Shown here: one piece after another, positions 1 through 64,000 of the stretch | Layout: every line of letters begins with the position of its first letter | How positions within the stretch are numbered: the stretch's first letter is position 1 | Assembly (NCBI RefSeq): GCF_004328625.1 | Contig: NZ_CP032229.1 | Coordinates: 2,542,001 to 2,606,000, forward strand | Origin: Streptomyces seoulensis | GTDB lineage: Bacteria > Actinomycetota > Actinomycetes > Streptomycetales > Streptomycetaceae | Direction: 5' to 3' | DNA: 64,000 nt | Notes under the pieces: generated by a model | What the model saw: only the letters and a program-made list of their open reading frames with translations | What the model was told of the DNA's origin: nothing | Database searches by the model: none | Position numbers and translations under genes: made by a program

Positions 1-389
1 ACACCAACACGGCGGCCTCCCCGGTGCTGGCCGCGCTGCGCGGCTCGCCGGGCGACCGGCACACCCCGCTGCACGTGTGGGTGCTGGACGAGGCGGGCGG
101 TCTCGCCGGGGGGCTGGTCGGGCACACCTGGGCGGGCTGGCTGCACGTCACGTACCTGTGGGTGGACGCCCGGTACCGGGGCGCGGGACTCGGCTCCCGG
201 CTGCTCGACGAGGCCGAGCGCGTCGCGCACACCGGCCGGGGCTGCGCGCGCTCCCGGGTGGAGACCTGGGACTTCCAGGCCCCGGCGTTCTACCAGGGCC
301 GCGGCTACGACGTGGTGTCCGTGATCCCCGACTACCCGCCGGGGATCACGGAGTACACGCTGACCAAGCGGCTCGGCCGGGCGGTGTAG
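1..389 (+). CDS. GNAT family N-acetyltransferase, 5' truncated by the window edge
   Basis: This is the C-terminal part of a small GNAT acetyltransferase, which would move an acetyl group from acetyl-CoA to an unidentified amine. The reading frame is open from the first bases of the window, so the GTG at 24 is probably internal. The acetyl-CoA loop is visible as RGAGLGSRLL, after a strand reading YLWVDARYR. The C-terminal FYQGRGYDVV stretch is typical of the last helix and strand of the fold. It ends two bases before the convergent galK stop codon. The substrate cannot be inferred. Confidence 0.8.
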   Translation, partial: TNTAASPVLAALRGSPGDRHTPLHVWVLDEAGGLAGGLVGHTWAGWLHVTYLWVDARYRGAGLGSRLLDEAERVAHTGRGCARSRVETWDFQAPAFYQGRGYDVVSVIPDYPPGITEYTLTKRLGRAV

Positions 390-390
390 C

Positions 391-1545
391 TCAGCCGAGG
401 CGGCGGGCACCCGGCGAGGGCACCGCCTCGAAGACGCGCGGGGCGGTGTACCCGGCCGCCGCGAACGCCTCCTCGACCGCCTTGGTGAGGGTGTCCACCG
501 CGGACGCCTCGGCCAGCGCGATCGCGGAGCCGCCGAAGCCGCCGCCGGTCATCCGGGCGCCCAGCGCGCCGGATGCCAGCGCGGTGTCGACCGCGAGGTC
601 CAGCTCCGGGCAGGAGATGCGGAAGTCGTCGCGCAGCGAGGCGTGGCCCTCGGTGAGGACCGGCCCGATGGCCCGGACGTCGCCCGAGGTCAGCAGCTCC
701 ACCACCCGCTCGACGCGCCGGTTCTCGGTGACGATGTGCCGCACCAGCCGGCGCACCTCACTCTCGTCCCCGAGCTGCTCCAGCGCGGCCTCCAGCCCGT
801 CGTACGCCACGTCGCGCAGCGCGTCGACGCCGAGCAGGGCGGCGCCCTTCTCGCAGCCGGCCCGGCGCTTGCCGTACTCGCCGCCGCTGTGGGCGTGCTT
901 GACCTGGGTGTCGATCACCAGCAGGCGCAGGTCCTCGGCGGCCAGGTCGAACGGGATCTGCCGCTGGGACAGGTCGCGGGTGTCCAGGAAGAGCGCGTGG
1001 CCCTCCTCGCAGCAGGCCGACGCGGTCTGGTCCATGATGCCGGTGGGCGCGCCGACGTAGACGTTCTCCGCGCGCTGGCACAGCCGGGCCAGCTTCCAGC
1101 GCGGCAGCTCAAGGCCGAACAGGTCGTCCAGCGCGAGCGCGACGACGACCTCCAGCGCGGCCGAGGACGACAGCCCGGCGCCGGTCGGCACGGTGGAGGC
1201 GAGGTGCACGTCGGCGCCGGTGACCGGGTGCCCGGCCTCGCGCAGCGCCCACACCACGCCCGCCGGGTACGCGGTCCAGTCGTCGTCGGTGCCCGGCGCG
1301 AGGCCGTCCAGGGCGAGTTCGACGACCTCGCCCCCGATGTCGGCCGAGTGCAGCCGCAGCAGGCCGTCGGTGCGGCGGGAGACGGCCGCGGTGACCTGGT
1401 GCGGCAGGGCGAACGGCATGACGAAGCCGTCGTTGTAGTCGGTGTGTTCGCCGATCAGGTTGACCCGGCCCGGCGCCGCCCACACCCCTTCCGGTGCCGC
1501 CCCGTACAGCTCGGTGAAGCGTTCCCGGACCTGCTGTGCCCCCAC
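391..1545 (-). CDS. galK: Galactokinase
   Basis: Galactokinase phosphorylates alpha-D-galactose at C1 using ATP, the first committed step of the Leloir pathway. The 384-residue product has the galactokinase signature GRVNLIGEHTDY near residues 26-37, the GHMP ATP loop PTGAGLSSSAA and the C-terminal GGGFGGSAIAL motif. Length and motifs are normal for the family. The start is GTG at 1545, whose first base is also the last base of the galE stop (TAGTG), with AGGGAG just upstream; translational coupling is likely. It is the last gene of the galT-galE-galK operon. Confidence 0.95.
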   Translation of the reverse strand: MGAQQVRERFTELYGAAPEGVWAAPGRVNLIGEHTDYNDGFVMPFALPHQVTAAVSRRTDGLLRLHSADIGGEVVELALDGLAPGTDDDWTAYPAGVVWALREAGHPVTGADVHLASTVPTGAGLSSSAALEVVVALALDDLFGLELPRWKLARLCQRAENVYVGAPTGIMDQTASACCEEGHALFLDTRDLSQRQIPFDLAAEDLRLLVIDTQVKHAHSGGEYGKRRAGCEKGAALLGVDALRDVAYDGLEAALEQLGDESEVRRLVRHIVTENRRVERVVELLTSGDVRAIGPVLTEGHASLRDDFRISCPELDLAVDTALASGALGARMTGGGFGGSAIALAEASAVDTLTKAVEEAFAAAGYTAPRVFEAVPSPGARRLG

Positions 1546-2507
1546 TAGTGCTCCCTCTGCGTGTCGCGCGCGAACTCCCAGGCGTCCGCGATGATCCCGG
1601 CGAGGTCCGCGCGGGACGGGTTCCACCCCAGTGTGGCGCGTGCGGTCTGAGCCGACGCCACCAGGACCGCCGGGTCGCCGGCCCGGCGCGGGGCGGTGAC
1701 CTCGGGGATGGGGTGGCCGGTGACCTCGCGGGCGGTCTCGACGACCTCGCGGACGGAGAAGCCGTTGCCGTTGCCGAGGTTGCAGATCAGGTGCTCGCCG
1801 GAGCGGGCGGCGCCGAGGGCGAGGAGGTGGGCGTCGGCGAGGTCGGCAACGTGGATGTAGTCGCGGACGCAGGTGCCGTCGGGGGTCGGGTAGTCGTCGC
1901 CGTAGACCGAGATGGCCTCGCGGCGGCCCTGGGCGACCTGGAGGACGAGGGGGATGAGGTGCGACTCGGGGTCGTGGCGCTCGCCGTAGGGGCCGTAGGC
2001 GCCGGCCACGTTGAAGTAGCGCAGGGAGACGGCGGCCAGGCCGTGGGCGTGCGCCTCGCTGGTGATCATGTGGTCGACGGCCAGCTTGGAGGCGCCGTAG
2101 GGGTTGGTGGGCCGGGTCGGGGCGGACTCCGGGATCGGCACCTCCTCGGGCTCGCCGTAGGTGGCGGCGGTGGAGGAGAAGACCAGCCGGTTCACGCCCG
2201 CCTCGCGCATGGCGGCGAGCAGGGCCATGGTCCCGCCGACGTTGTTCTCCCAGTACTTCTCCGGCTTCACCACCGACTCGCCGACCTGGGAGAAGGCGGC
2301 GAAGTGCAGCACCCCGTCGTAGGACGGGTCGAGCCACTTGGCGGCGTCGCGGATGTCGCCCTCGACGAAGGCGGCACCGGCGGGCACGCCCGCGCGGAAG
2401 CCGGTGGAGAGATTGTCGAGGACGGTGACCTCGTGCCCCGCCTCCAGCAGATGCTGGGCGACGACACTGCCCACATAGCCCGCGCCACCCGTCACCAGGT
2501 ACTTCAT
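1545..2507 (-). CDS. galE: UDP-glucose 4-epimerase
   Basis: GalE interconverts UDP-galactose and UDP-glucose with tightly bound NAD+, closing the Leloir pathway and supplying UDP-galactose for glycans. The 320-residue protein is an extended SDR. It has the Rossmann glycine motif TGGAGYVGS at residues 6-14, the SSTAATYG strand around 111-118 and the catalytic pair Tyr137/Lys141 in NPYGASK. The ATG start overlaps the galT stop by four bases (ATGA), and its stop shares one base with the galK start. The three genes are therefore a tightly coupled operon. Confidence 0.95.
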
Positions 2508-3589
2508 GAACTCGCTACCTCTCGCAGTCGCTCGGCCGCGCGCTCCGGCGGCACGTCGTTGATGAAGACGTTCATGCCGGACTCGGAACCCGCGAGGAAC
2601 TTCAGCTTGCCGGAAGTGCGGCGGATGGTGAAAAGCTCCAGGTGGAGCGCGAAGTCGTCCCGCGTCACCCCGTCGAAGCCGGGGAGGCCGCCGAACGGCG
2701 CCTGGTGCCAGGCCGCGATGTACGGCGTCGGCGCCACGGCCTCGTCGCCCTCCTCACCCTCCGGCCGCCCGAAGATCCGGTCGAAGCGCCTCAAGAGTTC
2801 CAGATAGACCTGGGGGAACTCTGTGCGCGCGGCCTCGTCCAGCGCGAGCAGGTCGGGCACCCGGCGCTTGGGGTAGAGGTGCACCTCGTAGGGCCAGTGC
2901 GCGGCGAACGGGACGAAGGCCGCCCAGTGTTCACTCTCCAGGACGACCCGGTCACCGGCGAGTTCGCGCTCCAGGACGGCGTCGAAGAGGTTCTCCCCGC
3001 CCGACTCGGCCTTGTGGTCGGCGAGCGAGCGGAGCATCAGCGCGGTGCGCGGGGTGATGAACGGGTAGGCGTAGATCTGGCCGTGGGGGTGACCGAGCGT
3101 CACCCCGATCTCGGCGCCCCGGTTCTCGAAACAGAAGACCTGCTTGACGGAGGGCAGATGCGACAGCTCGGCGGTGCGGTCGGTCCACGCCTCCAGCACC
3201 AGCCGGGCCTGCTCGTCGGTGAGGGAGGCGAAGGACGCGTCGTGGTCGGAGGTGAAGCAGACGACCTCGCAGCGGCCGGAGTCACCGGCGAGGGAGGGGA
3301 AGCGGTTCTCGAACACGACCACGTCGTAGGCGGAGTCCGGGATCTCGCTGAGCCGCCCGTCCCGGCTGGGGCACAGCGGGCACTCGTCGGCCGGCGGGTG
3401 GTAGGTGCGGCCCTGGCGGTGGGAGGCGATGGCGACCGAGTCGCCGAGCAGCGGGTCCCGGCGGATCTCGGAGGCGGTCACCGTGGGCTCCAGCGGCCGC
3501 CGGTCCACCGCGTCGCGGACGGTGTCGTCCCGCAGGTCGTAGTAGACCAGCTCACGCCCGTCGGCCAGCCGGGTCGAGGTCTTCTTCAC
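2504..3589 (-). CDS. galT: Galactose-1-phosphate uridylyltransferase
   Basis: GalT exchanges UMP between UDP-glucose and galactose-1-phosphate. The 361-residue product carries the HPHGQ active site at residues 167-171, where the second histidine (His169) is the expected uridylylated nucleophile. A zinc-type pair, ECPLC, lies at Cys70/Cys73. I start at the GTG at 3589 because AGGAG sits upstream at normal spacing; an in-frame extension to 3646 would add an unconserved, cysteine-rich leader. It is the first gene of the operon, divergent from the symporter, and faces the AT-rich regulatory region at 3590-3756. Confidence 0.94.
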
Positions 3590-3756
3590 GCCGGACTCCT
3601 CGCTCTCACTCAACACAATCAAACATAACAAACCACAACCCCACAACGGGTCGCACGATCACAATCGAACAAAGAACACCAACAGAACTGTTCAAATAAT
3701 GAACGCCGCGGCGTAGGTTCCGCTCTGGATCAGTTCGCGCAACGAAGCGAGTTCTC
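3590..3756. promoter_or_regulatory. Divergent gal promoter/operator region with repeated elements
   Basis: This 167-bp region is strikingly AT-rich for the window. Two similar direct repeats, CACAATCAAACATAA from 3614 and CACAATCGAACAAAG from 3660, start 46 bp apart. An inverted repeat GTTCA-AATAA-TGAAC lies at 3690-3704. From literature memory, the Streptomyces galP1 promoter has a complex operator of repeated hexamers and is galactose-dependent and glucose-sensitive. This region sits where galP1 should be. The -10 and -35 elements were not assigned, and which repeats bind the repressor is inference. Confidence 0.65.
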
Positions 3757-5469
3757 ATGCAGACCCCCCCGACCGGACCCGCGCCCCTGGCGGCGGGCCC
3801 CAGCTATCTGGCGGCGGAGCTACGGCTCCCCACCAACTGGCTCGACTACACGATCCTGGCCATCTACTTCGTCGTGGTTCTCGGCATCGGCTTCGCGGCC
3901 CGCCGCTCGGTGAAGACCAGCCTGGACTTCTTCCTCTCCGGACGCTCGCTGCCCGCCTGGATCACCGGCCTCGCCTTCATCTCGGCGAACCTGGCGGCCA
4001 CCGAGATCCTGGGCATGGCGGCCAACAGCGCCCAGTACGGCGCGTACACCGTGCACTGGTACTGGATCGGCGCCATCCCGGCCATGGTCTTCCTCGGCCT
4101 GGTGATGATGCCCTTCTACTACGGCAGCAAGGTCCGCTCGGTCCCCGAGTTCCTGCTGCTGCGCTTCGACAAGGCAGCCCACCTGCTCAGTTCGATCCTG
4201 TTCGCGTTCGCCGCCATCCTGATCGCGGGCGTGAACCTGTACGCGCTGGCGATCGTGGTGGAAGCCCTGCTCGGCTGGCCGCAGTGGGTGGCCATCGTGG
4301 TGGCGGGCGCCTTCGTGCTCGGCTACATCACGCTGGGCGGCCTGTCCTCGGCGATCTACAACGAGGTGCTCCAGTTCTTCGTGATCCTGGCCGCCCTCAT
4401 CCCGATCACCATCCTCGGCCTGAAGAAGGCCGGCGGCTGGGACGGCCTCACCCACAAGCTGGACGCGGCCCACGGCGCCAACTTCACCACCGCCTGGGGC
4501 GGCACCGGCATCGGCAGCGCCAACCCGCTGGGCGCCAACTGGCTGACCATCGTGCTCGGTCTCGGCTTCGTGCTGTCCTTCGGCTACTGGACGACGAACT
4601 TCGCCGAGGTGCAGCGCGCGCTGTCCGCGAAGAACCTCTCCGCCTCCAAGCGCACCCCGCTGATCGCGGCCTACCCGAAGATCTTCATCGTCTTCCTGGT
4701 GATGATCCCCGGCCTGGTCGCCGCCGCCCTGGTCCCGAAGATCGGCCAGCCCGGCTCCGGGCTCCAGTACAACGACGCGATCCCCTACCTGATGCAGGAG
4801 CTGCTGCCCAACGGTGTGCTCGGCATCGCGGTCACCGGTCTGCTCGCCGCGTTCATGGCGGGCATGGCGGCCAACGTGTCGTCCTTCAACACGGTGTTCA
4901 CCACCGACATCTGGGCCCGCTACGTCAAGCCGGACCAGGAGGACGCCTACTACGTCCGCTTCGGCCGCTGGATCACCGTCATCGGTGTCGCCGCGTCGGT
5001 CGGCACGGCGTTCCTGGCGTCGTCGTTCTCGAACATCATGAGCTACCTCCAGACGCTGTTCTCCTTCTTCAACGTCCCGATGTTCGTGGTCTTCATCGTC
5101 GGCATGTTCTGGAAGCGCGCCTCGGCCAAGTCCGGCTTCTGGGGCCTGCTCGCCGGTACCGCCACCGCGATGGTCAACTACTTCGTGTTCTACAAGGAGG
5201 GCATCATCTCGATCCCCTCCGACCAGGGCGCCAACTTCGTCTCCGCCATCGCGGGCTTCGTCGCGGGCGCGGTCGTGATGGTCGCGGTGTCGCTGTTCAC
5301 CAAGCCCAAGCCGGCCGAGGAACTCCAGGGCCTGGTCTACGGCACCTCGTCGCCGGGCATGTCCGAGGCACCCGCCGAGGGCGACGACGCCTGGTACCGC
5401 AAGCCCGCCCTGCTCGGCTGGGGCGCGGTCGTCCTGGCCGCCGCCTGCTACATCCCGTTCTCGTTCTGA
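3757..5469 (+). CDS. Sodium/solute symporter (SSS family), probable galactose or other sugar uptake
   Basis: This 570-residue polytopic membrane protein is a sodium:solute symporter. After about 25 cytoplasmic residues, some 14 hydrophobic segments follow; the first reads YTILAIYFVVVLGIGFA. The FFLSGRSLPAWITGLAFISANLAATE stretch, quoted here only by its ends FFLSGRSL and NLAATE, is the family hallmark. The late loop FNTVFTTDIW is also typical of sugar members. It diverges from the gal operon and shares its regulatory region, so galactose import is the likely role. The substrate is inferred from context only. A small membrane protein gene follows 21 bases later and is probably co-transcribed. 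Confidence 0.85.
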   Translation: MQTPPTGPAPLAAGPSYLAAELRLPTNWLDYTILAIYFVVVLGIGFAARRSVKTSLDFFLSGRSLPAWITGLAFISANLAATEILGMAANSAQYGAYTVHWYWIGAIPAMVFLGLVMMPFYYGSKVRSVPEFLLLRFDKAAHLLSSILFAFAAILIAGVNLYALAIVVEALLGWPQWVAIVVAGAFVLGYITLGGLSSAIYNEVLQFFVILAALIPITILGLKKAGGWDGLTHKLDAAHGANFTTAWGGTGIGSANPLGANWLTIVLGLGFVLSFGYWTTNFAEVQRALSAKNLSASKRTPLIAAYPKIFIVFLVMIPGLVAAALVPKIGQPGSGLQYNDAIPYLMQELLPNGVLGIAVTGLLAAFMAGMAANVSSFNTVFTTDIWARYVKPDQEDAYYVRFGRWITVIGVAASVGTAFLASSFSNIMSYLQTLFSFFNVPMFVVFIVGMFWKRASAKSGFWGLLAGTATAMVNYFVFYKEGIISIPSDQGANFVSAIAGFVAGAVVMVAVSLFTKPKPAEELQGLVYGTSSPGMSEAPAEGDDAWYRKPALLGWGAVVLAAACYIPFSF

Positions 5470-5490
5470 TCGCGGGAGGATGAGGAAACC

Positions 5491-5829
5491 ATGACCGACG
5501 AATCCCCCCGCCCCGAGCACGGCGCCACCGAGCACGACGTGAACCGCGAGGTCACCGAGCTGGAGGGCAAGTCCGCCACCGCGGCCCGCATCTTCGACCT
5601 GCGGCGCATCATCGGCGGCCTGTTCGTGCTGTACGGCGTCATCGTCACGATCACCGGCATCACCGACTCCCAGGCCGCGATCGACAAGGCCGAGGGCGTC
5701 AACATCAACCTGTGGACCGGCATCGGCATGCTGATCCTCGGGGTGTTCTTCCTGGCCTGGCTGAAGCTGCGGCCGACCCCGCCCCCGCTGCCCGCCGAGG
5801 ACGCGGGCGACGAGGAGCCCGTGCACTAG
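5491..5829 (+). CDS. Small two-span membrane protein downstream of the symporter
   Basis: This 112-residue protein has a hydrophilic N-terminus (MTDESPRPEHG), then two membrane segments. The first is around residues 45-65 (IIGGLFVLYGVIVTITGI) and the second around 77-95 (TGIGMLILGVFFLAWL). The C-terminal tail is proline-rich and acidic. I do not recognise a named family. The ATG has GGGAGGATGAGG upstream and begins 21 bases after the symporter stop, suggesting an accessory or assembly role. A strong hairpin follows it at once. Confidence 0.75.
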   Translation: MTDESPRPEHGATEHDVNREVTELEGKSATAARIFDLRRIIGGLFVLYGVIVTITGITDSQAAIDKAEGVNINLWTGIGMLILGVFFLAWLKLRPTPPPLPAEDAGDEEPVH

Positions 5830-5850
5830 CGCTACGCGCTTTCACGGAAC

Positions 5851-5885
5851 CGGAGCCGGAGCTGTGGACTACAGCTCCGGCTCCG
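5851..5885. terminator. 15-bp-stem hairpin between convergent genes
   Basis: A perfect 15-bp stem (5851-5865 with 5871-5885) closes a 5-base loop GGACT. It lies 22 bases after the small membrane protein and runs through the last codons of the convergent LuxR-type gene. There is no T-tract, as is usual in high-GC actinomycetes. It probably terminates the symporter transcript. Confidence 0.75.
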
Positions 5886-6561
5886 TCGTGTGCGGGGCCG
5901 CGCCGGCCCGGTCCAGCAGGCCGGTACGGGCCGCGAGGGCGGCCGCCTCCAGCCGGGAGCCCACGCCCAGCTTCATCAGCACCCGCTGCACATGGGTACG
6001 GGCGGTGCTGGGCGCTATCCCCATGCCGGCCGCGATGAGCCGGGTGTCCTCGCCGTCGGCGACCCGGACCAGCACCTCCACCTCGCGCGGGGTGAGCAGC
6101 CGCAGCAGCCGCTGGCCCTCGTCGTCGGGCTGCACGGCCGGGTTCAGCAGCTCCGCGAAGGCGCCCTGGAGCAGCTGGGGGGCGACGGCCGCCTCACCGG
6201 CGCGGGCCTTCAGGATGGCCCGCTCGACCCCCTCGATGCGCTCGTCGTGCCGTACGTACCCGGCGGCGCCCGCCGCGAAGGCGGCCGCGATGCCGCGCGG
6301 GGACGGCACCGGGCCGAGGACCAGGACGGCCACCTGCGGGCGCTCCCGCTTGATGCGGGCCACCGGGTCGAACGCGCCCGGCTCGGCGGGTGCCGCGGTG
6401 CCCAGCAGGCACACCTCGGGGGCGCGCGATATCACCAGCTCGGCCGCGCCCGCGGCCGGCGCCGCCGCCGCGAGCACCCGGTGCCCGCGCAGCTTCAGCG
6501 CCGACGCCAACGCCTCCGCCAGCAGGCGGTGGTCGTCGACGACCATGAGCCGCACTCCCAT
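5869..6561 (-). CDS. Orphan LuxR-type (NarL/FixJ) regulator with a degenerate receiver domain
   Basis: The 230-residue protein has a receiver-like domain (about 1-120) and a LuxR helix-turn-helix at about 155-215 (LTPREVEVL ... STARTHVQRVLMKLGV). The acidic pair Asp9/Asp10 is present. The normal phospho-acceptor position, in PEVCLLGTAAP, holds no aspartate. The conserved Thr/Ser is replaced in VLVLGPV, and the conserved lysine by Arg/His in GYVRHD. No sensor kinase gene is adjacent. It is therefore probably controlled by ligand or abundance rather than phosphorylation. The ATG is preceded by a GGGGGTTGCTC stretch. The target genes are unknown; the tandem PQQ genes next to it are candidates. 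Confidence 0.88.
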   Translation of the reverse strand: MGVRLMVVDDHRLLAEALASALKLRGHRVLAAAAPAAGAAELVISRAPEVCLLGTAAPAEPGAFDPVARIKRERPQVAVLVLGPVPSPRGIAAAFAAGAAGYVRHDERIEGVERAILKARAGEAAVAPQLLQGAFAELLNPAVQPDDEGQRLLRLLTPREVEVLVRVADGEDTRLIAAGMGIAPSTARTHVQRVLMKLGVGSRLEAAALAARTGLLDRAGAAPHTTEPEL

Positions 6562-6631
6562 AGAGCAACCCCCCAGTCCCTCCGATGTCCCGGAAGTTAC
6601 ACGCTCGGGGCGCCTGCCGTGCGGGCTTCGC

Positions 6632-8278
6632 TCAGTCGCGGGTGCCGAAGGCCACCACGCTGTTCTTGTCCTTGTCGAAGCTCCCGATCGGCTTGGCCGC
6701 GTTCGGCGCCGCCATGAACAGCTTGCCCTGGCTGTACCGGTACTCCGAGAAGGTGGGCTGGAGCCCGCTCAGCAGGGAACGGTCGCCCTGGTCGGGGGGC
6801 AGGTCCATCAGCGTCGTGGACTTGAAGCTCGCGCCGTCGATGGTGACGACCTGGGCGCCCTTGTCGTACGGCGGTTCCTTGTACGCGATCAGGTTGCCGC
6901 CGTCCATGCGCAGCGGGAACAGCGTGGAGCCGTCGCCGGCCTCGGCCCGCTGGCCGGTCTGCTTGCCGGTGGCGAGGTCGAAGGCGACGACCTCGTTGGT
7001 GCGGATGCTCTTGCTCTTGCTGCCGCTGTGCTCCTTGGTCGCCAGGTACAGCTTGCCCTGGCCCGCCACGACCCCCTTGCACTCCTCGACGAGGGTGATG
7101 GTCTCGCACTCGCCGTCGTAGGTGTCGCCGGAGACCGGGATACGGGCCAGCAGCCGGCCGGTGCGGCTGTCGATGGAGAAGTAGTCCGAGACCCCGCTGC
7201 CGCCGCTCGCGCTGTGCCCGGCGTCCGCGCCGACCACCAGCGGGTCGGTGGAGACGATGCCCGCGTACTCGATGCCGGCGCTCATCTTGTACTCGGAGAT
7301 CACCTTGCCCGAGGTGGGGTCGATGTTCTGGATGCTGAGGGTGCGGTTGCCGAACGCGCCGCACTTGCGGACCGCGACCAGCTTGGTGCCGCCGCCGTAG
7401 CCGACGTCGTCGCAGTCGTCGCCGGGCTTGGGCTGCCAGAGCACCTTGCCGGTGCCGATGTCGTAGGCCGCGCCGCCGCGGAGACCGCCGACCGCGACGG
7501 TCTTCCCGGCGACGGTGACGTTCTGGAACGTGGTGGCGAACTCGCCCGTGCCGATCGACTTGGTCCACAGCTTGGTGCCGGCCCGGACGTCGACGCCCGC
7601 GACCTGGGTGCAGCCGGGGCGGTTGTCCTTGGTCGGCATGGAGGGCTGGTAGACGATGCCGGTGCGGCCGTCGGGGGTGACGTGCTCGGTGGCCGCGCAG
7701 ACCGGGCCGGGGAGCTTGAGCGTCCACTTCTTGTGGCCGTCGGACACGTCGTAGCCGGTGATCTCGGCGATGCCGCTCTTGGCGTAGACGCCGGTGCTCA
7801 GCCAGGAGCCCGGCGTGGTGACGACGTTCTCCTCGGTCTTGGGCTGCGGGACCTTGAACAGGACGTCGGCGGCCGGGTTGTCCGGCACCTTCTCCTTGCC
7901 GCCGGTCGCGGTGCCGGTGCCGTTCTTGTCGCCCCCGGCGCGCGTGCCGCCGCCGTCGGAGGAGTGGGAGTACCAGATGCCGGAGCCGATGATCAGGCCG
8001 ATGGCGACGACGGCGGCGAGGACGATCAGCGCGATGGCGCGGTTCTCCTTGGCCCGGGTGTCGTCACCCGCCACGAGGGTCGGCGGCTGGGCGGGGTATC
8101 CGTAGCCCGGCTGCTGGGGCTGCTGCTGCGGGGCCGGGTAGCCGTAGCCGGGCTGCTGCGGCGGGGGTGCCTGCGGATAGCCGTACGTCGGCTGGGGGTT
8201 GGCGGCCGGTGGGACGGGCGGCGTCGGCGGGGTGGGCGGCTGGTCCTGGGGCGGGCCGGAGGGCGGCTGGTCGCTCAT
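6632..8278 (-). CDS. Membrane-anchored PQQ-like beta-propeller protein (first of a tandem pair)
   Basis: The 548-residue protein starts with a cytoplasmic Pro/Gln/Gly/Tyr-rich tail (about residues 1-70) with repeats such as QQPGYGYP. A single membrane anchor follows (about 78-102, IALIVLAAVVAIGLIIGSGIWY). A large extracellular domain rich in short strands comes next, such as GTKLWTKSIG and GKVLWQPKPG, typical of PQQ-like propeller blades. No catalytic residues are evident, so a scaffold or sensing role is likelier than dehydrogenase activity. It lies downstream of a paralogue on the same strand, 60 bases away. Confidence 0.8.
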   Translation of the reverse strand: MSDQPPSGPPQDQPPTPPTPPVPPAANPQPTYGYPQAPPPQQPGYGYPAPQQQPQQPGYGYPAQPPTLVAGDDTRAKENRAIALIVLAAVVAIGLIIGSGIWYSHSSDGGGTRAGGDKNGTGTATGGKEKVPDNPAADVLFKVPQPKTEENVVTTPGSWLSTGVYAKSGIAEITGYDVSDGHKKWTLKLPGPVCAATEHVTPDGRTGIVYQPSMPTKDNRPGCTQVAGVDVRAGTKLWTKSIGTGEFATTFQNVTVAGKTVAVGGLRGGAAYDIGTGKVLWQPKPGDDCDDVGYGGGTKLVAVRKCGAFGNRTLSIQNIDPTSGKVISEYKMSAGIEYAGIVSTDPLVVGADAGHSASGGSGVSDYFSIDSRTGRLLARIPVSGDTYDGECETITLVEECKGVVAGQGKLYLATKEHSGSKSKSIRTNEVVAFDLATGKQTGQRAEAGDGSTLFPLRMDGGNLIAYKEPPYDKGAQVVTIDGASFKSTTLMDLPPDQGDRSLLSGLQPTFSEYRYSQGKLFMAAPNAAKPIGSFDKDKNSVVAFGTRD

Positions 8279-8338
8279 CGTGGGGTACCTCGAAGCGGCT
8301 GGTGGGGGCGGCGGGCGCGGCGGGGAGCAGGGGGTGGG

Positions 8339-10057
8339 CTACTTGCCGTAGGCCATCATCAGCTTCTCCTCGGAGTCGTCCTGGCCGCTGAGCCGGTTGG
8401 TGGCGATGAAGAGGCGGCCGCCGGACCAGACCGTGGTGGCGTCGAAGAAGCCGTTCTCGATCTTCGCCGCGCCGTCCGGGTTCTGGAGCAGCGTGGCGGG
8501 CCGGTGCGCGCCGGAGCCGGTCGGGATCGACAGCACCCGGCCGCCCTGGAAGTAGGCAGCGCCGGCGTAGGCGACGAGGTCACCGCCCTGGATTCCGAGC
8601 GGGACCATCGAGCGGGCGATCGGGGACTTCACCCGCCACTTCTCCCTGCCGTCGGCGAGCCCGATGGCGACGATCTCGTTCGCGCCGGTGGTGGACTCGG
8701 TGGGCAGGTAGAGGGTCTTGGCGTCCACGGCGACGGAACGGCAGTTCTGCAGGCCCCGGTTCAGGGAGAGGAAGCCGCAGCCGGGGGCGAACTTCTTGTC
8801 GACCTTGACCTCGGAGGTGAAGCGGCCGCGGTCGTCGAGGGTGGAGATGTTCCACGCCTTCTTGTCGCGGTTGGTCAGGTAGACCACGAGCGGCTTCAGC
8901 GAGAACACGCGCTCGGCCCGCCAGCCCTTGGTGACGGTCCGGGACCACTTCGCCTTGCCGGTGGCCGGGTCGAGTTCGCGGATCTCGTCGCGCTCCTTGG
9001 CACCGCCCGCGCCGCAGGAGGCCACCTGGACCAGGCGCCCGCTGTCACCGGCGTACCCGGCCGGGTAGCAGTCCGTGCCGTACTTCTTGAGGTCGTACAG
9101 CTTCTTGCCGGTGGCCGCGTCGTACGCGGTGCCCGACATGTCGCGGCCGACCAGCAGGGTCTTGCCGGCCAGGGTCAGCTCGATGCTGCGGGTGCTGTCG
9201 AACAGCTGGCTGCCGTCCGCGACCTGGGCGTGCCAGCCCTTCTTGCCGGTGTCCAGGTCGATCTGCTGGAGCTGGTTGCACTTGGCGCGGTCGGTGGTGC
9301 CGTTCATGTACGCGACGACGATTCTGCCGTCCGCGTCGGCCCGCTTGGTGACCGCGCAGACCTCGTACGGCAGGGCGATCGGCGCCCAGGCGGCCGTGCC
9401 GTCCGCGACGCGGAAGCCGACGACCTCCTTGTACGCGGCCTTTACCGCGGTCTTCCCGGTGATCCAGAGGCCGGGCGCGTCCGCGCCGTTGCCGGGGGCG
9501 TCGGGGGCGGACTTGAGCCAGAGGACCTTCGCCTCGCCGGGCTTGCGGCCCGCGTTGAGGTCCTCGGCGTCCGAGCGGCCGTCGCCCTTGCCGTCGCCGG
9601 TGTCGGCGGAGGGGGAGGCGGAGTGCTTGCTGTCGCCGCTCGGGTGGGCGACGGGCTTGTCGTCGTCCCCGCCGCCGCTGGTGAACGCGTACACCGTGCC
9701 GCCGACGAGCAGCAGCGCGACGGCCACCGCCCCGGCTATCAGCGCGGTGCGCTTCTTGTTCCCGGGCGGCTTGCCGGGGCCACCGGGCTGCGGGTACGCC
9801 CCGTAGGGGGCCTGTCCGTAGGGGCCGGGCTGGGCGTACGGGCCGGGGGGCTGCTGGGGGTAGCCGTAGCCGGGCGGTGGCGGGGGCTGCTGGGGATAGC
9901 CGTAACCGGGCGGCGGCTGCTGCGGTGCGCCGAACCCGCCCTGCGGCGGCGGCTGTTGCGGGGCGCCGAAGCCCCCCTGCGGCTGGCCCTGCGGTGGCTG
10001 ATTCTGCGGCGGGCCGAAGCCGCCGTGCGGCGGCTGACCGGGCGGCGGCTGGCTCAT
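8339..10057 (-). CDS. Membrane-anchored PQQ-like beta-propeller protein (second of a tandem pair)
   Basis: This 572-residue paralogue of the next gene has the same plan. A long Pro/Gln/Gly-rich cytoplasmic tail (about 1-110, repeats like GGFGAPQQPPP and GYGYPQQPP) is followed by a membrane segment (TALIAGAVAVALLLVGGTVYAF) and a Ser/Asp-rich linker. The propeller then follows, with blades such as GKKGWHAQVADG and GREKWRVKSP. I use the ATG at 10057, preceded by GGGGGAG; an in-frame extension to 10120 adds only a charged leader. The function is unknown. The tail composition suggests interaction with other cytoplasmic proteins, which is inference. Confidence 0.8.
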   Translation of the reverse strand: MSQPPPGQPPHGGFGPPQNQPPQGQPQGGFGAPQQPPPQGGFGAPQQPPPGYGYPQQPPPPPGYGYPQQPPGPYAQPGPYGQAPYGAYPQPGGPGKPPGNKKRTALIAGAVAVALLLVGGTVYAFTSGGGDDDKPVAHPSGDSKHSASPSADTGDGKGDGRSDAEDLNAGRKPGEAKVLWLKSAPDAPGNGADAPGLWITGKTAVKAAYKEVVGFRVADGTAAWAPIALPYEVCAVTKRADADGRIVVAYMNGTTDRAKCNQLQQIDLDTGKKGWHAQVADGSQLFDSTRSIELTLAGKTLLVGRDMSGTAYDAATGKKLYDLKKYGTDCYPAGYAGDSGRLVQVASCGAGGAKERDEIRELDPATGKAKWSRTVTKGWRAERVFSLKPLVVYLTNRDKKAWNISTLDDRGRFTSEVKVDKKFAPGCGFLSLNRGLQNCRSVAVDAKTLYLPTESTTGANEIVAIGLADGREKWRVKSPIARSMVPLGIQGGDLVAYAGAAYFQGGRVLSIPTGSGAHRPATLLQNPDGAAKIENGFFDATTVWSGGRLFIATNRLSGQDDSEEKLMMAYGK

Positions 10058-10125
10058 CAGCGCTGCTCCCCCTCGTTCACTGACTTTTAGCCTACGAACC
10101 GCCTTTCTATCACCGACCACCTACA

Positions 10126-10153
10126 GCACAGGGGCCCGTGAAGGCCCCTGTGC
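10126..10153 (-). terminator. Hairpin terminator downstream of the ABC-F gene
   Basis: A perfect 11-bp stem (GCACAGGGGCC at 10126-10136 and its complement at 10143-10153) with a 6-base loop CGTGAA lies about 70 bases after the ABC-F stop on the minus strand, and upstream of the PQQ gene. It has no U-tract. Confidence 0.7.
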
Positions 10154-10222
10154 CCAAGGTCGAACCACCCCGTGATGCGGCCGTTACGGACTCGCCGGTA
10201 TGGCCGGATTCCGCCGTCCGCG

Positions 10223-12031
10223 CTACGCGTCCTCCGCCAGCTCCAGCCAGCGCAGCTCCAGTTCCTCGCGCTCGCCGACGAGTCCGCGCAGTTCGGCGTC
10301 GAGTTCGGCGACCTTGGCGAAGTCGGTGGCGTGGTCCGCGATACGGGTGTGCAGCTTGGACTCCTTGTCGGAGAGCTTGTCCAACTGCCGCTCGATCTTC
10401 TGGAGTTCCTTCTTCGCGGCCCGCTGGTCGGCGGCGCTCCTCTCCGTGGTGGCCGGGGCGGGCGCGGCGGCGGCCGAGCGCTGGGCCACGGCCTCCTCCA
10501 TGCGCAGCCGGCGCTCCAGGTACTCGTCGATGCCGCGCGGCAGCATGCGCAGGGCGCCGTCGCCGAGGAGGGCGTACACCTTGTCGGTGGTGCGCTCGAC
10601 GAAGAAGCGGTCGTGGGAGATGACGACCATCGAGCCGGGCCAGCCGTCGAGGACGTCCTCCAGCTGGGTCAGGGTCTCGATGTCCAGGTCGTTGGTGGGC
10701 TCGTCGAGGAAGAGCACGTTGGGCTCGTCCATGAGCAGGCGCAGCAGCTGGAGCCTGCGGCGCTCACCGCCGGAGAGGTCGCCGACCGGCGTCCACTGCT
10801 TCTCCTTGGTGAAGCCGAACGTCTCGCAGAGCTGGCCCGCCGTCATCTCGCGGCCCTTGCCGAGGTCCACGCGCTCGCGCACGCGCTGTACGGCCTCCAG
10901 CACCCGCCAGTTGGGGTCGAGTTCGGCGACCTCCTGGGAGAGGTAGGCGAGCTTGACCGTCTTGCCGACGCTGACCTTGCCGCCCGCGGGCTGCTCCTCG
11001 CCGCCGGAGCGGGCGGCCTCCGCCATGGCCCGCAGCAGGGAGGTCTTGCCGGCGCCGTTGACACCGACCAGGCCGATGCGGTCGCCGGGGCCGAGCTGCC
11101 AGGTGACGTGCTTCAGCAGCTCCTTGGGGCCCGCGGTGACGCTGACGTCCTCCAGGTCGAAGACCGTCTTGCCGAGCCGGGAGGAGGCGAACTTCATCAG
11201 CTCGCTGCTGTCGCGCGGCGGCGGCACGTCCTTGATCAGCTCGTTGGCCGCCTCGACGCGGAAGCGGGGCTTGGAGGTGCGGGCGGGGGCGCCCCGGCGC
11301 AGCCAGGCCAGCTCCTTGCGGACGAGGTTCTGCCGCTTGGTCTCCTCGGTGGCGGCGATGCGCTCGCGCTCCGCGCGGGCGAAGACGTAGTCGGAGTAGC
11401 CGCCCTCGTACTCGTAGACCGTGCCGCGCTGGACGTCCCACATGCGGGTGCTGACCTGGTCCAGGAACCAGCGGTCGTGGGTGACGCAGACGAGTGCCGA
11501 GCGGCGCTCGCGCAGATGGCGGGCGAGCCAGGCGATGCCCTCGACGTCGAGGTGGTTGGTGGGCTCGTCCAGCACGAGGAGGTCCTGCTCCTCGATCAGC
11601 AGCTTGGCGAGCGCGATCCGGCGCCGCTCACCGCCGGAGAGCGGGCCGATGACGGTGTCCAGACCCTTGGGGAAGCCCGGCAGGTCGAGCCCGCCGAACA
11701 GCCCGGTCAGCACGTCCCTGACCTTGGCGTTGCCCGCCCACTCGTGGTCGGCCAGGTCGCCGATGACCTCGTGCCGGACGGTGGCCCCGGGGTCGAGCGA
11801 GTCGTGCTGGGTGAGCACCCCGCTGCGCAGTCCCCCGGAGTGCGTGACCCGCCCGCTGTCGGCCTCCTCGACCTTGGCGAGCATCCGGATCAGCGTGGTC
11901 TTCCCGTCGCCGTTGCGCCCGACGACCCCGATCCGGTCCCCTTCCGACACACCGAGCGAGACGCCGTCCAGCAGGGCCCGCGTGCCGTAGACCTTGCTGA
12001 CGTTCTCGACATTGACCAGATTGACGGCCAT
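10223..12031 (-). CDS. ABC-F family ATPase (Uup-like)
   Basis: The 602-residue soluble protein contains two ABC ATPase domains and no membrane segment. Domain 1 (about 5-245) has Walker A GRNGDGKTT, signature LSGGERRRIAL and Walker B LLVLDEPTNHLD. Domain 2 (about 310-510) has GVNGAGKTS, LSGGERRRLQL and VLFLDEPTNDLD. A linker separates them, and a charged coiled coil ends the protein (ADQRAAKKELQKIERQLDKL), as in Uup. ABC-F proteins act on ribosomes or, for Uup, affect DNA rearrangement and ribosome assembly. An antibiotic-protection role cannot be told from sequence alone; the C-terminal coiled coil favours a housekeeping role. Confidence 0.88.
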   Translation of the reverse strand: MAVNLVNVENVSKVYGTRALLDGVSLGVSEGDRIGVVGRNGDGKTTLIRMLAKVEEADSGRVTHSGGLRSGVLTQHDSLDPGATVRHEVIGDLADHEWAGNAKVRDVLTGLFGGLDLPGFPKGLDTVIGPLSGGERRRIALAKLLIEEQDLLVLDEPTNHLDVEGIAWLARHLRERRSALVCVTHDRWFLDQVSTRMWDVQRGTVYEYEGGYSDYVFARAERERIAATEETKRQNLVRKELAWLRRGAPARTSKPRFRVEAANELIKDVPPPRDSSELMKFASSRLGKTVFDLEDVSVTAGPKELLKHVTWQLGPGDRIGLVGVNGAGKTSLLRAMAEAARSGGEEQPAGGKVSVGKTVKLAYLSQEVAELDPNWRVLEAVQRVRERVDLGKGREMTAGQLCETFGFTKEKQWTPVGDLSGGERRRLQLLRLLMDEPNVLFLDEPTNDLDIETLTQLEDVLDGWPGSMVVISHDRFFVERTTDKVYALLGDGALRMLPRGIDEYLERRLRMEEAVAQRSAAAAPAPATTERSAADQRAAKKELQKIERQLDKLSDKESKLHTRIADHATDFAKVAELDAELRGLVGEREELELRWLELAEDA

Positions 12032-12189
12032 TTCACTCCTGTGCAGGGGGATCGATCAGCCTTCAAGCGTAGGCCCTGCCGGGCGGGGAGCGGGGCGCGC
12101 GGGTGCGGTCACTCTTTGTGATGACGTGATCGACGTTCGGCCGCTACCGTTGACCACAGGCAGCAGGATCTCCGTCCATGGGAGGAACC

Positions 12190-12783
12190 ATGACCGCCGA
12201 GTCCGTAGAGCACCGTCCGCACTGGCCGGTGCCGCCCAAGGACGGCTACACCGTGGACGACCTGTTCACACTGCCGGATCTCCCGCCGCACACAGAGCTG
12301 ATCGACGGGAGCCTGGTTTTCGTGAGTCCGCAGAGGGATTTCCACAGTGTCGTGATCGATCTGCTCGCTGCCGGCCTCAGGAGTACCGTGCCGTCCGAAC
12401 TCCGGGTGCGCAGGGAGATGACCGTCGTCCTCGACCGCCGCAACGGCCCCGAGCCGGACCTCTGCGTCGTACGCGCCGAGTCCGTCGTCGATCGCCGCCA
12501 GACGCGCTTCGAGGCGGCCGACGTCCTGCTCGCCGTGGAGGTGGTCTCCCCGGACTCCGAGGCCCGGGACCGTGACACCAAGCCGCACAAGTACGCGGCC
12601 GCGGGCATCCCCCACTTCTGGCTGGTGGAGATGGCCGGTGAGGACGACCACCCCGTGGTCCAGGTGTACGAGCGCGGTGAGGCCACCGGGACATACGCCC
12701 TGACCGGCATCCACCACGCCCAGGTCAAGCTGACCGCGCCCTACGGGATCGACATCGACCTCACCGAGATCGACCGTCTCTGA
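12190..12783 (+). CDS. Uma2 family (DUF820) putative restriction-endonuclease-fold protein
   Basis: This 197-residue protein belongs to the Uma2/DUF820 group, which has a PD-(D/E)XK nuclease-like fold and is often multicopy in Streptomyces and cyanobacteria. The expected acidic motifs are visible as GPEPDLCVV and VEVVSPDSEARD, followed by KYAAAGIPHFWLVE. I start at the ATG at 12190 because GGAGGAACC directly precedes it; the ATG at 12178 lies upstream of this ribosome-binding site. The biological role of the family is poorly known. It is convergent with ispE, three bases away. Confidence 0.85.
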   Translation: MTAESVEHRPHWPVPPKDGYTVDDLFTLPDLPPHTELIDGSLVFVSPQRDFHSVVIDLLAAGLRSTVPSELRVRREMTVVLDRRNGPEPDLCVVRAESVVDRRQTRFEAADVLLAVEVVSPDSEARDRDTKPHKYAAAGIPHFWLVEMAGEDDHPVVQVYERGEATGTYALTGIHHAQVKLTAPYGIDIDLTEIDRL

Positions 12784-12786
12784 GGC

Positions 12787-13680
12787 TCAGAGAACCGTCG
12801 CCCCTGGCACCGGGCCCGCCGCCGTGCGGGTGGTGCGGCAGGTGCCGGAGTCCTGGAGAGCGGTCGCGACGCGGGTCGCCGTGGTCGCGTCCGGAACCAG
12901 GAAGGCGGTCGTGGGGCCCGAGCCGGAGACCAGGGTGGCGAGGGCGCCGGCCTGTTCGCCGGTCTTCAGGGTGGCGGCCAGCTCCGGGTAGAGGGAGAGG
13001 GCGGCGGGCTGGAGGTCGTTGGTGAGGGCGGCCGCCAGGGCTTCCGGGTCGCCCTTCGACAGGGCCGTCAGGAGGGCCGGGTCGGCCTCCGGGGCCGGGA
13101 TCTCCCGGCCCGCCGTCAGACGGTCGAACTCGCGGAACACCGCCGGGGTCGACAGGCCACGCTCGGCCATCGCGAACACCCAGTGGAAGGTGCCGCCGAC
13201 CTCCAGTGGAGCGAGCTTCTCGCCGCGCCCGGTACCGAGCGCCGCCCCGCCGACCAGGCTGAAGGGCACGTCGCTGCCCAGCTCCGCGCAGATGTCGAGC
13301 AGTTCGGCGCGCGAGGCACCCGTACCCCACAGCGCGTCGCAGGCGACCAGCGCGCCCGCGCCGTCCGCGCTGCCGCCGGCCATGCCGCCCGCGACCGGGA
13401 TGTCCTTGGCGATGTGGAGGTGGACGGCGGGCTCGATGCCCCGGCGTTCCGCGAGCGCGAGCGCGGCGCGGGCGGCCAGGTTGGTGCGGTCCAGCGGGAC
13501 CGACGCGGCGTCCGGCCCGGCGCAGGTGACCCGGAGTTCGTCGGCCGGGGTCACGGTGACCTCGTCGTACAGCCCGACCGCGAGGAAGACGTTGGCCAGG
13601 TCGTGGAAGCCGTCGGGGCGGGCCGCGGCCACGCCGAGCTGGACGTTGACCTTGGCGGGGACCCGTACGGTGACGCTCAC
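12787..13680 (-). CDS. ispE: 4-diphosphocytidyl-2-C-methyl-D-erythritol kinase
   Basis: IspE phosphorylates CDP-methylerythritol with ATP in the non-mevalonate isoprenoid pathway. The 297-residue GHMP kinase has the substrate strand [13 protein letters not shown] at the N-terminus, the ATP loop [16 protein letters not shown] at about 96-110, and [12 protein letters not shown] near the C-terminus. The GTG start at 13680 overlaps the ksgA stop by four bases (GTGA), so translation is probably coupled. The ksgA-ispE neighbourhood is conserved in actinomycetes. Confidence 0.93.
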
Positions 13681-14555
13681 GCGGCTGCTCCCCCGTGGCC
13701 CTTGTGCTCGGCGATCGCGGCGAACTCCTCGACCGTCAGCGCCTCGCCGCGCGCCTGCGGGGAGACCCCGGCGGCGACCAGCGCGGCCTCGGCGGCTGCG
13801 GCCGACCCGGCCCAGCCGGCCAGCGCGGCGCGCAGCGTCTTGCGGCGCTGGGCGAAGGCGGCGTCGACCACGGCGAAGACCTCCGCCCGGGTGGCGGACG
13901 TCTTGACCGGCTCGGTGCGCCGGACCAGCGAGACCAGGCCGCTGTCCACGTTCGGCGCGGGCCAGAACACGTTCCGCCCGATCGCCCCGGCCCGCTTGAC
14001 CTCCGCGTACCAGTTGGCCTTGACCGAGGGCACGCCGTACACCTTGGAGCCGGGCGCGGCGGCGAGCCGGTCGGCGACCTCGGACTGGACCATCACCAGG
14101 GTGCGCTCGATGCTCGGGAAGGTGGCGAGCATGTGCAGCAGTACGGGGACGGCGACGTTGTAGGGCAGGTTGGCGACGAGCGCGGTCGGCGGCGGGCCGG
14201 GCAGCTCCTCGACGAGCATCGCGTCGGAGTGCACCAGCGCGAACCGGTCGGCGCGGTCGGGCATCCGGGCGGCGACGGTCGCGGGCAGGGCGGCGGCCAG
14301 CACGTCGTCGATCTCGACGGCGGTGACCCGGTCGGCCGCCTCCAGCAGGGCCAGGGTGAGGGAGCCGAGTCCCGGCCCGACCTCCACCACCACGTCGTCG
14401 GGGCGCACCCCGGCGGTACGCACGATGCGGCGGACCGTGTTGGCGTCGATCACGAAGTTCTGGCCGCGCTGCTTGGTCGGGCGTACGCCGAGCACGGCCG
14501 CCAGTTCGCGGATGTCGGCGGGACCGAGGAGGGCGTCGGGGGTGGGGCTGCTCAC
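13677..14555 (-). CDS. rsmA: 16S rRNA (adenine(1518)-N6/adenine(1519)-N6)-dimethyltransferase
   Basis: RsmA (KsgA) dimethylates two adjacent adenines in the 3' hairpin of 16S rRNA during late small-subunit assembly. The 292-residue product begins the conserved core with [13 protein letters not shown] (about 25-37). It has the SAM-binding loop VEVGPGLGS at 57-65 and the catalytic NLPYN at 129-133. It sits between rpfB and ispE on the same strand, with a 4-base overlap with ispE. An Erm-type resistance methyltransferase is a relative, but length and context fit the housekeeping enzyme. Confidence 0.94.
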
Positions 14556-14596
14556 GGGACAAGGGTACGGGGCGGCACGGGCGCCGCCGCCCCGGC

Positions 14597-15892
14597 TCAG
14601 CCGCGCAGGCGTGCCCCGCAGTGCGGCCAGGGCGAGGTGCCGTGCCGCAGGTACAGGGTCTTGGCGCGCCGGGTCTGCTCCTCGGGCGGCGCGTCCTGGG
14701 GCCGCCCGCTCCCGCCGAGGCCGTGCCAGGTGGCGGAGTCGAACTGGTAGAGCCCGCCGTAGGTGCCGGAGGGGTCGACGGCGTCGGGGCGGCCGCCGGA
14801 CTCGCAGACGGCCAGCGCGTGCCAGTTCAGCCCGTCCGCGCCGGCGGCGGTGGCCGGGCGGGCCTTGGTGCCGACGCGGACGAGCTGCCGGAGCGGTTCG
14901 CGGACCACCTCGGCGTGCTCGCGGCGGGGGCGCTGCCGGACGCCGTTGACGGTGCGCAGCAGGTAGGTGGTGCGGCGCAGCCCCGGCCGCCCGGCCTGGT
15001 CGACGACCTCGGTGCCCTTGGGCAGCGTGGGGTCCTCGGTGCGGCGCACGGCGTACGGGATCGCCTCGTCGCGCGTCTCGTGGGTGCCGGTGACGCGCAG
15101 CACGGTGACGGTCTGTCCGTCACGCGGGAAGGAGGTGCCGGGCACGGAGGTGGTGTCCTCGCCGCGCAGGGTGATCCCGGCCTCGCGGAGCGCCTCGGCG
15201 ACGGTGGCCGCGTTGGTGCGCAGGGTGCGGGTGCGGCCGTCGGCCATGACGGTGAAGCTGCGCTCGGTACGGACGTCCAGGGCGAGTCCGGCCCGGCCGA
15301 TGGGCAGCGAGCGGGACGCGGACAGGTAGGCGCCCTCCGCCCGCACGCCGAGTTGCCTCAGCGCGCCGTCGACGGTGTCGGCGGTGGTCCACACCACGCG
15401 CTGCTCGCCGTCGATGGTGAGCCGGACCGGGCGGCCGTGGCGTACGGCGATCTCGTCGCCGTCGGTGAGCGGGGTGCCGGGGGCGGGTGTGATCACGTCG
15501 TGCGGGCCGGTCCGGACGCCCTCGTCGGCGAGGAGGCCGGTGACGTCGTCGGCGAAGGTGTGCAGGGTGCGGGGGTGGCCGTCGACGGTCAGCTCGACCG
15601 CCTTGTCCTCGGCGACGAAGGCGGCGGTGCCGCCGGCCAGGAACGCGACGACGAGCGCCTGCGGCAGCAGTCTGCGTACCGGCGACTCGGGCCGTTCGGC
15701 GGCCCGCCGTCCGCGCCCCGCCGGTCTCGCGCCCTGCGGCGCCCTGCGGGGCGGGGGTACGGCCTCGTAGGCGGGCCGGTAGGTGTCGCCGGGCACGCCG
15801 TACGGCAGGGTCAGCGCGCTGTGCACCGACGGCACGGCCGGTTCGTCGCCGAGGGTGCCGTGGGGGCAGTACCACTCGTAACTCTTGCTCAC
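14597..15892 (-). CDS. rpfB: Resuscitation-promoting factor RpfB-type peptidoglycan muralytic protein
   Basis: RpfB proteins cleave peptidoglycan and help germination and resuscitation. The 431-residue product has an unusual N-terminal cytoplasmic stretch with YEWYCPHG and a membrane anchor at about 75-94 ([18 protein letters not shown]). Three DUF348 repeats follow (about 97-145, 156-205, 211-262) and then a G5 domain (about 268-345). The C-terminal transglycosylase-like domain spans about 354-431, with ALAVCESGG (Glu364, the expected catalytic acid) and [13 protein letters not shown] use the GTG at 15892 with GGAG upstream. This domain order matches Streptomyces and Mycobacterium RpfB. Confidence 0.92.
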
Positions 15893-16012
15893 GCCGCCAC
15901 GCTCCAGGGGCCTTCGCCGATCGGGCCCCCAGAACCTAGCGGAGCGGGCGTCACTCTCCAAAACGGCACGACCACGCGCGGTGACGGCTCGAACAGGCGC
16001 CCTCGCTACGCC

Positions 16013-16894
16013 TCAGTAGCCGAAGGCGCGCGCCGTGTTGGCGCCGAGGGCCGCGGCGAGGGTGTCCTCGTCGGTGCCGCGTACGGCGGCCATGGCGCGC
16101 ACGGTGACCGGGATCAGGTACGGCGCGTTGGGGCGGCCCCGGTAGGGCGCCGGAGTGAGGAAGGGGGCGTCGGTCTCCACGAGGACCAGCTCCGGCGGGG
16201 CCACGGCCAGGGCGTCCCGGAGGTTCTGGGCGTTCTTGAAGGTGACGTTGCCGGCGAAGGACATGTAGTAGCCCTCGCGGGCGCAGATCTCGGCCATGTC
16301 GGCGTCGCCGGAGTAGCAGTGGAAGACGGTGCGCTCGGGGGCGCCCTCCTCCTTCAGCACGCGCAGCACGTCGGCGTGGGCGTCGCGGTCGTGGATGACC
16401 AGGGTCTTGCCGTGCCGCTTGGCGATCTCGATGTGGGCGCGGAAGGACCGCTCCTGCGCCTCCTTGCCCTCGGGGCCGGTGCGGAAGAAGTCGAGGCCGG
16501 TCTCGCCGACGCCCTTGACCTGCGGGAGCGCGGCGAGCCGGTCGATCTCGGCGAGCGCCTCGTCGAGCGCGGCGTCCCCGCCGGGCTGCCGGGCGCGCTG
16601 CCTCGACCAGCCGTCGGGGTCGCCGTGCACGATGCGCGGCGCCTCGTTCGGGTGCAGGGCGACCGTCGCGTGGACCCGGTCGTGCGCGGCGGCCGTCTCG
16701 GCGGCCCAGCGGGAGCCCGCCAGGTCGCAGCCGACCTGCACGACCGTGGTCACGCCGACCGACGCGGCCTTCGCCAGCCCCTCCTCGACGGTGCCGGACT
16801 GCATGTCGAGGTGGGTGTGGGAGTCGGCCACCTCGACGCCGAGGGGTGCGGGGAGCGGGGGCGGCGCGTTCTTGTCACCGGCGTTCGAAGGCAT
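16013..16894 (-). CDS. TatD family metal-dependent hydrolase/DNase
   Basis: The 293-residue TIM-barrel metallohydrolase carries the metal motif DSHTHLD near residues 26-32, GVGETGLDFF in the middle, and later motifs LVIHDRDA, FHCYSGD and VETDAPFLTP. TatD proteins are 3'-5' exonucleases acting on DNA with roles in oxidative-damage repair. Length is normal, with a Pro-rich N-terminal tag before the barrel. The rpfB-ksgA-ispE group next to tatD is a conserved actinobacterial arrangement. Confidence 0.9.
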   Translation of the reverse strand: MPSNAGDKNAPPPLPAPLGVEVADSHTHLDMQSGTVEEGLAKAASVGVTTVVQVGCDLAGSRWAAETAAAHDRVHATVALHPNEAPRIVHGDPDGWSRQRARQPGGDAALDEALAEIDRLAALPQVKGVGETGLDFFRTGPEGKEAQERSFRAHIEIAKRHGKTLVIHDRDAHADVLRVLKEEGAPERTVFHCYSGDADMAEICAREGYYMSFAGNVTFKNAQNLRDALAVAPPELVLVETDAPFLTPAPYRGRPNAPYLIPVTVRAMAAVRGTDEDTLAAALGANTARAFGY

Positions 16895-16919
16895 GCCCCG
16901 ATCCTACGGAAGGGGCGCG

Positions 16920-17252
16920 CTAGCTCGCCCGGCGCTGGAAGGGATGCAGCAGGTCGGAGAGGTGCCAGTGGTGGGCCTCCGGACCGGGTGCCTCGGGCAC
17001 CGGGCCGCGGACGGACGACACCTGTCCGGCGCGCATGATCCGTACGACGTGTCCGTCGCAGTTCTCGCACACCGGCCGGCTCAGCGGGGACGGCACGACG
17101 GCGCCTCCCACGACGTACCGGACGCACTCATGGCCCTCGGTGTCGGTGTGGTGCTCTATCGCGTACGACTGCTCCCAGCCGTGCCCACAGCGCATGCAGG
17201 CGAACGCGTACGACTCGTGAACGGCGGCGATCTGCCCGGCGACCTCACTCAT
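16920..17252 (-). CDS. Small protein with two CxxC pairs (zinc-ribbon-like)
   Basis: This 110-residue protein has two cysteine pairs, CMRCGHGW and CENCDGHVV, spaced like a zinc ribbon, separated by a His/Glu-rich stretch (IEHHTDTEGHEC). I start at the ATG at 17252, preceded by AGGAG; the frame is open further upstream to 17348 but without a ribosome-binding site. No named family is recognised. It could bind metal and contact nucleic acid or a protein partner. It precedes tatD by 25 bases on the same strand, so co-transcription is likely. Confidence 0.75.
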   Translation of the reverse strand: MSEVAGQIAAVHESYAFACMRCGHGWEQSYAIEHHTDTEGHECVRYVVGGAVVPSPLSRPVCENCDGHVVRIMRAGQVSSVRGPVPEAPGPEAHHWHLSDLLHPFQRRAS

Positions 17253-17745
17253 GCCCAGCTCCTGCGGTCCACTGGCGCCCCCGGTACGGAGGCGGGGAAC
17301 GATTTCCGTCCCCTCACCCAGTGGACGCCCGCCCCACCCCGAAAGCACGCGACCTGTCGACTGTTGGACGCCCCTTGGCCGTCCCTTGCCGAACCGCTCC
17401 GCTCAGGGCCCCGATCCCTTTGCCCAGCCGACTCCCCGTTTGCCCACCCATGGGGCGCACCTCCGCATACGCGCGGCGCGAGGGGCGCGAAGCTCCGGCC
17501 CCGCCCGGCGGAGTGGTCGGGGACACTCGTCGCCCAGGGTCGCCCCGCCACCACCCGAGCGCTTCAGGGCGTCCGCCTCGCACGCTCTCGGCTCCGCTCG
17601 GCCGGGACCCCGTCCGGCGGCCGGCGCGAGCCGCCTCGCTCGGGGCGAACTCGGGGCGAACTCGGGGCGAAGAGGCGCCGGAGCGCCCGCGCTCGTGGGA
17701 GAACGCCCGGGGGCCGCGGGAACCCACCCCGCGACGAATCCCCGC
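17253..17745. other. Gene-free 493-bp interval with an 11-bp tandem repeat
   Basis: No convincing gene is seen. Frames open on both strands lack starts with ribosome-binding sites and have unconserved, Arg/Pro/Ala-rich translations. Three exact copies of CTCGGGGCGAA lie head to tail at 17639-17671. Codon-position GC bias is not maintained as in flanking genes. It separates the 3' end of rsmI from the zinc-ribbon gene and should hold the promoter of the latter. Confidence 0.5.
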
Positions 17746-18594
17746 TCAGCCCGCGGAGCGCTTCGCCGCCACCACCGCGTCGAAGACGACCCGCTTGGGA
17801 AGGCCCGCCTCGGCGGCGACGGCCGCGATGGCCTCCTTGCGGCGTTCGCCGGCCTCCTCGCGGATGCGGACGCGGCGGACGAGTTCCTCCGCGTCGAGTT
17901 CCTCGGGCCCGGAGTCGGGGGCGCCCTCGACGACGACGGTGATCTCGCCGCGTACGCCCTCGGCGGCCCAGGCGGCCAGGTCGGCGAGGGGGCCGCGCTT
18001 GACCTCCTCGTACGTCTTGGTCAGCTCGCGGCAGACGGCGGCCCGGCGGTCGGCGCCGAAGACCTCGGCCATCGCGGCGAGGGTGTCGTCCAGGCGGTGC
18101 GGGGCCTCGAAGTACACGAGGGTGCGCCGCTCCCCGGCGACCTCGCGCAGCCGGGACAGCCGCTCGCCGCCCTTGCGGGGCAGGAACCCCTCGAAGCAGA
18201 ACCGGTCCACCGGCAGCCCGGACAGCGCGAGCGCGGTGAGCACGGCGGAGGGGCCCGGCACGGCGGTGACCTTGATGTCGTGCTCGACGGCGGCCGCGAC
18301 CAGCCGGTAGCCGGGGTCGGAGACCGAGGGCATCCCGGCGTCCGTGACGAGGAGCACACGGGCGCCCCCGCGCAGCTCCTCCACCAGTTCGGGGGTGCGC
18401 GCGGACTCGTTGCCCTCGAAGTACGAGACCACCCGGCCGCCCGGCGTCACACCGAGGGCCTGGGTGAGGCGGCGCAGCCGCCGGGTGTCCTCGGCGGCGA
18501 TGACGTCGGCCTGCGCCAGCTCCTTGGACAGCCGGGGCGGGGCGTCCGCGACGTCGCCGATGGGGGTACCTGCGAGGACAAGGGTTCCAGTCAC
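17746..18594 (-). CDS. rsmI: 16S rRNA (cytidine(1402)-2'-O)-methyltransferase
   Basis: RsmI 2'-O-methylates C1402 of 16S rRNA in the decoding centre. The 282-residue product has the family start LVLAGTPIGDVAD (the usual GTPIGNLxD), then VIAAEDTRRLRRL, LVTDAGMPSVSDPGYRLV and VPGPSAVLTALALSG. All are signature motifs of the tetrapyrrole-methylase-like fold. Length is normal. It is divergent from pmt with about 105 bases between the starts. Confidence 0.93.
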   Translation of the reverse strand: MTGTLVLAGTPIGDVADAPPRLSKELAQADVIAAEDTRRLRRLTQALGVTPGGRVVSYFEGNESARTPELVEELRGGARVLLVTDAGMPSVSDPGYRLVAAAVEHDIKVTAVPGPSAVLTALALSGLPVDRFCFEGFLPRKGGERLSRLREVAGERRTLVYFEAPHRLDDTLAAMAEVFGADRRAAVCRELTKTYEEVKRGPLADLAAWAAEGVRGEITVVVEGAPDSGPEELDAEELVRRVRIREEAGERRKEAIAAVAAEAGLPKRVVFDAVVAAKRSAG

Positions 18595-18699
18595 GGGACC
18601 ATCCTCCCAGGGGCGCCGGGCGGCACGGAAAACGATCGCGTCCCAATCGGTACCGCGCTTGCGCGGGACTCACACGGCACGTTTCCCTACCATGGCGCG

Positions 18700-20451
18700 G
18701 TGACCAGTACCGCGTCCTCCACGGACCTCCGGCAGGGCCAGGCGCCGCCCGACGACGAGCGGCCCTCCTGGCAGCGGCGGCTGCGCCGATTCGGCTACGT
18801 ACCTCCCGCGGGCGCCCTCGCGGCCGACGTACGGGACCGGCTCGTGCCGCCCTACGCGCAGCCCTCGCCGAGGGTGTGGCAGGTGCTGGGCTGCCCGCCG
18901 CACCTCGCGGACCGGATCAACCGCTGGTCGGGCTGGGGCGGTCCGCTGCTGGTGACGCTGTTCGCCGGCCTGCTGCGGTTCTGGCACCTGGGCAGCCCGC
19001 GGGCGGTGATATTCGACGAGACGTATTACGCCAAGGACGCCTGGGCGCTCGTCCACCGGGGCTTCGAGGTCAACTGGGACAAGAACGCCAACGACGCGGT
19101 CCTCGCCACCCACGGCCACCTCGCGATCCCCTCGGACGCGGCGTACGTGGTGCATCCGCCGGTCGGCAAGTACGTGATCGGGCTGGGTGAGCTGATCTTC
19201 GGGTTCGACCCGTTCGGCTGGCGGTTCATGACCGCGCTGCTCGGCACGCTGAGCGTGCTGCTGCTCTGCCGGATCGGGCGCCGGATGTTCCGCTCCACCT
19301 TCCTCGGCTGCCTGGCGGGCGGGCTGATGGCGGTGGACGGCCTGCACTTCGTGATGAGCCGGACCGCGCTGCTGGACGGCGTGCTGATGTTCTTCGTGGT
19401 GGCCGCCTTCGGCTGCCTGGTGGTGGACCGGGACCGGGCACGGGAGAAACTCGCCGCCGCGCTGCCGGTGGGCCCGGACGGCGTCGCCCGCCCGGACGCA
19501 CAGCTCGCCGACACCTTCCGCTTCGGCTGGCGCCCCTGGCGCTGGGGCGCGGGCGTGATGCTGGGCCTGGCCTTCGCCACCAAGTGGAACGGCCTGTACA
19601 TCCTGGCCGCGTTCTGCCTGATGGCCGTGGTCTGGGACGTGGGCGCCCGCAAGGTGGCCGGCGCCCGGCACCCGTACGAGGCGGTGCTGAAGTACGACAC
19701 CGGGTTCGCGTTCCTGGCGACGGTGCCGGTGGCGATCGCGGTGTACGTCGCCTCCTGGATCGGCTGGATTCTGTCCCCCACCGACGGCACCGGCGGCTAC
19801 TTCCGCAACTGGGCCGCGACCGACGGCAAGGGCGGCTCCTGGACCTTCCTGCCGGACTGGCTGCGCAGCCTGTGGCACTACGAGCACGAGGTCTACAACT
19901 TCCACGTCCACCTGTCGTCCCCGCACACCTACCAGTCCAACCCGTGGAGCTGGATCGTGCTGGGCCGCCCGGTCTCGTTCTTCTACGAGTCCCCCGGCCC
20001 CGGCTCCGCCGGCTGCCCCATCGGCACCACCGACAAGTGCGCCCGCGAGGTCCTCGCCCTCGGCACCCCCATGCTGTGGTGGGCCGGCTGCGCGGCGATC
20101 CTCTACGTCCTGTGGCGCTGGGCCTTCCGCCGCGACTGGCGGGCCGGCGCCATCGCCTGCGGCGTCGCGGCCGGCTATCTCCCCTGGTTCATGTACCAGG
20201 AACGCACGATCTTCCTCTTCTACGCCGTCGTCTTCGTCCCCTTCCTCTGCCTCGCGGTCGCCATGCTCATCGGCGCGATCATCGGCCCCCCCGGCTCCAC
20301 CGACACCCGGCGAGTCGTGGGCGCCACCGCCGCCGGCGTCCTCGTCCTCCTGATCACCTGGAACTTCATCTACTTCTGGCCCCTGTACACCGGCGAGGCG
20401 ATCCCGATCGACTCGTGGCGGGGGCGGATGTGGCTGGACACCTGGGTGTAG
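18700..20451 (+). CDS. pmt: Dolichyl/polyprenyl-phosphate-mannose protein O-mannosyltransferase
   Basis: Pmt transfers mannose from polyprenyl-phosphate mannose to Ser/Thr of exported proteins at the membrane. The 583-residue polytopic protein (GT39 type) has the catalytic acidic pair Asp106/Glu107 in IFDETYYAKDAW, the loop HPPVGKYVIGLGE and about ten membrane segments. The C-terminal region holds PWFMYQERTIFLFY. In S. coelicolor the homologue is needed for phage phiC31 reception. The GTG at 18700 has no clear ribosome-binding site, while a TACCAT hexamer lies at 18688-18693, so the mRNA may be leaderless. The upstream open frame is spurious. Confidence 0.9.
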   Translation: MTSTASSTDLRQGQAPPDDERPSWQRRLRRFGYVPPAGALAADVRDRLVPPYAQPSPRVWQVLGCPPHLADRINRWSGWGGPLLVTLFAGLLRFWHLGSPRAVIFDETYYAKDAWALVHRGFEVNWDKNANDAVLATHGHLAIPSDAAYVVHPPVGKYVIGLGELIFGFDPFGWRFMTALLGTLSVLLLCRIGRRMFRSTFLGCLAGGLMAVDGLHFVMSRTALLDGVLMFFVVAAFGCLVVDRDRAREKLAAALPVGPDGVARPDAQLADTFRFGWRPWRWGAGVMLGLAFATKWNGLYILAAFCLMAVVWDVGARKVAGARHPYEAVLKYDTGFAFLATVPVAIAVYVASWIGWILSPTDGTGGYFRNWAATDGKGGSWTFLPDWLRSLWHYEHEVYNFHVHLSSPHTYQSNPWSWIVLGRPVSFFYESPGPGSAGCPIGTTDKCAREVLALGTPMLWWAGCAAILYVLWRWAFRRDWRAGAIACGVAAGYLPWFMYQERTIFLFYAVVFVPFLCLAVAMLIGAIIGPPGSTDTRRVVGATAAGVLVLLITWNFIYFWPLYTGEAIPIDSWRGRMWLDTWV

Positions 20452-20921
20452 GCGAGAACACGCCAGGTTTCGCCACCCCCGTGGCGGCCCTGCCTGGGGG
20501 TTAGGGATGCGCCACGGGAACACGCCAGTCGAACGCCACCGGGGGCGCCACCGGCAAATGGGGGCGAATCGCCATTCGGGGTGGGGGCGGGGCGGTTGAG
20601 TGGGTGGGGGCCGGTGGGGTTGGCTTTCGTCCGGAGGCCCCGGGGGGAGAGCCTTCGGCACGGTCCCCGTACGTGTGGGGTCCGGCTTCGGCCACGCACG
20701 CCGGAGCCGGGCGGACGGGCGGGGACGGGGCGGGTCCGGGCGTACGCACGTCGCCTGGGCCCGCCCCTCGCGCGTGCGCCGTTCAACGTCTCCGTTCGGA
20801 CAAGTATCGGGAACGGCCGCCCCAACTGCCTGTGGAGCACATACAGTTCCGTCCGCACCGGCTTTTGAACACGTTCAGGAAGCTGGTGCGCCACGGGGAC
20901 TTCACGGGGAGGAATCGCTTC
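20452..20921. other. Intergenic region between pmt and the first PBP gene
   Basis: This 470-bp stretch has no convincing gene. A hairpin CGCCAC-CCCC-GTGGCG at 20471-20486 just after pmt could terminate it. An 11-bp direct repeat GAACACGCCAG occurs at 20456-20466 and 20518-20528. The last 100 bases are less GC-rich and should hold the PBP promoter. I could not assign hexamers with confidence. Confidence 0.45.
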
Positions 20922-22553
20922 ATGGGTACGTCGAAAGGCAAGGGCGTCAGAGTCGCGGTCATCAGCGGCGTGTGCGTGACGATGCTGGGCGGCGCCGGGT
21001 ACGGCATGTACAACATCGCCTCCGCGCTGAACGGCACCACGACCGGCGGAGTGCAGGCCGCGCCGACCGGGCCGCCGAGCGGCGAGGAGGTCGAGCAGAC
21101 CACCGCGAAGTTCTTCGCCGCCTGGGAGAAGAACCAGCCGGAGCAGGCCGCGAGCCTCACCAACTTCCCCCAGGACGCCGAGTCGCTGCTGACCGCGTAC
21201 GGCTCGGACGCGCACATCACCGGCGTACACATCACCCCGGGCAAGGCGACCGGGGACACGGTGCCGTTCCGGGTCAGGGCGACGGTGTCGTACGGGGAGG
21301 AGACCCGCCCGCTGGCGTACGCGAGCCGGCTGAACGTGGTGCGCGGGGTCAACTCGCACCGCCCGCTGGTCGACTGGGACCCCGCGCTGGTGCACCCGAA
21401 GCTGGCCCAGGGCGACTCGCTGACCGTCGAGGAGTCCGCCACCCCGCAGATCGACGCCGTGGACCGCGACGGCCAGGTGCTGACCAAGGAGAAGTACCCC
21501 TCCCTCGGCCCGGTCCTGGACGAGCTGCGCAAGCGGTACGGGGCCAAGACGGGCGGCCGGGCCGGCGTCGAGCTGGTGGTCCGGCACGAGGGCAGCGGCG
21601 CGGCCGACACCACGCTGATGACCCTGGTCAAGGGCAAGCCCGGCAAGCTGCGCACCACGCTCAGCGCGAGCGCCCAGGCGGCGGCCGAGGCGGCCGTCAC
21701 CGACTACACCAACTCCTCCGTGGTTGCCGTACAGCCCAGCACCGGCGAGATCCTGGCCTTCGCCAATCACCGGGACGACGGCTTCAACGCGGCCTTCCTC
21801 GGTGAGCTGGCCCCCGGCTCCACCATGAAGATCGTCAGCGCCGCCACCCTCATCGACTCCGGCATCACCTCGGCGAACGGCCCGGCGCCCTGCCCGCCGT
21901 CGGCCGTGTGGCAGAGCCAGACCTTCACCAACCTCAAGGACCTCGCGCCGAACGAGAACGCCACCCTCTCCGAGAGCTTCGCCCGCTCCTGCAACACCGC
22001 GTTCGTGAAGTTCGCGGACGAGGTGAAGGCGGACTCACTGGCCACGGAGGCCGCGCAGCGCTTCGGCATCGGCCGCGACGACTGGAAGGTGGGCGTGCCC
22101 TCCTTCGACGGCCGCGTCCCCTCGCCGGACGGCCCCGACCGGGCGGCCGGGCTGATCGGGCAGGGCCAGGTGCAGATGAGCCCGCTGAACATGGCGTCGG
22201 TGACGGCGACCGCGAAGACCGGCACGTTCCGCCAGCCGGTGATCGTCCCGCTGAGCCTGGACGGCCGCCGGGCCGCCACCGCGCGCGGGCTGGCGCCGGG
22301 TACGTCGCAGCAGTTGCGGGAGATGATGAACCGCACCGCGCGCAGTGGCACGGCGGCAGGCGTGATGGCCGGGCTGAGCGGGAACGTGGGCGCGAAGACC
22401 GGTTCGGCGGAGGTCGACGGGCAGTCACGGTCCAACAGCTGGTTCACCGGATACCGGGACGACATCGCGGCGGCCGCGATGACGGAGGACGGCGGGCATG
22501 GCATCGACGCCGCCGGTCCGATTGTCGCAAGAGTGCTACGGAGTGCGGGCTGA
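20922..22553 (+). CDS. Class B-like penicillin-binding protein with NTF2-like N-terminal domain (first of tandem pair)
   Basis: This 543-residue protein is a DD-transpeptidase that would cross-link peptidoglycan outside the membrane. An N-terminal signal anchor (about 8-32) precedes a MecA-N/NTF2-like domain (about 48-165) and a dimerisation region. The transpeptidase motifs are S300-T-M-K303, S356-C-N358 and K492-T-G494, all intact. I start at the ATG at 20922 with GGGGAGGA at 20907-20913; the open frame upstream lacks family similarity. The next gene is a clear paralogue. The position beside pmt and ssgE suggests a developmental or envelope role. Confidence 0.9.
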   Translation: MGTSKGKGVRVAVISGVCVTMLGGAGYGMYNIASALNGTTTGGVQAAPTGPPSGEEVEQTTAKFFAAWEKNQPEQAASLTNFPQDAESLLTAYGSDAHITGVHITPGKATGDTVPFRVRATVSYGEETRPLAYASRLNVVRGVNSHRPLVDWDPALVHPKLAQGDSLTVEESATPQIDAVDRDGQVLTKEKYPSLGPVLDELRKRYGAKTGGRAGVELVVRHEGSGAADTTLMTLVKGKPGKLRTTLSASAQAAAEAAVTDYTNSSVVAVQPSTGEILAFANHRDDGFNAAFLGELAPGSTMKIVSAATLIDSGITSANGPAPCPPSAVWQSQTFTNLKDLAPNENATLSESFARSCNTAFVKFADEVKADSLATEAAQRFGIGRDDWKVGVPSFDGRVPSPDGPDRAAGLIGQGQVQMSPLNMASVTATAKTGTFRQPVIVPLSLDGRRAATARGLAPGTSQQLREMMNRTARSGTAAGVMAGLSGNVGAKTGSAEVDGQSRSNSWFTGYRDDIAAAAMTEDGGHGIDAAGPIVARVLRSAG

Positions 22554-22640
22554 GATCGGCCGAGTCCGGGAGGACTCTAGGCTGTTGGGGACGGGTGAGG
22601 GCTGCGGGGACCCTGGGGAGAGCGCGGAGGACTTGGGACT

Positions 22641-24302
22641 GTGGGCAAGAGAAGGCGTGCCGCCGAACGGCCGAAGAGAAAGCCCGCCGTACTCGGCGGC
22701 ATGATCGCCCTCGTGGTCGGCGGCGCCGGGTTCGGCCTCTACGCGCTGTACGGGGGCGGGGCGTCCGCCGACGAGGCGTCCACGCTGTCCGACCACAAGA
22801 GCGTGAAGACCGGGCCGCCCAGCGCGCTGGAGATAAAGACGGTCACCTCCCGCTTCCTGACCGCCTGGCAGCAGGGCCACGTCACCGAGGCGGCCGCCGC
22901 GACGGACGACGCCAAGGCCGCGACCGCGCTGCTCACCGGCTACTCCAAGGACGCCCGCCTGAAGGACGTCACCCTCACCGCGGGCCGGGCGACCGGCGCG
23001 AAGGTGCCGTTCTCCGTCAAGGCGACCGTCTTGTACCAGGGCGTCAGCAAGCCGCTGGCGTACACGAGTTCGCTGACCGTGGTGCGCCGGGCCAGCGACG
23101 GCGCGGCCCTGGTCGGCTGGCGGCCGGCCGTGGTGCACCCGGAGCTGAGGGACGGCGACACCCTGGTCACCGGCGCGTCCGGCACCCCGCCGGTCAAGGC
23201 GCTGGACCGGGCCGGCGGCGAGCTGACGGTGACCGCGTACCCCTCGCTGGGCACGGTGCTGGACGGGCTGCGGGAGAAGTACGGCAAGACGGCCGGCGGC
23301 AAGGCGGGCGTGGAGCTGCGCGTGGTGCGCGGCAAGGCGTCGGAGAAGGCCGGGCTGTCGGACAAGACGCTGGTGGAGCTGAGCGAGGGCACGCCGGGCA
23401 CGGTGCGGACCACGCTGGACCCGAAGTTCCAGGCGGCGGCCGAGCAGCAGGTGGCCAAGCGGGAGCAGGCGTCGGTGGTGGCGCTGCGCGCGTCGACCGG
23501 TGAGATCCTCGCGGTCGCCAACAGCGGCCACGGCTTCAACATCGGCTTCCAGGGCTCGCTGGCCCCCGGCTCCACCATGAAGGTGATCACCTCCTCGCTG
23601 CTGATCGAGAAGGGCCTGGCGGAGGCGGACAAGAAGCACCCCTGCCCGAAGACCTTCACCTTCGGCGGCTGGAAGTTCCACAACGACGACGACTTCGAGA
23701 TCAAGGACGGCACCTTCAAGGCGAGCTTCGCCCGCTCCTGCAACACCGCCTTCATCAGCCAGGCGAAGAAGCTGAAGAACGACGACCTGACCAAGCAGGC
23801 CCAGCAGGTCTTCGGCCTCTCCATGAACAACTGGTCGGTCGGCGTGCCCACGCTGGACGGTTCGGTGCCGGTGCAGTCGGCGGCCCAGATGGCGGCCTCG
23901 CTGATCGGTCAGGGCGGGGTGCGGATGAACCCGCTGAACATGGCCTCGGTGGCGGCCACGGTGAAGACCGGCACCTTCCACCAGCCCTATCTGGTCGCCC
24001 CGTCGGTGGACCACCGCACGCTGGCGACGGCGTCCCGCACGATGTCGGCGAAGACGCTGGGCCAGCTGCGCGAGCTGATGAACTTCACCGCCGCGTACGG
24101 CACGGCGGCCGAGGCGATGTCCGGGCTCGGTCCGGACTACGGCGCCAAGACCGGCTCGGCCGAGGTCGACAACCAGAAGAAGCCCAACGGCTGGTTCACC
24201 GCCTACCGGGGCGACCTCGCCTCGGCCGGTGTGGTGCAGGCGGGCGGCCACGGCGGCGACACCGCCGGGCCGATCGTCGCCACCCTGCTGAAGCTCGGCT
24301 GA
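22641..24302 (+). CDS. Class B-like penicillin-binding protein with NTF2-like N-terminal domain (second of tandem pair)
   Basis: This 553-residue paralogue of the preceding gene has a membrane anchor at about 14-36 (VLGGMIALVVGGAGFGLYAL), an NTF2-like domain (about 60-165) and the transpeptidase domain. Its motifs are S311-T-M-K314, S366-C-N368 and K503-T-G505. The start is GTG at 22641 with GGAGG about ten bases upstream. It begins 87 bases after the first copy. The two proteins share collinear segments throughout (e.g. ARSCNTAF and MNPLNMASV versus MSPLNMASV), so a tandem duplication is evident. Confidence 0.9.
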   Translation: MGKRRRAAERPKRKPAVLGGMIALVVGGAGFGLYALYGGGASADEASTLSDHKSVKTGPPSALEIKTVTSRFLTAWQQGHVTEAAAATDDAKAATALLTGYSKDARLKDVTLTAGRATGAKVPFSVKATVLYQGVSKPLAYTSSLTVVRRASDGAALVGWRPAVVHPELRDGDTLVTGASGTPPVKALDRAGGELTVTAYPSLGTVLDGLREKYGKTAGGKAGVELRVVRGKASEKAGLSDKTLVELSEGTPGTVRTTLDPKFQAAAEQQVAKREQASVVALRASTGEILAVANSGHGFNIGFQGSLAPGSTMKVITSSLLIEKGLAEADKKHPCPKTFTFGGWKFHNDDDFEIKDGTFKASFARSCNTAFISQAKKLKNDDLTKQAQQVFGLSMNNWSVGVPTLDGSVPVQSAAQMAASLIGQGGVRMNPLNMASVAATVKTGTFHQPYLVAPSVDHRTLATASRTMSAKTLGQLRELMNFTAAYGTAAEAMSGLGPDYGAKTGSAEVDNQKKPNGWFTAYRGDLASAGVVQAGGHGGDTAGPIVATLLKLG

Positions 24303-24303
24303 T

Positions 24304-24645
24304 TCAGTTCCGTACCGGCTCGGCCGTGTAGGTGCGCAGCAGGAACCGGGTCAGCGACTTCACGTCGAACTGGACCACGTCCACCCCTTCCGGGGAGTGG
24401 AACTCCAGGACCGCCTGCACGCGCCCGCACGGCCAGACCCGTACGTCCCCGCTCTCGGCGGGGGCCCGCAGGCCGTCCTCCAGCAGGGACCGGGAGAAGG
24501 TCCACTCGGCGGGGCCGGGCAGCCCGACCTGGACGGAGAGGGGGTCGGCGTCGGGGTCGTAGCGGAGCACCACGCGTACGGCGTCGGGGTCGTCCTCCGC
24601 GTCGGTGACGATGTGGGCGCGTGTGTACTGCTCGACTACGGACAT
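24304..24645 (-). CDS. ssgE: SsgA-like sporulation/cell-division regulator (SALP), probably SsgE
   Basis: SsgA-like proteins are actinomycete-specific factors guiding septum and cell-wall events in sporulating hyphae. The 113-residue product has typical length and core: VRVVLRYDPDADPLSVQV, EWTFSRSLLEDGL, GDVRVWPCG and FDVKSLTRFLLRTY. The neighbourhood of two PBP genes and pmt matches the S. coelicolor ssgE locus as I recall it; SsgE has been linked to spore-wall autolysis and spore separation. The symbol rests on that synteny. It is convergent with the second PBP gene, with one base between. Confidence 0.85.
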   Translation of the reverse strand: MSVVEQYTRAHIVTDAEDDPDAVRVVLRYDPDADPLSVQVGLPGPAEWTFSRSLLEDGLRAPAESGDVRVWPCGRVQAVLEFHSPEGVDVVQFDVKSLTRFLLRTYTAEPVRN

Positions 24646-24782
24646 CGGATCGCCCTCTCACGTTCAGTGACCGCCACGAAGGCCGCACAGCCGTTTCATC
24701 TCTAATGTCGCATATTTTATGATTTGCGCCCCAGGAGAACCGGGGGCGGGAGTCAGGGAAGGCAGTCGAGACCACCTCGCTC

Positions 24783-24799
24783 TTGCAAGGCATTCGCAA
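24783..24799 (+). promoter_or_regulatory. Nur-box-like operator overlapping the -35 of the ECF transporter promoter
   Basis: The 17-bp imperfect inverted repeat TTGCAA-GGCAT-TCGCAA matches, with one mismatch, the Nur box of S. coelicolor as I recall it (tTGCaa-N5-ttGCAA). Nur is a Fur-family, nickel-responsive repressor. The repeat includes the proposed -35 TTGCAA at 24783-24788. Binding here would block transcription when nickel is plentiful. Confidence 0.75.
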
Positions 24800-24819
24800 C
24801 AAGCGCTTAAAATTGAACG
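24783..24819 (+). promoter_or_regulatory. Candidate promoter giving a leaderless nikMN transcript
   Basis: A -35-like TTGCAA (24783-24788) and a -10-like TAAAAT (24808-24813) are 19 bp apart. The predicted start point, about 7 bases after the -10, falls on the GTG start codon at 24820. No ribosome-binding site is visible, so a leaderless mRNA is likely. Confidence 0.55.
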
Positions 24820-25872
24820 GTGCATGTACCTGACGGATTCATCGACGCCCCCACCTCCGCTGTCACCGGGGTGGTCGCCGCGGGCGCCCTCGCGGTGAGC
24901 CTCCGCGGCGCCCGCCGCGAACTGGACGAGCGCACCGCGCCGCTGGCCGGCCTGGTCGCCGCGTTCATCTTCGCCGTACAGATGCTCAACTTCCCCGTGG
25001 CGGCCGGAACAAGCGGCCATCTGCTGGGCGGAGCGCTGGCGGCGATACTCGTCGGCCCCTACACGGCCGTGCTGTGCGTGTCGGTCGTGCTGCTCATGCA
25101 GGGCGTGCTGTTCGCGGACGGCGGGCTGACCGCGCTCGGCGTGAACATCACGGACATGGCGATCGTCACGACCGTGGTCGCGTACGCCGTCTTCAAGGGC
25201 CTGCTCGCGATGCTGCCGCGCTCGCGGCGCTCGATCACCGCCGCCTCCTTCGTCGCGGCCCTGCTCTCCGTACCGGCGGCGGCCGTCGTCTTCACGCTGA
25301 TCTACGCGATCGGCGGCACCACGGACGTGTCCATCGCCAAGGTGGCCACCGCGATGATCGGTGTCCACGTGCTCATCGGCATCGGCGAGGCCGTGATCAC
25401 CTCGCTCACCGTCGCCGCCGTCGTCGCGGTCCGCCCCGACCTCGTGTACGGCGCGCGCGGGCTGCGGCAGAAGCTCCGGCTGCGGGTGAACGGCGAACTG
25501 GTCGACGCCCCCGACGCCGCCCCGGCCCCGGCCGCCGCCCGCACCTCCCGGCGCACCCTGTGGATCACCGGCCTGGTGACCTCCCTGGTCCTCGCCGGGT
25601 TCGTCAGCTTCTACGCCTCCGCCAACCCGGACGGTCTGGAGAAGGTCGCCCACGACAAGGGCATCGACAAGAGGACCCAGCCGCACCACTCCTCGGACTC
25701 CCCGCTGGCCGACTACGGCGTCAAGGACGTGGCGAACGCCCGGCTCTCCGGGGGTCTGGCGGGCGTGATCGGCGTCGGCGTCACCGCCGTCGCGGGCAGC
25801 GCGGTCTTCTGGACGGTGCGCCGCCGCCGCGACCACGACGTCTCCCCGGCGCACACGAACACGAGCGTCTGA
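24820..25872 (+). CDS. ECF-type nickel/cobalt transporter substrate-binding component, NikM-NikN/PDGLE fusion
   Basis: This 350-residue membrane protein is the S component of a group-I energy-coupling-factor metal transporter. The N-terminus MHVPDGFID is the CbiM/NikM metal-binding start, with His2 a conserved ligand. About seven membrane spans follow, including HLLGGALAAILVGPY. A soluble linker leads to a C-terminal PDGLE domain (ANPDGLEKVA) with flanking spans, equivalent to NikN/CbiN. The GTG at 24820 is required to place MHVPDG at the N-terminus; the out-of-frame ATG at 24824 is not the start. The Nur-like operator favours nickel over cobalt. Confidence 0.88.
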   Translation: MHVPDGFIDAPTSAVTGVVAAGALAVSLRGARRELDERTAPLAGLVAAFIFAVQMLNFPVAAGTSGHLLGGALAAILVGPYTAVLCVSVVLLMQGVLFADGGLTALGVNITDMAIVTTVVAYAVFKGLLAMLPRSRRSITAASFVAALLSVPAAAVVFTLIYAIGGTTDVSIAKVATAMIGVHVLIGIGEAVITSLTVAAVVAVRPDLVYGARGLRQKLRLRVNGELVDAPDAAPAPAAARTSRRTLWITGLVTSLVLAGFVSFYASANPDGLEKVAHDKGIDKRTQPHHSSDSPLADYGVKDVANARLSGGLAGVIGVGVTAVAGSAVFWTVRRRRDHDVSPAHTNTSV

Positions 25873-25873
25873 G

Positions 25874-26635
25874 ATGGGCGCGGGCCACGCTCACAAGCTG
25901 TACCGGCACGGGCACTCCGCCGTGCACCGGCTCCCCCCGCACACCAAGCTGGCGGCCGTCTTCGCCTTCGTCGTGGTGGTGGTCTCCACCCCGCGCGAGG
26001 CGATGTGGGCGTTCGGGGTGTACGCGCTGCTGCTGGCCTGTGTCGCGTACCGGGCCCGGGTGCCCGCCGGTTTCCTGCTGAAGCGGCTGCTGATCGAGGT
26101 GCCGTTCGTCGCGTTCGCGGTGCTCATGCCGTTCGTCGCGGAGGGCGAGCGGGTGCATGTCCTCGGCCTCTCGCTGAGCGTCAACGGCCTGTGGGGCGCC
26201 TGGAACGTGCTGGCCAAGGGCACCCTGGGCGTCGCCGCCTCGGTGCTGCTCGCCGCCACCACCGACCTGCGCGAACTGCTGCTCGGGCTCCAGCGGCTGA
26301 AGCTGCCGCCGCTGCTGGTGCAGATCGCCTCCTTCATGATCCGCTACGGCGACGTCATCACCGACGAGATGCGCCGGATGCGGATCGCCCGCGAGTCGCG
26401 CGGCTTCGAGGCGCGGGGGGTACGGCACTGGGGGGTGCTCGCCAAGTCGGCGGGCGCGCTGTTCATCCGCTCCTACGAGCGGGGCGAGCGGGTGCATCTG
26501 GCCATGGTGAGCCGGGGCTACGCCGGGTCGATGCCGGTCATCGACGAGGTCACCGCCACGCGTGACCAGTGGCTGCGCGCGCTGGCCCTGCCCTGCTCCG
26601 CCCTCGTCGTCTGTCTGCTGGGATGGTTCCTGTGA
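25874..26635 (+). CDS. ECF transporter transmembrane (T) component, CbiQ/NikQ family
   Basis: This 253-residue membrane protein couples the ATPase to the metal-binding component. It starts with hydrophilic HKLYRHGHSAVHRLPPHTKL, typical of CbiQ, then has about five spans. The coupling-helix motifs RMRIARESRGFEARG and ISRGY-like SRGYAG near the C-terminus are present; they carry the conserved Ala-Arg-Gly triads that touch the ATPase. It begins one base after nikMN and overlaps the ATPase gene by four bases (GTGA). Confidence 0.9.
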   Translation: MGAGHAHKLYRHGHSAVHRLPPHTKLAAVFAFVVVVVSTPREAMWAFGVYALLLACVAYRARVPAGFLLKRLLIEVPFVAFAVLMPFVAEGERVHVLGLSLSVNGLWGAWNVLAKGTLGVAASVLLAATTDLRELLLGLQRLKLPPLLVQIASFMIRYGDVITDEMRRMRIARESRGFEARGVRHWGVLAKSAGALFIRSYERGERVHLAMVSRGYAGSMPVIDEVTATRDQWLRALALPCSALVVCLLGWFL

Positions 26636-27390
26636 GTACCGCATCGCTGTCGCTGGAGGTCTCCGGCCTCGCCTTCGCCTACCCCGACGGCCACCAGGCC
26701 CTGTTCGGCGTCGACTTCACCGTCCCGCGCGGTGAACGGGTCGCGCTGCTCGGGCCGAACGGCGCGGGCAAGACCACGCTCGTGCTGCATCTCAACGGCA
26801 TCCTGTCCGGCGGCACCGGCACGGTCACCGTGGCCGGACTCCCGGTCGGCAAGCGGCACATGGCCGAGATCCGGCAGAAGGTCGGCATCGTCTTCCAGGA
26901 CCCCGACGACCAGCTCTTCATGCCGACCGTGCGCGAGGACGTGGCGTTCGGACCGGCGGCGGCCGGGCTGAAGGGGGCCGAACTGGAGGAGCGGGTGCGG
27001 ACCGCGCTGGAGCAGGTCGGGATGGCGGAGTTCGCCGACCGGCCCCCGCACCATCTCTCCTTCGGGCAGCGGCGCCGGGTCGCGGTGGCGACGGTACTGG
27101 CGATGCGGCCGGAGATCCTCGTCCTGGACGAGCCGTCCTCCAACCTCGACCCGGCCTCCCGGCGCGAACTGGCCGACATCCTGCGGTCGTTGGACGTCAC
27201 GGTGCTGATGGTCACGCACGACCTGCCGTACGCGCTCGAACTGTGCCCGCGTGCGCTGATCCTCAGTGACGGGGTGATCGCGGCCGACGGCCCCACCGGC
27301 AAGCTGCTCTCCGACGACGCGCTGATGCGGGCGCACCGGCTGGAGCTGCCGTTCGGGTTCGATCCGCGCACGGTGGCGCTGGACGCGTAG
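26632..27390 (+). CDS. ECF transporter ATPase component, CbiO/NikO family
   Basis: This 252-residue ABC ATPase energises metal uptake. It has Walker A LLGPNGAGKTT, the Q-loop VFQDPDDQLF characteristic of ECF ATPases, signature LSFGQRRRVAVA (the usual GGQ replaced by FGQ) and Walker B ILVLDEPSSNLD with the H-loop VTHD. I choose GTG at 26632, overlapping the nikQ stop; an ATG at 26623 is the alternative. It is the last gene of the three-gene operon. Confidence 0.9.
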   Translation: MSTASLSLEVSGLAFAYPDGHQALFGVDFTVPRGERVALLGPNGAGKTTLVLHLNGILSGGTGTVTVAGLPVGKRHMAEIRQKVGIVFQDPDDQLFMPTVREDVAFGPAAAGLKGAELEERVRTALEQVGMAEFADRPPHHLSFGQRRRVAVATVLAMRPEILVLDEPSSNLDPASRRELADILRSLDVTVLMVTHDLPYALELCPRALILSDGVIAADGPTGKLLSDDALMRAHRLELPFGFDPRTVALDA

Positions 27391-27466
27391 GGAGTTCCGG
27401 CCCGCGGAATCCAAGGCCGTACGGCCGTGTTTCACTCGTGAGTGCGGGCGAGGAAAGGGATACGGC

Positions 27467-28642
27467 GTGGATGTACGGGTGAACGGCACGGTGGCCGAGG
27501 GCTTCGAGCCGGTGGCGGAGGCGTTCGCGGCGAACTTCGCCCGGCTCGGTGAGCGGGGCGCGGCCGTGGCCGTGTACCGGGACGGGCACCGGGTCGCCGA
27601 CCTGTGGGCGGGCACCCGTGACGTCGACGGCTCGGCCCCCTGGGAGCGCGGCACCGCGCAGATCGTGCGCTCCGCGACCAAGGGGGTCGCCGCCGCCGCG
27701 CTCCTGCTGCTGCACCAGCGGGGTCTGCTGGACCTGGACGCCCCGGTGGGCACGTACTGGCCCGAGTTCAAGGCGGCGGGCAAGGAGCGCACCCTCGTAC
27801 GGGACCTGCTCGCCCACCGGGCGGGCGTGCCGGTGCTGGACCGGCCGCTGACCCCCGAGGAGGCCGCCGACCCCGACCTCGGCGCCGCCGCCGTCGCCGC
27901 GCAGGCGCCGGTGTGGGAGCCGGGCACGGACCACGGATACCACGCGCAGACGTACAGCTGGCTCACCGGTGAGCTGGTCCGCCGGGTCACCGGGCGCCCG
28001 GTCGGCGAGTTCATCGCCTCCGAGATCGCGGCGCCGGCCGGGGCGGACGTATGGCTGGGGCTGCCCGACTCGGAGCAGGCGCGGGTGGGCCGCGTGGGCC
28101 GCGTGGGCCCGCTCCCGGCGCCCGAGGCGACCGGCGCGCTGAAGGTACGGCCCAAGCGTGCCGTGGCGGACGCCTACGCCGACCCCGACTCCCTGACCCG
28201 GCGCGCCTTCGCCGCGATCACCCCGCTGCCGGACGAGAACGCGCCCGGCTACCGCGCGGCCGCCCTCCCCGCCTCCAACGGCATCGCCACGGCAGACGGA
28301 CTGGCCCGCGTGTACGCGTCCCTCATCTGCGAAGTGGACGGCGGCACACGGCTGTTCACCCCTGAGACGATGGAACTTGCCCGCACCGAAGCCTCCGCGG
28401 GCCCCGACCGGGTCCTCGTGGTCGGCACGCGCTTCGGCCTCGGCTACATGCTGCATGGTCCGGCCTCCCCCCTCCTCTCCCCCACCGCCTTCGGCCACCC
28501 CGGCCGGGGCGGCGCCCTCGCTTTCGCCGACCCCGCCTCCGGCATCTCCTTCGGTTATGTCACCAACGGCTTCCGCAGCGGGGTGGCGGCAGACCCGAGG
28601 GCCCAGGCGCTGGTGCGGGCGGTACGGAGTTCGCTGGGCTGA
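27467..28642 (+). CDS. Serine hydrolase of the beta-lactamase/EstB esterase family
   Basis: This 391-residue protein resembles class C beta-lactamase-fold esterases and D-aminopeptidases. The nucleophile motif SATK (SxxK) follows RSATKGVAAAALLLL, a tyrosine motif is present in YHAQTYSWLTGELV, and GHPGRGG replaces the KTG box. No signal peptide is apparent, so it is probably cytoplasmic. The start is GTG at 27467 with AGGAAAGG upstream. The substrate is unknown; true beta-lactamase activity is unlikely. Confidence 0.85.
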   Translation: MDVRVNGTVAEGFEPVAEAFAANFARLGERGAAVAVYRDGHRVADLWAGTRDVDGSAPWERGTAQIVRSATKGVAAAALLLLHQRGLLDLDAPVGTYWPEFKAAGKERTLVRDLLAHRAGVPVLDRPLTPEEAADPDLGAAAVAAQAPVWEPGTDHGYHAQTYSWLTGELVRRVTGRPVGEFIASEIAAPAGADVWLGLPDSEQARVGRVGRVGPLPAPEATGALKVRPKRAVADAYADPDSLTRRAFAAITPLPDENAPGYRAAALPASNGIATADGLARVYASLICEVDGGTRLFTPETMELARTEASAGPDRVLVVGTRFGLGYMLHGPASPLLSPTAFGHPGRGGALAFADPASGISFGYVTNGFRSGVAADPRAQALVRAVRSSLG

Positions 28643-28648
28643 CCCCGC

Positions 28649-28924
28649 TCACACGTGGATCGCGTGCGAGACGCGGCCCGAGTCCGCGTCGATCTCCTCG
28701 TGGGCCTTGGCCAGCAGGCGCATGGCGAGTTCGTTCAGGGCGCGGGCGCCGGCGATCTCCTCGCCGACCCTCGGCTGGTTGGAGTCGACCCGGTGCCGGG
28801 TGGCATGCCCGTGCGCCCGTATCTCACTGCCGTCCGGCAGCCGTACCAGCGCCACCGCGCGCGTGTGCTGGTCGTCCTCCTCGAACTCCAGCTCGATGTG
28901 CCAACCCACGGTGTTGTGCATCAT
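28649..28924 (-). CDS. DUF1876-type small protein
   Basis: This 91-residue acidic protein matches the DUF1876 pattern: GWHIELEFEEDDQHTRAVALVRLPDG (quoted ends only: GWHIELEF, VALVRLPDG), then RARGHATR-like HGHATRHR and RALNELAMRLL. Such proteins are common and multicopy in Streptomyces, with unknown function. The ATG at 28924 has GGAGGTGG upstream; a second ATG follows directly. It is convergent with the hydrolase gene. Confidence 0.8.
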   Translation of the reverse strand: MMHNTVGWHIELEFEEDDQHTRAVALVRLPDGSEIRAHGHATRHRVDSNQPRVGEEIAGARALNELAMRLLAKAHEEIDADSGRVSHAIHV

Positions 28925-29006
28925 CCCGACCACCTCCGAAAGCCACCGTGCCCCTGTTTCCAGGGTGCGCCCGCCTCCGGCGAAGTTCACGTCGGGCCGC
29001 CACCGA

Positions 29007-29903
29007 TCAGTCGGCCGACTTCTCCTCGAAGCTGGCGAAGTAGGCCGCCGCCATGTCCTCGTCCCCGTGGCCCTGGGCGGTCGCGCGGGCGAAGCGCTCG
29101 GCGGTGGCTTCGGCGAGGTCGAGGCGGACGCCGCCCCGGTCGGCGGCGGCGGTGATGAGGCGGGCGTCCTTCTCGGCGGTGGCGACGGCGAACGAGGCCG
29201 GGGTGAGCTTGCCCTCCAGGACCAGGGCGGACTTGGCGCGCAGGTAGCCCATGTCCAGCGGGCCGCCCTCGATGAGGTCGAAGAACGAGCGCGGGTCGAC
29301 GCCGAGCGCCTGGGCGAGGGCCAGCACCTCCCCGGTGGCCGCGGTGACCGCGAGCACCCAGTTGTTGGCGACCAGCTTGAGCCGGCTCGCACTGCCCTCG
29401 GCCCCGTCCTCGCCGGTCCACACCGTGCGGGAGCCGACCGCGTCGAAGACCGGCGCGAGGGCGGCGCGCCCCGGCTCGGGCCCGGCGGCCAGCACGGTGA
29501 GCTGACCGTCCTCGGCGGGCTTACGGGTGCCGAGCACGGGCGCGTCGTAGAACTCCAGCCCGTGCTCGCGGGCGAACGCGGCGAGGCGGCCGGTGAGTTC
29601 GGTACCGGCGGTGGTGCTCTGCACCCACAGCGTGCCGGGCCGCAGCGCGGGCGCCGCCTCGCGCATCACCTCCAGCACGGTGTCCCCGTCGTACAGCATG
29701 GTCAGCACCACGTCCGCGCCGTCGACCGCCTCGGCGGCCGTGCCGGTGACCCGGACGCCGTCCTCCGCGAGCGGCTCCGCCTTGGCGCGGGTGCGGTTCC
29801 AGGCGCGTACGGGCAGCCCGGCGGCGGCGAGGTTGCGGGCCATGGCGGCGCCCATGATGCCGGTGCCCAGCACGGCGACGGTCGGCCGGTCGGTGGCGGT
29901 CAT
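29007..29903 (-). CDS. NAD(P)-dependent 3-hydroxyisobutyrate dehydrogenase-family oxidoreductase
   Basis: The 298-residue protein belongs to the beta-hydroxyacid dehydrogenase superfamily. The N-terminal dinucleotide motif reads VAVLGTGIMGAAMARNL. The substrate loop is unusual, STTAGTELTGRLAA rather than the DxSTxxP form. The catalytic lysine region is SASRLKLVANNWVLAV, with Lys in RLKLVANN. I start at the ATG at 29903 with AAGGAGAG upstream. The substrate could be 3-hydroxyisobutyrate, tartronate semialdehyde or an imine; the motif differences leave this open. Confidence 0.85.
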   Translation of the reverse strand: MTATDRPTVAVLGTGIMGAAMARNLAAAGLPVRAWNRTRAKAEPLAEDGVRVTGTAAEAVDGADVVLTMLYDGDTVLEVMREAAPALRPGTLWVQSTTAGTELTGRLAAFAREHGLEFYDAPVLGTRKPAEDGQLTVLAAGPEPGRAALAPVFDAVGSRTVWTGEDGAEGSASRLKLVANNWVLAVTAATGEVLALAQALGVDPRSFFDLIEGGPLDMGYLRAKSALVLEGKLTPASFAVATAEKDARLITAAADRGGVRLDLAEATAERFARATAQGHGDEDMAAAYFASFEEKSAD

Positions 29904-30014
29904 ACGGTGGCTCTCCTTCTCACGGGATTCTCGAGGGGACGGGGTCCCACGAGGGGCGCCGATCATGCCCCTCACCCCCATCCTGCCCGCAGACCCGGCC
30001 CACCCCGCCGTGAC

Positions 30015-31136
30015 TCAGCGGGCCTGTGCGTCCTGGGTGAAGAATTCGATCAGTTCCGCCGACGTGGGCTTGTGGTGGGCCTCGGCGGCCGCGTCGGCGC
30101 TGCGCGGGAACAGCCCCCGCTCGTACGCGGCCAGCGCGGCCTCCGTGTCGCCGGGGTGCGCGGCGAGCGCCTCGCCGAGTTCGGCGGCGTCCAGCATGGC
30201 GAGGTTGGCGCCCTCGCCGTTGGGCACGGAGAGGTGGGCGGCGTCGCCGACCAGGGTCACGCCGGGCACCCGGTCCCAGCGGTGTCCGATGGGCAGCGTG
30301 TAGTGGGGGCGCAGCAGCGGGGCGGTGTCGGACCCCGTGACGAGGGTGGCGAACTCCGGTGCCCAGTCCGCGAACTCGGCCGCGATCCGGGTGGTCGACG
30401 CGGCGAGGTCGGTGAAGTCGATGCCGGCGAACCAGTCCAGGGGCCGGGCGAGCGTGACGTAGGCGTGGACGGTCTCGCCCTTCTCGCGGTGCGCCCCGAT
30501 CCAGCGGCCGTCCCCGTCCGGGTCGACCGCGCCGAACATCCCGCCGCCGACCATCTCGGCGACCGCCGGGTGCCGGGACTCGACGTCGAAGAGGTAGGTC
30601 TCGACGAACGCCTCCCCCGCGTACTCCGGCACCGCGCCGGAGAGCAGCGGCCGCACCCGCGACCAGGCGCCGTCCGCGCCGACGAGGAGGCCGGCCGTGG
30701 TGGAGGTGCCGTTCGCGAAGGTCACCTCGTGGCGCCCGTCGGCCAGGGTCCGGGTGCCGCTGACCTTGTGCCCCCAGCGGACGGTGCCCTCGGGCAGCGC
30801 GTCCAGCAGGATCTGCCGCAGCTCACCGCGCTGCACCTCGGGGCGGCCGCCGGTGCCGTCGTCGGCCTTGTCGAACAGCAGCGAGCCGTCCCGGTGGAAG
30901 AACCGCATCGCCTGCCGGCCCTCCAGCACGATGCCCTCGAACTCGTCCGTCAAGTCGGCCGCCTTGACGGCCAGTTGCCCGTTGTAGTCATGGATGTCGA
31001 GCATCCCGCCCTGCGTACGCGCCCCCGCCGACGCCTCCGCCTCGTACACGGTCGACGCGATCCCGCGCACCTGCAGCACCCGGGCCAACGTCAGCCCCCC
31101 GAGCCCCGCACCGATGATCGTGACATGAGCGGACAT
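30015..31136 (-). CDS. FAD-dependent aromatic monooxygenase (PHBH/TetX-like)
   Basis: This 373-residue class A flavin monooxygenase has the FAD motif VTIIGAGLGGLTLARVL at the N-terminus, the DG motif GLLVGADGAWSRVR, and the GD motif VTLVGDAAHLSVPNGEGANLAMLDA. It resembles TetX-like and salicylate-hydroxylase-like enzymes that hydroxylate small aromatics or inactivate tetracyclines. The ATG at 31136 is preceded by GAGGAGAG; a longer frame to 31202 lacks this. The substrate is unknown, and resistance is possible but unproven. Confidence 0.87.
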   Translation of the reverse strand: MSAHVTIIGAGLGGLTLARVLQVRGIASTVYEAEASAGARTQGGMLDIHDYNGQLAVKAADLTDEFEGIVLEGRQAMRFFHRDGSLLFDKADDGTGGRPEVQRGELRQILLDALPEGTVRWGHKVSGTRTLADGRHEVTFANGTSTTAGLLVGADGAWSRVRPLLSGAVPEYAGEAFVETYLFDVESRHPAVAEMVGGGMFGAVDPDGDGRWIGAHREKGETVHAYVTLARPLDWFAGIDFTDLAASTTRIAAEFADWAPEFATLVTGSDTAPLLRPHYTLPIGHRWDRVPGVTLVGDAAHLSVPNGEGANLAMLDAAELGEALAAHPGDTEAALAAYERGLFPRSADAAAEAHHKPTSAELIEFFTQDAQAR

Positions 31137-31254
31137 GGTCTCTCCTCGCAAAAGACTCCCGCCGGGCAACCACCCGACGACCACCCCAACGTCCCAACCC
31201 ACCCCGACACCGGACCGATACGACCCCGACAGCCCCGACAGACGGCCGACAGCC

Positions 31255-32100
31255 TCACCCCGCGTGCAGCATCAGCCCGATCCCCACCACCAGCAGGCCC
31301 GCTGCCGCGATGCGTGGAGCGCCGAAGCGTTCCTTGAAGAAGAGGGCGCCGATGGCGGCGCCGACGATGATCGAGGATTCGCGGAGGGCGGCGACGGGGG
31401 CGAGGGGGGCGCGGGTCTGGGCCCAGAGGACGAGGGCGTAGGCGGCGACGGAGAGGACCGCGCCGAGGAGGCCGAGGGTGGCGTAGGGCTTGAGTTTGCG
31501 GACCATGTCGCCGCGCACCCGGTAGTACATGTACGCGGGGATGAAGATCCCCTGGGCGGCCATCAGCCAGGCGATGTAGCCGAGCGGGGTGTCCGCGTGC
31601 CGTACGCCGATGCCGTCGAGGACGGTGTACACGGCGATGGTGAGCCCGGTGGCGACGGCGGCGCCGATGGCCTTCCAGTCCGGCCGCCGCCCGCGCAGCC
31701 CCCACAGGCTCACCCCGGTCAGCCCCACGCAGGACACGGCGACCCCGGCCGCCGCCCACCCGCCGGGCACCTCGTGCGCGAACAGGGCCGCCAGCACGGT
31801 CACCACCAGCGGCGCGGTACCGCGTGCGATCGGGTACGCCTGCCCGAAGTCCCCGAGCCGGAAGGAGGTCATGAGCAGCGCGTAGTACGCCACATGCACC
31901 CCGGCGGAGGTGAGCAGATACGGCCACGCGGGCCCGGCCGGCCAGGGCGCGAACAGCGCCATCACCAGCCCGACGACCAGACCGCCCCCGGCGATCAACG
32001 TGAACCCGGTCAGCTTGTCGCTGATCCGGTGGGCGATGGCGTTCCACCCGGCGTGGGTGAAGGCGGCCAGCAGGACAGCGGCGGTGACGAGCGGCGTCAC
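31255..32100 (-). CDS. EamA/DMT family transporter
   Basis: This 281-residue protein has about ten membrane segments in two EamA repeats. The first begins LVTAAVLLAAFTHAGWNAI and holds QAYPIARGTAPLVV; the second ends with RESSIIVGAAIGALFFKERFG. It probably exports small metabolites. It lies upstream of the monooxygenase on the same strand with about 118 bases between them, so linkage is uncertain. Confidence 0.86.
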   Translation of the reverse strand: MTPLVTAAVLLAAFTHAGWNAIAHRISDKLTGFTLIAGGGLVVGLVMALFAPWPAGPAWPYLLTSAGVHVAYYALLMTSFRLGDFGQAYPIARGTAPLVVTVLAALFAHEVPGGWAAAGVAVSCVGLTGVSLWGLRGRRPDWKAIGAAVATGLTIAVYTVLDGIGVRHADTPLGYIAWLMAAQGIFIPAYMYYRVRGDMVRKLKPYATLGLLGAVLSVAAYALVLWAQTRAPLAPVAALRESSIIVGAAIGALFFKERFGAPRIAAAGLLVVGIGLMLHAG

Positions 32101-32262
32101 CGGTCAGGACCAGTCGTCGTCATACCCGGCACGCTAACCGATCACTGTGTGGCCTGTACACGAGGTTTGACCGGGGTCACGCGGCCGTCATCACCCGAAC
32201 AAACCCGGCCAGTTGCACGGAGTCACCGACCCGGGGCGCGGAACACCCCTGGGCTGCGGAGC

Positions 32263-32433
32263 ATGAATGGGACCGAGGGCGCTCGGCTGTTCCGGGAAGC
32301 CTGGATCGCGGGGGTCCGCCGCCACTTCCCCGGCGAGCCCGAGCCCGCAGAGCCGGCCGAATGGCCCGACCTGCCTCTCTGGCACCGGGAGACGGTGGCG
32401 GACGTGTTCGAGACGCTGGAGAAGACGGCCTGA
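32263..32433 (+). CDS. Small conserved Streptomyces protein (56 aa)
   Basis: This short protein starts MNGTEGARLFREAWIAGV and continues RRHFPGEPEPAEPAEW, ending with WHRETVADVFETLEKTA. The FREAWIAGV..H(F/Y)PGEP pattern recurs in small Streptomyces proteins as I recall. GCGGAG precedes the ATG by a few bases. The function is unknown. It is convergent with the MMPL gene. Confidence 0.6.
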   Translation: MNGTEGARLFREAWIAGVRRHFPGEPEPAEPAEWPDLPLWHRETVADVFETLEKTA

Positions 32434-32487
32434 CGACGGACGGCCGGTGAGGCAAGCGCCCCACCGGCCGTCCGTCACAGCACACCG

Positions 32488-34692
32488 TCAGGCGCGGACC
32501 AGCTCCCGCTCCCCGTCCGGGTCGGACTCCGCACGGAGGCCCTCGCCCTCGACGTCGACGTTGGGCAGGGCGCGGTCCAGCCAGGCCGGGAGCCACCAGG
32601 CGCGGCGGCCGAGGAGGGCCAGGACGGCCGGGACGATGGCCATGCGGACGATGAAGGCGTCGAAGAAGACGGCGATGGCCAGGCCGAAGCCGATCATCTT
32701 GATCATCGCCTCGCTGGAACCGATGAAGCCGGAGAAGACGGCGATCATGATGACGGCGGCGGCGGTGACGACGCGGGCGCTGTAGCGGAAGCCGGTGACG
32801 ACCGCCTGGCCGGGGTTCTCCCCGTGGACGTACGCCTCACGCATCCGGGTCACCAGGAACACCTCGTAGTCCATGGCGAGTCCGAAGACCACGCCGACCA
32901 TGAAGATCGGCATCATCGACATGACCGGCCCGGTCTGCTCGACGTTCATCAGGCCGGACAGCCAGCCCCACTGGAAGACCGCGACGACCGCGCCGAGGGC
33001 GGCCAGCACGCTGAGCAGGAAGCCGAGGGCCGCCTTCAGCGGCACCAGGATCGAGCGGAACACCACGATCAGCAGCAGGAAGGCGAGGCCGACGACCAGC
33101 GCGAGGTAGGGCAGCAGCGCGTCGTTCAGCTTCTGCGACACGTCGATGTTCATCGCCGTGGCGCCCGTGACCAGCAGCTTCGCGTCCGTCGCGGAGGCGA
33201 TCGAGGCGCTCTTGCCCCGGATCGCGTGCACCAGGTCCTCGGTGGTGGCCGAGGACGGCTGGGACTTCGGTACGACGGTGATGATCGCGGTGTCGCCCGC
33301 CTTGTTGGGCGCCGGCGGGGTGACCGTGACGACGTCCTTCAGGCCCTTGATCTCGTCGCCGACCTTGGCGAACGCGGCCTTCTTGTCGGCGCTGCCCTTG
33401 GCGTCGACGACGACCATCAGCGGGCCGTTGAAGCCGGGGCCGAAGCCGTCGGAGAGCAGGTCGTAGGCGCGGCGCTGGGTGGTGGAGACGGGCTGGGAGC
33501 CGTCGTCGGGCAGCCCCAGTTCGAGCGAGGCGGCCGGGACGGCGGCGGCACCGAGGCCGACCACACCGAGCAGCAGCACGGTCACCGGGCGCCGGACCAC
33601 GAAGCTCGCCCACCGGGTGCCCATGTTGGGACGGCCGGCCTTCTTCGCCGCGCGTCCCCCGCCGAGCAGCTTGCTCTTCTCGCCGGCCGGCTTGACCGTA
33701 CGGCCCGCGTACCCGAGCAGCGCCGGGATCATGGTGAGCGCGATCAGCACCGCGATGGCGACCGTACCCGCGGCGGCCACGCCCATCTTGGTCAGCATCG
33801 GGATGTTGACCACGGAGAGCCCGACCAGCGCGATGACGACGGTGAGGCCCGCGAAGACCACCGCCGAGCCCGCCGTACCCACGGCGCGGCCCGCCGCCTC
33901 CTCGCGGTCGCGGCCCTCGGCCAGCTCGGCGCGATAGCGGGAGACGATGAAGAGGGCGTAGTCGATGCCGACCGCGAGGCCGATCATCGTGGCCAGCGTG
34001 GAGGTGGTGGAGCCGAGGTCCAGCGGGGTGGCCAGCGCGGTGATCGCGGAGACGCCGATGCCGACGCCGATGATCGCGGTGAGCAGCGGCAGCCCGGCCG
34101 CGATGAGCGAGCCGAAGGTGATGACGAGGACGACGGCCGCGATGGCGATGCCGATGACCTCGCTGGAGCCGGTCTCCGGCGCGGTGGTGAGCGCGTCACC
34201 GCCGATCTCGACCCTCAGCCCGGCGTCCCGCGCGTGCCCGGCGCTCTCCTTGAGGGCGTCACGGGAGGAGTCCTCCAGCTCCATCCCGGAGACCTTGTAC
34301 TTCACCGAGGCGTAGGCGATCGTGCCGTCCCGGCTGACCGCCTTGCCGGTGTACGGGTCGGCGACGGAGGCGACCTCGGAGCCGGAGCCCAGCTCCTTGA
34401 CCGTCTTCTCCACGGCCGCCTTGTTGGCGGCGTCGGTCATCTTCTGGCCCTCGGGCGCCTTGAAGACGACGCGGGCGGTGGCGCCGTCGGCGCTCATGCC
34501 GGGGAAGCGCTGCTCCAGCAGGTCGAAGGCGCGCTGCGCCTCGGTGCCCGGTATGGAGAAGGACGAGTTGCCGGCGGGCGGCGCGGAGGCGGCGCCCACC
34601 CCGGCGAGGGTGAGCAGCGCGACCCACAGCAGGGCGACGAAGTGCCGTCGCCGGAAGGCGAATCGGCCGAGTTTGTACAGGTACGTGGCCAC
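32488..34692 (-). CDS. MMPL family (RND superfamily) membrane transporter
   Basis: This 734-residue protein has the MMPL layout: an N-terminal span, an extracellular domain (about 40-180), five spans including VGIDYALFIVSRYRAELAEG, a second extracellular domain, and five more spans including GLAMDYEVFLVTRMREAY. The paired (I/M)DYxLF/VFLVxR motifs are the proton-relay hallmark. Such proteins export lipids or drugs. A TetR gene lies 104 bases upstream on the same strand, so it is probably the regulated target. The substrate is unknown. Confidence 0.9.
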   Translation of the reverse strand: MATYLYKLGRFAFRRRHFVALLWVALLTLAGVGAASAPPAGNSSFSIPGTEAQRAFDLLEQRFPGMSADGATARVVFKAPEGQKMTDAANKAAVEKTVKELGSGSEVASVADPYTGKAVSRDGTIAYASVKYKVSGMELEDSSRDALKESAGHARDAGLRVEIGGDALTTAPETGSSEVIGIAIAAVVLVITFGSLIAAGLPLLTAIIGVGIGVSAITALATPLDLGSTTSTLATMIGLAVGIDYALFIVSRYRAELAEGRDREEAAGRAVGTAGSAVVFAGLTVVIALVGLSVVNIPMLTKMGVAAAGTVAIAVLIALTMIPALLGYAGRTVKPAGEKSKLLGGGRAAKKAGRPNMGTRWASFVVRRPVTVLLLGVVGLGAAAVPAASLELGLPDDGSQPVSTTQRRAYDLLSDGFGPGFNGPLMVVVDAKGSADKKAAFAKVGDEIKGLKDVVTVTPPAPNKAGDTAIITVVPKSQPSSATTEDLVHAIRGKSASIASATDAKLLVTGATAMNIDVSQKLNDALLPYLALVVGLAFLLLIVVFRSILVPLKAALGFLLSVLAALGAVVAVFQWGWLSGLMNVEQTGPVMSMMPIFMVGVVFGLAMDYEVFLVTRMREAYVHGENPGQAVVTGFRYSARVVTAAAVIMIAVFSGFIGSSEAMIKMIGFGLAIAVFFDAFIVRMAIVPAVLALLGRRAWWLPAWLDRALPNVDVEGEGLRAESDPDGERELVRA

Positions 34693-34796
34693 GAGGGCGT
34701 ACTCCCGGTCAGGTCGGGTCGGGCATCTGGGCAGGGGTGGTCAGCCCGGCGACGTGAGCGGAGACGTCAGGTGGTGGGCTTGCGGGGAGGGGTCGG

Positions 34797-35396
34797 TCAG
34801 CTGGTGGGGACGCCGAGGGCGGGGAGGACCACGGCGTCGATGTAGGAGCGCAGGAATTCCTGCGTGGGCGGCTGCTCGTCGATGAGCGCCCGGGTGGCGA
34901 ACGCGCCGATCATCATGTGCACCACGAACGGCAGCGCCGGGTTGTCCGGGGCCACTTCGCCCCGGTCCACGGCCCGGCCCACCATCCCGCGCAGGGCGGC
35001 CATCTCGGGCTCGATGAGCTGTTCCCGGAAGGCGGCGAGAAGGTCGGGGTTGTTGTGGACGGCCATGGCCAGGCCCCGCATCAGGGCACTGTTCTGCTCC
35101 ATGGCGCAGTCGTCCTCGTGGTGCACGACCGCGAGGAAGTCCCCGCGCAGCGAGCCGGTGTCCACGTCGGCGATCCGGCCGGGCTTGCTGTGCCGGATCG
35201 CGCGGGCGACCAGTTCGGCCTTGCCGCCCCACTGGCGGTAGAGCGTGGCCTTGCTGGAGCGGGTGCGGGCGGCGACGGCGTCCATGGTGAGGGCGTCGTA
35301 GCCGACCTCGCGGAGCAGGTCGAGGACCGCCTCGTACAGCTCGGCGGCGCGCTCGGGCGTGAGCCTGCTGCGGCGCGCGGTGGCGGCGCCGGTCAT
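34797..35396 (-). CDS. TetR/AcrR family transcriptional regulator
   Basis: The 199-residue protein has an N-terminal TetR helix-turn-helix at about 15-60: LLREVGYDALTMDAVAARTRSSKATLYRQWGGK (quoted ends LLREVGYDAL and SKATLYRQW). The C-terminal ligand and dimer domain has the TetR_C pattern LRGMVGRAVDRGE. The start is the ATG at 35396; a GTG nine bases upstream is possible. It lies upstream of the MMPL gene and is divergent from the tricorn gene, with two dyads between. It probably represses itself and the MMPL gene. Confidence 0.88.
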   Translation of the reverse strand: MTGAATARRSRLTPERAAELYEAVLDLLREVGYDALTMDAVAARTRSSKATLYRQWGGKAELVARAIRHSKPGRIADVDTGSLRGDFLAVVHHEDDCAMEQNSALMRGLAMAVHNNPDLLAAFREQLIEPEMAALRGMVGRAVDRGEVAPDNPALPFVVHMMIGAFATRALIDEQPPTQEFLRSYIDAVVLPALGVPTS

Positions 35397-35429
35397 CCGC
35401 CTCACCCTCTCCCGCTGATCAAGACGACG

Positions 35430-35449
35430 CTGTACGGGACTCCGTACAG
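35430..35449. promoter_or_regulatory. Operator-like palindrome 1 (CTGTACGG-GACT-CCGTACAG)
   Basis: A perfect 8+8 inverted repeat with a 4-base spacer lies 33 bases upstream of the tetR start. Its position and symmetry fit a TetR-family operator. Confidence 0.6.
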
Positions 35450-35469
35450 GATGAAGGTACCCCGGCCTT

Positions 35470-35493
35470 GTACGAAACGAAACCGTTTCGTAC
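35470..35493. promoter_or_regulatory. Operator-like palindrome 2 (10-bp arms GTACGAAACG, spacer AAAC)
   Basis: A perfect 10+10 inverted repeat with a 4-base spacer lies 81 bases upstream of the tricorn start and 73 bases upstream of the tetR start. It shares the GTACG/CGTAC core with palindrome 1. It is a good candidate for a TetR site that could affect both divergent genes. Confidence 0.6.
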
Positions 35494-35573
35494 GGCCCCG
35501 GGGCGTGTCCTGCGTCACGGGGCGCGGGGCCGCACGAGTTGCTGCGCCTCTCGTGCCGGAAAAGCATGGATGG

Positions 35574-38500
35574 GTGAGCTATCTGCGGCTTCCCCACATC
35601 AGTGACGATCTGCTGTGCTTCGTGGCCGAGGACGACCTCTGGCTGGCACCGCTGGACGAACCGGGCCGCCCCTGGCGGCTCACGGCGGACCGCACCAAGG
35701 CCGGACACCCCCGTTTCTCGCCCGACGGCAAGCAGATCGCCTTCACCAGCTGGCGCAGCCTGGTGCCCGAGATCCACCTGGTGGACGTGGCCGGCGGCCC
35801 GGCGCGGCAGCTGACGTACTGGGGCAGCGCCGACACCCAGGTGTGCGGCTGGACGCCCCCCGACCAGCACGGCAGGAGCGACATCCTGGCCGTCGCCTCG
35901 CACGGCCAGCCCTTCTCCTACTTCACCTGGGCCCACAAGATCGGCACCGACGGCAGCCCCGGCGGCCGCCTGCCCTGGGGCCCGGTCGGTGACATCCAGG
36001 TCGCGGACACGGCGGGCGAGCACCAGACCCTCCTCCTGACCGGCACGCCCCCGCACGAGCCCGCGTCCTGGAAGCGGTACCGGGGCGGCGCGATGGGACG
36101 GCTGTGGCTCCAGGGCCGGCGGCTGCTGGAGGACATCGACGGCCAGCTCTCCTCCCCGATGTTCGTCGCCGGGCGTATCGCCTTCCTCTCCGACCACGAG
36201 GGCATCGGCAACCTGTACTCCGTCGCCCCCGACGGCACCGACCTGCGCCGGCACACCGACCACGACGCCTTCTACGCCCGGCACGCCGCGACCGACGGCG
36301 AGCGGGTGGTCTACCAGTGCGCCGGTGACATCTGGATCGTGGACGACCTCTCCCCCACCGGCACCCCGCGCAGGCTGGACATCGACCTGGGCGGCGCCGC
36401 CCCCGGCCGCCGCCCGTACCAGGTGCCCGCCGCGCACAACGTCGACGGCCTCTCCGTGGACGAGACCGGCCGGGCCAGCGCGGTCACCGTCCGGGGCAGC
36501 CTGTACTGGCTCACCCACCGCGACGGCCCGGCCCGCACCATCGCCGACACCCCCGGCGTCCGGGTGCGCCTGCCGGAGATGCTGGGCTCGACCGGCCAGC
36601 TCGCCTACGTCACCGACGCCGAGGGCGACGACGCGATCGCCATCGCCCAGCTGCCCCGCGCCACCGGCGGCCGCGAGCCCCGGCTGCTCGGCGAGGGCCG
36701 CCTCGGCCGGGTGCTGGAGATGGTCTCCGACCCGGAGGGCGAACGGCTGGCGGTCGCCTCGCACGACGGTCGCCTGCTGCTGATCGATGTCGCGGAGGAC
36801 GAAGAAGGCACAGCGAGCACCGAGGGCAGGCAGCCCGGCACCGTCACCGAGCTGATCCGCTCCGACAACGGCCCCGTCCGCGACCTGGCCTTCTCCCCCG
36901 ACGGCGCCTGGCTCACCTGGTCACACCCCGGCATCGGCCGCTCGCTGCGCAAGATCAAGCTGGCCCGGATCAAGGACCGGCTGATCGTGGACGTCACCAA
37001 CGGCCGCTTCGAGGACGAGAACCCGGTCTTCACCAGCGACGGCCGCTACCTCGCCTTCCTCTCCTGGCGCGGCTTCGACCCGGTGTACGACGTGCACACC
37101 GGCGACCTGTCCTTCCCGCTCGGCTGCCGTCCCTACCTCGTGCCGCTGAACTCGGCCACGCCCTCCCCGTTCGCCCTCAACCCCGAGGGCCGTCCGGCGG
37201 CGGGCGGGCTCGATCCGCTGGAGGCGGGGTCCGGCGAGAGCGGCACGGTGACGGTGGAGGTGGAGGGGCTGGAGAACCGGGTCACGCCGTTCCCGGTGAT
37301 GTCGTCCAAGTACTCGGCGCTGCGTCCGGTCGCCGGCGGCGGCCTGGTCTGGCTGCGCTGGCCGATCTCCGGCGCGCTGGGCGAGACCTTCGTCAACCCG
37401 GCCGACATCAGCGGCCGGCCCACGCTGGAGCACTTCAACCTCAGCAAGGCGAAGAAGTCCGAACTGGTCGGCCACCTCGACTGGTTCGAGGTGAGCGGCG
37501 ACGGCACCCGGCTGGTCGTGGTGGACGAGGGCGAGCTGCGCGCGGTGCCCGCCACCGAGCCCGGCGACAGCGACAGCACGGTCTGGATCGACCTGCGGCG
37601 CATCCTGCACGAGGTGGACCCGGCCGCCGAGTGGCGCGGCGCCTACGCCGAGGGCGGCAGGCTCATCCGGGACTACTTCTGGGACCCCGGCATGTGCGGG
37701 ATCGATTGGCCCGCCATCCTGGAGCAGTACCGCCCGCTGGTCGAACGGGTCACCTCCCCCGACGAGTTCGCCGACCTGATGCGTGAAGTCCTCGGCGAAC
37801 TGGGCACGTCGCACGCCTACGTCACCCCGGCCCGGCGCAACGAGGGGCCGCCGCACTACCAGCGCCGGCAGGGCCTCCTCGGGGCCAACTTCGTCTGCCG
37901 GGACGGGGCTTGGATGATCGCCCGCATCCTCGACGGCGACTCCTCCGACTCCCGCGCCCGCTCCCCGCTGGCCGGTACCGGCATCCGCGAGGGCTCCGTG
38001 CTGACCCATGTCAACGGGCGCCCGGTGGACCCGGTGACCGGGCCGTACCCGCTGCTCGCGGGGTCCGGCGGCACCACCGTCGACCTCACCTTCACCCCGC
38101 CCCCGGGCGAGCCGGGCCCCGCCCGCCGGGTGGCCGTGGTCCCGCTGCTCGACGACCGCTCGCTGCGCTACCAGGACTGGGTGGCCAAACGCCGCGAGGT
38201 GGTGAGGGAGTTGAGCGGCGGGCAGTGCGGCTATCTGCACATCCCCGACCTGGGCGGCTCCGGCTGGGCGCAGTTCAACCGCGATCTGCGCCTGGAGGTG
38301 TCCCGGCCCGCGCTGATCGTGGACGTGCGCGGCAACGCGGGCGGGCACATCAGCGAGCTGGTGATAGAGAAGCTGACCCGGACCATCCTCGGCTGGGACC
38401 TGACCCGTGACGCGGAGGCGGTGTCCTACGCCTCCAACGCGCCGCGCGGGCCGGTGGTGGCGCTGGCGGACGAGGCGACCTCCTCCGACGGTGACATGAT

Positions 38501-38858
38501 CACCGCGGCGTTCAAGCTGCTCGGGCTCGGACCCGTGGTCGGGCAGCGCACCTGGGGCGGGGTCGTCGGCATCACCGGCCGGCACCGGCTCGGGGACGGC
38601 ACGGTGATCACGGTGCCGATGAACGCGGCCTGGTTCGACGAGTACGGCTGGTCCGTGGAGAACCGGGGCGTCACGCCCGACCTGGAGGCGCTGCGCACCC
38701 CGCTGGACTGGGCCGAGGGGCGCTACGCCCAGCTCGACGACGCCGTGCGGCTGGCGCTGGAGATGCTGGAGACGACCCCGGTCGCGGTGCCGCCCGACTA
38801 CAGCGACGTACCGGACCGCTCACGGCCCAAGCTGCCGCCGCGTGAGGAGGGGGCATGA
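35574..38858 (+). CDS. Tricorn protease homologue
   Basis: Tricorn is a large cytoplasmic peptidase that trims proteasome products. The 1094-residue protein has an N-terminal beta-propeller region with WD40/TolB-like strands (PRFSPDGKQIAFTSW, LAFSPDGAWLTWSH), then a second propeller, a PDZ-like domain (about 780-850) and a C-terminal S41 protease core. Expected catalytic residues are Ser746/His747 in GTSHAYV, Ser971/Asp972 in TSSDGD and Glu1029 in VENRGVTPD, close to the Thermoplasma numbering I recall. The GTG at 35574 gives MSYLRLPH; the frame upstream lacks similarity. The ribosome-binding site is weak. Streptomyces carry several such genes. Confidence 0.92.
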   Translation: MSYLRLPHISDDLLCFVAEDDLWLAPLDEPGRPWRLTADRTKAGHPRFSPDGKQIAFTSWRSLVPEIHLVDVAGGPARQLTYWGSADTQVCGWTPPDQHGRSDILAVASHGQPFSYFTWAHKIGTDGSPGGRLPWGPVGDIQVADTAGEHQTLLLTGTPPHEPASWKRYRGGAMGRLWLQGRRLLEDIDGQLSSPMFVAGRIAFLSDHEGIGNLYSVAPDGTDLRRHTDHDAFYARHAATDGERVVYQCAGDIWIVDDLSPTGTPRRLDIDLGGAAPGRRPYQVPAAHNVDGLSVDETGRASAVTVRGSLYWLTHRDGPARTIADTPGVRVRLPEMLGSTGQLAYVTDAEGDDAIAIAQLPRATGGREPRLLGEGRLGRVLEMVSDPEGERLAVASHDGRLLLIDVAEDEEGTASTEGRQPGTVTELIRSDNGPVRDLAFSPDGAWLTWSHPGIGRSLRKIKLARIKDRLIVDVTNGRFEDENPVFTSDGRYLAFLSWRGFDPVYDVHTGDLSFPLGCRPYLVPLNSATPSPFALNPEGRPAAGGLDPLEAGSGESGTVTVEVEGLENRVTPFPVMSSKYSALRPVAGGGLVWLRWPISGALGETFVNPADISGRPTLEHFNLSKAKKSELVGHLDWFEVSGDGTRLVVVDEGELRAVPATEPGDSDSTVWIDLRRILHEVDPAAEWRGAYAEGGRLIRDYFWDPGMCGIDWPAILEQYRPLVERVTSPDEFADLMREVLGELGTSHAYVTPARRNEGPPHYQRRQGLLGANFVCRDGAWMIARILDGDSSDSRARSPLAGTGIREGSVLTHVNGRPVDPVTGPYPLLAGSGGTTVDLTFTPPPGEPGPARRVAVVPLLDDRSLRYQDWVAKRREVVRELSGGQCGYLHIPDLGGSGWAQFNRDLRLEVSRPALIVDVRGNAGGHISELVIEKLTRTILGWDLTRDAEAVSYASNAPRGPVVALADEATSSDGDMITAAFKLLGLGPVVGQRTWGGVVGITGRHRLGDGTVITVPMNAAWFDEYGWSVENRGVTPDLEALRTPLDWAEGRYAQLDDAVRLALEMLETTPVAVPPDYSDVPDRSRPKLPPREEGA

Positions 38859-38863
38859 AAAAA

Positions 38864-38879
38864 GGCGGGTCCTCCCGCC
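38864..38879. terminator. Short hairpin after the tricorn gene
   Basis: GGCGGG-TCCT-CCCGCC forms a 6-bp stem six bases after the tricorn stop and is preceded by a run of A. On the minus strand this would be a classic hairpin plus U-tract, although no minus-strand gene reads into it. Confidence 0.5.
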
Positions 38880-38898
38880 GTGAACAACGTATAGCGCA

Positions 38899-38925
38899 AG
38901 GGGGGCCTTGCGGCAAGGCCCCCCT
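38899..38925 (+). promoter_or_regulatory. Rifamycin-associated element (RAE)-like palindrome upstream of helR
   Basis: A perfect 12-bp inverted repeat (AGGGGGGCCTTG and its complement) flanks a central CGG. The core CCTTGCGGCAAGG with G/C arms matches the rifamycin-associated element as I recall it (core TTGCGGCAAGG flanked by GGGG and CCCC), known upstream of actinomycete rifamycin-inactivation genes and helR. It ends 44 bases before the helR GTG. A TATAGC hexamer at 38890-38895 is a possible -10. It could also fold as a hairpin, but the match and position argue for a regulatory site. Confidence 0.8.
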
Positions 38926-38969
38926 CATGCCGCAGAATCGCTCGCCGAGCCCAGAACCTGCGGAAATGA

Positions 38970-41162
38970 GTGATCCACTACATGTGTGCGCTGCTGTCCG
39001 AGCGTGAACCCGCGCCGGAGTCCCGCGCGTTCGACCTCCCCGACCGGCTCGCCGCCAAGGCCGACCCGGCACTGATCGGCGCCGACAAGCGGCACTTCGC
39101 GGAGATCGCCGAGAGCCTGGAGCAGACCGTCGCCGAGCTGTCCGCGAGCCTGGACGCGCTGCGCCGGGCGCCCGGCGGGGTCGGCCGTGAGGTGCTGGAG
39201 CGGGACCTGGAGATCCACCGGCTGACCGCCCGGCTGCGCGCCCTGCGCCGCTTCGGCCTCGACCTGTGTCTCGGCCGCATCGTGCACGACGGTGACGGCG
39301 AGGACGCGGAGCCGGTCTACATCGGCCGCCTCGGCCTCACCGACAGCACCGGCCGCCGGCTGCTGATCGACTGGCGCTCCCCGGCCGCCGAACCCTTCTT
39401 CGCCGCCACCCACGCCCACCCGATGGGCCTGGCGAGCCGCCGCCGCTACCGCTGGACGCGTGGCCGGATCACCGACTACTGGGACGAGGTGTTCACCGCC
39501 GACGGCCTGGAGCACCACGCGGCGCTGGACGACCAGTCCGCCTTCATCGCCACCCTGGGCACCAACCGCTCGGAGCGGATGCGGGACGTGCTCGCCACCA
39601 TCCAGGCCGACCAGGACGCGATCATCCGCGCCTCCTCGCGCGGCGCCCTCGTGGTGGACGGCGGCCCCGGCACCGGCAAGACCGTCGTCGCCCTGCACCG
39701 CTCCGCCTACCTGCTGCACTCCGACCCGCGCCTCGGACACCGCCGGGGCGGCGTCCTCTTCGTCGGCCCGCACCAGCCCTACCTCAACTACGTCGCCGAC
39801 GTGCTGCCGAGCCTGGGCGAGGAGGGGGTGCAGACCTGCACCGTGCGGGATCTGGTCGCCGAGGGCGCCACGGCGGGCGTCGAGAGCGACCCCGAGGTGG
39901 CCCGGCTGAAGTCCTCGGCGGAGCTGGTGAAGGGCATCGAGAAGGCGGTCCGCTTCTACGAGACCCCGCCCACCGACCCCCTGACCGTCAGCACCCCGTG
40001 GGGCGAGCTGCACCTGAGCGCCGCCGACTGGGCCGAGGCGTTCGAGGCGGCGGAGGCGGGCGTCCCGCACAACGAGGCCCGCGACCTGATCTGGGAGGCG
40101 CTCGTCACGATCCTCCGCGACCAGCTCGACAAGGAGGTCCCGCCCACCCTCTTCCGCCGGGCCCTGGCCGCCGACGGCGAGCTGACCGGCACCCTCCGCC
40201 GCGCCTGGCCGCTGCTGGAGGCGGCCGATCTGGTGGGCGACCTGTGGACGGTCCCGGCCTACCTGCGGATGTGCGCCCCCTGGCTCTCCCCCGACGAGGT
40301 GCGCCTGCTGCGCCGCGCCGACCCGCAGGCGTGGACGGTGTCCGACCTGCCGCTGCTGGACGCGGCCCGGCAGCGGCTCGGGGACCCGGAGGTCTCGCGG
40401 AAGAAGCGCCGCCAGGCCGCCACGGTCGCCGTCGAGCGGGAGCGGATGTCCGCCGTCATCGACAGCGTGCTCGCCGCCGACCCGGACGGCGAGGGCGCGG
40501 TGACCATGCTGCACGGACAGGACCTCAAGGACAGCCTGGTCGACGAGGGCGCGCTGCCCGCCATCGAGGCGGACGCGCTGGCCGGGCCGTTCGCGCACAT
40601 CGTGGTGGACGAGGCCCAGGAGCTGACCGACGCCGAGTGGCAGATGCTGCTCCTGCGCTGCCCGTCCCGCAGCTTCACCATCGTGGGCGACCGGGCCCAG
40701 GCCCGGCACGGCTTCACCGAGTCCTGGCGGGAGCGGCTCGCGCGGGCCGGCCTCGGCCGGGTGGAGGTGGCCTCGCTGAGCATCAACTACCGCACCCCGG
40801 AAGAGGTGATGGCGGAGGCGGAGCCGGTGATCCGCGCCGCCCTCCCGGACGCCAACGTGCCGGTCTCGGTCCGCGCGGGCGGCATCCCCGTCACCTACGG
40901 GACGGTCTCCGACCTGGACGCGGTGCTGCACGACTGGCTGGCCGGGAACGAGGAAGGGACCGCCTGTGTCATCGGCGATCCCGAGTTCAAGGAGCGCCCC
41001 CGCGTCCGCTCGCTCACCCCGGAGCTGGCCAAGGGGCTGGAGTTCGACCTCGTCGTACTGGTGGACCCGGACGCCCTCGGCGACGGCATCGAGGGCGCGG
41101 TGGACCGGTACGTGGCGATGACCCGCGCCACCCAGCGGCTCGTCGTGCTGAGCGGTACCTAG
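38970..41162 (+). CDS. helR: HelR-like helicase-family ATPase that releases or protects RNA polymerase
   Basis: HelR is a UvrD/HelD-like ATPase that displaces rifamycins from RNA polymerase and recycles stalled enzyme. The 730-residue product has an N-terminal coiled coil (about 30-100), the HelD-type segment YIGRLGLTDSTGRRLLIDWRSP (quoted ends YIGRLGL and LLIDWRSP), Walker A GGPGTGKT at 231-238, Walker B HIVVDEAQE, and late helicase motifs SINYRTPEEV and AKGLEFDLVVLVDP with MTRATQRLVVL. The start is GTG 38970 or ATG 38982, both in frame. The RAE-like palindrome upstream strongly supports HelR over a generic UvrD. Confidence 0.88.
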   Translation: MIHYMCALLSEREPAPESRAFDLPDRLAAKADPALIGADKRHFAEIAESLEQTVAELSASLDALRRAPGGVGREVLERDLEIHRLTARLRALRRFGLDLCLGRIVHDGDGEDAEPVYIGRLGLTDSTGRRLLIDWRSPAAEPFFAATHAHPMGLASRRRYRWTRGRITDYWDEVFTADGLEHHAALDDQSAFIATLGTNRSERMRDVLATIQADQDAIIRASSRGALVVDGGPGTGKTVVALHRSAYLLHSDPRLGHRRGGVLFVGPHQPYLNYVADVLPSLGEEGVQTCTVRDLVAEGATAGVESDPEVARLKSSAELVKGIEKAVRFYETPPTDPLTVSTPWGELHLSAADWAEAFEAAEAGVPHNEARDLIWEALVTILRDQLDKEVPPTLFRRALAADGELTGTLRRAWPLLEAADLVGDLWTVPAYLRMCAPWLSPDEVRLLRRADPQAWTVSDLPLLDAARQRLGDPEVSRKKRRQAATVAVERERMSAVIDSVLAADPDGEGAVTMLHGQDLKDSLVDEGALPAIEADALAGPFAHIVVDEAQELTDAEWQMLLLRCPSRSFTIVGDRAQARHGFTESWRERLARAGLGRVEVASLSINYRTPEEVMAEAEPVIRAALPDANVPVSVRAGGIPVTYGTVSDLDAVLHDWLAGNEEGTACVIGDPEFKERPRVRSLTPELAKGLEFDLVVLVDPDALGDGIEGAVDRYVAMTRATQRLVVLSGT

Positions 41163-41173
41163 TCACGCGCCGG

Positions 41174-41206
41174 GGCGGGGCGCCCGGACGTGCCGGGCGC
41201 CCCGCC
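41174..41206. terminator. Strong hairpin between helR and a convergent small gene
   Basis: A 14-bp GC-rich stem (41174-41187 with 41193-41206) closes the loop ACGTG, 12 bases after the helR stop. It lies between convergent genes and probably works in both directions. Confidence 0.8.
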
Positions 41207-41232
41207 GCGTGGCTTTCGCCGGACCTGCCGCG

Positions 41233-41439
41233 TCAGGCGGTGTGGTCCGGGTCGAAGCGGTCCTCGACGTCCCGCATGCCGGCCTCGGCGCGGTCACGCT
41301 GGGGCTGGCCGGCGCGCTCCTGGTGGTCACGCCCCTGCGGGCCGCGCTGACCGGCCTTCTCGCGGGCCTGGCCGGCCTTCTCCTTGGCCTGCTCCTGCAT
41401 CTTGCGGGACTTCTCCTGGAACTGGTCCTTCATACCCAT
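41233..41439 (-). CDS. Small highly hydrophilic stress-type protein (CsbD/LEA-like composition)
   Basis: This 68-residue, charged protein reads MGMKDQFQEKSRKMQEQAKE and then KAGQAREKAGQRGP, ending DVEDRFDPDHTA. The Lys/Glu/Gln-rich repeats with KAGQ motifs resemble CsbD- or LEA-like stress proteins, but no family signature is secure. Two ATG codons (41439 and 41433) are possible. No membrane segment is present. Confidence 0.6.
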   Translation of the reverse strand: MGMKDQFQEKSRKMQEQAKEKAGQAREKAGQRGPQGRDHQERAGQPQRDRAEAGMRDVEDRFDPDHTA

Positions 41440-41525
41440 GTGGGTTCACATCCCTGGTGAGAACGGTTGCGGCCCCGGTGGAGCCTCGACCAGATTCACA
41501 CGGGTGAACACCCTCCGCATGTCGA

Positions 41526-42410
41526 TCAGTTACGCTGCGTAGCCCGAGCCGCCTCGTCGGCCGCGCCGCCCGCGCCGACCAGCCCCGACCGCATCCCGGT
41601 CAGCCGGTCCGCGTACCTGCGCATCTCCCGCTGGCCGACGGTGCCGATGAGCGCCGGGAGGTAGCCGCGCATGCCCTGCATCCCGCGCAGCCACCACTGT
41701 CCGTACACGTGGGGCGACCGGCGCTCGATGCCGTCCACCAGCCGGTCGACGGCCGGACCGAGCGGGTAGGTCTTGTTCGACGGCCAGGGCAGCCGCTGCC
41801 TCAACTCCCGCATCACGTCGTCCTGGTCGGCGCCGCGCACCATGTCGGTGTCGGTCCAGGACAGGTAGGCGACGCCCACCCGCACGCCCAGATAGCCGAC
41901 TTCGCCGCGCAGGCTGTGCGCGTACGCCTCCACGCCGGACTTGGAGGCGCAGTACGCCGTCATCATCGGCGCCGGGGTCATCGCGGCGAGGGAGGCGATC
42001 TGGAGCAGGTAGCCGCGGCTCTCGGTGAGCACCGGCAGGAAGGCGCGGGCGGTGACGGCCGAGCCGATGAGGTTGACCTCGATCACCCGCCGCCAGGCCA
42101 CCGGGTCGGAGTCGGCGAACGGACCCCCGGTCGCCACACCGGCGTTGGCCACCACGATGTCGACCTTGCCGAACCGCTCCTTCACCTCGGCGGCGACCCG
42201 GCCCATCGCCTCGTGGTCGGTGACGTCGGCGTACCAGTACGCGCTCTCGCCGTACAGCCGCTCGGAGACGGCCTTCAGCTCGTCCTCCTCCAGGCCGACG
42301 AGGGCCACCCTGGCGCCGCGCGCGGAGAGTTTGCGGGCGAGCAGCTCGCCGACGCCGCGTGCCGCACCGGTGACGACGGCCACCTGTCCTTCGAGACCGA
42401 CCTTGCTCAT
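41526..42410 (-). CDS. Short-chain dehydrogenase/reductase
   Basis: This 294-residue SDR has the cofactor motif VTGAARGVGELLA at about 14-26, the NAG motif VANAGVATGG, and the catalytic Ser...YCASKSG (YxxxK). The extended C-terminus (MRGYLPALIGTVGQREMRRY) is typical of the SDRs paired with Baeyer-Villiger monooxygenases in actinobacteria. It is the last gene of a three-gene operon, overlapping the hydrolase stop by four bases. It may oxidise an alcohol to the ketone used by the monooxygenase; the substrate is unknown. Confidence 0.88.
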   Translation of the reverse strand: MSKVGLEGQVAVVTGAARGVGELLARKLSARGARVALVGLEEDELKAVSERLYGESAYWYADVTDHEAMGRVAAEVKERFGKVDIVVANAGVATGGPFADSDPVAWRRVIEVNLIGSAVTARAFLPVLTESRGYLLQIASLAAMTPAPMMTAYCASKSGVEAYAHSLRGEVGYLGVRVGVAYLSWTDTDMVRGADQDDVMRELRQRLPWPSNKTYPLGPAVDRLVDGIERRSPHVYGQWWLRGMQGMRGYLPALIGTVGQREMRRYADRLTGMRSGLVGAGGAADEAARATQRN

Positions 42411-43294
42411 GCGCCCTCCTCCAGGCGGACGGGGACGGACCCCGTGACGTACGTGGTGACGAGTTCCCGTATGCGGCCGTTCACCGCATTCGGCGCCTCC
42501 ATCGGGGACATGTGCCCGATGCCGAACAGCTCGGTCAGTCCCGCGCAGTTGGGCAGCTCGGCCACCAGCGCGCGGGCGTGCGACGAGGGGGTGAGCCGGT
42601 CGGCGGTGCCGTGCAGCACGACGGTGGGCACGGTCAACTTCCTTACGCCGTGGTCGAGATCGAGCCGGTCCAGCACCCCGCCCCAGGCGTGCCGGGCGGC
42701 GCGCGGGCAGGCGTGCACGATCCGGGCGCAGGCGTCGACCAGACGCGGGGCCGAACCGGGGCCCATGGTCGCGTACTTGAGGATCTTCTTCGCGAGCGGT
42801 GTGACCGGGCCGAGCGGCAGGGACGAGCCGAGGACGCGTCCGGTGAGCCAGGTGCGGACGCGTCCGGCGGGCAGCGGCACCACCCGCGCCTCGGCGGTCA
42901 GCCGTCCGCTGCCGGTGCTGCACAGCAGGGCCGCGGCAGCGTGCTCCTGGAAGCGGGGGCGGCCCGAGGCGGACATGATCGTCATGCCGCCCATGGAGTG
43001 GCCGACGACCAGGGTGCGTTCACCGGGCGCGAGGGTCGCCGCGAGCACCGCTTCGAGGTCGTCCGCGAGCGCGTCGGTGGAGCACACCGGGCTGTACGGG
43101 CTCAGGCCGTGGCCGCGCTGGTCGTAGGCGATGACCCGGTGGTCGCGGGCGAGGTCCGCGATCTGCGCGGCCCAGAAGGCGGTGGAGCAGGTCCAGCCGT
43201 GGGAGAGGACGACCGCGGGCGCGTCCTCGGAGCCGTGCACCTCCACGTGCAGGCGGGCGCCGTTGGTGGAGGTGACCTCCAGGGTGCGGCTCAT
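42407..43294 (-). CDS. Alpha/beta hydrolase
   Basis: This 295-residue protein has the alpha/beta-hydrolase pattern: oxyanion region LSHGWTCSTAFW, IAYDQRGHGLSPYS, nucleophile elbow VVGHSMGGMTI, acid HGTADRLTP and catalytic histidine in GIGHMSPME. In this operon an esterase that cleaves the ester or lactone made by the Baeyer-Villiger enzyme is the natural role, by inference. Its ATG start at 43294 overlaps the BVMO stop by four bases, and its stop overlaps the SDR start. Confidence 0.88.
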   Translation of the reverse strand: MSRTLEVTSTNGARLHVEVHGSEDAPAVVLSHGWTCSTAFWAAQIADLARDHRVIAYDQRGHGLSPYSPVCSTDALADDLEAVLAATLAPGERTLVVGHSMGGMTIMSASGRPRFQEHAAAALLCSTGSGRLTAEARVVPLPAGRVRTWLTGRVLGSSLPLGPVTPLAKKILKYATMGPGSAPRLVDACARIVHACPRAARHAWGGVLDRLDLDHGVRKLTVPTVVLHGTADRLTPSSHARALVAELPNCAGLTELFGIGHMSPMEAPNAVNGRIRELVTTYVTGSVPVRLEEGA

Positions 43295-44802
43295 GCGGTG
43301 GCCTCGCTCGGGACGGCGGCCGGCTTCGTGGCGGGCTTGCGCAGCACCTCGTACTCGGTGAGGTCCACCCGGCGGGTGGCCTGGCGGAACTCGGTGGTGG
43401 TGCCGGGCCAGACGGTGGTGTTGCGGCCGCCGGCGTCCAGGTACCAGCTCGTGCAGCCGCCGGTGTTCCAGACGGTGCGCTTCATCCGCTCCTGCACGCG
43501 CCGGTTCCAGCGGCCGACGGCGGCGGGGCGGGCGTCCAGCGCGGTGCGGCCGCCGAGGGTGTCGAGCTGGCGCATGTAGTCGGCCAGGTAGTTGAGCTGG
43601 GACTCGATCATCAGGATCATCGAGGAGTTGCCCAGGCCGGTGTTGGGCCCGATCACGCTCAGCCAGTTCGGGAACCCGGCCGCCGAACCGCCGCGCAGCG
43701 CCTCCATCCCGCCCTTCCACGCCTCGGCGAGCGTGACGCCCCCGACGCCGATCACGCGCTCGGCGATGGGCATGTCGGTGACGTGGAAGCCGGTACCGAA
43801 GACGATCGCGTCGACCTCGGTCTCGGTGCCGTCGGCGGCGACCACGGTGGAGCCCCGGATCTCGGTGACCCCGCTGGCGACCACGTCCACGTTGGGCTGG
43901 GCGAGCGCCGGGTAGTACGCGCTGGACAGCAGGATGCGCTTGCAGCCGATGCGGTAGTCCGGGGTCAGCTTGGCGCGCAGGGCCGGGTCCTTGATGGCGC
44001 GGGCCATGTTGCGCTTGGCCAGCCGCTCGACCAGGCCGAGTTCGTCGGGGCGCTTGGTGAACGCCTGCACCTGGAGTTCCCTGATGCCCCAGAGCAGCCC
44101 GCGCCGCAGCCGTGCGGTGAAGGGCAGCGCCTGGTGCAGCTTGCGCTCGGCGGTGCCGATGGCCCGGTCCATGCGGGGCATCACCCAGGGCGGGGTGCGC
44201 TGGAAGACGGTGAGCCGGTCGACCTCGGGCTGGATCGAGGGGACGATCTGGATCGCCGAGGCGCCGGTGCCGACCATGGCGACGCGCTTACCGCGCAGGT
44301 CGTAGTCGTGGTCCCAGCGGGCGGAGTGGAACACCCGGCCGGGGAACGAGTCCAGGCCCGGGATCGCGGGGATCTTCGGGTCGGACAGCGGGCCGGTGGC
44401 GGAGACCACCACGTCGGCGGTGAGCGAGCCGCTCGCGGTCTCGATGTGCCAGCGCAGCTCGTCCTCGTCCCAGGTCATCAGCTTGACCTCGGAGTCGAAG
44501 CGCAGATGCGGGCGGAGGTCGAAGTCGTCCGCGACGCGCTCCAGGTAGGCCCGGATGTGCTCCTGGCCGGAGAAGGTGCGCGGCCAGTCGGGGTTGGGGG
44601 CGAAGGAGAAGGAGTACAGGTGCGACGGCACGTCGCAGGCGCAGCCCGGATAGCTGTTGTCCCGCCAGGTCCCGCCGACGCCGCCGGCCCGCTCCAGGAC
44701 GACGAAGTCGGTGATCCCCTCCCGGCGCAGCCGCACGGCGGCCCCCAGCCCGCCGAAGCCGGACCCGATCACCGCCACCCGTACATGCTCGTGCTCGGCC
44801 AT
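43291..44802 (-). CDS. Baeyer-Villiger-type flavin monooxygenase
   Basis: This 503-residue FAD/NADPH enzyme would insert oxygen next to a ketone to make an ester or lactone. The FAD motif is GSGFGG at 13-18, the type I BVMO fingerprint FxGxxxHxxxWD is met by F153-P-G155...H159...W163-D164, and the NADPH Rossmann motif is GTGASA at 178-183. I start at the ATG at 44802 with GGAGG-type GTGGAGGCG upstream; the open frame to 45027 crosses the promoter. It is the first gene of the BVMO-hydrolase-SDR operon. Confidence 0.9.
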   Translation of the reverse strand: MAEHEHVRVAVIGSGFGGLGAAVRLRREGITDFVVLERAGGVGGTWRDNSYPGCACDVPSHLYSFSFAPNPDWPRTFSGQEHIRAYLERVADDFDLRPHLRFDSEVKLMTWDEDELRWHIETASGSLTADVVVSATGPLSDPKIPAIPGLDSFPGRVFHSARWDHDYDLRGKRVAMVGTGASAIQIVPSIQPEVDRLTVFQRTPPWVMPRMDRAIGTAERKLHQALPFTARLRRGLLWGIRELQVQAFTKRPDELGLVERLAKRNMARAIKDPALRAKLTPDYRIGCKRILLSSAYYPALAQPNVDVVASGVTEIRGSTVVAADGTETEVDAIVFGTGFHVTDMPIAERVIGVGGVTLAEAWKGGMEALRGGSAAGFPNWLSVIGPNTGLGNSSMILMIESQLNYLADYMRQLDTLGGRTALDARPAAVGRWNRRVQERMKRTVWNTGGCTSWYLDAGGRNTTVWPGTTTEFRQATRRVDLTEYEVLRKPATKPAAVPSEATA

Positions 44803-44831
44803 CCCGACGCCTCCACGCATCCTCGGACTCC

Positions 44832-44849
44832 GCCAGTGAACACTGGCGC
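44832..44849. promoter_or_regulatory. Perfect dyad CGCCAGTG-AA-CACTGGCG between divergent BVMO and merR genes
   Basis: A perfect 8+8 inverted repeat with a 2-base centre lies 29 bases upstream of the BVMO start and 83 upstream of the merR start. MerR-family operators are dyads placed in promoter spacers, so it is the best candidate site for the adjacent regulator. Confidence 0.65.
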
Positions 44850-44932
44850 AATGGGACTGTAGAACAGCTCCGTACTGAGCGGTAGGGGGCGCGGAAAGGA
44901 AAGTTACCGGCGGTACGCCATAGGCTGCGGAC

Positions 44933-45607
44933 GTGGCAGAAGACGGCGGACACAGCGACGGGCAGGCCGGCGGGCGCGAGTACCGCATGGAGGAGCTGGC
45001 GCGCGTCGCCGGCATCACCGTGCGCACCCTGCGGTTCTACCGCGAGCGCAGACTGATCCCGCCGCCCCGCCGCGAGGGCCGTATCGCCTGGTACGACGAC
45101 CATCACCTGGCCCGGCTGCGCACCATCGCGGCGCTGCTGGAGCGCGGGCACACCCTGAACGGCATAGCCGAGCTGGCCGAGGCGCTGGACAACGGCCGGG
45201 ACGTGGCCGACCTGCTGGGCGTCGCCCCGCCCACCGAGGAGGAGCCGGTCCGGCTGACCCCGGAGGAGCTGGCGGCCCGCTTCGAGGGCGACGTCACCCC
45301 GGAGAACCTGGCGGCCGCGATGGCCCTCGGCTATGTCGGCACCGACGGCGACCAGATCGTGCACATCAGCCGCCGCCTGCTGGACGTCTCCTCGGCACTG
45401 GTCCGCGAGGGCATCCCGCTGGCCGAGGTCCTGACGGCCGCCGCCCGCGTCCGCGAACACGCCGACGCCCTCGCGGCCCTCTTCGCCGACGTGATCCGCC
45501 GCCACGCCCCCGAGGACTCCCTGCAACGCCTGCGCCCGCTGGCCCGCAGCGTGGTGGAGGCGGAACTGTCCCTGGCGATGGACCGCCGGCTGAGCAAGCT
45601 CGACTAG
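44933..45607 (+). CDS. MerR family transcriptional regulator
   Basis: This 224-residue protein has an N-terminal MerR winged helix (about 15-85): YRMEELARVAGITVRTLRFY and RRLIPPPRREGR-like RLIPPPRREGRIAWYDDHH. The C-terminal domain is helical and about 130 residues long, longer than metal sensors and lacking conserved cysteines, so it probably senses an organic effector. It is divergent from the BVMO operon, 130 bases away, and is its likely regulator. Confidence 0.88.
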   Translation: MAEDGGHSDGQAGGREYRMEELARVAGITVRTLRFYRERRLIPPPRREGRIAWYDDHHLARLRTIAALLERGHTLNGIAELAEALDNGRDVADLLGVAPPTEEEPVRLTPEELAARFEGDVTPENLAAAMALGYVGTDGDQIVHISRRLLDVSSALVREGIPLAEVLTAAARVREHADALAALFADVIRRHAPEDSLQRLRPLARSVVEAELSLAMDRRLSKLD

Positions 45608-46407
45608 CGCTCGTACACCACGGTGACGGGGGCGTGGTCGGACCAGCGTTCGGTGTGGGTGGCGGCGCGCTCGACGTGGCCCTTGACCGCCTTCGCGGCG
45701 AGGCCGGGGGTGGCCATGTGGTAGTCGATGCGCCAGCCGGAGTCGTTGTCGAAGGCGCGGCCCCGATAGGACCACCAGCTGTACGGGCCCTCGGTGTCGG
45801 GGTGCAGGGCGCGGACCACGTCCACGTAACCGCCGTCCCCGGGTGCGAGCACCCGGCTCAGCCACTCCCGCTCCTCGGGCAGGAAGCCGGAGTTCCTGGT
45901 GTTGCCGCGCCAGTTCTTGAGGTCGGCCTGCTGGTGGGCGATGTTCCAGTCGCCGCAGACCAGCACCTCGCGGCCGTCGGCGGCGGCCCGCTCGCGCAGT
46001 TCCTTGAGGTGGGCGGCGAACTCGCCCATGAAGCGGAGCTTCTCGTCCTGCCGCTCGGTGCCGACCTCGCCCGAGGGCAGGTACAGCGAGGCGACGGTCA
46101 CACCGGGGAGGTCGGCCTCGACGTAGCGGCCCGAGCCGTCGAACTCCGCCGAGCCGAAGCCGACCCGGACGCGGTCGGGCTCACGGCGCGTGTAGAGGGA
46201 GACGCCCGCGCGGCCCTTGGCGGCGGCGGGCGCGTGCACCACATGCCAGCCGTCGGGCTGCCGTACGTGCTCCGGGAGCTGCTGCGGCTCGGCGCGCACC
46301 TCCTGCAGGCAGACCACGTCGGCCGAGGTCTGGTCCAGCCACTCCACGAAGCCCTTCTTGGCGGCGGCCCGCAGTCCGTTCACATTCACCGAGGTCACAG
46401 TCAGCAC
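45604..46407 (-). CDS. xthA: Exodeoxyribonuclease III
   Basis: ExoIII/AP endonuclease cuts DNA at abasic sites and has 3'-5' exonuclease activity in base-excision repair. The 267-residue protein has all family motifs: SVNVNGLRAAAKKG, VVCLQEVRA, YLPSGE, VCGDWNIAH, IDYHMAT and WSDHAPV. I start at the GTG at 46407 to match the family N-terminus; the open frame to 46530 adds a poor leader. Its stop overlaps the merR 3' end by four bases (convergent). Confidence 0.92.
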   Translation of the reverse strand: MLTVTSVNVNGLRAAAKKGFVEWLDQTSADVVCLQEVRAEPQQLPEHVRQPDGWHVVHAPAAAKGRAGVSLYTRREPDRVRVGFGSAEFDGSGRYVEADLPGVTVASLYLPSGEVGTERQDEKLRFMGEFAAHLKELRERAAADGREVLVCGDWNIAHQQADLKNWRGNTRNSGFLPEEREWLSRVLAPGDGGYVDVVRALHPDTEGPYSWWSYRGRAFDNDSGWRIDYHMATPGLAAKAVKGHVERAATHTERWSDHAPVTVVYER

Positions 46408-46480
46408 CAGGGCACGATACCGGCACACTGGTCCAAGACAGACCGACTCCCATTCGCCGCATAGAAGTACGATACCCAGC

Positions 46481-46978
46481 ATGATTATACGTCGCGTCCG
46501 CTTCGACCACCCCGACGCCGTGAAGCTCAACGACGAGGTCCAGGCCGAGTACCACGTGCGCTACGGCGACGGCGGCGACGCCACCTCGCTCGACCCGGCC
46601 GACTTCGACCCGCCCGGAGGCGCGTACCTGATCGCGTACGACGCTCAGGACCGCCCGGTCGCCACCGGCGGCTGGCGCAGCCAGGACCTGAACGAGGAGG
46701 GCAACCAGGACGGCGACGCGGAGCTGAAGCGCATGTTCGTCATCGCGCAGATGCGCGGCCACGGCCTGGCCCGCCGCATCCTCGCCGAACTGGAGGAGGA
46801 CGCCCGCGCGGCCGGCCGCACCCGCATGGTCCTGGAGACCGGCACCGAACAGCCCGAGGCCATCGCCCTCTACACCTCCAGCGGCTACACCCCGTGCACC
46901 AAGTTCGGCTACTACCGCCACCACGAGAACAGCCTCTGCTACGCGAAGCCGCTCGGGACGGCGGAGGGCACCAAGTAA
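46481..46978 (+). CDS. GNAT family N-acetyltransferase
   Basis: This 165-residue GNAT has the acetyl-CoA loop MRGHGLARRIL after the strand AELKRMFVI, and the terminal LETGTEQPEAIALYTSSGY region that is diagnostic of the fold. The ATG at 46481 has no ribosome-binding site; a TACGAT hexamer at 46468-46473 would start transcription at or next to the ATG, so a leaderless mRNA is likely. The substrate is unknown. It is divergent from xthA. Confidence 0.86.
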   Translation: MIIRRVRFDHPDAVKLNDEVQAEYHVRYGDGGDATSLDPADFDPPGGAYLIAYDAQDRPVATGGWRSQDLNEEGNQDGDAELKRMFVIAQMRGHGLARRILAELEEDARAAGRTRMVLETGTEQPEAIALYTSSGYTPCTKFGYYRHHENSLCYAKPLGTAEGTK

Positions 46979-47182
46979 CGCGGCTCGGTGGCCTGTTGCT
47001 GCAGCACAGGCCACTGCTTTCCCTGTGACGCGCCTGTGACGTGATGGCGATCACTCCGCCGAAAGTCGGAACATACGATCAGCTCAGTAGCTGCCGCGCC
47101 TTTCGGCCCCACCTGACAGTGCAAGCGGATGCGACTCCCCCTCCACATCATCCGGGTCATTTCACACCTTCTGGAGTCCTTC

Positions 47183-48229
47183 ATGTCTTCGCTCGGTTTC
47201 CGACGCAACTCCGCCCTCCGCGCCGGTTTCGTCGCCGCCTCCCTCGCCGCCACCGTCCTGCTGCCGGCCGGTGCCGCGTTCGCCGCCGACGGCGCGACGG
47301 CGAGCCCGCAGGCCGCCACCCCGGCCCCGAGCGGCACGCCGAGCACCGAGGTCGGCACGCCGACCTCGACCACCAAGCCCAGCACCCCCGCCACCACCGC
47401 GCCCACCACCCCGGCGCCCACCTCGACGGAGGGCCCGAACGGGCAGCAGGGCCCGGTGCTGGTGCACACCATCGCGCTCAAGGGCGACCTGACCGCCAAG
47501 GTCTACAAGCACACCGACCAGGGCGACTACTACTCGGCCACCATCACCTTCAAGGGCAAGACCCTCGGTGAGCTGCGCGCCGGGGGCAGCTTCGGCGCCC
47601 AGCAGATGAAGGTCTTCAACGGCATCAAGGTGACCCTGCGCGCCGACGGCAGCATGACCTCCGCCGACGAGTACGTCGGCAACGGCGGCCAGGGCCCCGT
47701 CGTCCCGGTCCGCTGCGTCGTCACCGTGACCCGGAACATCGGTGCGGGCACCGAGGCCCTGATGACCATCAGCCCGACGGGTCCCTCGGTGGAGTTCCGG
47801 GGCGCCGGCGAGACCAAGCTGCTGCCGTACACCCTGACCCGCCTGCACCCGAAGCTCCCGGCGAGCGCGGGCTTCGAGGCCGAGATCCTCGGCCCGAACA
47901 GCACCCACCCGCGTCTGCGCACCAACATGGAGGGCGGCGGCCACCCGGCCACTATCCAGGACTTCCCGCAGCTCCCCAAGGGCTGCAACCCCTTCTACCC
48001 GACCACCTCCACGGGTTCGGCGGGCTCCACCGGCACCACCACCACCGGCCACACCTCCACCAACCAGACCACCGTGGTCCCCAAGGGCAGCGTCGCGGCC
48101 GGCTACGAGAGCACCCAGGGCAGCGACGCCCCCGTGCTGATGGCGGTCGGCGGGGCCGCCGCCGGCGCCGCGGGCCTCGGCTTCGTCGTCCTGCGCCGTC
48201 GCGGCACCTCGGTCGCCGGCCGGATCTGA
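47183..48229 (+). CDS. Secreted, C-terminally anchored surface protein; probable partner of the adjacent sortase
   Basis: This 348-residue protein has a Sec signal peptide (about 1-34, FVAASLAATVLLPAGAAFA), a Thr/Pro-rich linker (about 40-90), a folded domain (about 95-280), a Thr/Gly/Ser-rich stretch and a C-terminal sorting-like tail: hydrophobic segment VLMAVGGAAAGAAGLGFVVL plus RRR. No LPxTG or LAxTG motif is present. Instead VPKGSVAAG lies at residues 299-307 just before the hydrophobic part. I use the ATG at 47183 with GGAG upstream. The domain function is unknown. The sortase gene follows after a hairpin. Confidence 0.78.
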   Translation: MSSLGFRRNSALRAGFVAASLAATVLLPAGAAFAADGATASPQAATPAPSGTPSTEVGTPTSTTKPSTPATTAPTTPAPTSTEGPNGQQGPVLVHTIALKGDLTAKVYKHTDQGDYYSATITFKGKTLGELRAGGSFGAQQMKVFNGIKVTLRADGSMTSADEYVGNGGQGPVVPVRCVVTVTRNIGAGTEALMTISPTGPSVEFRGAGETKLLPYTLTRLHPKLPASAGFEAEILGPNSTHPRLRTNMEGGGHPATIQDFPQLPKGCNPFYPTTSTGSAGSTGTTTTGHTSTNQTTVVPKGSVAAGYESTQGSDAPVLMAVGGAAAGAAGLGFVVLRRRGTSVAGRI

Positions 48230-48241
48230 AACGCCGTCCCC

Positions 48242-48283
48242 ACGGGTGCGGGCCCGCCGCCCTCGGCGGTGGCCCGCACCCGT
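48242..48283 (+). terminator. Hairpin between the surface-protein gene and the sortase gene
   Basis: A 13-bp outer stem (48242-48254 with 48271-48283) encloses an inner 5-bp CGCCG/CGGCG hairpin. It lies 13 bases after the surface-protein stop and 23 bases before the sortase start. It may reduce read-through and set a lower sortase level. Confidence 0.65.
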
Positions 48284-48305
48284 CGTTCCGTCTGGAGTCA
48301 GCCCC

Positions 48306-48920
48306 ATGCAGCGCCGTGTCATGACCGCCACGTTCACCCTCGCGCTCGGCCTCGCCCTGGCCGCCTGCGGTACGCAGGACAGCACCGGGCACGTCACCCC
48401 GCCCCCGCCCAGCCCGGTCTCCACCCCGGCCGCCGCACCCGCCAAGTCGGTTGCTCCGATGGCCCGTTCGCTCCCGGTCCGGGTCACGATCCCCTCGGCG
48501 GGCGTCGACACCGGCCCCATTCTGAAGCTGGGCCTGGCCGCCGACGGCACGGTGGAGGTCCCCTCCGTCGCACAGGCGGACCGGATCGGCTGGTACTCCA
48601 AGGGAGTCACCCCCGGCGAGACCGGCCCCGCCGTCCTGATCGGCCACTACGACACCGTCAAGGGCCCGGCCGTGCTGCGGAACGTCGGGAGGATCAAGCA
48701 GGGCGCCCGGATCACCGTCGCCCGCGCCGACGGCTCCTCCGCCGTCTTCTCCGTCCGCACCGTCGAACAGGTCGACAAGGACGCCTTCCCCACCGACAAG
48801 GTCTACGGCGACACGACCCGCCCCGAACTCCGCCTGATCACCTGCGGCGGAGCCATCGAGAACGGCCACCGCCCGGACAACATCATCGTCTACGGCGACC
48901 TGGTGTCCACCCGGGACTGA
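48306..48920 (+). CDS. Class F sortase, predicted lipoprotein
   Basis: Sortases cleave a C-terminal sorting motif and transfer the protein to the cell wall or another amine. The 204-residue product has the catalytic triad His114 (IGHYD), Cys180 (LITCGG) and Arg189 (HRPDN), with class F spacing. The N-terminus reads LALGLALAAC with Cys21, a good lipobox, instead of a plain membrane anchor. The start is the ATG at 48306, with GGAG at normal distance. The adjacent surface protein is its likely substrate. Confidence 0.88.
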   Translation: MQRRVMTATFTLALGLALAACGTQDSTGHVTPPPPSPVSTPAAAPAKSVAPMARSLPVRVTIPSAGVDTGPILKLGLAADGTVEVPSVAQADRIGWYSKGVTPGETGPAVLIGHYDTVKGPAVLRNVGRIKQGARITVARADGSSAVFSVRTVEQVDKDAFPTDKVYGDTTRPELRLITCGGAIENGHRPDNIIVYGDLVSTRD

Positions 48921-48933
48921 CCGGTGCGAGGCT

Positions 48934-49080
48934 GACCCCGCGGCCGCCTACGAACCGGCCGGCACCCTGCGTGCCCTCGGCCAACCGGAGGCGGTCGCCG
49001 ACCTGTTGCTCACGGAGCGCGCCCATCTCCCGGCCTACCGCGTCTTAGTCGCCAGGTACGCGGTGTTGGGCACGGCGGGA
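48934..49080 (+). pseudogene. Possible coding remnant between sortase and tRNA terminator
   Basis: Translation from 48934 reads YEPAGTLRALGQPEAVADLL and then LTERAHLPAYRVLVARYAVL, which looks like the helical C-terminal end of a protein. No start codon with a ribosome-binding site precedes it, and it runs directly into the terminator hairpin. It includes a rare TTA codon. It may be the remains of a gene; chance coding-like sequence cannot be excluded. Confidence 0.3.
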
Positions 49081-49084
49081 ACGA

Positions 49085-49122
49085 CGAGACCCCGTCCGAT
49101 CAGAAGATCGGACGGGGTCTCG
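49085..49122 (-). terminator. 17-bp hairpin terminator of tRNA-Ala
   Basis: A perfect 17-bp stem (49085-49101 with 49106-49122) with loop AGAA lies 37 bases beyond the 3' end of the tRNA on the minus strand. On that strand the stem is followed by TCGTTCC. Confidence 0.85.
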
Positions 49123-49159
49123 AGAACTCTTCCCGAGCGGACTCGGGATGAGCGTTACG

Positions 49160-49233
49160 TGGACCTGTGGGGATTTGAACCCCAGACCCCCTCGATGCGA
49201 ACGAGGTGCGCTACCAGACTGCGCCACAGGCCC
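49160..49233 (-). tRNA. tRNA-Ala (anticodon CGC)
   Basis: The minus strand folds as a normal 74-nt tRNA. The acceptor arm GGGCCTG pairs with CAGGTCC and contains the G3-U70 wobble pair that defines alanine identity, with discriminator A73. The D stem is GCGC/GCGC, the anticodon stem CCTCG/CGAGG with loop TTCGCAT (anticodon CGC, reading GCG), and the T arm TGGGG-TTCAAAT-CCCCA. The 3' CCA is not encoded. Confidence 0.95.
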
Positions 49234-49302
49234 TTGCAACGAGTGAAACTCTAGCATCCCGATCGGGGTGCTCGGAAATCCGCTCCCGGACTGGTCAGAG
49301 GC

Positions 49303-50505
49303 TCACTCGTTGGCGGCGCGCGGCCGGTCGCCGTCCTCGTACTGGTCGAACAGCGGGGTGCGGCCCCGCTCGCGGGAGCGGCGGGCGGAGGCGGTGCGCC
49401 GGGCGTCGCCCCGCGCGTCCTCCGGGCGCTCCCCCTCCGGCTCCGGACCGGCCGCCGGGACCTCGGGACGCTGCTCCGGGGTGACGGCGCTGGAGCGGGC
49501 CGAGCTCCAGGTGCCGGGGGCGCCCAGGTCCACGTCGGCGGTGGCGCGCGGGGCGACCGGCGCGGTCACGTACGTCGGCAGGGGCACCGGCACCGGGTCC
49601 CAGCTCTCGCCGTGGCCGGGGCGGCGCTGCCGCTCGCGCTGCTGGTCGACCCACTCGGCGTGGTCGGTCTGCTCGACCAGGGCGCGCCGGTCGGCGGCGA
49701 GGGCGGCGGACAGAGCGGGGTCGGTGTGCGGCCCCGTTCCCTCCTCCGGCTCGTCGGCGACGACGGCCGCCTCGGCCGCGCGGCGGCGCGGCTGACGGGC
49801 CCGCTCCCGCAGCCGGGCGGCGGCGTCCTCGGCGCTCCTGCGGTCCATCTGGAAGGCGAACCGGCGCCGTTCCTGCCGGCGCAGATAGCCGATGTACGCG
49901 CTGAGCAGCACGGCCGGCACGGCGGGCACCCAGAGGAGGCCGAGGCCCCCCACCGCGGCGGCGATCGCGCCGATGGTGAAGGCGAGGAACAGCAGCACGG
50001 TGGTGCGCCGCCTGCGGGCGAGCACCTTCGTGCGCTGGGCACGCGCCGCGGCCGCCTGCGCCGAGGGCGCGCGCCGGGCGGGGACGTGTTCGGGTTCGGG
50101 CGCCTGGGCGGTGCGGGACGGATGCGCCTGGGGCGAGGGCGGGTCGGGGACCATGTCGGCCGCGTGCTCGCGCGGGGCGTGCGCCCGCTCCTGCCGCTCG
50201 GGCTCGGTGTCCGCCCGGACCTGACGGCGCGTCGGAGGCACGGCGAAGTCCCGGACGTCCACCGGGTCGGTGGCGACGTCCGGGTCACCGGCGTCCGGCT
50301 CCCCCTCCTCGGCGGAGCGCGCCCGCAGGTCCTTGGCGTACCGGCGCTCCATTCCCGCCCTTCCGGACAGCAGCCGGATGGCGGTGCTGAAGCGTTCCGT
50401 CGGACGGGCCTCGTTCAGCTCGTCCTGCCTACGGAGCCACATCGGCACCAAGTAGGCGGCCCAGGCCCCGACGATGACTGCGTAGATGAGGCCGCTGCTG
50501 CTCAC
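49303..50505 (-). CDS. sepX: SepX/GlpR-type membrane protein of actinobacterial cell division
   Basis: This 400-residue protein starts MSSSGLIYAVIVGAWAAYLV (membrane span) then PMWLRRQDELNEARPTERF. Two further hydrophobic segments lie at about 173-205 (TVLLFLAFTIGAIAAAV, LLWVPAVPAVLLSAYI), and long charged, disordered regions flank them. From memory, this matches the actinobacterial protein called SepX in Streptomyces, GLPR in Corynebacterium and Rv0996 in M. tuberculosis, which works with DivIVA and FtsZ. The neighbours rimJ, moeA and galU show the same conserved order, supporting the call. The symbol rests on N-terminal pattern and synteny. Confidence 0.78.
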   Translation of the reverse strand: MSSSGLIYAVIVGAWAAYLVPMWLRRQDELNEARPTERFSTAIRLLSGRAGMERRYAKDLRARSAEEGEPDAGDPDVATDPVDVRDFAVPPTRRQVRADTEPERQERAHAPREHAADMVPDPPSPQAHPSRTAQAPEPEHVPARRAPSAQAAAARAQRTKVLARRRRTTVLLFLAFTIGAIAAAVGGLGLLWVPAVPAVLLSAYIGYLRRQERRRFAFQMDRRSAEDAAARLRERARQPRRRAAEAAVVADEPEEGTGPHTDPALSAALAADRRALVEQTDHAEWVDQQRERQRRPGHGESWDPVPVPLPTYVTAPVAPRATADVDLGAPGTWSSARSSAVTPEQRPEVPAAGPEPEGERPEDARGDARRTASARRSRERGRTPLFDQYEDGDRPRAANE

Positions 50506-50688
50506 GACTCACACGGTAGAGGGGTTTCCCTGAGGCCATCCGCCAATTGGGCCGGTGTGTCGCACGATCTGGCTGATATTTCCAGCTTTTTTTGCGACCG
50601 ATGCGATCAGCGGACCCCCGAAGGGGGGAATTGAATGCCCGGAGACGGACGGAAGATGGTCGCCTCGGGCATTAATTCGAACAGATAT
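50506..50688. other. AT-richer spacer between sepX and the RimJ-like gene
   Basis: This 183-bp region has lower GC than its surroundings, with a run of seven or more T at 50587-50593 and ATTAATTCGAAC near 50671. A small CCCCC-GAA-GGGGG hairpin sits at 50615-50627. It should contain the sepX promoter and possibly the terminator of the upstream gene. No gene is seen. Confidence 0.45.
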
Positions 50689-51318
50689 TCAATTTCCGGC
50701 GCTGTTCGCATTCCCCGGCTGTCCCGGCCGTGCCGCGCGGGCGCGCCGCCAGCGGTCGACCAGACCGCCGGGGACCTCCTCGGCGGTGAGCGCGTAGACC
50801 ATGTGGTCCCGCCAGGCGCCGTCGATGTGCAGATAGCGCGGCCGCAGCCCCTCCTCGCGGAAGCCCAGCTTCTCCACCACGCGCCGGCTGGGCCGGTTCT
50901 CCGGGCGGATGCAGACCTCCAGACGGTGCAGCCCCACCGCGCGGAAGCAGTGGTCGGAGACGAGCGCGACGGCGGTCGGCATCACCCCGCGCCCGGCGAC
51001 CGACTGGTCCACCCAGTAGCCGATGTGCCCGGAGCACATGGAGCCCCAGGTGATCCCGGCGACCGTGAGCTGGCCGACCAGGCGTCCCTGGTACTCGATG
51101 ACGAACGGCAGCATCCGGCCCGCCGTCGCCTCCGAGCGCAGGTGCCGGATCATCTGGCGGTAGGTCGGGCGGTGCGCGATCGGCCCGCTCGCGGTGGGCG
51201 GCGGGATGGTCGCCTCCCAGGGGCGCAGCCAGTCCCGGTTGCGCCGGTTGACCTCGCGCCAGGCGCGCTGGTCGCGCACCTTTATGGGCCGCAGGACCAC
51301 ATCGCCGTCCACCAGCAC
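50689..51318 (-). CDS. RimJ/RimL-type GNAT acetyltransferase
   Basis: This 209-residue protein resembles RimJ, which acetylates the N-terminus of ribosomal protein S5. It opens VLRPIKVRDQRAWREVNRRN and has the acetyl-CoA region VDQSVAGRGVMPTAVALV and LEVCIRPENRPSRRVVEKLGF, the RimJ/RimL signature. It starts at the GTG at 51318; no earlier in-frame start exists. It lies between mogA and sepX, the same position as the rimJ gene in mycobacteria. The actual substrate is not known. Confidence 0.88.
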   Translation of the reverse strand: MLVDGDVVLRPIKVRDQRAWREVNRRNRDWLRPWEATIPPPTASGPIAHRPTYRQMIRHLRSEATAGRMLPFVIEYQGRLVGQLTVAGITWGSMCSGHIGYWVDQSVAGRGVMPTAVALVSDHCFRAVGLHRLEVCIRPENRPSRRVVEKLGFREEGLRPRYLHIDGAWRDHMVYALTAEEVPGGLVDRWRRARAARPGQPGNANSAGN

Positions 51319-51338
51319 CGCGGGCCAGGATCTGCCGG

Positions 51339-51866
51339 TCAGCTCGCACCCCCGGCGCCCGTGCGGCCCGGTGCGTCGGGCCGGGGGTGGTCGCCGCCGC
51401 GGATCTGGTCGACGGCGTGCGTCAGCAGCGGCTCCAGCACCGCGAGCCCGTCGCGGACCCCGCCGCTGGAACCGGGCAGGTTCACGATCAGCGTGCCGCC
51501 CGCGACCCCGGCCAGGCCCCTCGAGAGCGCGGCGGTGGGCACCTTCTCGCGCCCGTACGCCCGGATCGCCTCGGCGATGCCCGGTACCTCGTACTCCAGG
51601 ACCGCGCGGGTGGCCTCGGGGGTGCGGTCGGTGGGCGAGATGCCGGTGCCGCCGGTGGTGACGACCGCGTCGTAGCCGGCCGCCACGGCCGCGCGCAGGG
51701 CGGCCTCGACCGGGTCGCCGTCCGCGACCACCTGGGGGCCGTCCACGGAGAAGCCGAGGCGGGTGAGGCCCTCGGCGACGGCGGGGCCGCCCTTGTCGGC
51801 GTAGACGCCGGCCGAGGCGCGGTTGGAGGCGGTGACGACCAGCGCGCGGTACGGGGTTGCGGTCAC
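51339..51866 (-). CDS. mogA: Molybdopterin adenylyltransferase
   Basis: MogA adenylates molybdopterin before metal insertion. The 175-residue protein has the MoCF-fold motifs VTTGGTGISPTDRTPEAT and NLPGSSGGVRDGL. It starts at the GTG at 51866, overlapping the moaC stop by four bases (GTGA). It belongs to the moeA-moaC-mogA group between galU and rimJ. Length is normal. Confidence 0.92.
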   Translation of the reverse strand: MTATPYRALVVTASNRASAGVYADKGGPAVAEGLTRLGFSVDGPQVVADGDPVEAALRAAVAAGYDAVVTTGGTGISPTDRTPEATRAVLEYEVPGIAEAIRAYGREKVPTAALSRGLAGVAGGTLIVNLPGSSGGVRDGLAVLEPLLTHAVDQIRGGDHPRPDAPGRTGAGGAS

Positions 51867-52342
51867 GCCCGGCTCCAGTGGCCCGACTTGCCGCCCGTCT
51901 TCTCCTCCACCCGCACGTCGGTGATGACGGCGCCCTTGTCGACCGCCTTCACCATGTCGACCACGGTGAGCGCGGCGACGGAGACGGCCGTGAGGGCCTC
52001 CATCTCCACGCCGGTGCGGTCGGTGGTCTTCACGGTGGCCAGGATCTCCACGCCCTCGTCCGTGACGGCGAGGTCCAGTGTCACACCGGACACCGACAGC
52101 GGGTGGCACAGCGGGATCAGGTCCGGGGTGCGCTTGGCGCCCATGATGCCCGCGATCCGGGCGGTGGCCAGGGCGTCGCCCTTGGGGACACCCTCGCCGC
52201 GCAGCAGCTCGACCACGCGCGGGGACACGAGCACCCGGCCACTGGCACGGGCGGTGCGCGCGGTCACTTCCTTCCCGGATACGTCGACCATGCGGGCCGC
52301 GCCCGCCTCGTCGATGTGCGTCAGTCGGTCGTGCGTACTCAT
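51863..52342 (-). CDS. moaC: Cyclic pyranopterin monophosphate synthase
   Basis: MoaC makes cyclic pyranopterin monophosphate from the MoaA product in molybdenum cofactor synthesis. The 159-residue protein has THIDEAGAARMVDVSGKEVT (20 residues), the LIPLCHPL active-site motif, VTTDRTGVEMEAL-like KTTDRTGVEMEAL and DMVKAVDKG. I start at the ATG at 52342. The mogA gene overlaps its stop. No moaA is in the window. Confidence 0.94.
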   Translation of the reverse strand: MSTHDRLTHIDEAGAARMVDVSGKEVTARTARASGRVLVSPRVVELLRGEGVPKGDALATARIAGIMGAKRTPDLIPLCHPLSVSGVTLDLAVTDEGVEILATVKTTDRTGVEMEALTAVSVAALTVVDMVKAVDKGAVITDVRVEEKTGGKSGHWSRA

Positions 52343-52466
52343 GGTGTGCGGTACTTCCCGTTCGCGGCCCGCCGGCGCGGGCGATGCGCGGGCCTCCTGT
52401 GCGCGCCACGGTACCGCCAAGTCCGCTCCGGCACCGGGCCGGGACCCGCTCGGGGCCCCGCGCGGG

Positions 52467-53783
52467 TCAGCCGAGCAGGATGACCTCGACCTCGGTGCCG
52501 GGCTCGGCCTCCGCCATGTCCTCGGGGAGCACGATCAGCGCGTTGGCGTGGGCCAGCGCGGCGATCAGATGGGAGCCGCTGCCACCCACGGGGGTGACCT
52601 CGCCGTCCTCGTGGTTGCCGCGCAGGAACTGGCGGCGGCCCTCGGGCGAGCGCAGCGGGCCGTCCACCGTGAGGGTGGCCCGGGTACGCGGCCGGTGGAC
52701 CTCCGGGAGGCCCATCAGGGCGCGGATGGCGGGGCGGACGAACAGCTCGAAGGAGACGTACGACGACACGGGGTTGCCGGGCAGGGCCAGCAGCGGGGTG
52801 TGGTCGGGGCCCACCGCGCCGAAGCCCTGGGGCTTGCCGGGCTGCATGGCGAGCTTGCGGAAGTCGACCCCGCCGCCCTCCTCCTCGCCGACCTCGGTGA
52901 GCGCCTCCTTGACCACGTCGTACGCGCCGACGCTGACTCCGCCGGTGGTGACCAGCAGGTCGGCGCGGACCAACTGGTCCTCGATGGTGGAGCGCAGCAC
53001 GTCCGCGTCGTCCGCGACCGCGCCGACCCGGTAGGCGATGGCGCCCGCGTCCCGGGCGGCGGCGGTGAGGGCGAAGCTGTTGGAGTCGAAGATCTGGCCG
53101 TGCGCCAACGGCTCGCCCGGCTGGACGAGTTCACTGCCGGTGGACATCACGACGACGCGCGGGCGGGGCCGCACCCGGACGGTGCCCCGGCCGATCGCGG
53201 CGAGCAGCGCGATCTGGGACGGCCCGAGGACGGTGCCCGCGGCGAGCGCCCGGTCACCGGCGCGCACGTCGCTGCCGCTGGGCCGGACATGGGCCCCCGT
53301 CTCGGCGGGCCGGAAGATCCGGACCTGGCCCTCGGCGCCCTCCGGCGCCTGGGCGCGGGCCCGCATCCCGCTCGCCGGGCCGCCGCCGAGCCCGGCGTCC
53401 GTCCACTCGACGGGGACGACGGCCTCGGCGCCGGGCGGCAGCGGCGCGCCGGTCATGATGCGCGCCGCCTGGCCGGGGCCGACCTGGACCGGGGCGGAGT
53501 CGCCGGCGGCGACGTCACCGACCACGTCCAGGACCGCCGGGTACTCCTCGCTCGCACCGGTCACGTCCGTGACCCGTACCGCGTAACCGTCCATGGAGCT
53601 GTTGTCGAAGGGCGGCAGGGACACCGGCACCATGACGTCGTCGACCAGCGCACAGCCCTGCGCGTCGGGGAGCTGGAGCTCGATGGGGTCGAGCGGGCGG
53701 ACGGTGCTGAGAATGTCCTCCAGGTGCTCGTCCACCGACCACACGTGGTCCGGTCCGACGGGACGGTTCGCGGCGGTGCTCAA
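52467..53783 (-). CDS. moeA: MoeA-family protein: molybdopterin molybdenumtransferase and/or Glp-type division partner of SepX
   Basis: The 438-residue gephyrin/MoeA-type protein has PPFDNSSMDGYAV at about 58-70, TTGGVSVGAYDVVKEAL, GKPQGFGAV-like KPQGFGAV and PGNPVSSYVSFELFVRPA. These conserved motifs suggest an active molybdenum transferase. However, in actinobacteria the MoeA homologue in the galU-moeA-rimJ-sepX cluster has been described as Glp, which binds FtsZ and the SepX/GLPR receptor. Both roles are possible. The start is TTG at 53783, overlapping the galU stop, with GCAGGAACG upstream. Confidence 0.9.
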   Translation of the reverse strand: MSTAANRPVGPDHVWSVDEHLEDILSTVRPLDPIELQLPDAQGCALVDDVMVPVSLPPFDNSSMDGYAVRVTDVTGASEEYPAVLDVVGDVAAGDSAPVQVGPGQAARIMTGAPLPPGAEAVVPVEWTDAGLGGGPASGMRARAQAPEGAEGQVRIFRPAETGAHVRPSGSDVRAGDRALAAGTVLGPSQIALLAAIGRGTVRVRPRPRVVVMSTGSELVQPGEPLAHGQIFDSNSFALTAAARDAGAIAYRVGAVADDADVLRSTIEDQLVRADLLVTTGGVSVGAYDVVKEALTEVGEEEGGGVDFRKLAMQPGKPQGFGAVGPDHTPLLALPGNPVSSYVSFELFVRPAIRALMGLPEVHRPRTRATLTVDGPLRSPEGRRQFLRGNHEDGEVTPVGGSGSHLIAALAHANALIVLPEDMAEAEPGTEVEVILLG

Positions 53784-54691
53784 CGTTCCTGCATCTCCTC
53801 GGCGACGAAACTGCGCAGCCAGGTCCTGAAGTCCGGGCCCAGGTCCTCACGTTCGCACGCGAGACGGACAATGGCACGCAGGTAGTCGGCACGGTCGCCG
53901 GTGTCATAGCGGCGGCCCTTGAAGACGACGCCGTGCACCGGGCCGCCGACCTTCTCGTCCTCCGCGAGCTGCTGGAGGGCGTCGGTGAGCTGGATCTCGC
54001 CGCCCCGGCCGGGCTCGGTCTTGCGGAGTATGTCGAAGACGTGCGGGTCGAGGACGTAGCGGCCGATGATGGCGTAGTTGGAGGGGGCGTCGGCCGGCTC
54101 CGGCTTCTCGACCAGGCCGGTCACCTTGACGACGTCGCCGTCCCCGGTGCTCTCCACGGCGGCACAGCCGTAGAGGTGGATCTGCTCGGGGGCGACCTCC
54201 ATGAGGGCGATCACGCTGCCGCCGTGCTGCTCCTGGACCTCGATCATCCGCTGGAGCAGGGGGTCGCGAGGGTCGATCAGGTCGTCGCCGAGGAGGACCG
54301 CGAAGGGCTCGTTGCCGACGTGCGGGGCGGCGCACAGCACGGCGTGGCCGAGGCCGCGGGGGTCGCCCTGGCGGACGTAGTGCATGGTGGCCAGGTCACT
54401 GGACTCCTGGACCTTGGCGAGTCGGTCGGCGTCGCCCTTCTTGCCGAGCGCCGATTCCAGCTCGTAGTTGCGGTCGAAGTGGTCCTCCAGCGGACGCTTG
54501 TTGCGTCCGGTCACCATGAGGACGTCCTCGAGGCCCGCGGACACCGCCTCCTCGACCACGTACTGGATGGCCGGCTTGTCCACGACCGGCAACATCTCCT
54601 TGGGCGTCGCCTTGGTCGCGGGCAGAAAGCGGGTACCCAGCCCGGCTGCCGGAATGACAGCCTTGCTGATCCTCGGGTGCAACTCAGTCAT
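53780..54691 (-). CDS. galU: UTP-glucose-1-phosphate uridylyltransferase
   Basis: GalU makes UDP-glucose from UTP and glucose-1-phosphate. The 303-residue protein has the nucleotide-binding start KAVIPAAGLGTRFLPATKA, KEMLPVVDKPAIQYVV, the middle VLLGDDLID and the late LVEKPEPADAPSNYAIIGRY (20 residues). The ATG at 54691 precedes this; the open frame beyond is spurious. UDP-glucose links to the gal operon in this window. Its stop overlaps the TTG of moeA. Confidence 0.94.
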   Translation of the reverse strand: MTELHPRISKAVIPAAGLGTRFLPATKATPKEMLPVVDKPAIQYVVEEAVSAGLEDVLMVTGRNKRPLEDHFDRNYELESALGKKGDADRLAKVQESSDLATMHYVRQGDPRGLGHAVLCAAPHVGNEPFAVLLGDDLIDPRDPLLQRMIEVQEQHGGSVIALMEVAPEQIHLYGCAAVESTGDGDVVKVTGLVEKPEPADAPSNYAIIGRYVLDPHVFDILRKTEPGRGGEIQLTDALQQLAEDEKVGGPVHGVVFKGRRYDTGDRADYLRAIVRLACEREDLGPDFRTWLRSFVAEEMQER

Positions 54692-54783
54692 GCGCGCCAC
54701 TCTAACCGGTGTCCTTAGGGGGAAATCCCCTGCTCCGCTTAGGTCGGCGTGATAATCGCGGACCGAAATGGAGGTGGCCGGCG

Positions 54784-55404
54784 GTGGAATCCGACGAAGG
54801 TGCGAACGACCCCGGGAAGAGGGGTCTGCGGCGTGAACTCCTGGTAAATAGAAGGGGGTTGAGCGAGGAGGACCGTCTCGCCCATGAACGCGCCCTCGCC
54901 GCGCACGCCCTCGCCCTGCCCGAACTCGCCTCCGCCGGCACGGTCGCCGCCTATGTCTCGGTCGGCACCGAACCCGGTACGGCCGCCCTGCTGGAGGCGC
55001 TGCGCGAGCGCGGCACCCGCGTCCTGCTCCCGGTGCTGCTCCCCGACGACGACCTCGACTGGGGCGCGTACACCGGACCCGGCTCGCTGGCGGTGGTCCG
55101 GCACGGCGGGCGGATGGAGCTGGCCGAGCCTGCCGGGACGCGCCTGGGGCCCGACGCGGTGACGGAGGCGGACGTGGTGCTGCTGCCGGGCCTCGCGGTG
55201 GACGGGCGCGGGATGCGGCTGGGGCGGGGCGGGGGTTCGTACGACCGGGTGCTCGCGCGCCTGGAGCGCGCGGGCGCGCGTCCGGCGCTGGTGGTGCTGC
55301 TGTACGACACGGAGGTGGTGGCCCGGGTGCCCGCCGAGGCGCACGACCGCCCGGTGCACGCCGTGGTGACCCCGGCCGGTGTACGCCGTTTCGCGCGCCC
55401 CTGA
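54784..55404 (+). CDS. 5-formyltetrahydrofolate cyclo-ligase
   Basis: This enzyme converts 5-formyl-THF to 5,10-methenyl-THF with ATP. The 206-residue protein has the N-terminal GLRRELLVNRRGLS and the family signature LPGLAVDGRGMRLGRGGGSYDR (quoted ends LPGLAVDG and RGGGSYDR). I start at GTG 54784 because GGAGGTGG lies at 54770-54777; the open frame to 54709 extends across it. It is divergent from galU; the galU / cyclo-ligase pair is widely conserved in actinobacteria. Confidence 0.9.
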   Translation: MESDEGANDPGKRGLRRELLVNRRGLSEEDRLAHERALAAHALALPELASAGTVAAYVSVGTEPGTAALLEALRERGTRVLLPVLLPDDDLDWGAYTGPGSLAVVRHGGRMELAEPAGTRLGPDAVTEADVVLLPGLAVDGRGMRLGRGGGSYDRVLARLERAGARPALVVLLYDTEVVARVPAEAHDRPVHAVVTPAGVRRFARP

Positions 55405-55421
55405 GAAAGCCCCCCGAGACG

Positions 55422-55459
55422 GCCGAAGGCCCTCCACGCGCGCGTGGAGGGCCTTCGGC
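55422..55459. terminator. Perfect 19-bp inverted repeat between convergent genes
   Basis: Both arms (55422-55440 and 55441-55459) are exact complements with no spacer; the folded hairpin would have a small loop taken from CGCGCGCG. It lies 18 bases after the cyclo-ligase stop and 12 bases from the penicillin acylase stop and is probably a bidirectional terminator. Confidence 0.85.
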
Positions 55460-55470
55460 TTCGTACGGAC

Positions 55471-58299
55471 CTACGGCCGCAGGTTCAGCGTGTCCTTGGT
55501 GCTGCCGTCCACCGACTTGGCCGAGAAGGACCAGGGCAGCAGATCGCCGTCGGCCCACTTGTCGGTCTGGTCGGTGTAGTGGGCGCTGAAGGCGTGCCCG
55601 GAGGCGCCGCTGAGGTTGATCCAGCGGGACTTGTCGAGGTCCGCCAGGTTGACGACCATCCGCATGGACGGCACCCACACCACCCCGTAGCCGCCGGCGG
55701 CGTTCCAGCCGGTGGCGTTGACGGTGGCCTCGCCGCCGCTGAGCTTCCAGGGGCCGCGGTTGAGCGCGTACTGGAGCACCTCAGGGCCCTGGAGGCCGAG
55801 GGTCTGGTTCTTCAGGAACAGCCGGTGCAGCCGGCCCCAGCTCCAGGTGTCGATGTCCTTGCCGAGCTTGGCGGTCAGCTCCCAGCGGGCGTCGATCATG
55901 GCGCGGGTGAACAGCTCGTCGCGGTTGTGCGCGGCCGGGCGGTTGCCCGACTTGGGCGCCTGCCACCACTGGCTGTCCGGCTTGTCCATGAGCGTGCGCA
56001 CGACCTCGAACCAGCGGTCGCCGCCGTCCGGCTGCGCCTGGTCGGCGTCGCGCTGACCGCACTCGCGGACCTTGCTCTGATCGTCCAGCGGACCGGTGCT
56101 GCCCGCGCGCTCCACCCACAGGCACTGGTTCTTGGCGCGCAGCTCCTTGGGGAGCTTGTCGCCGAAGCCGAGCTTGAGGATGTTGCGCCAGACGGCGTTG
56201 AAGTAGGCGGCCGCGGCCGAGTCGGCGTCCTGGGTGTAGTCCCAGCCCTCCAGCAGCTTCTGCGCCTTGCGGACCTCGGGGTCGTCCAGGTCCAGCTTGA
56301 GCAGCTTGGGCACCAGCAGCTTGGCGATCTCACTGCTGTTGTCGAGCTGCATCTGGCGCATGTCGTCGGTGGAGACCTTGCCGCCGTCCTTGATCTTGGA
56401 CTCGATCAGGTCGGCGATGCGCTGGCTGCGGGTGCCGTAGCCCCAGTCGGTGGTCAGGGTGTACGGGTACTTGTCCTTGTCCACCACGGCCTGGTTGGCG
56501 GTGACGATGTAGCCGCGCTTCGGGTTGTACTCGTAGGGCAGCTCGTCCTGCTCCAGGAAGCCGGTCCAGCGGTACTTGGAGTCCCAGCCCGGCGCGGGCA
56601 CCGAGCCGTCGTCGCCCGTGGCGCGGGTGGGGATCTTGCCCGGCAGGGTGTAGCCGATGTTCTCGGAGTCGGCGTAGATCAGGTTCTGGGACGGCACGTC
56701 GAAGAGCGAGGCTGCCTTGCGGAAGCCGTTCCAGTCGGCCGCCCTGTCCATCGCGAACACGGCGTCCATGGAGGTGCCGGGGTCCAGCGCGGTCCAGCGC
56801 AGCGCGATGCCGTAGCCGTCGCCGCGGTCGGGGGCGGCGGTGTCGACGCTGGCCTTGCGGCCGACCTCCACCAGCTCGTCGTCGCGGTCGGAGAGCAGCG
56901 GCATGCCGTCGGCGGTCTGGCGTACGACGATCTTCTTGGACGCGCCACCGGCGACCTTGATGGTCTCCTCACGGGTGCGGAAGGGGCGGACCTTGCCGTC
57001 GTAGAGATAGCCGTCGCCGGAGATCTTCTCCAGGTAGAGGTCGCTGACGTCCACGCCGGAGTTGGTCATGCCCCAGGCGATCTTCCCGTTGTGGCCGATG
57101 ACCACACCGGGCATGCCCGCGAAGGTGTAGCCCGCCACGTCGTACTGGCACTTGCTGGAGACGCTCCGGCAGTGCAGGCCCATCTGGTACCAGACCGAGG
57201 GCAGGGACGCGGAGAGGTGCGGGTCGTTGGCGAGCAGCGGCTTGCCGGTGATGGTGTGGGCGCCGGAGACGACCCAGGAGTTGGAGCCGATGCCCTGGCC
57301 GTTGACGCCGACGGCGGTGGGGAGGTCGTCGAGGACCTTGGTGAGGCCGGTGAGCTGGCCGGTGAGGCCGGTACCGGTCGTGCCGGTGGCGCCCGCGGTG
57401 CCGGTCGTGCCGGTGCCGGTCGTGCCCTGGGTGCCCTGCGTGCCGGTGCCGCCCGGCGTCCCCGTGGTGCCCTGCGTGCCCTGGCTGCCCTGAGTGTCCG
57501 AGGGGGCGCCGTCCTGCTGGAAGGTCTTGCTCAGCGCGCTGTACTGGCCCTCGCGCACGATCGGCTTGTTCCGGTCGTAGGGGTAGTCCGGGTACAGCTC
57601 GCGGATCTGCTGCGGGGTGAGGCGGCTGGTCATCAGGGCGCGGTCGGTCTCGTCGCGCATGTTGCCGCGCAGGTCCCAGGCCATCGCCTTCAGCCACGCG
57701 ACGGAGTCGACCGGGGTCCACTCGGCGGGCTTGTAGTCGTTGGTGAACCCCAGGGCCGCGTACTCCAGGGAGATGTCCCGGTCGTCCTTGCCCTTGAGGT
57801 AGGCGTTGACGCCCTTGGCGTACGCCTGGAGGTACTGCTTCGCGGAGGCCGACAGCTTGGTGTCGTACTCCTGCTTCGCCACCCGGTCCCAGCCCAGGGT
57901 GCGCAGGAAGGCGTCGTTCTTGACCTGGCCCTTGCCGAACATCTCCGACAGGCGGCCGGAGGTGAGATGGCGGCGCACGTCCATCTCGTAGAACCGGTCC
58001 TGCGCCTGGACGTAGCCCTGGGCCATGAACAGGTCGGCGTCGGAGGAGGCGTAGATCTGCGGGATGCCGTAGCCGTCGCGCTTGACGTCGACGGGGCCGG
58101 AGAGGCCCTCGAGCGTGACCGATCCCTTGGTCTGCGGGAAGGAGGCACGCACCGTGCTGATGGACCAGAACGCCCCGAAGGCTATGCCTCCGATGAGGGC
58201 CAGGACCAGCAGAATCACGACAAGTCGGGCTTTGCGCCCCTTCTTCCTGCCGGACGTGCCGGGCTTGTCACCCGATGTGGCGGTGGTGTTGGGGGGCAT
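55471..58299 (-). CDS. Penicillin acylase (S45, Ntn-hydrolase) family protein with a collagen-like spacer
   Basis: This 942-residue protein has a cytoplasmic N-terminus, one membrane span at about 25-47 (LVVILLVLALIGGIAFGAFW), then the S45 alpha-chain beginning GYGIPQIYASSDADLFMAQG. After the autocleavage region, the beta-chain nucleophile motif is Ser339-Asn-Ser-Trp342 after GlyIleGly. The spacer before it contains a Gly/Thr-rich segment at about residues 271-318 (GSQGTQGTTGTPGG...). The rest of the beta chain runs to the C-terminus. Such enzymes may be quorum-quenching AHL acylases or lipid amidases; the substrate is unknown. I start at the ATG at 58299. Confidence 0.88.
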   Translation of the reverse strand: MPPNTTATSGDKPGTSGRKKGRKARLVVILLVLALIGGIAFGAFWSISTVRASFPQTKGSVTLEGLSGPVDVKRDGYGIPQIYASSDADLFMAQGYVQAQDRFYEMDVRRHLTSGRLSEMFGKGQVKNDAFLRTLGWDRVAKQEYDTKLSASAKQYLQAYAKGVNAYLKGKDDRDISLEYAALGFTNDYKPAEWTPVDSVAWLKAMAWDLRGNMRDETDRALMTSRLTPQQIRELYPDYPYDRNKPIVREGQYSALSKTFQQDGAPSDTQGSQGTQGTTGTPGGTGTQGTQGTTGTGTTGTAGATGTTGTGLTGQLTGLTKVLDDLPTAVGVNGQGIGSNSWVVSGAHTITGKPLLANDPHLSASLPSVWYQMGLHCRSVSSKCQYDVAGYTFAGMPGVVIGHNGKIAWGMTNSGVDVSDLYLEKISGDGYLYDGKVRPFRTREETIKVAGGASKKIVVRQTADGMPLLSDRDDELVEVGRKASVDTAAPDRGDGYGIALRWTALDPGTSMDAVFAMDRAADWNGFRKAASLFDVPSQNLIYADSENIGYTLPGKIPTRATGDDGSVPAPGWDSKYRWTGFLEQDELPYEYNPKRGYIVTANQAVVDKDKYPYTLTTDWGYGTRSQRIADLIESKIKDGGKVSTDDMRQMQLDNSSEIAKLLVPKLLKLDLDDPEVRKAQKLLEGWDYTQDADSAAAAYFNAVWRNILKLGFGDKLPKELRAKNQCLWVERAGSTGPLDDQSKVRECGQRDADQAQPDGGDRWFEVVRTLMDKPDSQWWQAPKSGNRPAAHNRDELFTRAMIDARWELTAKLGKDIDTWSWGRLHRLFLKNQTLGLQGPEVLQYALNRGPWKLSGGEATVNATGWNAAGGYGVVWVPSMRMVVNLADLDKSRWINLSGASGHAFSAHYTDQTDKWADGDLLPWSFSAKSVDGSTKDTLNLRP

Positions 58300-58568
58300 C
58301 GCTGTCCTTGCTGTCCTCACGCGAGCGGCAGGCGGGGCTGTGACTTTGAATGAGCGCTGGAGCAACCATAGGCGCAGGCCCCGGAACCACTTGACGCGGA
58401 GTCGGGAACCAGCGGGCACGGGCGTTCGATCTTGCCAACCCGAGCGTCAAGGAAGCGTCAAGAGTTAGGTAAGGTAACGAAGTAGTCGGGTGCGGTCCGC
58501 CGCCCCTCGGTGTCTTGTGTACGCGAGCCCACGTGCGCCCCCGCGCGGGCCAATGAAGGGATGCGCCG

Positions 58569-60074
58569 CTGACTGTCCACCACCTCAACCAGCTCCTGTT
58601 CGCCTGCTCGCTGGTCCTCCTGGTCGCCGTCGCGGCCGTGCGGATCTCCTCACGCAGCGGGCTCCCCAGCCTGCTCGTCTACCTCGGTATCGGCGTCCTC
58701 ATGGGCTCCGACGGCGTGGGGAACATCCACTTCGACAACGCGGAGATGACCCAGGTCATCGGGTACGCGGCCCTGGTCGTGATCCTGGCCGAGGGCGGTC
58801 TCGGCACGAAGTGGAAGGAAGTGCGGCCGGCCCTGCCGTCCGCCTCCGTGCTGGCGACGGTGGGCGTCGCGGTGAGCGTCGGCGCGACCGCCGCGGGCGC
58901 GCACTATCTGGTCGGGCTGGAGTGGCGGCAGGCGTTCATCATCGGCGCGGTGGTGTCCTCGACGGACGCGGCGGCCGTGTTCTCCGTGCTGCGCAAGATC
59001 CCGCTCCCCTCGCGGGTGACGGGCACGCTGGAGGCGGAGTCCGGCTTCAACGACGCCCCGGTGGTCATCCTGGTCGTCGCCTTCTGCCAGGCCGGCCCGG
59101 TGGAGCACTGGTACATCCTGCTGGCCGAGATCGTGCTGGAGCTGGCCATCGGCGCCGCCCTGGGCCTCGCGGTGGGCTTCCTCGGCTCCTGGGGGCTCAA
59201 GCACGTCGCCCTGCCGGCGTCCGGTCTCTACCCGATCGCCGTCATGGCCATCGCCGTCACCGCGTACGCGGCCGGCGCGCTGGCCCACGGCAGTGGCTTC
59301 CTCGCCGTCTACCTGGCCTCGATGGTGCTGGGCAACGCCAAGCTGCCGCACTGGCCGGCCACCCGCGGGTTCGCGGAGGGGCTGGGCTGGATCGCGCAGA
59401 TCGGCATGTTCGTCCTGCTCGGCCTGCTGGTGACCCCGCACGAGCTGGGCGACGACGTGGTGCCCGCGCTGATCATCGGACTGGTGCTGACCATGGCGGC
59501 CCGTCCGCTGAGCGTGGTGCTGAGCCTGACCCCGTTCCGGGTGCCGTGGCAGGAGCAGGCGCTGATGTCCTGGGCGGGGCTGCGCGGCGCGGTCCCCATC
59601 ATCCTGGCGACCATCCCCATGGTGAGCGGGGTGGAGGGCAGCCGCCGGCTGTTCAACATCGTCTTCGTACTCGTCGTCGTCTACACCCTGGTCCAGGGCC
59701 CGACCCTGCCCTGGCTGGCCCGCAAGCTGCGGCTCGGCGAGGAGGGCGCGGCGTCCGACCTCGGCATCGAGTCGGCGCCGCTGGAGCGGCTGCGCGGCCA
59801 TCTGCTCTCGCTCACCATCCCGGACGACTCCCGGATGCACGGCGTGGAGGTGGGCGAGCTGCGGCTGCCGCCGGGCGCCGCCGTCACGCTGGTCGTCCGG
59901 GACGGCAAGTCGTTCGTCCCCTCCCCCACGACCGTGCTGCGGCACGGGGACGAGCTGCTCGTGGTCTCCACCGACCCGGTCCGCGACCAGGCCGAACGCC
60001 GGCTGCGCGCGGTCACCCAGGGCGGCAAGCTGGCCGACTGGCTCGGCACCGGCGGTAGGGTGCACCGGCACTGA
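58569..60074 (+). CDS. Cation/proton antiporter with C-terminal RCK_C (TrkA-C) domain
   Basis: This CPA1/NhaP2-like antiporter would exchange K+ or Na+ for H+. It has about 12 spans with LVVILAEGGLGTKW, AVVSSTDAAAVFSVLR, EAESGFNDAPVVILV and SWAGLRGAVPIILA, the NhaP hallmark. A TrkA-C domain follows (about 410-495: VEVGELRLPPGAAVTLVVRDG). I propose CTG at 58569 as start (LTVHHLNQLLFACSLVLLVA...), with AAGGGA nearby. The next start, GTG 58638, would remove the first span. The product would be 501 residues. Confidence 0.87.
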   Translation: MTVHHLNQLLFACSLVLLVAVAAVRISSRSGLPSLLVYLGIGVLMGSDGVGNIHFDNAEMTQVIGYAALVVILAEGGLGTKWKEVRPALPSASVLATVGVAVSVGATAAGAHYLVGLEWRQAFIIGAVVSSTDAAAVFSVLRKIPLPSRVTGTLEAESGFNDAPVVILVVAFCQAGPVEHWYILLAEIVLELAIGAALGLAVGFLGSWGLKHVALPASGLYPIAVMAIAVTAYAAGALAHGSGFLAVYLASMVLGNAKLPHWPATRGFAEGLGWIAQIGMFVLLGLLVTPHELGDDVVPALIIGLVLTMAARPLSVVLSLTPFRVPWQEQALMSWAGLRGAVPIILATIPMVSGVEGSRRLFNIVFVLVVVYTLVQGPTLPWLARKLRLGEEGAASDLGIESAPLERLRGHLLSLTIPDDSRMHGVEVGELRLPPGAAVTLVVRDGKSFVPSPTTVLRHGDELLVVSTDPVRDQAERRLRAVTQGGKLADWLGTGGRVHRH

Positions 60075-60291
60075 GGGTGCTGGTTCTCACAGCTCCGGCG
60101 GCGGGGAGCCGCCTGTACGATCAGGGCATCTGATCGAACCAACTCTGTCCGATTCGTCTGACGCAGAGCTGGCGCGACCGTATGGCGGCCGGACCCTTTG
60201 AGCCGGTATCTACCGCAGTTCCGCGCGCAAGAGGACGGCTCTCGGTGCCCCCCGCACGGGCGCGCTACCAGGCGGAAGAGAGGCACGGGCC

Positions 60292-61575
60292 GTGGCATCC
60301 ACGGTCACCACCGAGCGGTCGGCGCGTCCGGGTTACGGGCAACTGCTGCGCACGAAGGGCGCGTGGACCTTCCTGGTCCCCGGCTTCGCGGCACGTCAGC
60401 CGTTCGCCATGCTCACCATCTCCATCGTGCTGCTGGTGCGGCACACCACCGGCTCGTACGGCGCCGCCGGTGCCGCCGCGGCCGTCACCGGCGTCTCCAT
60501 GGCCCTGTTCGCGCCGTACAGCGGCCGGCTCGCGGACCGGTACGGCCAGCGGGCGGTACTGATGCCCGGTGTCGTCCTGCACACGGCGGCGGGGCTCACC
60601 CTGACCGCGCTCGCGCTGGCACACGCCCCCTTGTGGGCGCTGTTCGCGGCGGCGGTGCCGACCGGCGCCTCGGTCCCGCAGGTCGGCCCGATGGTGCGGG
60701 CCCGCTGGGGCACGCGGCTGAAGGGATCGCCGCTGATGAGCACGGCGGCGGCCTTCGAGTCGGTCACCGACGAGCTGACCTTCGTCGTCGGCCCGCTGCT
60801 GGCCACCGCGCTGTGCACCACCGTCACCCCCGCCGCCGGACTGATCACGGAGGCCGCGCTGACCCTGGTCGGCGGTCTGCTGTTCGCCGCCCAGCGGGGT
60901 ACGCAGCCGCCGGTCGGCCCGCACGCGGAGGCCGGCGAAGAGGCGCACGCGCGCGTGTCCGCCCTCCGGGTGCCCGGCGTACGGGTGCTCATCGTGACGT
61001 TCCTCGGCATCGGCGCCGTCTTCGGCGGGATGCAGGTCTCGCTGGCCGCGTTCACCGAGTCCATCGGGGAGCCCGGTCTGAACGGCGTCCTCTATGGCGT
61101 CTTCGCCGCCGGAAACATGCTCTCCGGGGTGATCTGCGGCGCGGTCGCCTGGAAGTCGTCGCCCCGGCGCCGGCTCATGGTCGGGTACACGGCGCTCGCG
61201 CTGGCCACCTCCGCGCTGTGGACGGTGCACTCGGTGCCGCTGCTGGCCGGTCTCGGCCTGCTGGTCGGCATGTGCATCGCGCCCGCCCTGATCACGGGGT
61301 ACACCCTGGTCGAGGACCTGGTGCCGGCGGGTGCCCGGACGGAGGCGTTCACCTGGCTGACGGGTGCGGTCGCGCTGGGCCAGGCGGCCGCCGTCACGGT
61401 GGCGGGACAATGGGAGGACCGGCTGTGGGACGGCGCCGGGTTCCTGGTCCCGATGGCGGCGACCGTACCGGCGCTGGCGACGATCCTGGCCCTGCGTTCC
61501 CTGCTGGTGGCGCGGGCCCGGACCCGTACCGTGGCGCGTGGCGTCGGTCACCGCGAGCCGGTCACGGTGGACTGA
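60292..61575 (+). CDS. MFS transporter
   Basis: This 427-residue protein has about 12 membrane segments and the MFS loop motif APYSGRLADRYGQRAVL between spans 2 and 3. Other segments include GASVPQVGPMVRARWG and GMCIAPALITGYTLVEDLVP. It resembles Streptomyces drug or metabolite efflux transporters. The start is the GTG at 60292 after GGAAGAGAGG. No regulator is adjacent, and the substrate is unknown. Confidence 0.87.
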   Translation: MASTVTTERSARPGYGQLLRTKGAWTFLVPGFAARQPFAMLTISIVLLVRHTTGSYGAAGAAAAVTGVSMALFAPYSGRLADRYGQRAVLMPGVVLHTAAGLTLTALALAHAPLWALFAAAVPTGASVPQVGPMVRARWGTRLKGSPLMSTAAAFESVTDELTFVVGPLLATALCTTVTPAAGLITEAALTLVGGLLFAAQRGTQPPVGPHAEAGEEAHARVSALRVPGVRVLIVTFLGIGAVFGGMQVSLAAFTESIGEPGLNGVLYGVFAAGNMLSGVICGAVAWKSSPRRRLMVGYTALALATSALWTVHSVPLLAGLGLLVGMCIAPALITGYTLVEDLVPAGARTEAFTWLTGAVALGQAAAVTVAGQWEDRLWDGAGFLVPMAATVPALATILALRSLLVARARTRTVARGVGHREPVTVD

Positions 61576-61642
61576 TCCACGGGAATGCGTCACTATGGAG
61601 CATCGTTAGCACTCATTGAGTGAGAGTGCCAGGAGGAAGACA

Positions 61643-61945
61643 GTGCCGACCTACCAGTACCAGTGCAAGGACTGCGGCGAGGGCCTCGAGGCGGTGCAGA
61701 AGTTCACCGACGACGCCCTGACCGAGTGCCCCAGCTGCGGTGGCCCCTTGAAGAAGGTGTTCTCCGCCGTCGGCATTGTCTTCAAGGGCTCCGGCTTCTA
61801 CCGCAACGATTCGCGCGGCGCGTCGTCGAGCAGCAGCCCGGCCACGAAGCCGTCCTCGACGTCCTCGTCGTCCGACACGAAGTCGTCGACGTCGTCTTCG
61901 TCGTCCTCCTCGACGCCGTCGTCCTCGGCCGGCTCCGCCGCCTGA
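61643..61945 (+). CDS. FmdB family zinc-ribbon protein with Ser-rich tail
   Basis: This 100-residue protein has an N-terminal FmdB zinc ribbon (about 1-50): PTYQYQCKDCGEGLE and TECPSCGGPLKKVFSAVGIVFKG (quoted ends TECPSCGG and GIVFKG), with two CxxC pairs. The remaining half is a low-complexity Ser/Thr/Lys tail. FmdB proteins are putative regulators linked to amide or formamide metabolism, but most are uncharacterised. The GTG at 61643 has AGGAGGAA at 61631-61638. Confidence 0.88.
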   Translation: MPTYQYQCKDCGEGLEAVQKFTDDALTECPSCGGPLKKVFSAVGIVFKGSGFYRNDSRGASSSSSPATKPSSTSSSSDTKSSTSSSSSSSTPSSSAGSAA

Positions 61946-61961
61946 GAACCCCGCTTTCCCG

Positions 61962-61989
61962 GACCCTGCCGTCATCCGACGGCGGGGTC
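61962..61989 (+). terminator. Hairpin after the FmdB gene
   Basis: A 12-bp stem with one G-T pair (61962-61973 with 61978-61989) closes loop ATCC and lies 16 bases after the fmdB stop. Confidence 0.7.
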
Positions 61990-62053
61990 TTCGGCGTACA
62001 TGCGAACGGGTGATCCTGGTGGCCGCTTCCGGGGGGCCGTTAGGGTGCTGGGC

Positions 62054-62887
62054 ATGGCGAACGCAGAGATCGGCGTAATCGGCGGCTCGGGTTTCTACTC
62101 GTTCCTGGACGACGTGACCGAGGTCCAGGTGGACACCCCTTACGGGGCGCCCTCCGACTCCGTCTTCGTGGGCGAGGTCGCGGGCCGCAGGGTGGCCTTC
62201 CTTCCCCGGCACGGGCGCGGGCATCACCTTCCGCCGCACCGCATCAACTACCGGGCCAACCTGTGGGCGCTGCGTTCGCTGGGAGTCCGGCAGGTGCTGG
62301 GGCCGTGCGCGGTGGGCGGACTGCGGCCGGAGTTCGGGCCGGGCACGCTGCTGGTGCCGGACCAGATGGTCGACCGCACCAGGACGCGGCAGCAGACCTT
62401 CTTCGACGGGCTCCCGCTGCCGGACGGCACGGTGCCCAACGTGGTGCATGTGTCGCTGGCCGACCCCTACTGCCCGACCGGGCGGAGCATCGCGCTGAAG
62501 GCGGCCCGTGGGCGGGACTGGACGCCGGTCGACGGCGGCACGCTGGTCGTGGTGGAGGGGCCGCGCTTCTCCACCCGCGCCGAGTCGCTGTGGCATCAGG
62601 CACAGGGCTGGTCGGTGGTCGGGATGACCGGGCATCCGGAGGCGGCGCTCGCCCGTGAGCTGGAGCTCTGCTACACCTCGCTGACCCTGGTCACCGACCT
62701 GGACGCGGGCGCGGAGACCGGCGAGGGGGTGTCCCACGACGAGGTGCTCCAGGTGTTCGCGGCGAACGTGGACCGGCTGCGGGGGGTGCTGTTCGACGCG
62801 GTGGCGGGGTTGCCGGAGACCGGGGAGCGGGACTGTCTCTGCGTGGGGGCGCTCGGGGGGATGGAGCCGGGGATTCCGTTGCCGTAG
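62054..62887 (+). CDS. mtnP: S-methyl-5'-thioadenosine phosphorylase
   Basis: MtnP phosphorolyses methylthioadenosine to adenine and methylthioribose-1-phosphate in methionine salvage. The 277-residue protein has IGVIGGSGFYSFL at the N-terminus (phosphate loop GSGFY), FLPRHGRGHHLPPHRINYRANLWAL (quoted ends FLPRHGRGH and INYRANLWAL), GPRFSTRAES and VVGMTGHPEAALA. A purine nucleoside phosphorylase role cannot be fully excluded. The ATG at 62054 lacks a ribosome-binding site and lies 7 bases after TAGGGT (62041-62046), a good Streptomyces -10, suggesting a leaderless mRNA. Confidence 0.9.
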   Translation: MANAEIGVIGGSGFYSFLDDVTEVQVDTPYGAPSDSVFVGEVAGRRVAFLPRHGRGHHLPPHRINYRANLWALRSLGVRQVLGPCAVGGLRPEFGPGTLLVPDQMVDRTRTRQQTFFDGLPLPDGTVPNVVHVSLADPYCPTGRSIALKAARGRDWTPVDGGTLVVVEGPRFSTRAESLWHQAQGWSVVGMTGHPEAALARELELCYTSLTLVTDLDAGAETGEGVSHDEVLQVFAANVDRLRGVLFDAVAGLPETGERDCLCVGALGGMEPGIPLP

Positions 62888-63038
62888 CCGTGCTGGGACG
62901 AGGTTGCTTCCACGTTCGGGTGACGGGGTTTTCCACAACCGGTGGGTAGTCCACGGGCTCCGGCGGGGTCCGGCGAGACGGGTCATCGTGGGGATCGCAG
63001 AGCGTTCCCTCGTCCCCTCGTCACAGGTGGTGATCCCG

Positions 63039-63632
63039 ATGTCCGTGCACCCGAACACCGTCCCCGCTCCCGCTTTCCGCGTGCCGCGCCCGCTGGGCAC
63101 GGATGCGCCGGCGACCCGTGAGGTCCCCTTCTTCCCGCCCCTGCGCGTACGGGGCGGGGGTGGACCGGCGGGACGGCTGGCGCGGTACCGGGGCAGGGCG
63201 GTCGCCGCCGGGCTGGCGGTGACGGCGGCGGCGCTGGTCGCGGCCGGCCCCCGCTCCCCCGGCGGCGGCACTCCGTCCGCCGAGCGGCCCCGGGGGCATC
63301 CGGCCGCCGGTCCGGTACGCGGGCGCGGGCCGGGTGAGCTGGTGCGGGCACCGGTGCGCATCGCGGACGCGGCCACCGTGCGGCTGCTGCGGCCCGGGGA
63401 CCGGGTGGACGTGGTCGCGGCGGAGGAGCGGGCGGCGCCGGGGGGTGGCGGGTCGGCGCGGGTGCTGGCGCGCGGGGCCCGGGTGGTCCGGCTGCCGGAG
63501 CCGCTGGACCGCGTTCCGGGTGAGGGAAGCGTCACTGAGGGGGCGCTGGTCGTCCTCGCGGTGCCGCGTGCCACGGCGGCTCGGCTGGTGGGGGCGAACC
63601 CCATGGCCAGGCTGGCGGTGACGCTGTGGTGA
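63039..63632 (+). CDS. SAF/RcpC (CpaB-like) domain protein
   Basis: This 197-residue protein has a Pro-rich cytoplasmic N-terminus, a membrane segment at about 50-68 (VAAGLAVTAAALVAAG) and an extracytoplasmic SAF/RcpC-like domain (about 105-195). That domain shows RIADAATVRLLRPGDRVDVVA and ALVVLAVPRATAARLVGA, as in CpaB proteins of Flp/Tad pili. No other pilus gene is nearby. The ATG at 63039 is preceded by AGGTGG at 63025-63030. Confidence 0.78.
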   Translation: MSVHPNTVPAPAFRVPRPLGTDAPATREVPFFPPLRVRGGGGPAGRLARYRGRAVAAGLAVTAAALVAAGPRSPGGGTPSAERPRGHPAAGPVRGRGPGELVRAPVRIADAATVRLLRPGDRVDVVAAEERAAPGGGGSARVLARGARVVRLPEPLDRVPGEGSVTEGALVVLAVPRATAARLVGANPMARLAVTLW

Positions 63633-63668
63633 GTCTTGTCGGGAACATTTCCGGAAGCGTGCGGTCAA

Positions 63669-63686
63669 GTCGCTCGATCGAGCGAC
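63669..63686. terminator. Perfect palindrome GTCGCTCGA/TCGAGCGAC upstream of mscL
   Basis: A perfect 9+9 palindrome with no spacer lies 36 bases after the SAF-domain gene and about 90 bases before mscL. It could terminate the former or be an operator of mscL. A TTGGAC at 63691 and TAGGTT at 63717 just beyond are promoter-like but 20 bp apart, which is long. Confidence 0.45.
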
Positions 63687-63773
63687 GGGATTGGACAGGG
63701 TGGCAGCACCCTGACGTAGGTTGCGGAGCGCTCTGTTCCCCAGCCTGTGCGCATGACGAGGAGACTCACCGAG

Positions 63774-64000
63774 GTGAACGCGAAGAAGGAAGCGGTCAGC
63801 ATCCTGGACGGCTTCAAAGCCTTCCTGATGCGTGGCAACGTCATCGATCTGGCGGTCGCGGTGGTCATCGGTGCCGCCTTCACCAGCATCGTGAACTCGG
63901 TGGTGAAGGGTGTCATCAACCCGCTGGTCGGCGCGATCGGCACGAAGAACCTCGACCACTACAGCTACTGCCTGAAGGACCCCTGCAAGCCGGGGACGGA
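63774..64000 (+). CDS. mscL: Large-conductance mechanosensitive channel, 3' truncated by the window edge
   Basis: MscL opens under membrane tension to release solutes on osmotic downshock. The visible N-terminal part reads [20 protein letters not shown] and then [17 protein letters not shown], the conserved first helix and TM1 of MscL, followed by a loop with [12 protein letters not shown] start at GTG 63774 with GAGGAGA upstream; an ATG at 63753 is in frame. The cyclo-ligase to mscL neighbourhood matches other actinobacteria. Confidence 0.92.

Follow-up and report, generated by a model that had tools for sequence, protein, structure and literature searches.

Among the closest described systems is the rifamycin-associated element (RAE) of S. 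venezuelae. The passages on the RAE in PMC10719064, PMC12802891, PMC8655204 and PMC10194278 present it as a 19-bp palindrome or as an element upstream of the gene, and neither an antisense promoter nor a terminator is mentioned in these passages. According to the relevant part of one review (PMC10719064), an RAE-based search in S. venezuelae gave two matches, rox and helR, and the RAE is required for rifamycin induction. The same part describes two sense promoters in M. smegmatis: P2, whose start was mapped and whose -35 element lies on the RAE, and P1, which is located upstream of the RAE.

Two other systems share features with the locus studied here. In the B. subtilis rifampicin alarm, as given in the pertinent passages of PMC12802891, two opposed promoters are located before helD and pps. 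The antisense promoter is the stronger one, the antisense promoters have 19-bp spacers, and the two promoters converge (39 bp including both starts). In the bidirectional promoters of E. coli, as far as the corresponding passages of PMC12825309 describe them, pseudo-symmetric DNA can load the polymerase either way but not both ways at once, and a direction that is strongly used can repress its opposite. The starts are 10-23 bp apart in five tested promoters.

The window, i.e. the whole stretch of 64,000 nucleotides of Streptomyces seoulensis DNA analyzed here, was predicted to carry an RAE-like palindrome upstream of a HelD/HelR-like ATPase gene (Table 1). When the gene product was compared with curated family models, it scored 1259 bits on the HelR model (NCBIfam NF041254, cut-off 750), and the sister models motor_HelR_2 (430 bits) and HelD_MYCSM (NF041465; 397 bits, cut-off 1051) were both under their own cut-offs. 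Grouping with UvrD/Rep, which the original prediction had named as the contrary outcome, was judged by model scores and was rejected, as the HelD/HelR models gave 102-1259 bits and the UvrD, PcrA and Rep models 18-22 bits. When phmmer was applied to the solved structure of M. smegmatis HelD (class II; PDB 6yxu), residues 65-727 of the window protein were matched with 348 bits and its middle was aligned without a long gap. In this part the primary-channel loop which reaches the rifamycin pocket in HelR would be located. In contrast to this match, the window protein fails the family model of the M. smegmatis protein (NF041465) and passes only that of HelR. Comparison with the models and the structure thus identifies the open reading frame as HelR, in agreement with the predicted HelD/HelR-like ATPase. 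Two more long HelD-like matches (440 and 426 bits) and weaker ones were found in the window's genome, all below the HelR cut-off.

The palindrome itself (AGGGGGGCCTTGCGGCAAGGCCCCCCT) was confirmed at the predicted coordinates, as a perfect 27-base palindrome with G/C arms which is separated by 44 bases from the GTG start of the 730-residue frame. The core letters taken here to be those of the RAE are the ones named in the original prediction. When the 13-base core alone was searched in the window with up to two mismatches, 2 matches were found versus 2.67 expected, which is within chance. The core was present in 61 of 150 genomes of the same genus and a reversed control pattern was equally or more frequent in many of them; core-only enrichment was therefore dropped as not significant. 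In the window's genome (6.43 Mb, 2 contigs), CCTTGCNGCAAGG was found in two places only, the helR locus and a second locus. The whole-genome search for copies, proposed with the original prediction, hence returned one further copy, which is upstream of a leftward FAD monooxygenase gene of the rifampin monooxygenase type. Its protein, truncated by the end of the locus, scored 794 bits on the rifampin monooxygenase model NF033145 (cut-off 800).

Table 1 Features of the helR locus (positions of the window)
Feature	Position	Strand	Remarks
Tricorn-like protease gene, upstream and co-directional	35409..38858	+	Start approximate, chosen by us; longest ORF 34917-38858
Intrinsic-terminator-like hairpin GGCGGGAGGACCCGCC followed by T6	38858..38879	-	Starts at the predicted antisense +1 (38879, position -29)
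Predicted antisense -10, TACGTT (TANNNT)	38886..38891	-	19-bp spacer; mirrors the sense -10 exactly
Rifamycin-associated element (RAE), 27-base perfect palindrome	38899..38925	.	Core TTGCGGCAA at 38908-38916; core recurs before rifamycin-resistance genes elsewhere
Predicted sense -35, TTGCGG	38908..38913	+	Placed relative to the conserved -10; mycobacterial P2 -35 overlaps the RAE
Predicted antisense -35, TTGCCG	38911..38916	-	3-bp overlap with the sense -35
Predicted sense -10, CAGAAT	38933..38938	+	19-bp spacer; consensus CANAAT, C first in 96/104
helR, RNA polymerase recycling motor ATPase HelR	38970..41162	+	730-codon ORF; start GTG 38970 or ATG 38982 (726 aa)

The best 80 of 540 HelR loci found were collected, and column conservation was computed in 60 of these 80. 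In these 60 loci, conservation extends well past the palindrome, to about 50 positions on either side of the core (-50 to +50), and defines a block of approximately 100 bp. When the plus strand is numbered from the first T of TTGCNGCAA, two motifs stand out, AACNTA at -22 to -17 and CANAAT at +25 to +30, and both are equidistant from the palindrome centre (+4). Read on the minus strand, the core gives TTGCCG and the left motif gives TANGTT, which follows TTGCCG after 19 bp. The -10 elements of actinobacteria usually have the form TANNNT.

A skeleton of 14 bases (ANNNTA, TTGCNGCAA and CANNNT at the observed spacings), which was drawn up after the data had been seen, was found with zero or one mismatch in 66 of the 80 HelR loci and with two to four mismatches in none. 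The remaining 14 loci, one of which has only 50 upstream bases, show five to seven mismatches and resemble the in-gene control (four to seven). As the blocks of the column table had been picked partly by an upstream TATA, its TATA columns are biased, and a palindrome-only search was made to avoid this bias. In that pattern, the RAE and the G/C arms were fixed and positions -22 to -7 and +13 to +30 were left free. Of the 394 genomes of the class, 144 were matched by the palindrome with its G/C arms and 161 by the two-sided block (at most one mismatch), with zero in the control columns throughout. The fuller motif, in either form, is therefore far beyond chance. In the window's genome, the two-sided block is found twice, before helR and rox, and this RAE pair repeats the one known from S. 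venezuelae.

For the mirror test, the 104 palindrome-only matches listed from outside the window's genus were used and same-genus matches were left out. The antisense TANNNT was found at the exact mirror position in 99 of these 104 listed matches, compared with 0-2 at each of ten shifted positions. The sense hexamer carried A at its second and T at its sixth base in 102 of the 104, compared with 0-3 at each of 17 shifted positions, and its first base was C in 96 of the listed matches and G, T or A in 5, 2 and 1, respectively. In the 21 listed matches of one family (f4), the antisense hexamer has T1 in 20, A2 in 20 and T6 in 21, and little is conserved at its positions 3-5 (0.25-0.32 bits), as a -10 element would show. 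No consensus promoter was found when positions 38780-39020 were scanned with a generic sigma-70 pattern (spacers of 16-18 bp). The predicted sense and antisense starts are 64-66 bp apart.

The opposite strand was also analyzed for RNA structure. In the window, a single terminator-like site was found between 38780 and 39020 (0.3 expected). It occupies 38879-38864 of the minus strand and ends in T6, and the stop codon of the tricorn-like gene abuts its T-tract. The antisense hairpin has a folding energy of -12.4 kcal/mol (z -2.35). Hairpins were measured in 146 of the 148 block-bearing loci described below. A z below -2 for antisense +1 to +34 was obtained in 73 of the 146 relatives versus 5-6 % in two comparison stretches (50 nt further left, and the sense 5' end), in which the mean z was about 0. 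A hairpin at the sense 5' end is likewise unsupported in the window (z +1.0). The mean z of the antisense stretch was -3.35 in the 39 same-genus loci and -1.60 in the 107 others, and the first paired base was at most 4 bases from the predicted antisense +1 in 39/39 and 98/107 loci, respectively. At least 8 of 9 pairs can form at a fixed position in 73 of 146 loci, versus 3 at a position 60 nt away, a control count given without its denominator. Within these 73 pairing loci, the only ones in which they were counted, paired exchanges occur on both sides, e.g. C-G for A-T and A-T for G-C. The eight bases past the hairpin contain a mean of 4.4 T in the 39 same-genus loci and 2.7 T in the 107 others, and only 53 of 146 loci have at least four. 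The hairpin is weak in family f4 (z below -2 in 4 of 20). The predicted antisense terminator thus stands out in the window and its genus and is uneven in the other loci, and the hairpin is weak or absent in half of the loci.

A total of 150 loci were examined, 146 from the two-sided-block matches listed (30 + 116 fetched) and four from the core search; two matches of the window's genome (G000), that of G512 and one of G481 were left out. The two-sided block is present in 148 of them and absent in L267 and L269. When the genes behind the 148 blocks were assigned by tblastn against family representatives, 73 HelR/HelD-family, 41 Rox, 19 Rph and 10 Rgt genes were found. The rest consists of three DrrAB-like ABC exporters, one Arr and one unassigned gene whose frame begins like Rox. 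Here, HelR/HelD-family denotes a tblastn match to the window protein, and several such proteins of family f4 are below the HelR cut-off; the representatives used for Arr and ABC were drawn from the examined set itself. The representatives of rif_monoox (871 bits, cut-off 800), RIF_Ptrans_rph (1134, 999) and rifampin_ARR (204, 130) are above their NCBIfam cut-offs, and those of Rgt (495, 800) and drrA (270, 312) are below. HelR above its cut-off was found in 101 of 296 class genomes searched, and among the matches listed for family f4 several HelD/HelR-like proteins do not reach it.

By this comparison, 144 of the 148 examined blocks are followed by a HelR/HelD-family, Rox, Rph, Rgt or Arr gene, which makes the two-sided block a specific search key for rifamycin-resistance genes. 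The three DrrAB-like ABC exporters are behind the block in loci L198, L199 and L201, which belong to three genera of one family (f14). The block thus points to this exporter group, for which no link to the RAE was found in the literature consulted, and its position suggests a further group of rifamycin-resistance genes.

The palindrome is supported as the known RAE because of its core, its position before helR and rox in the window's genome, and the presence of the block, in other genomes, ahead of genes for Rox, Rph, Rgt, Arr and members of the HelR family. The original prediction was therefore correct, and what it described is largely known already; rifamycin induction of the window's helR is predicted by analogy. 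What it missed is that the RAE, by the comparison of genomes, is the middle of a conserved promoter-like block with two sides, and that a predicted terminator is located on the opposite strand. The window resembles the S. venezuelae system in the palindrome core, the gene pair and the place just before the gene (passages of PMC10719064 and PMC8655204), and the predicted sense promoter has a -35 overlapping the RAE, as published (PMC10719064). In contrast, the passages of PMC10719064 and PMC8655204 give the palindrome and sense promoters only, with no mention of a mirror antisense -10 or a terminator. The literature searched, which lay outside the primary RAE and HelR papers, yielded no report of antisense transcription from a promoter at the RAE, and no priority is claimed. 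Within that literature, the mirror-image anatomy appears to be new, and its symmetry is well supported by comparison.

We consider it probable that the block is a mirror-image promoter pair with a fused -35. In the RAE core, the -35 hexamer of one strand would overlap that of the other. A 19-bp spacer would separate each hexamer from its own -10, which looks weaker on the helR side (CANAAT) and better on the left (TANNNT). RNA polymerase would be loaded in one direction at a time. The leftward RNA would fold from its first base and end at the intrinsic terminator after about 22-35 nt, and the left half would hence be a dead end and the off position. Rifamycin, via an RAE-binding factor or an altered polymerase, would shift use to the sense side, after which HelR would be made and RNA polymerase freed of rifamycin. 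Rifamycin induction via the RAE and the action of HelR are carried over from the literature; we infer the firing of both promoters, the role of the left one as off position and the way in which rifamycin tips the balance. HelR shields RNA polymerase from rifamycin antibiotics.

Like the E. coli bidirectional promoters, the block is symmetric DNA that may load polymerase in two exclusive directions. However, the predicted starts are much further apart than in the five E. coli promoters (64-66 bp versus 10-23 bp), the -35 elements are shared, one side is predicted to be a dead end, and the symmetry is seen here in the sequence alone. When three forms of a kinetic model were scanned with 600,000 random parameter sets and 10 % of the polymerase bound by rifamycin, mutual exclusion alone gave no induction (largest sense-output ratios 0.90, 0.998 and 0.999). 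Pure promoter competition was therefore rejected as the induction mechanism under these settings, and the model needs a further step, either a factor bound to the palindrome or a choice of direction that changes specifically with rifamycin. Our confidence in the model is slightly lowered because a T-rich tail follows the hairpin in only 53 of the 146 loci. The M. smegmatis promoter P1, which the two-sided block leaves unexplained, and the 14 of 80 HelR loci lacking the block are also points against it, as are the sigma-70 scan that gave no promoter in the region, the loci with a weak or absent hairpin and the loss of inducibility on steric promoter overlap in B. subtilis (PMC12802891). Rifamycin sensing by the RAE is called unsolved in the relevant passage of PMC12802891, and the mirror anatomy makes this question open to simple tests. 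A wider claim is doubtful, namely that the RAE is more than a factor's operator and forms the fused -35 of an ancient mirror-image promoter pair, whose left self-terminating RNA of about 22-35 nt would act as a sensor of polymerase health and hold helR, rox, rph, rgt, arr and the ABC exporter group off across the class until polymerase is poisoned.

The explanation that competes best, with a chance somewhat short of even, is that the RAE is the operator of a rifamycin-responsive transcription factor with one sense promoter, and that the antisense -10 and the hairpin are by-products or serve the factor. This is the published view, as a factor is suspected and none has been identified according to the passages of PMC10719064 and PMC12802891. 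The G/C arms outside the -35 are conserved, as an operator would have it, and the step missing from pure competition would be provided by such a factor. However, a symmetric dimer needs no opposite-strand TANNNT 21-26 bp from the centre, which is nevertheless kept in 99 of the 104 listed matches with positions 3-5 nearly free in f4, nor does it demand a leftward hairpin from the predicted antisense +1.

Sensing by RNA polymerase alone, on the pattern of the dual-promoter alarm of B. subtilis, is unlikely; here rifamycin would disable the antisense unit and so free the sense unit. Several features of the window are shared with that alarm: a sense -10 that is weaker and an antisense -10 closer to the consensus, 19-bp spacers as in two B. 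subtilis antisense promoters (PMC12802891, passages on the alarm), an antisense terminator, and the HelD family as common target. The geometry differs, as the predicted promoters of the window diverge from overlapping -35 elements, with the leftward RNA predicted to be terminated, and do not converge. In B. subtilis, steric overlap of the two convergent promoters abolished inducibility (same passages), and the kinetic scan yielded no induction by exclusion alone.

Another reading, which we regard as improbable, assigns the left-hand TATAGC as -10 to a second promoter in sense direction (P1) and not to an antisense one. TATAGC is kept in 70 of the 104 listed matches outside the genus, and a sense P1 upstream of the RAE is known in M. 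smegmatis (PMC10719064, relevant part). However, its sixth base is T in 0 of the 104 listed matches, the column table contains no -35-like hexamer at the proper distance, and in family f4 TATAGC occurs in 5 of 21 listed matches versus 20 of 21 for the antisense TANNNT. The M. smegmatis P1 start is about 20 bp upstream of the RAE (same source), whereas a start from TATAGC would fall inside it. Since TATAGC is poorly kept in f4 and has T at its sixth base in none of the listed matches, the antisense -10 is favoured over a second sense -10. A role of the palindrome in terminating transcription of the upstream gene can practically be dismissed: its RNA would fold very stably (-24.5 kcal/mol), but a T-run is absent after it on both strands, the terminator scan omits it, and the very letters of the palindrome are kept ahead of resistance genes in different genera.

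Some minor observations were made beside the mirror-image promoter pair favoured here. In the window, the minus strand of 32488-35400 carries an MMPL/RND-like transporter gene beside a TetR-like regulator frame, as judged by eye from the translations. Two further HelD-like genes of the window's genome (G000:C1:4346653-4348782 and 4680469-4682790) were inspected and the two-sided block is found at neither place. In L048, L057, L063, L080, L110 and others, the RAE is located about 160-550 bp before the start of the HelR match, possibly because of a long leader or a different start. LexA-box-like sequences were observed beside the RAE in five loci in all. In L152 and L163 (HelR/HelD-family genes of family f4), TCGAAC-N4-GTTCGA is located 75-79 bp left of the RAE core and may belong to the leftward neighbour gene. 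Finally, helR and the RAE block are present on a plasmid record of 1.07 Mb in S. nigrescens HEK616 (plasmid SNP1, L075).
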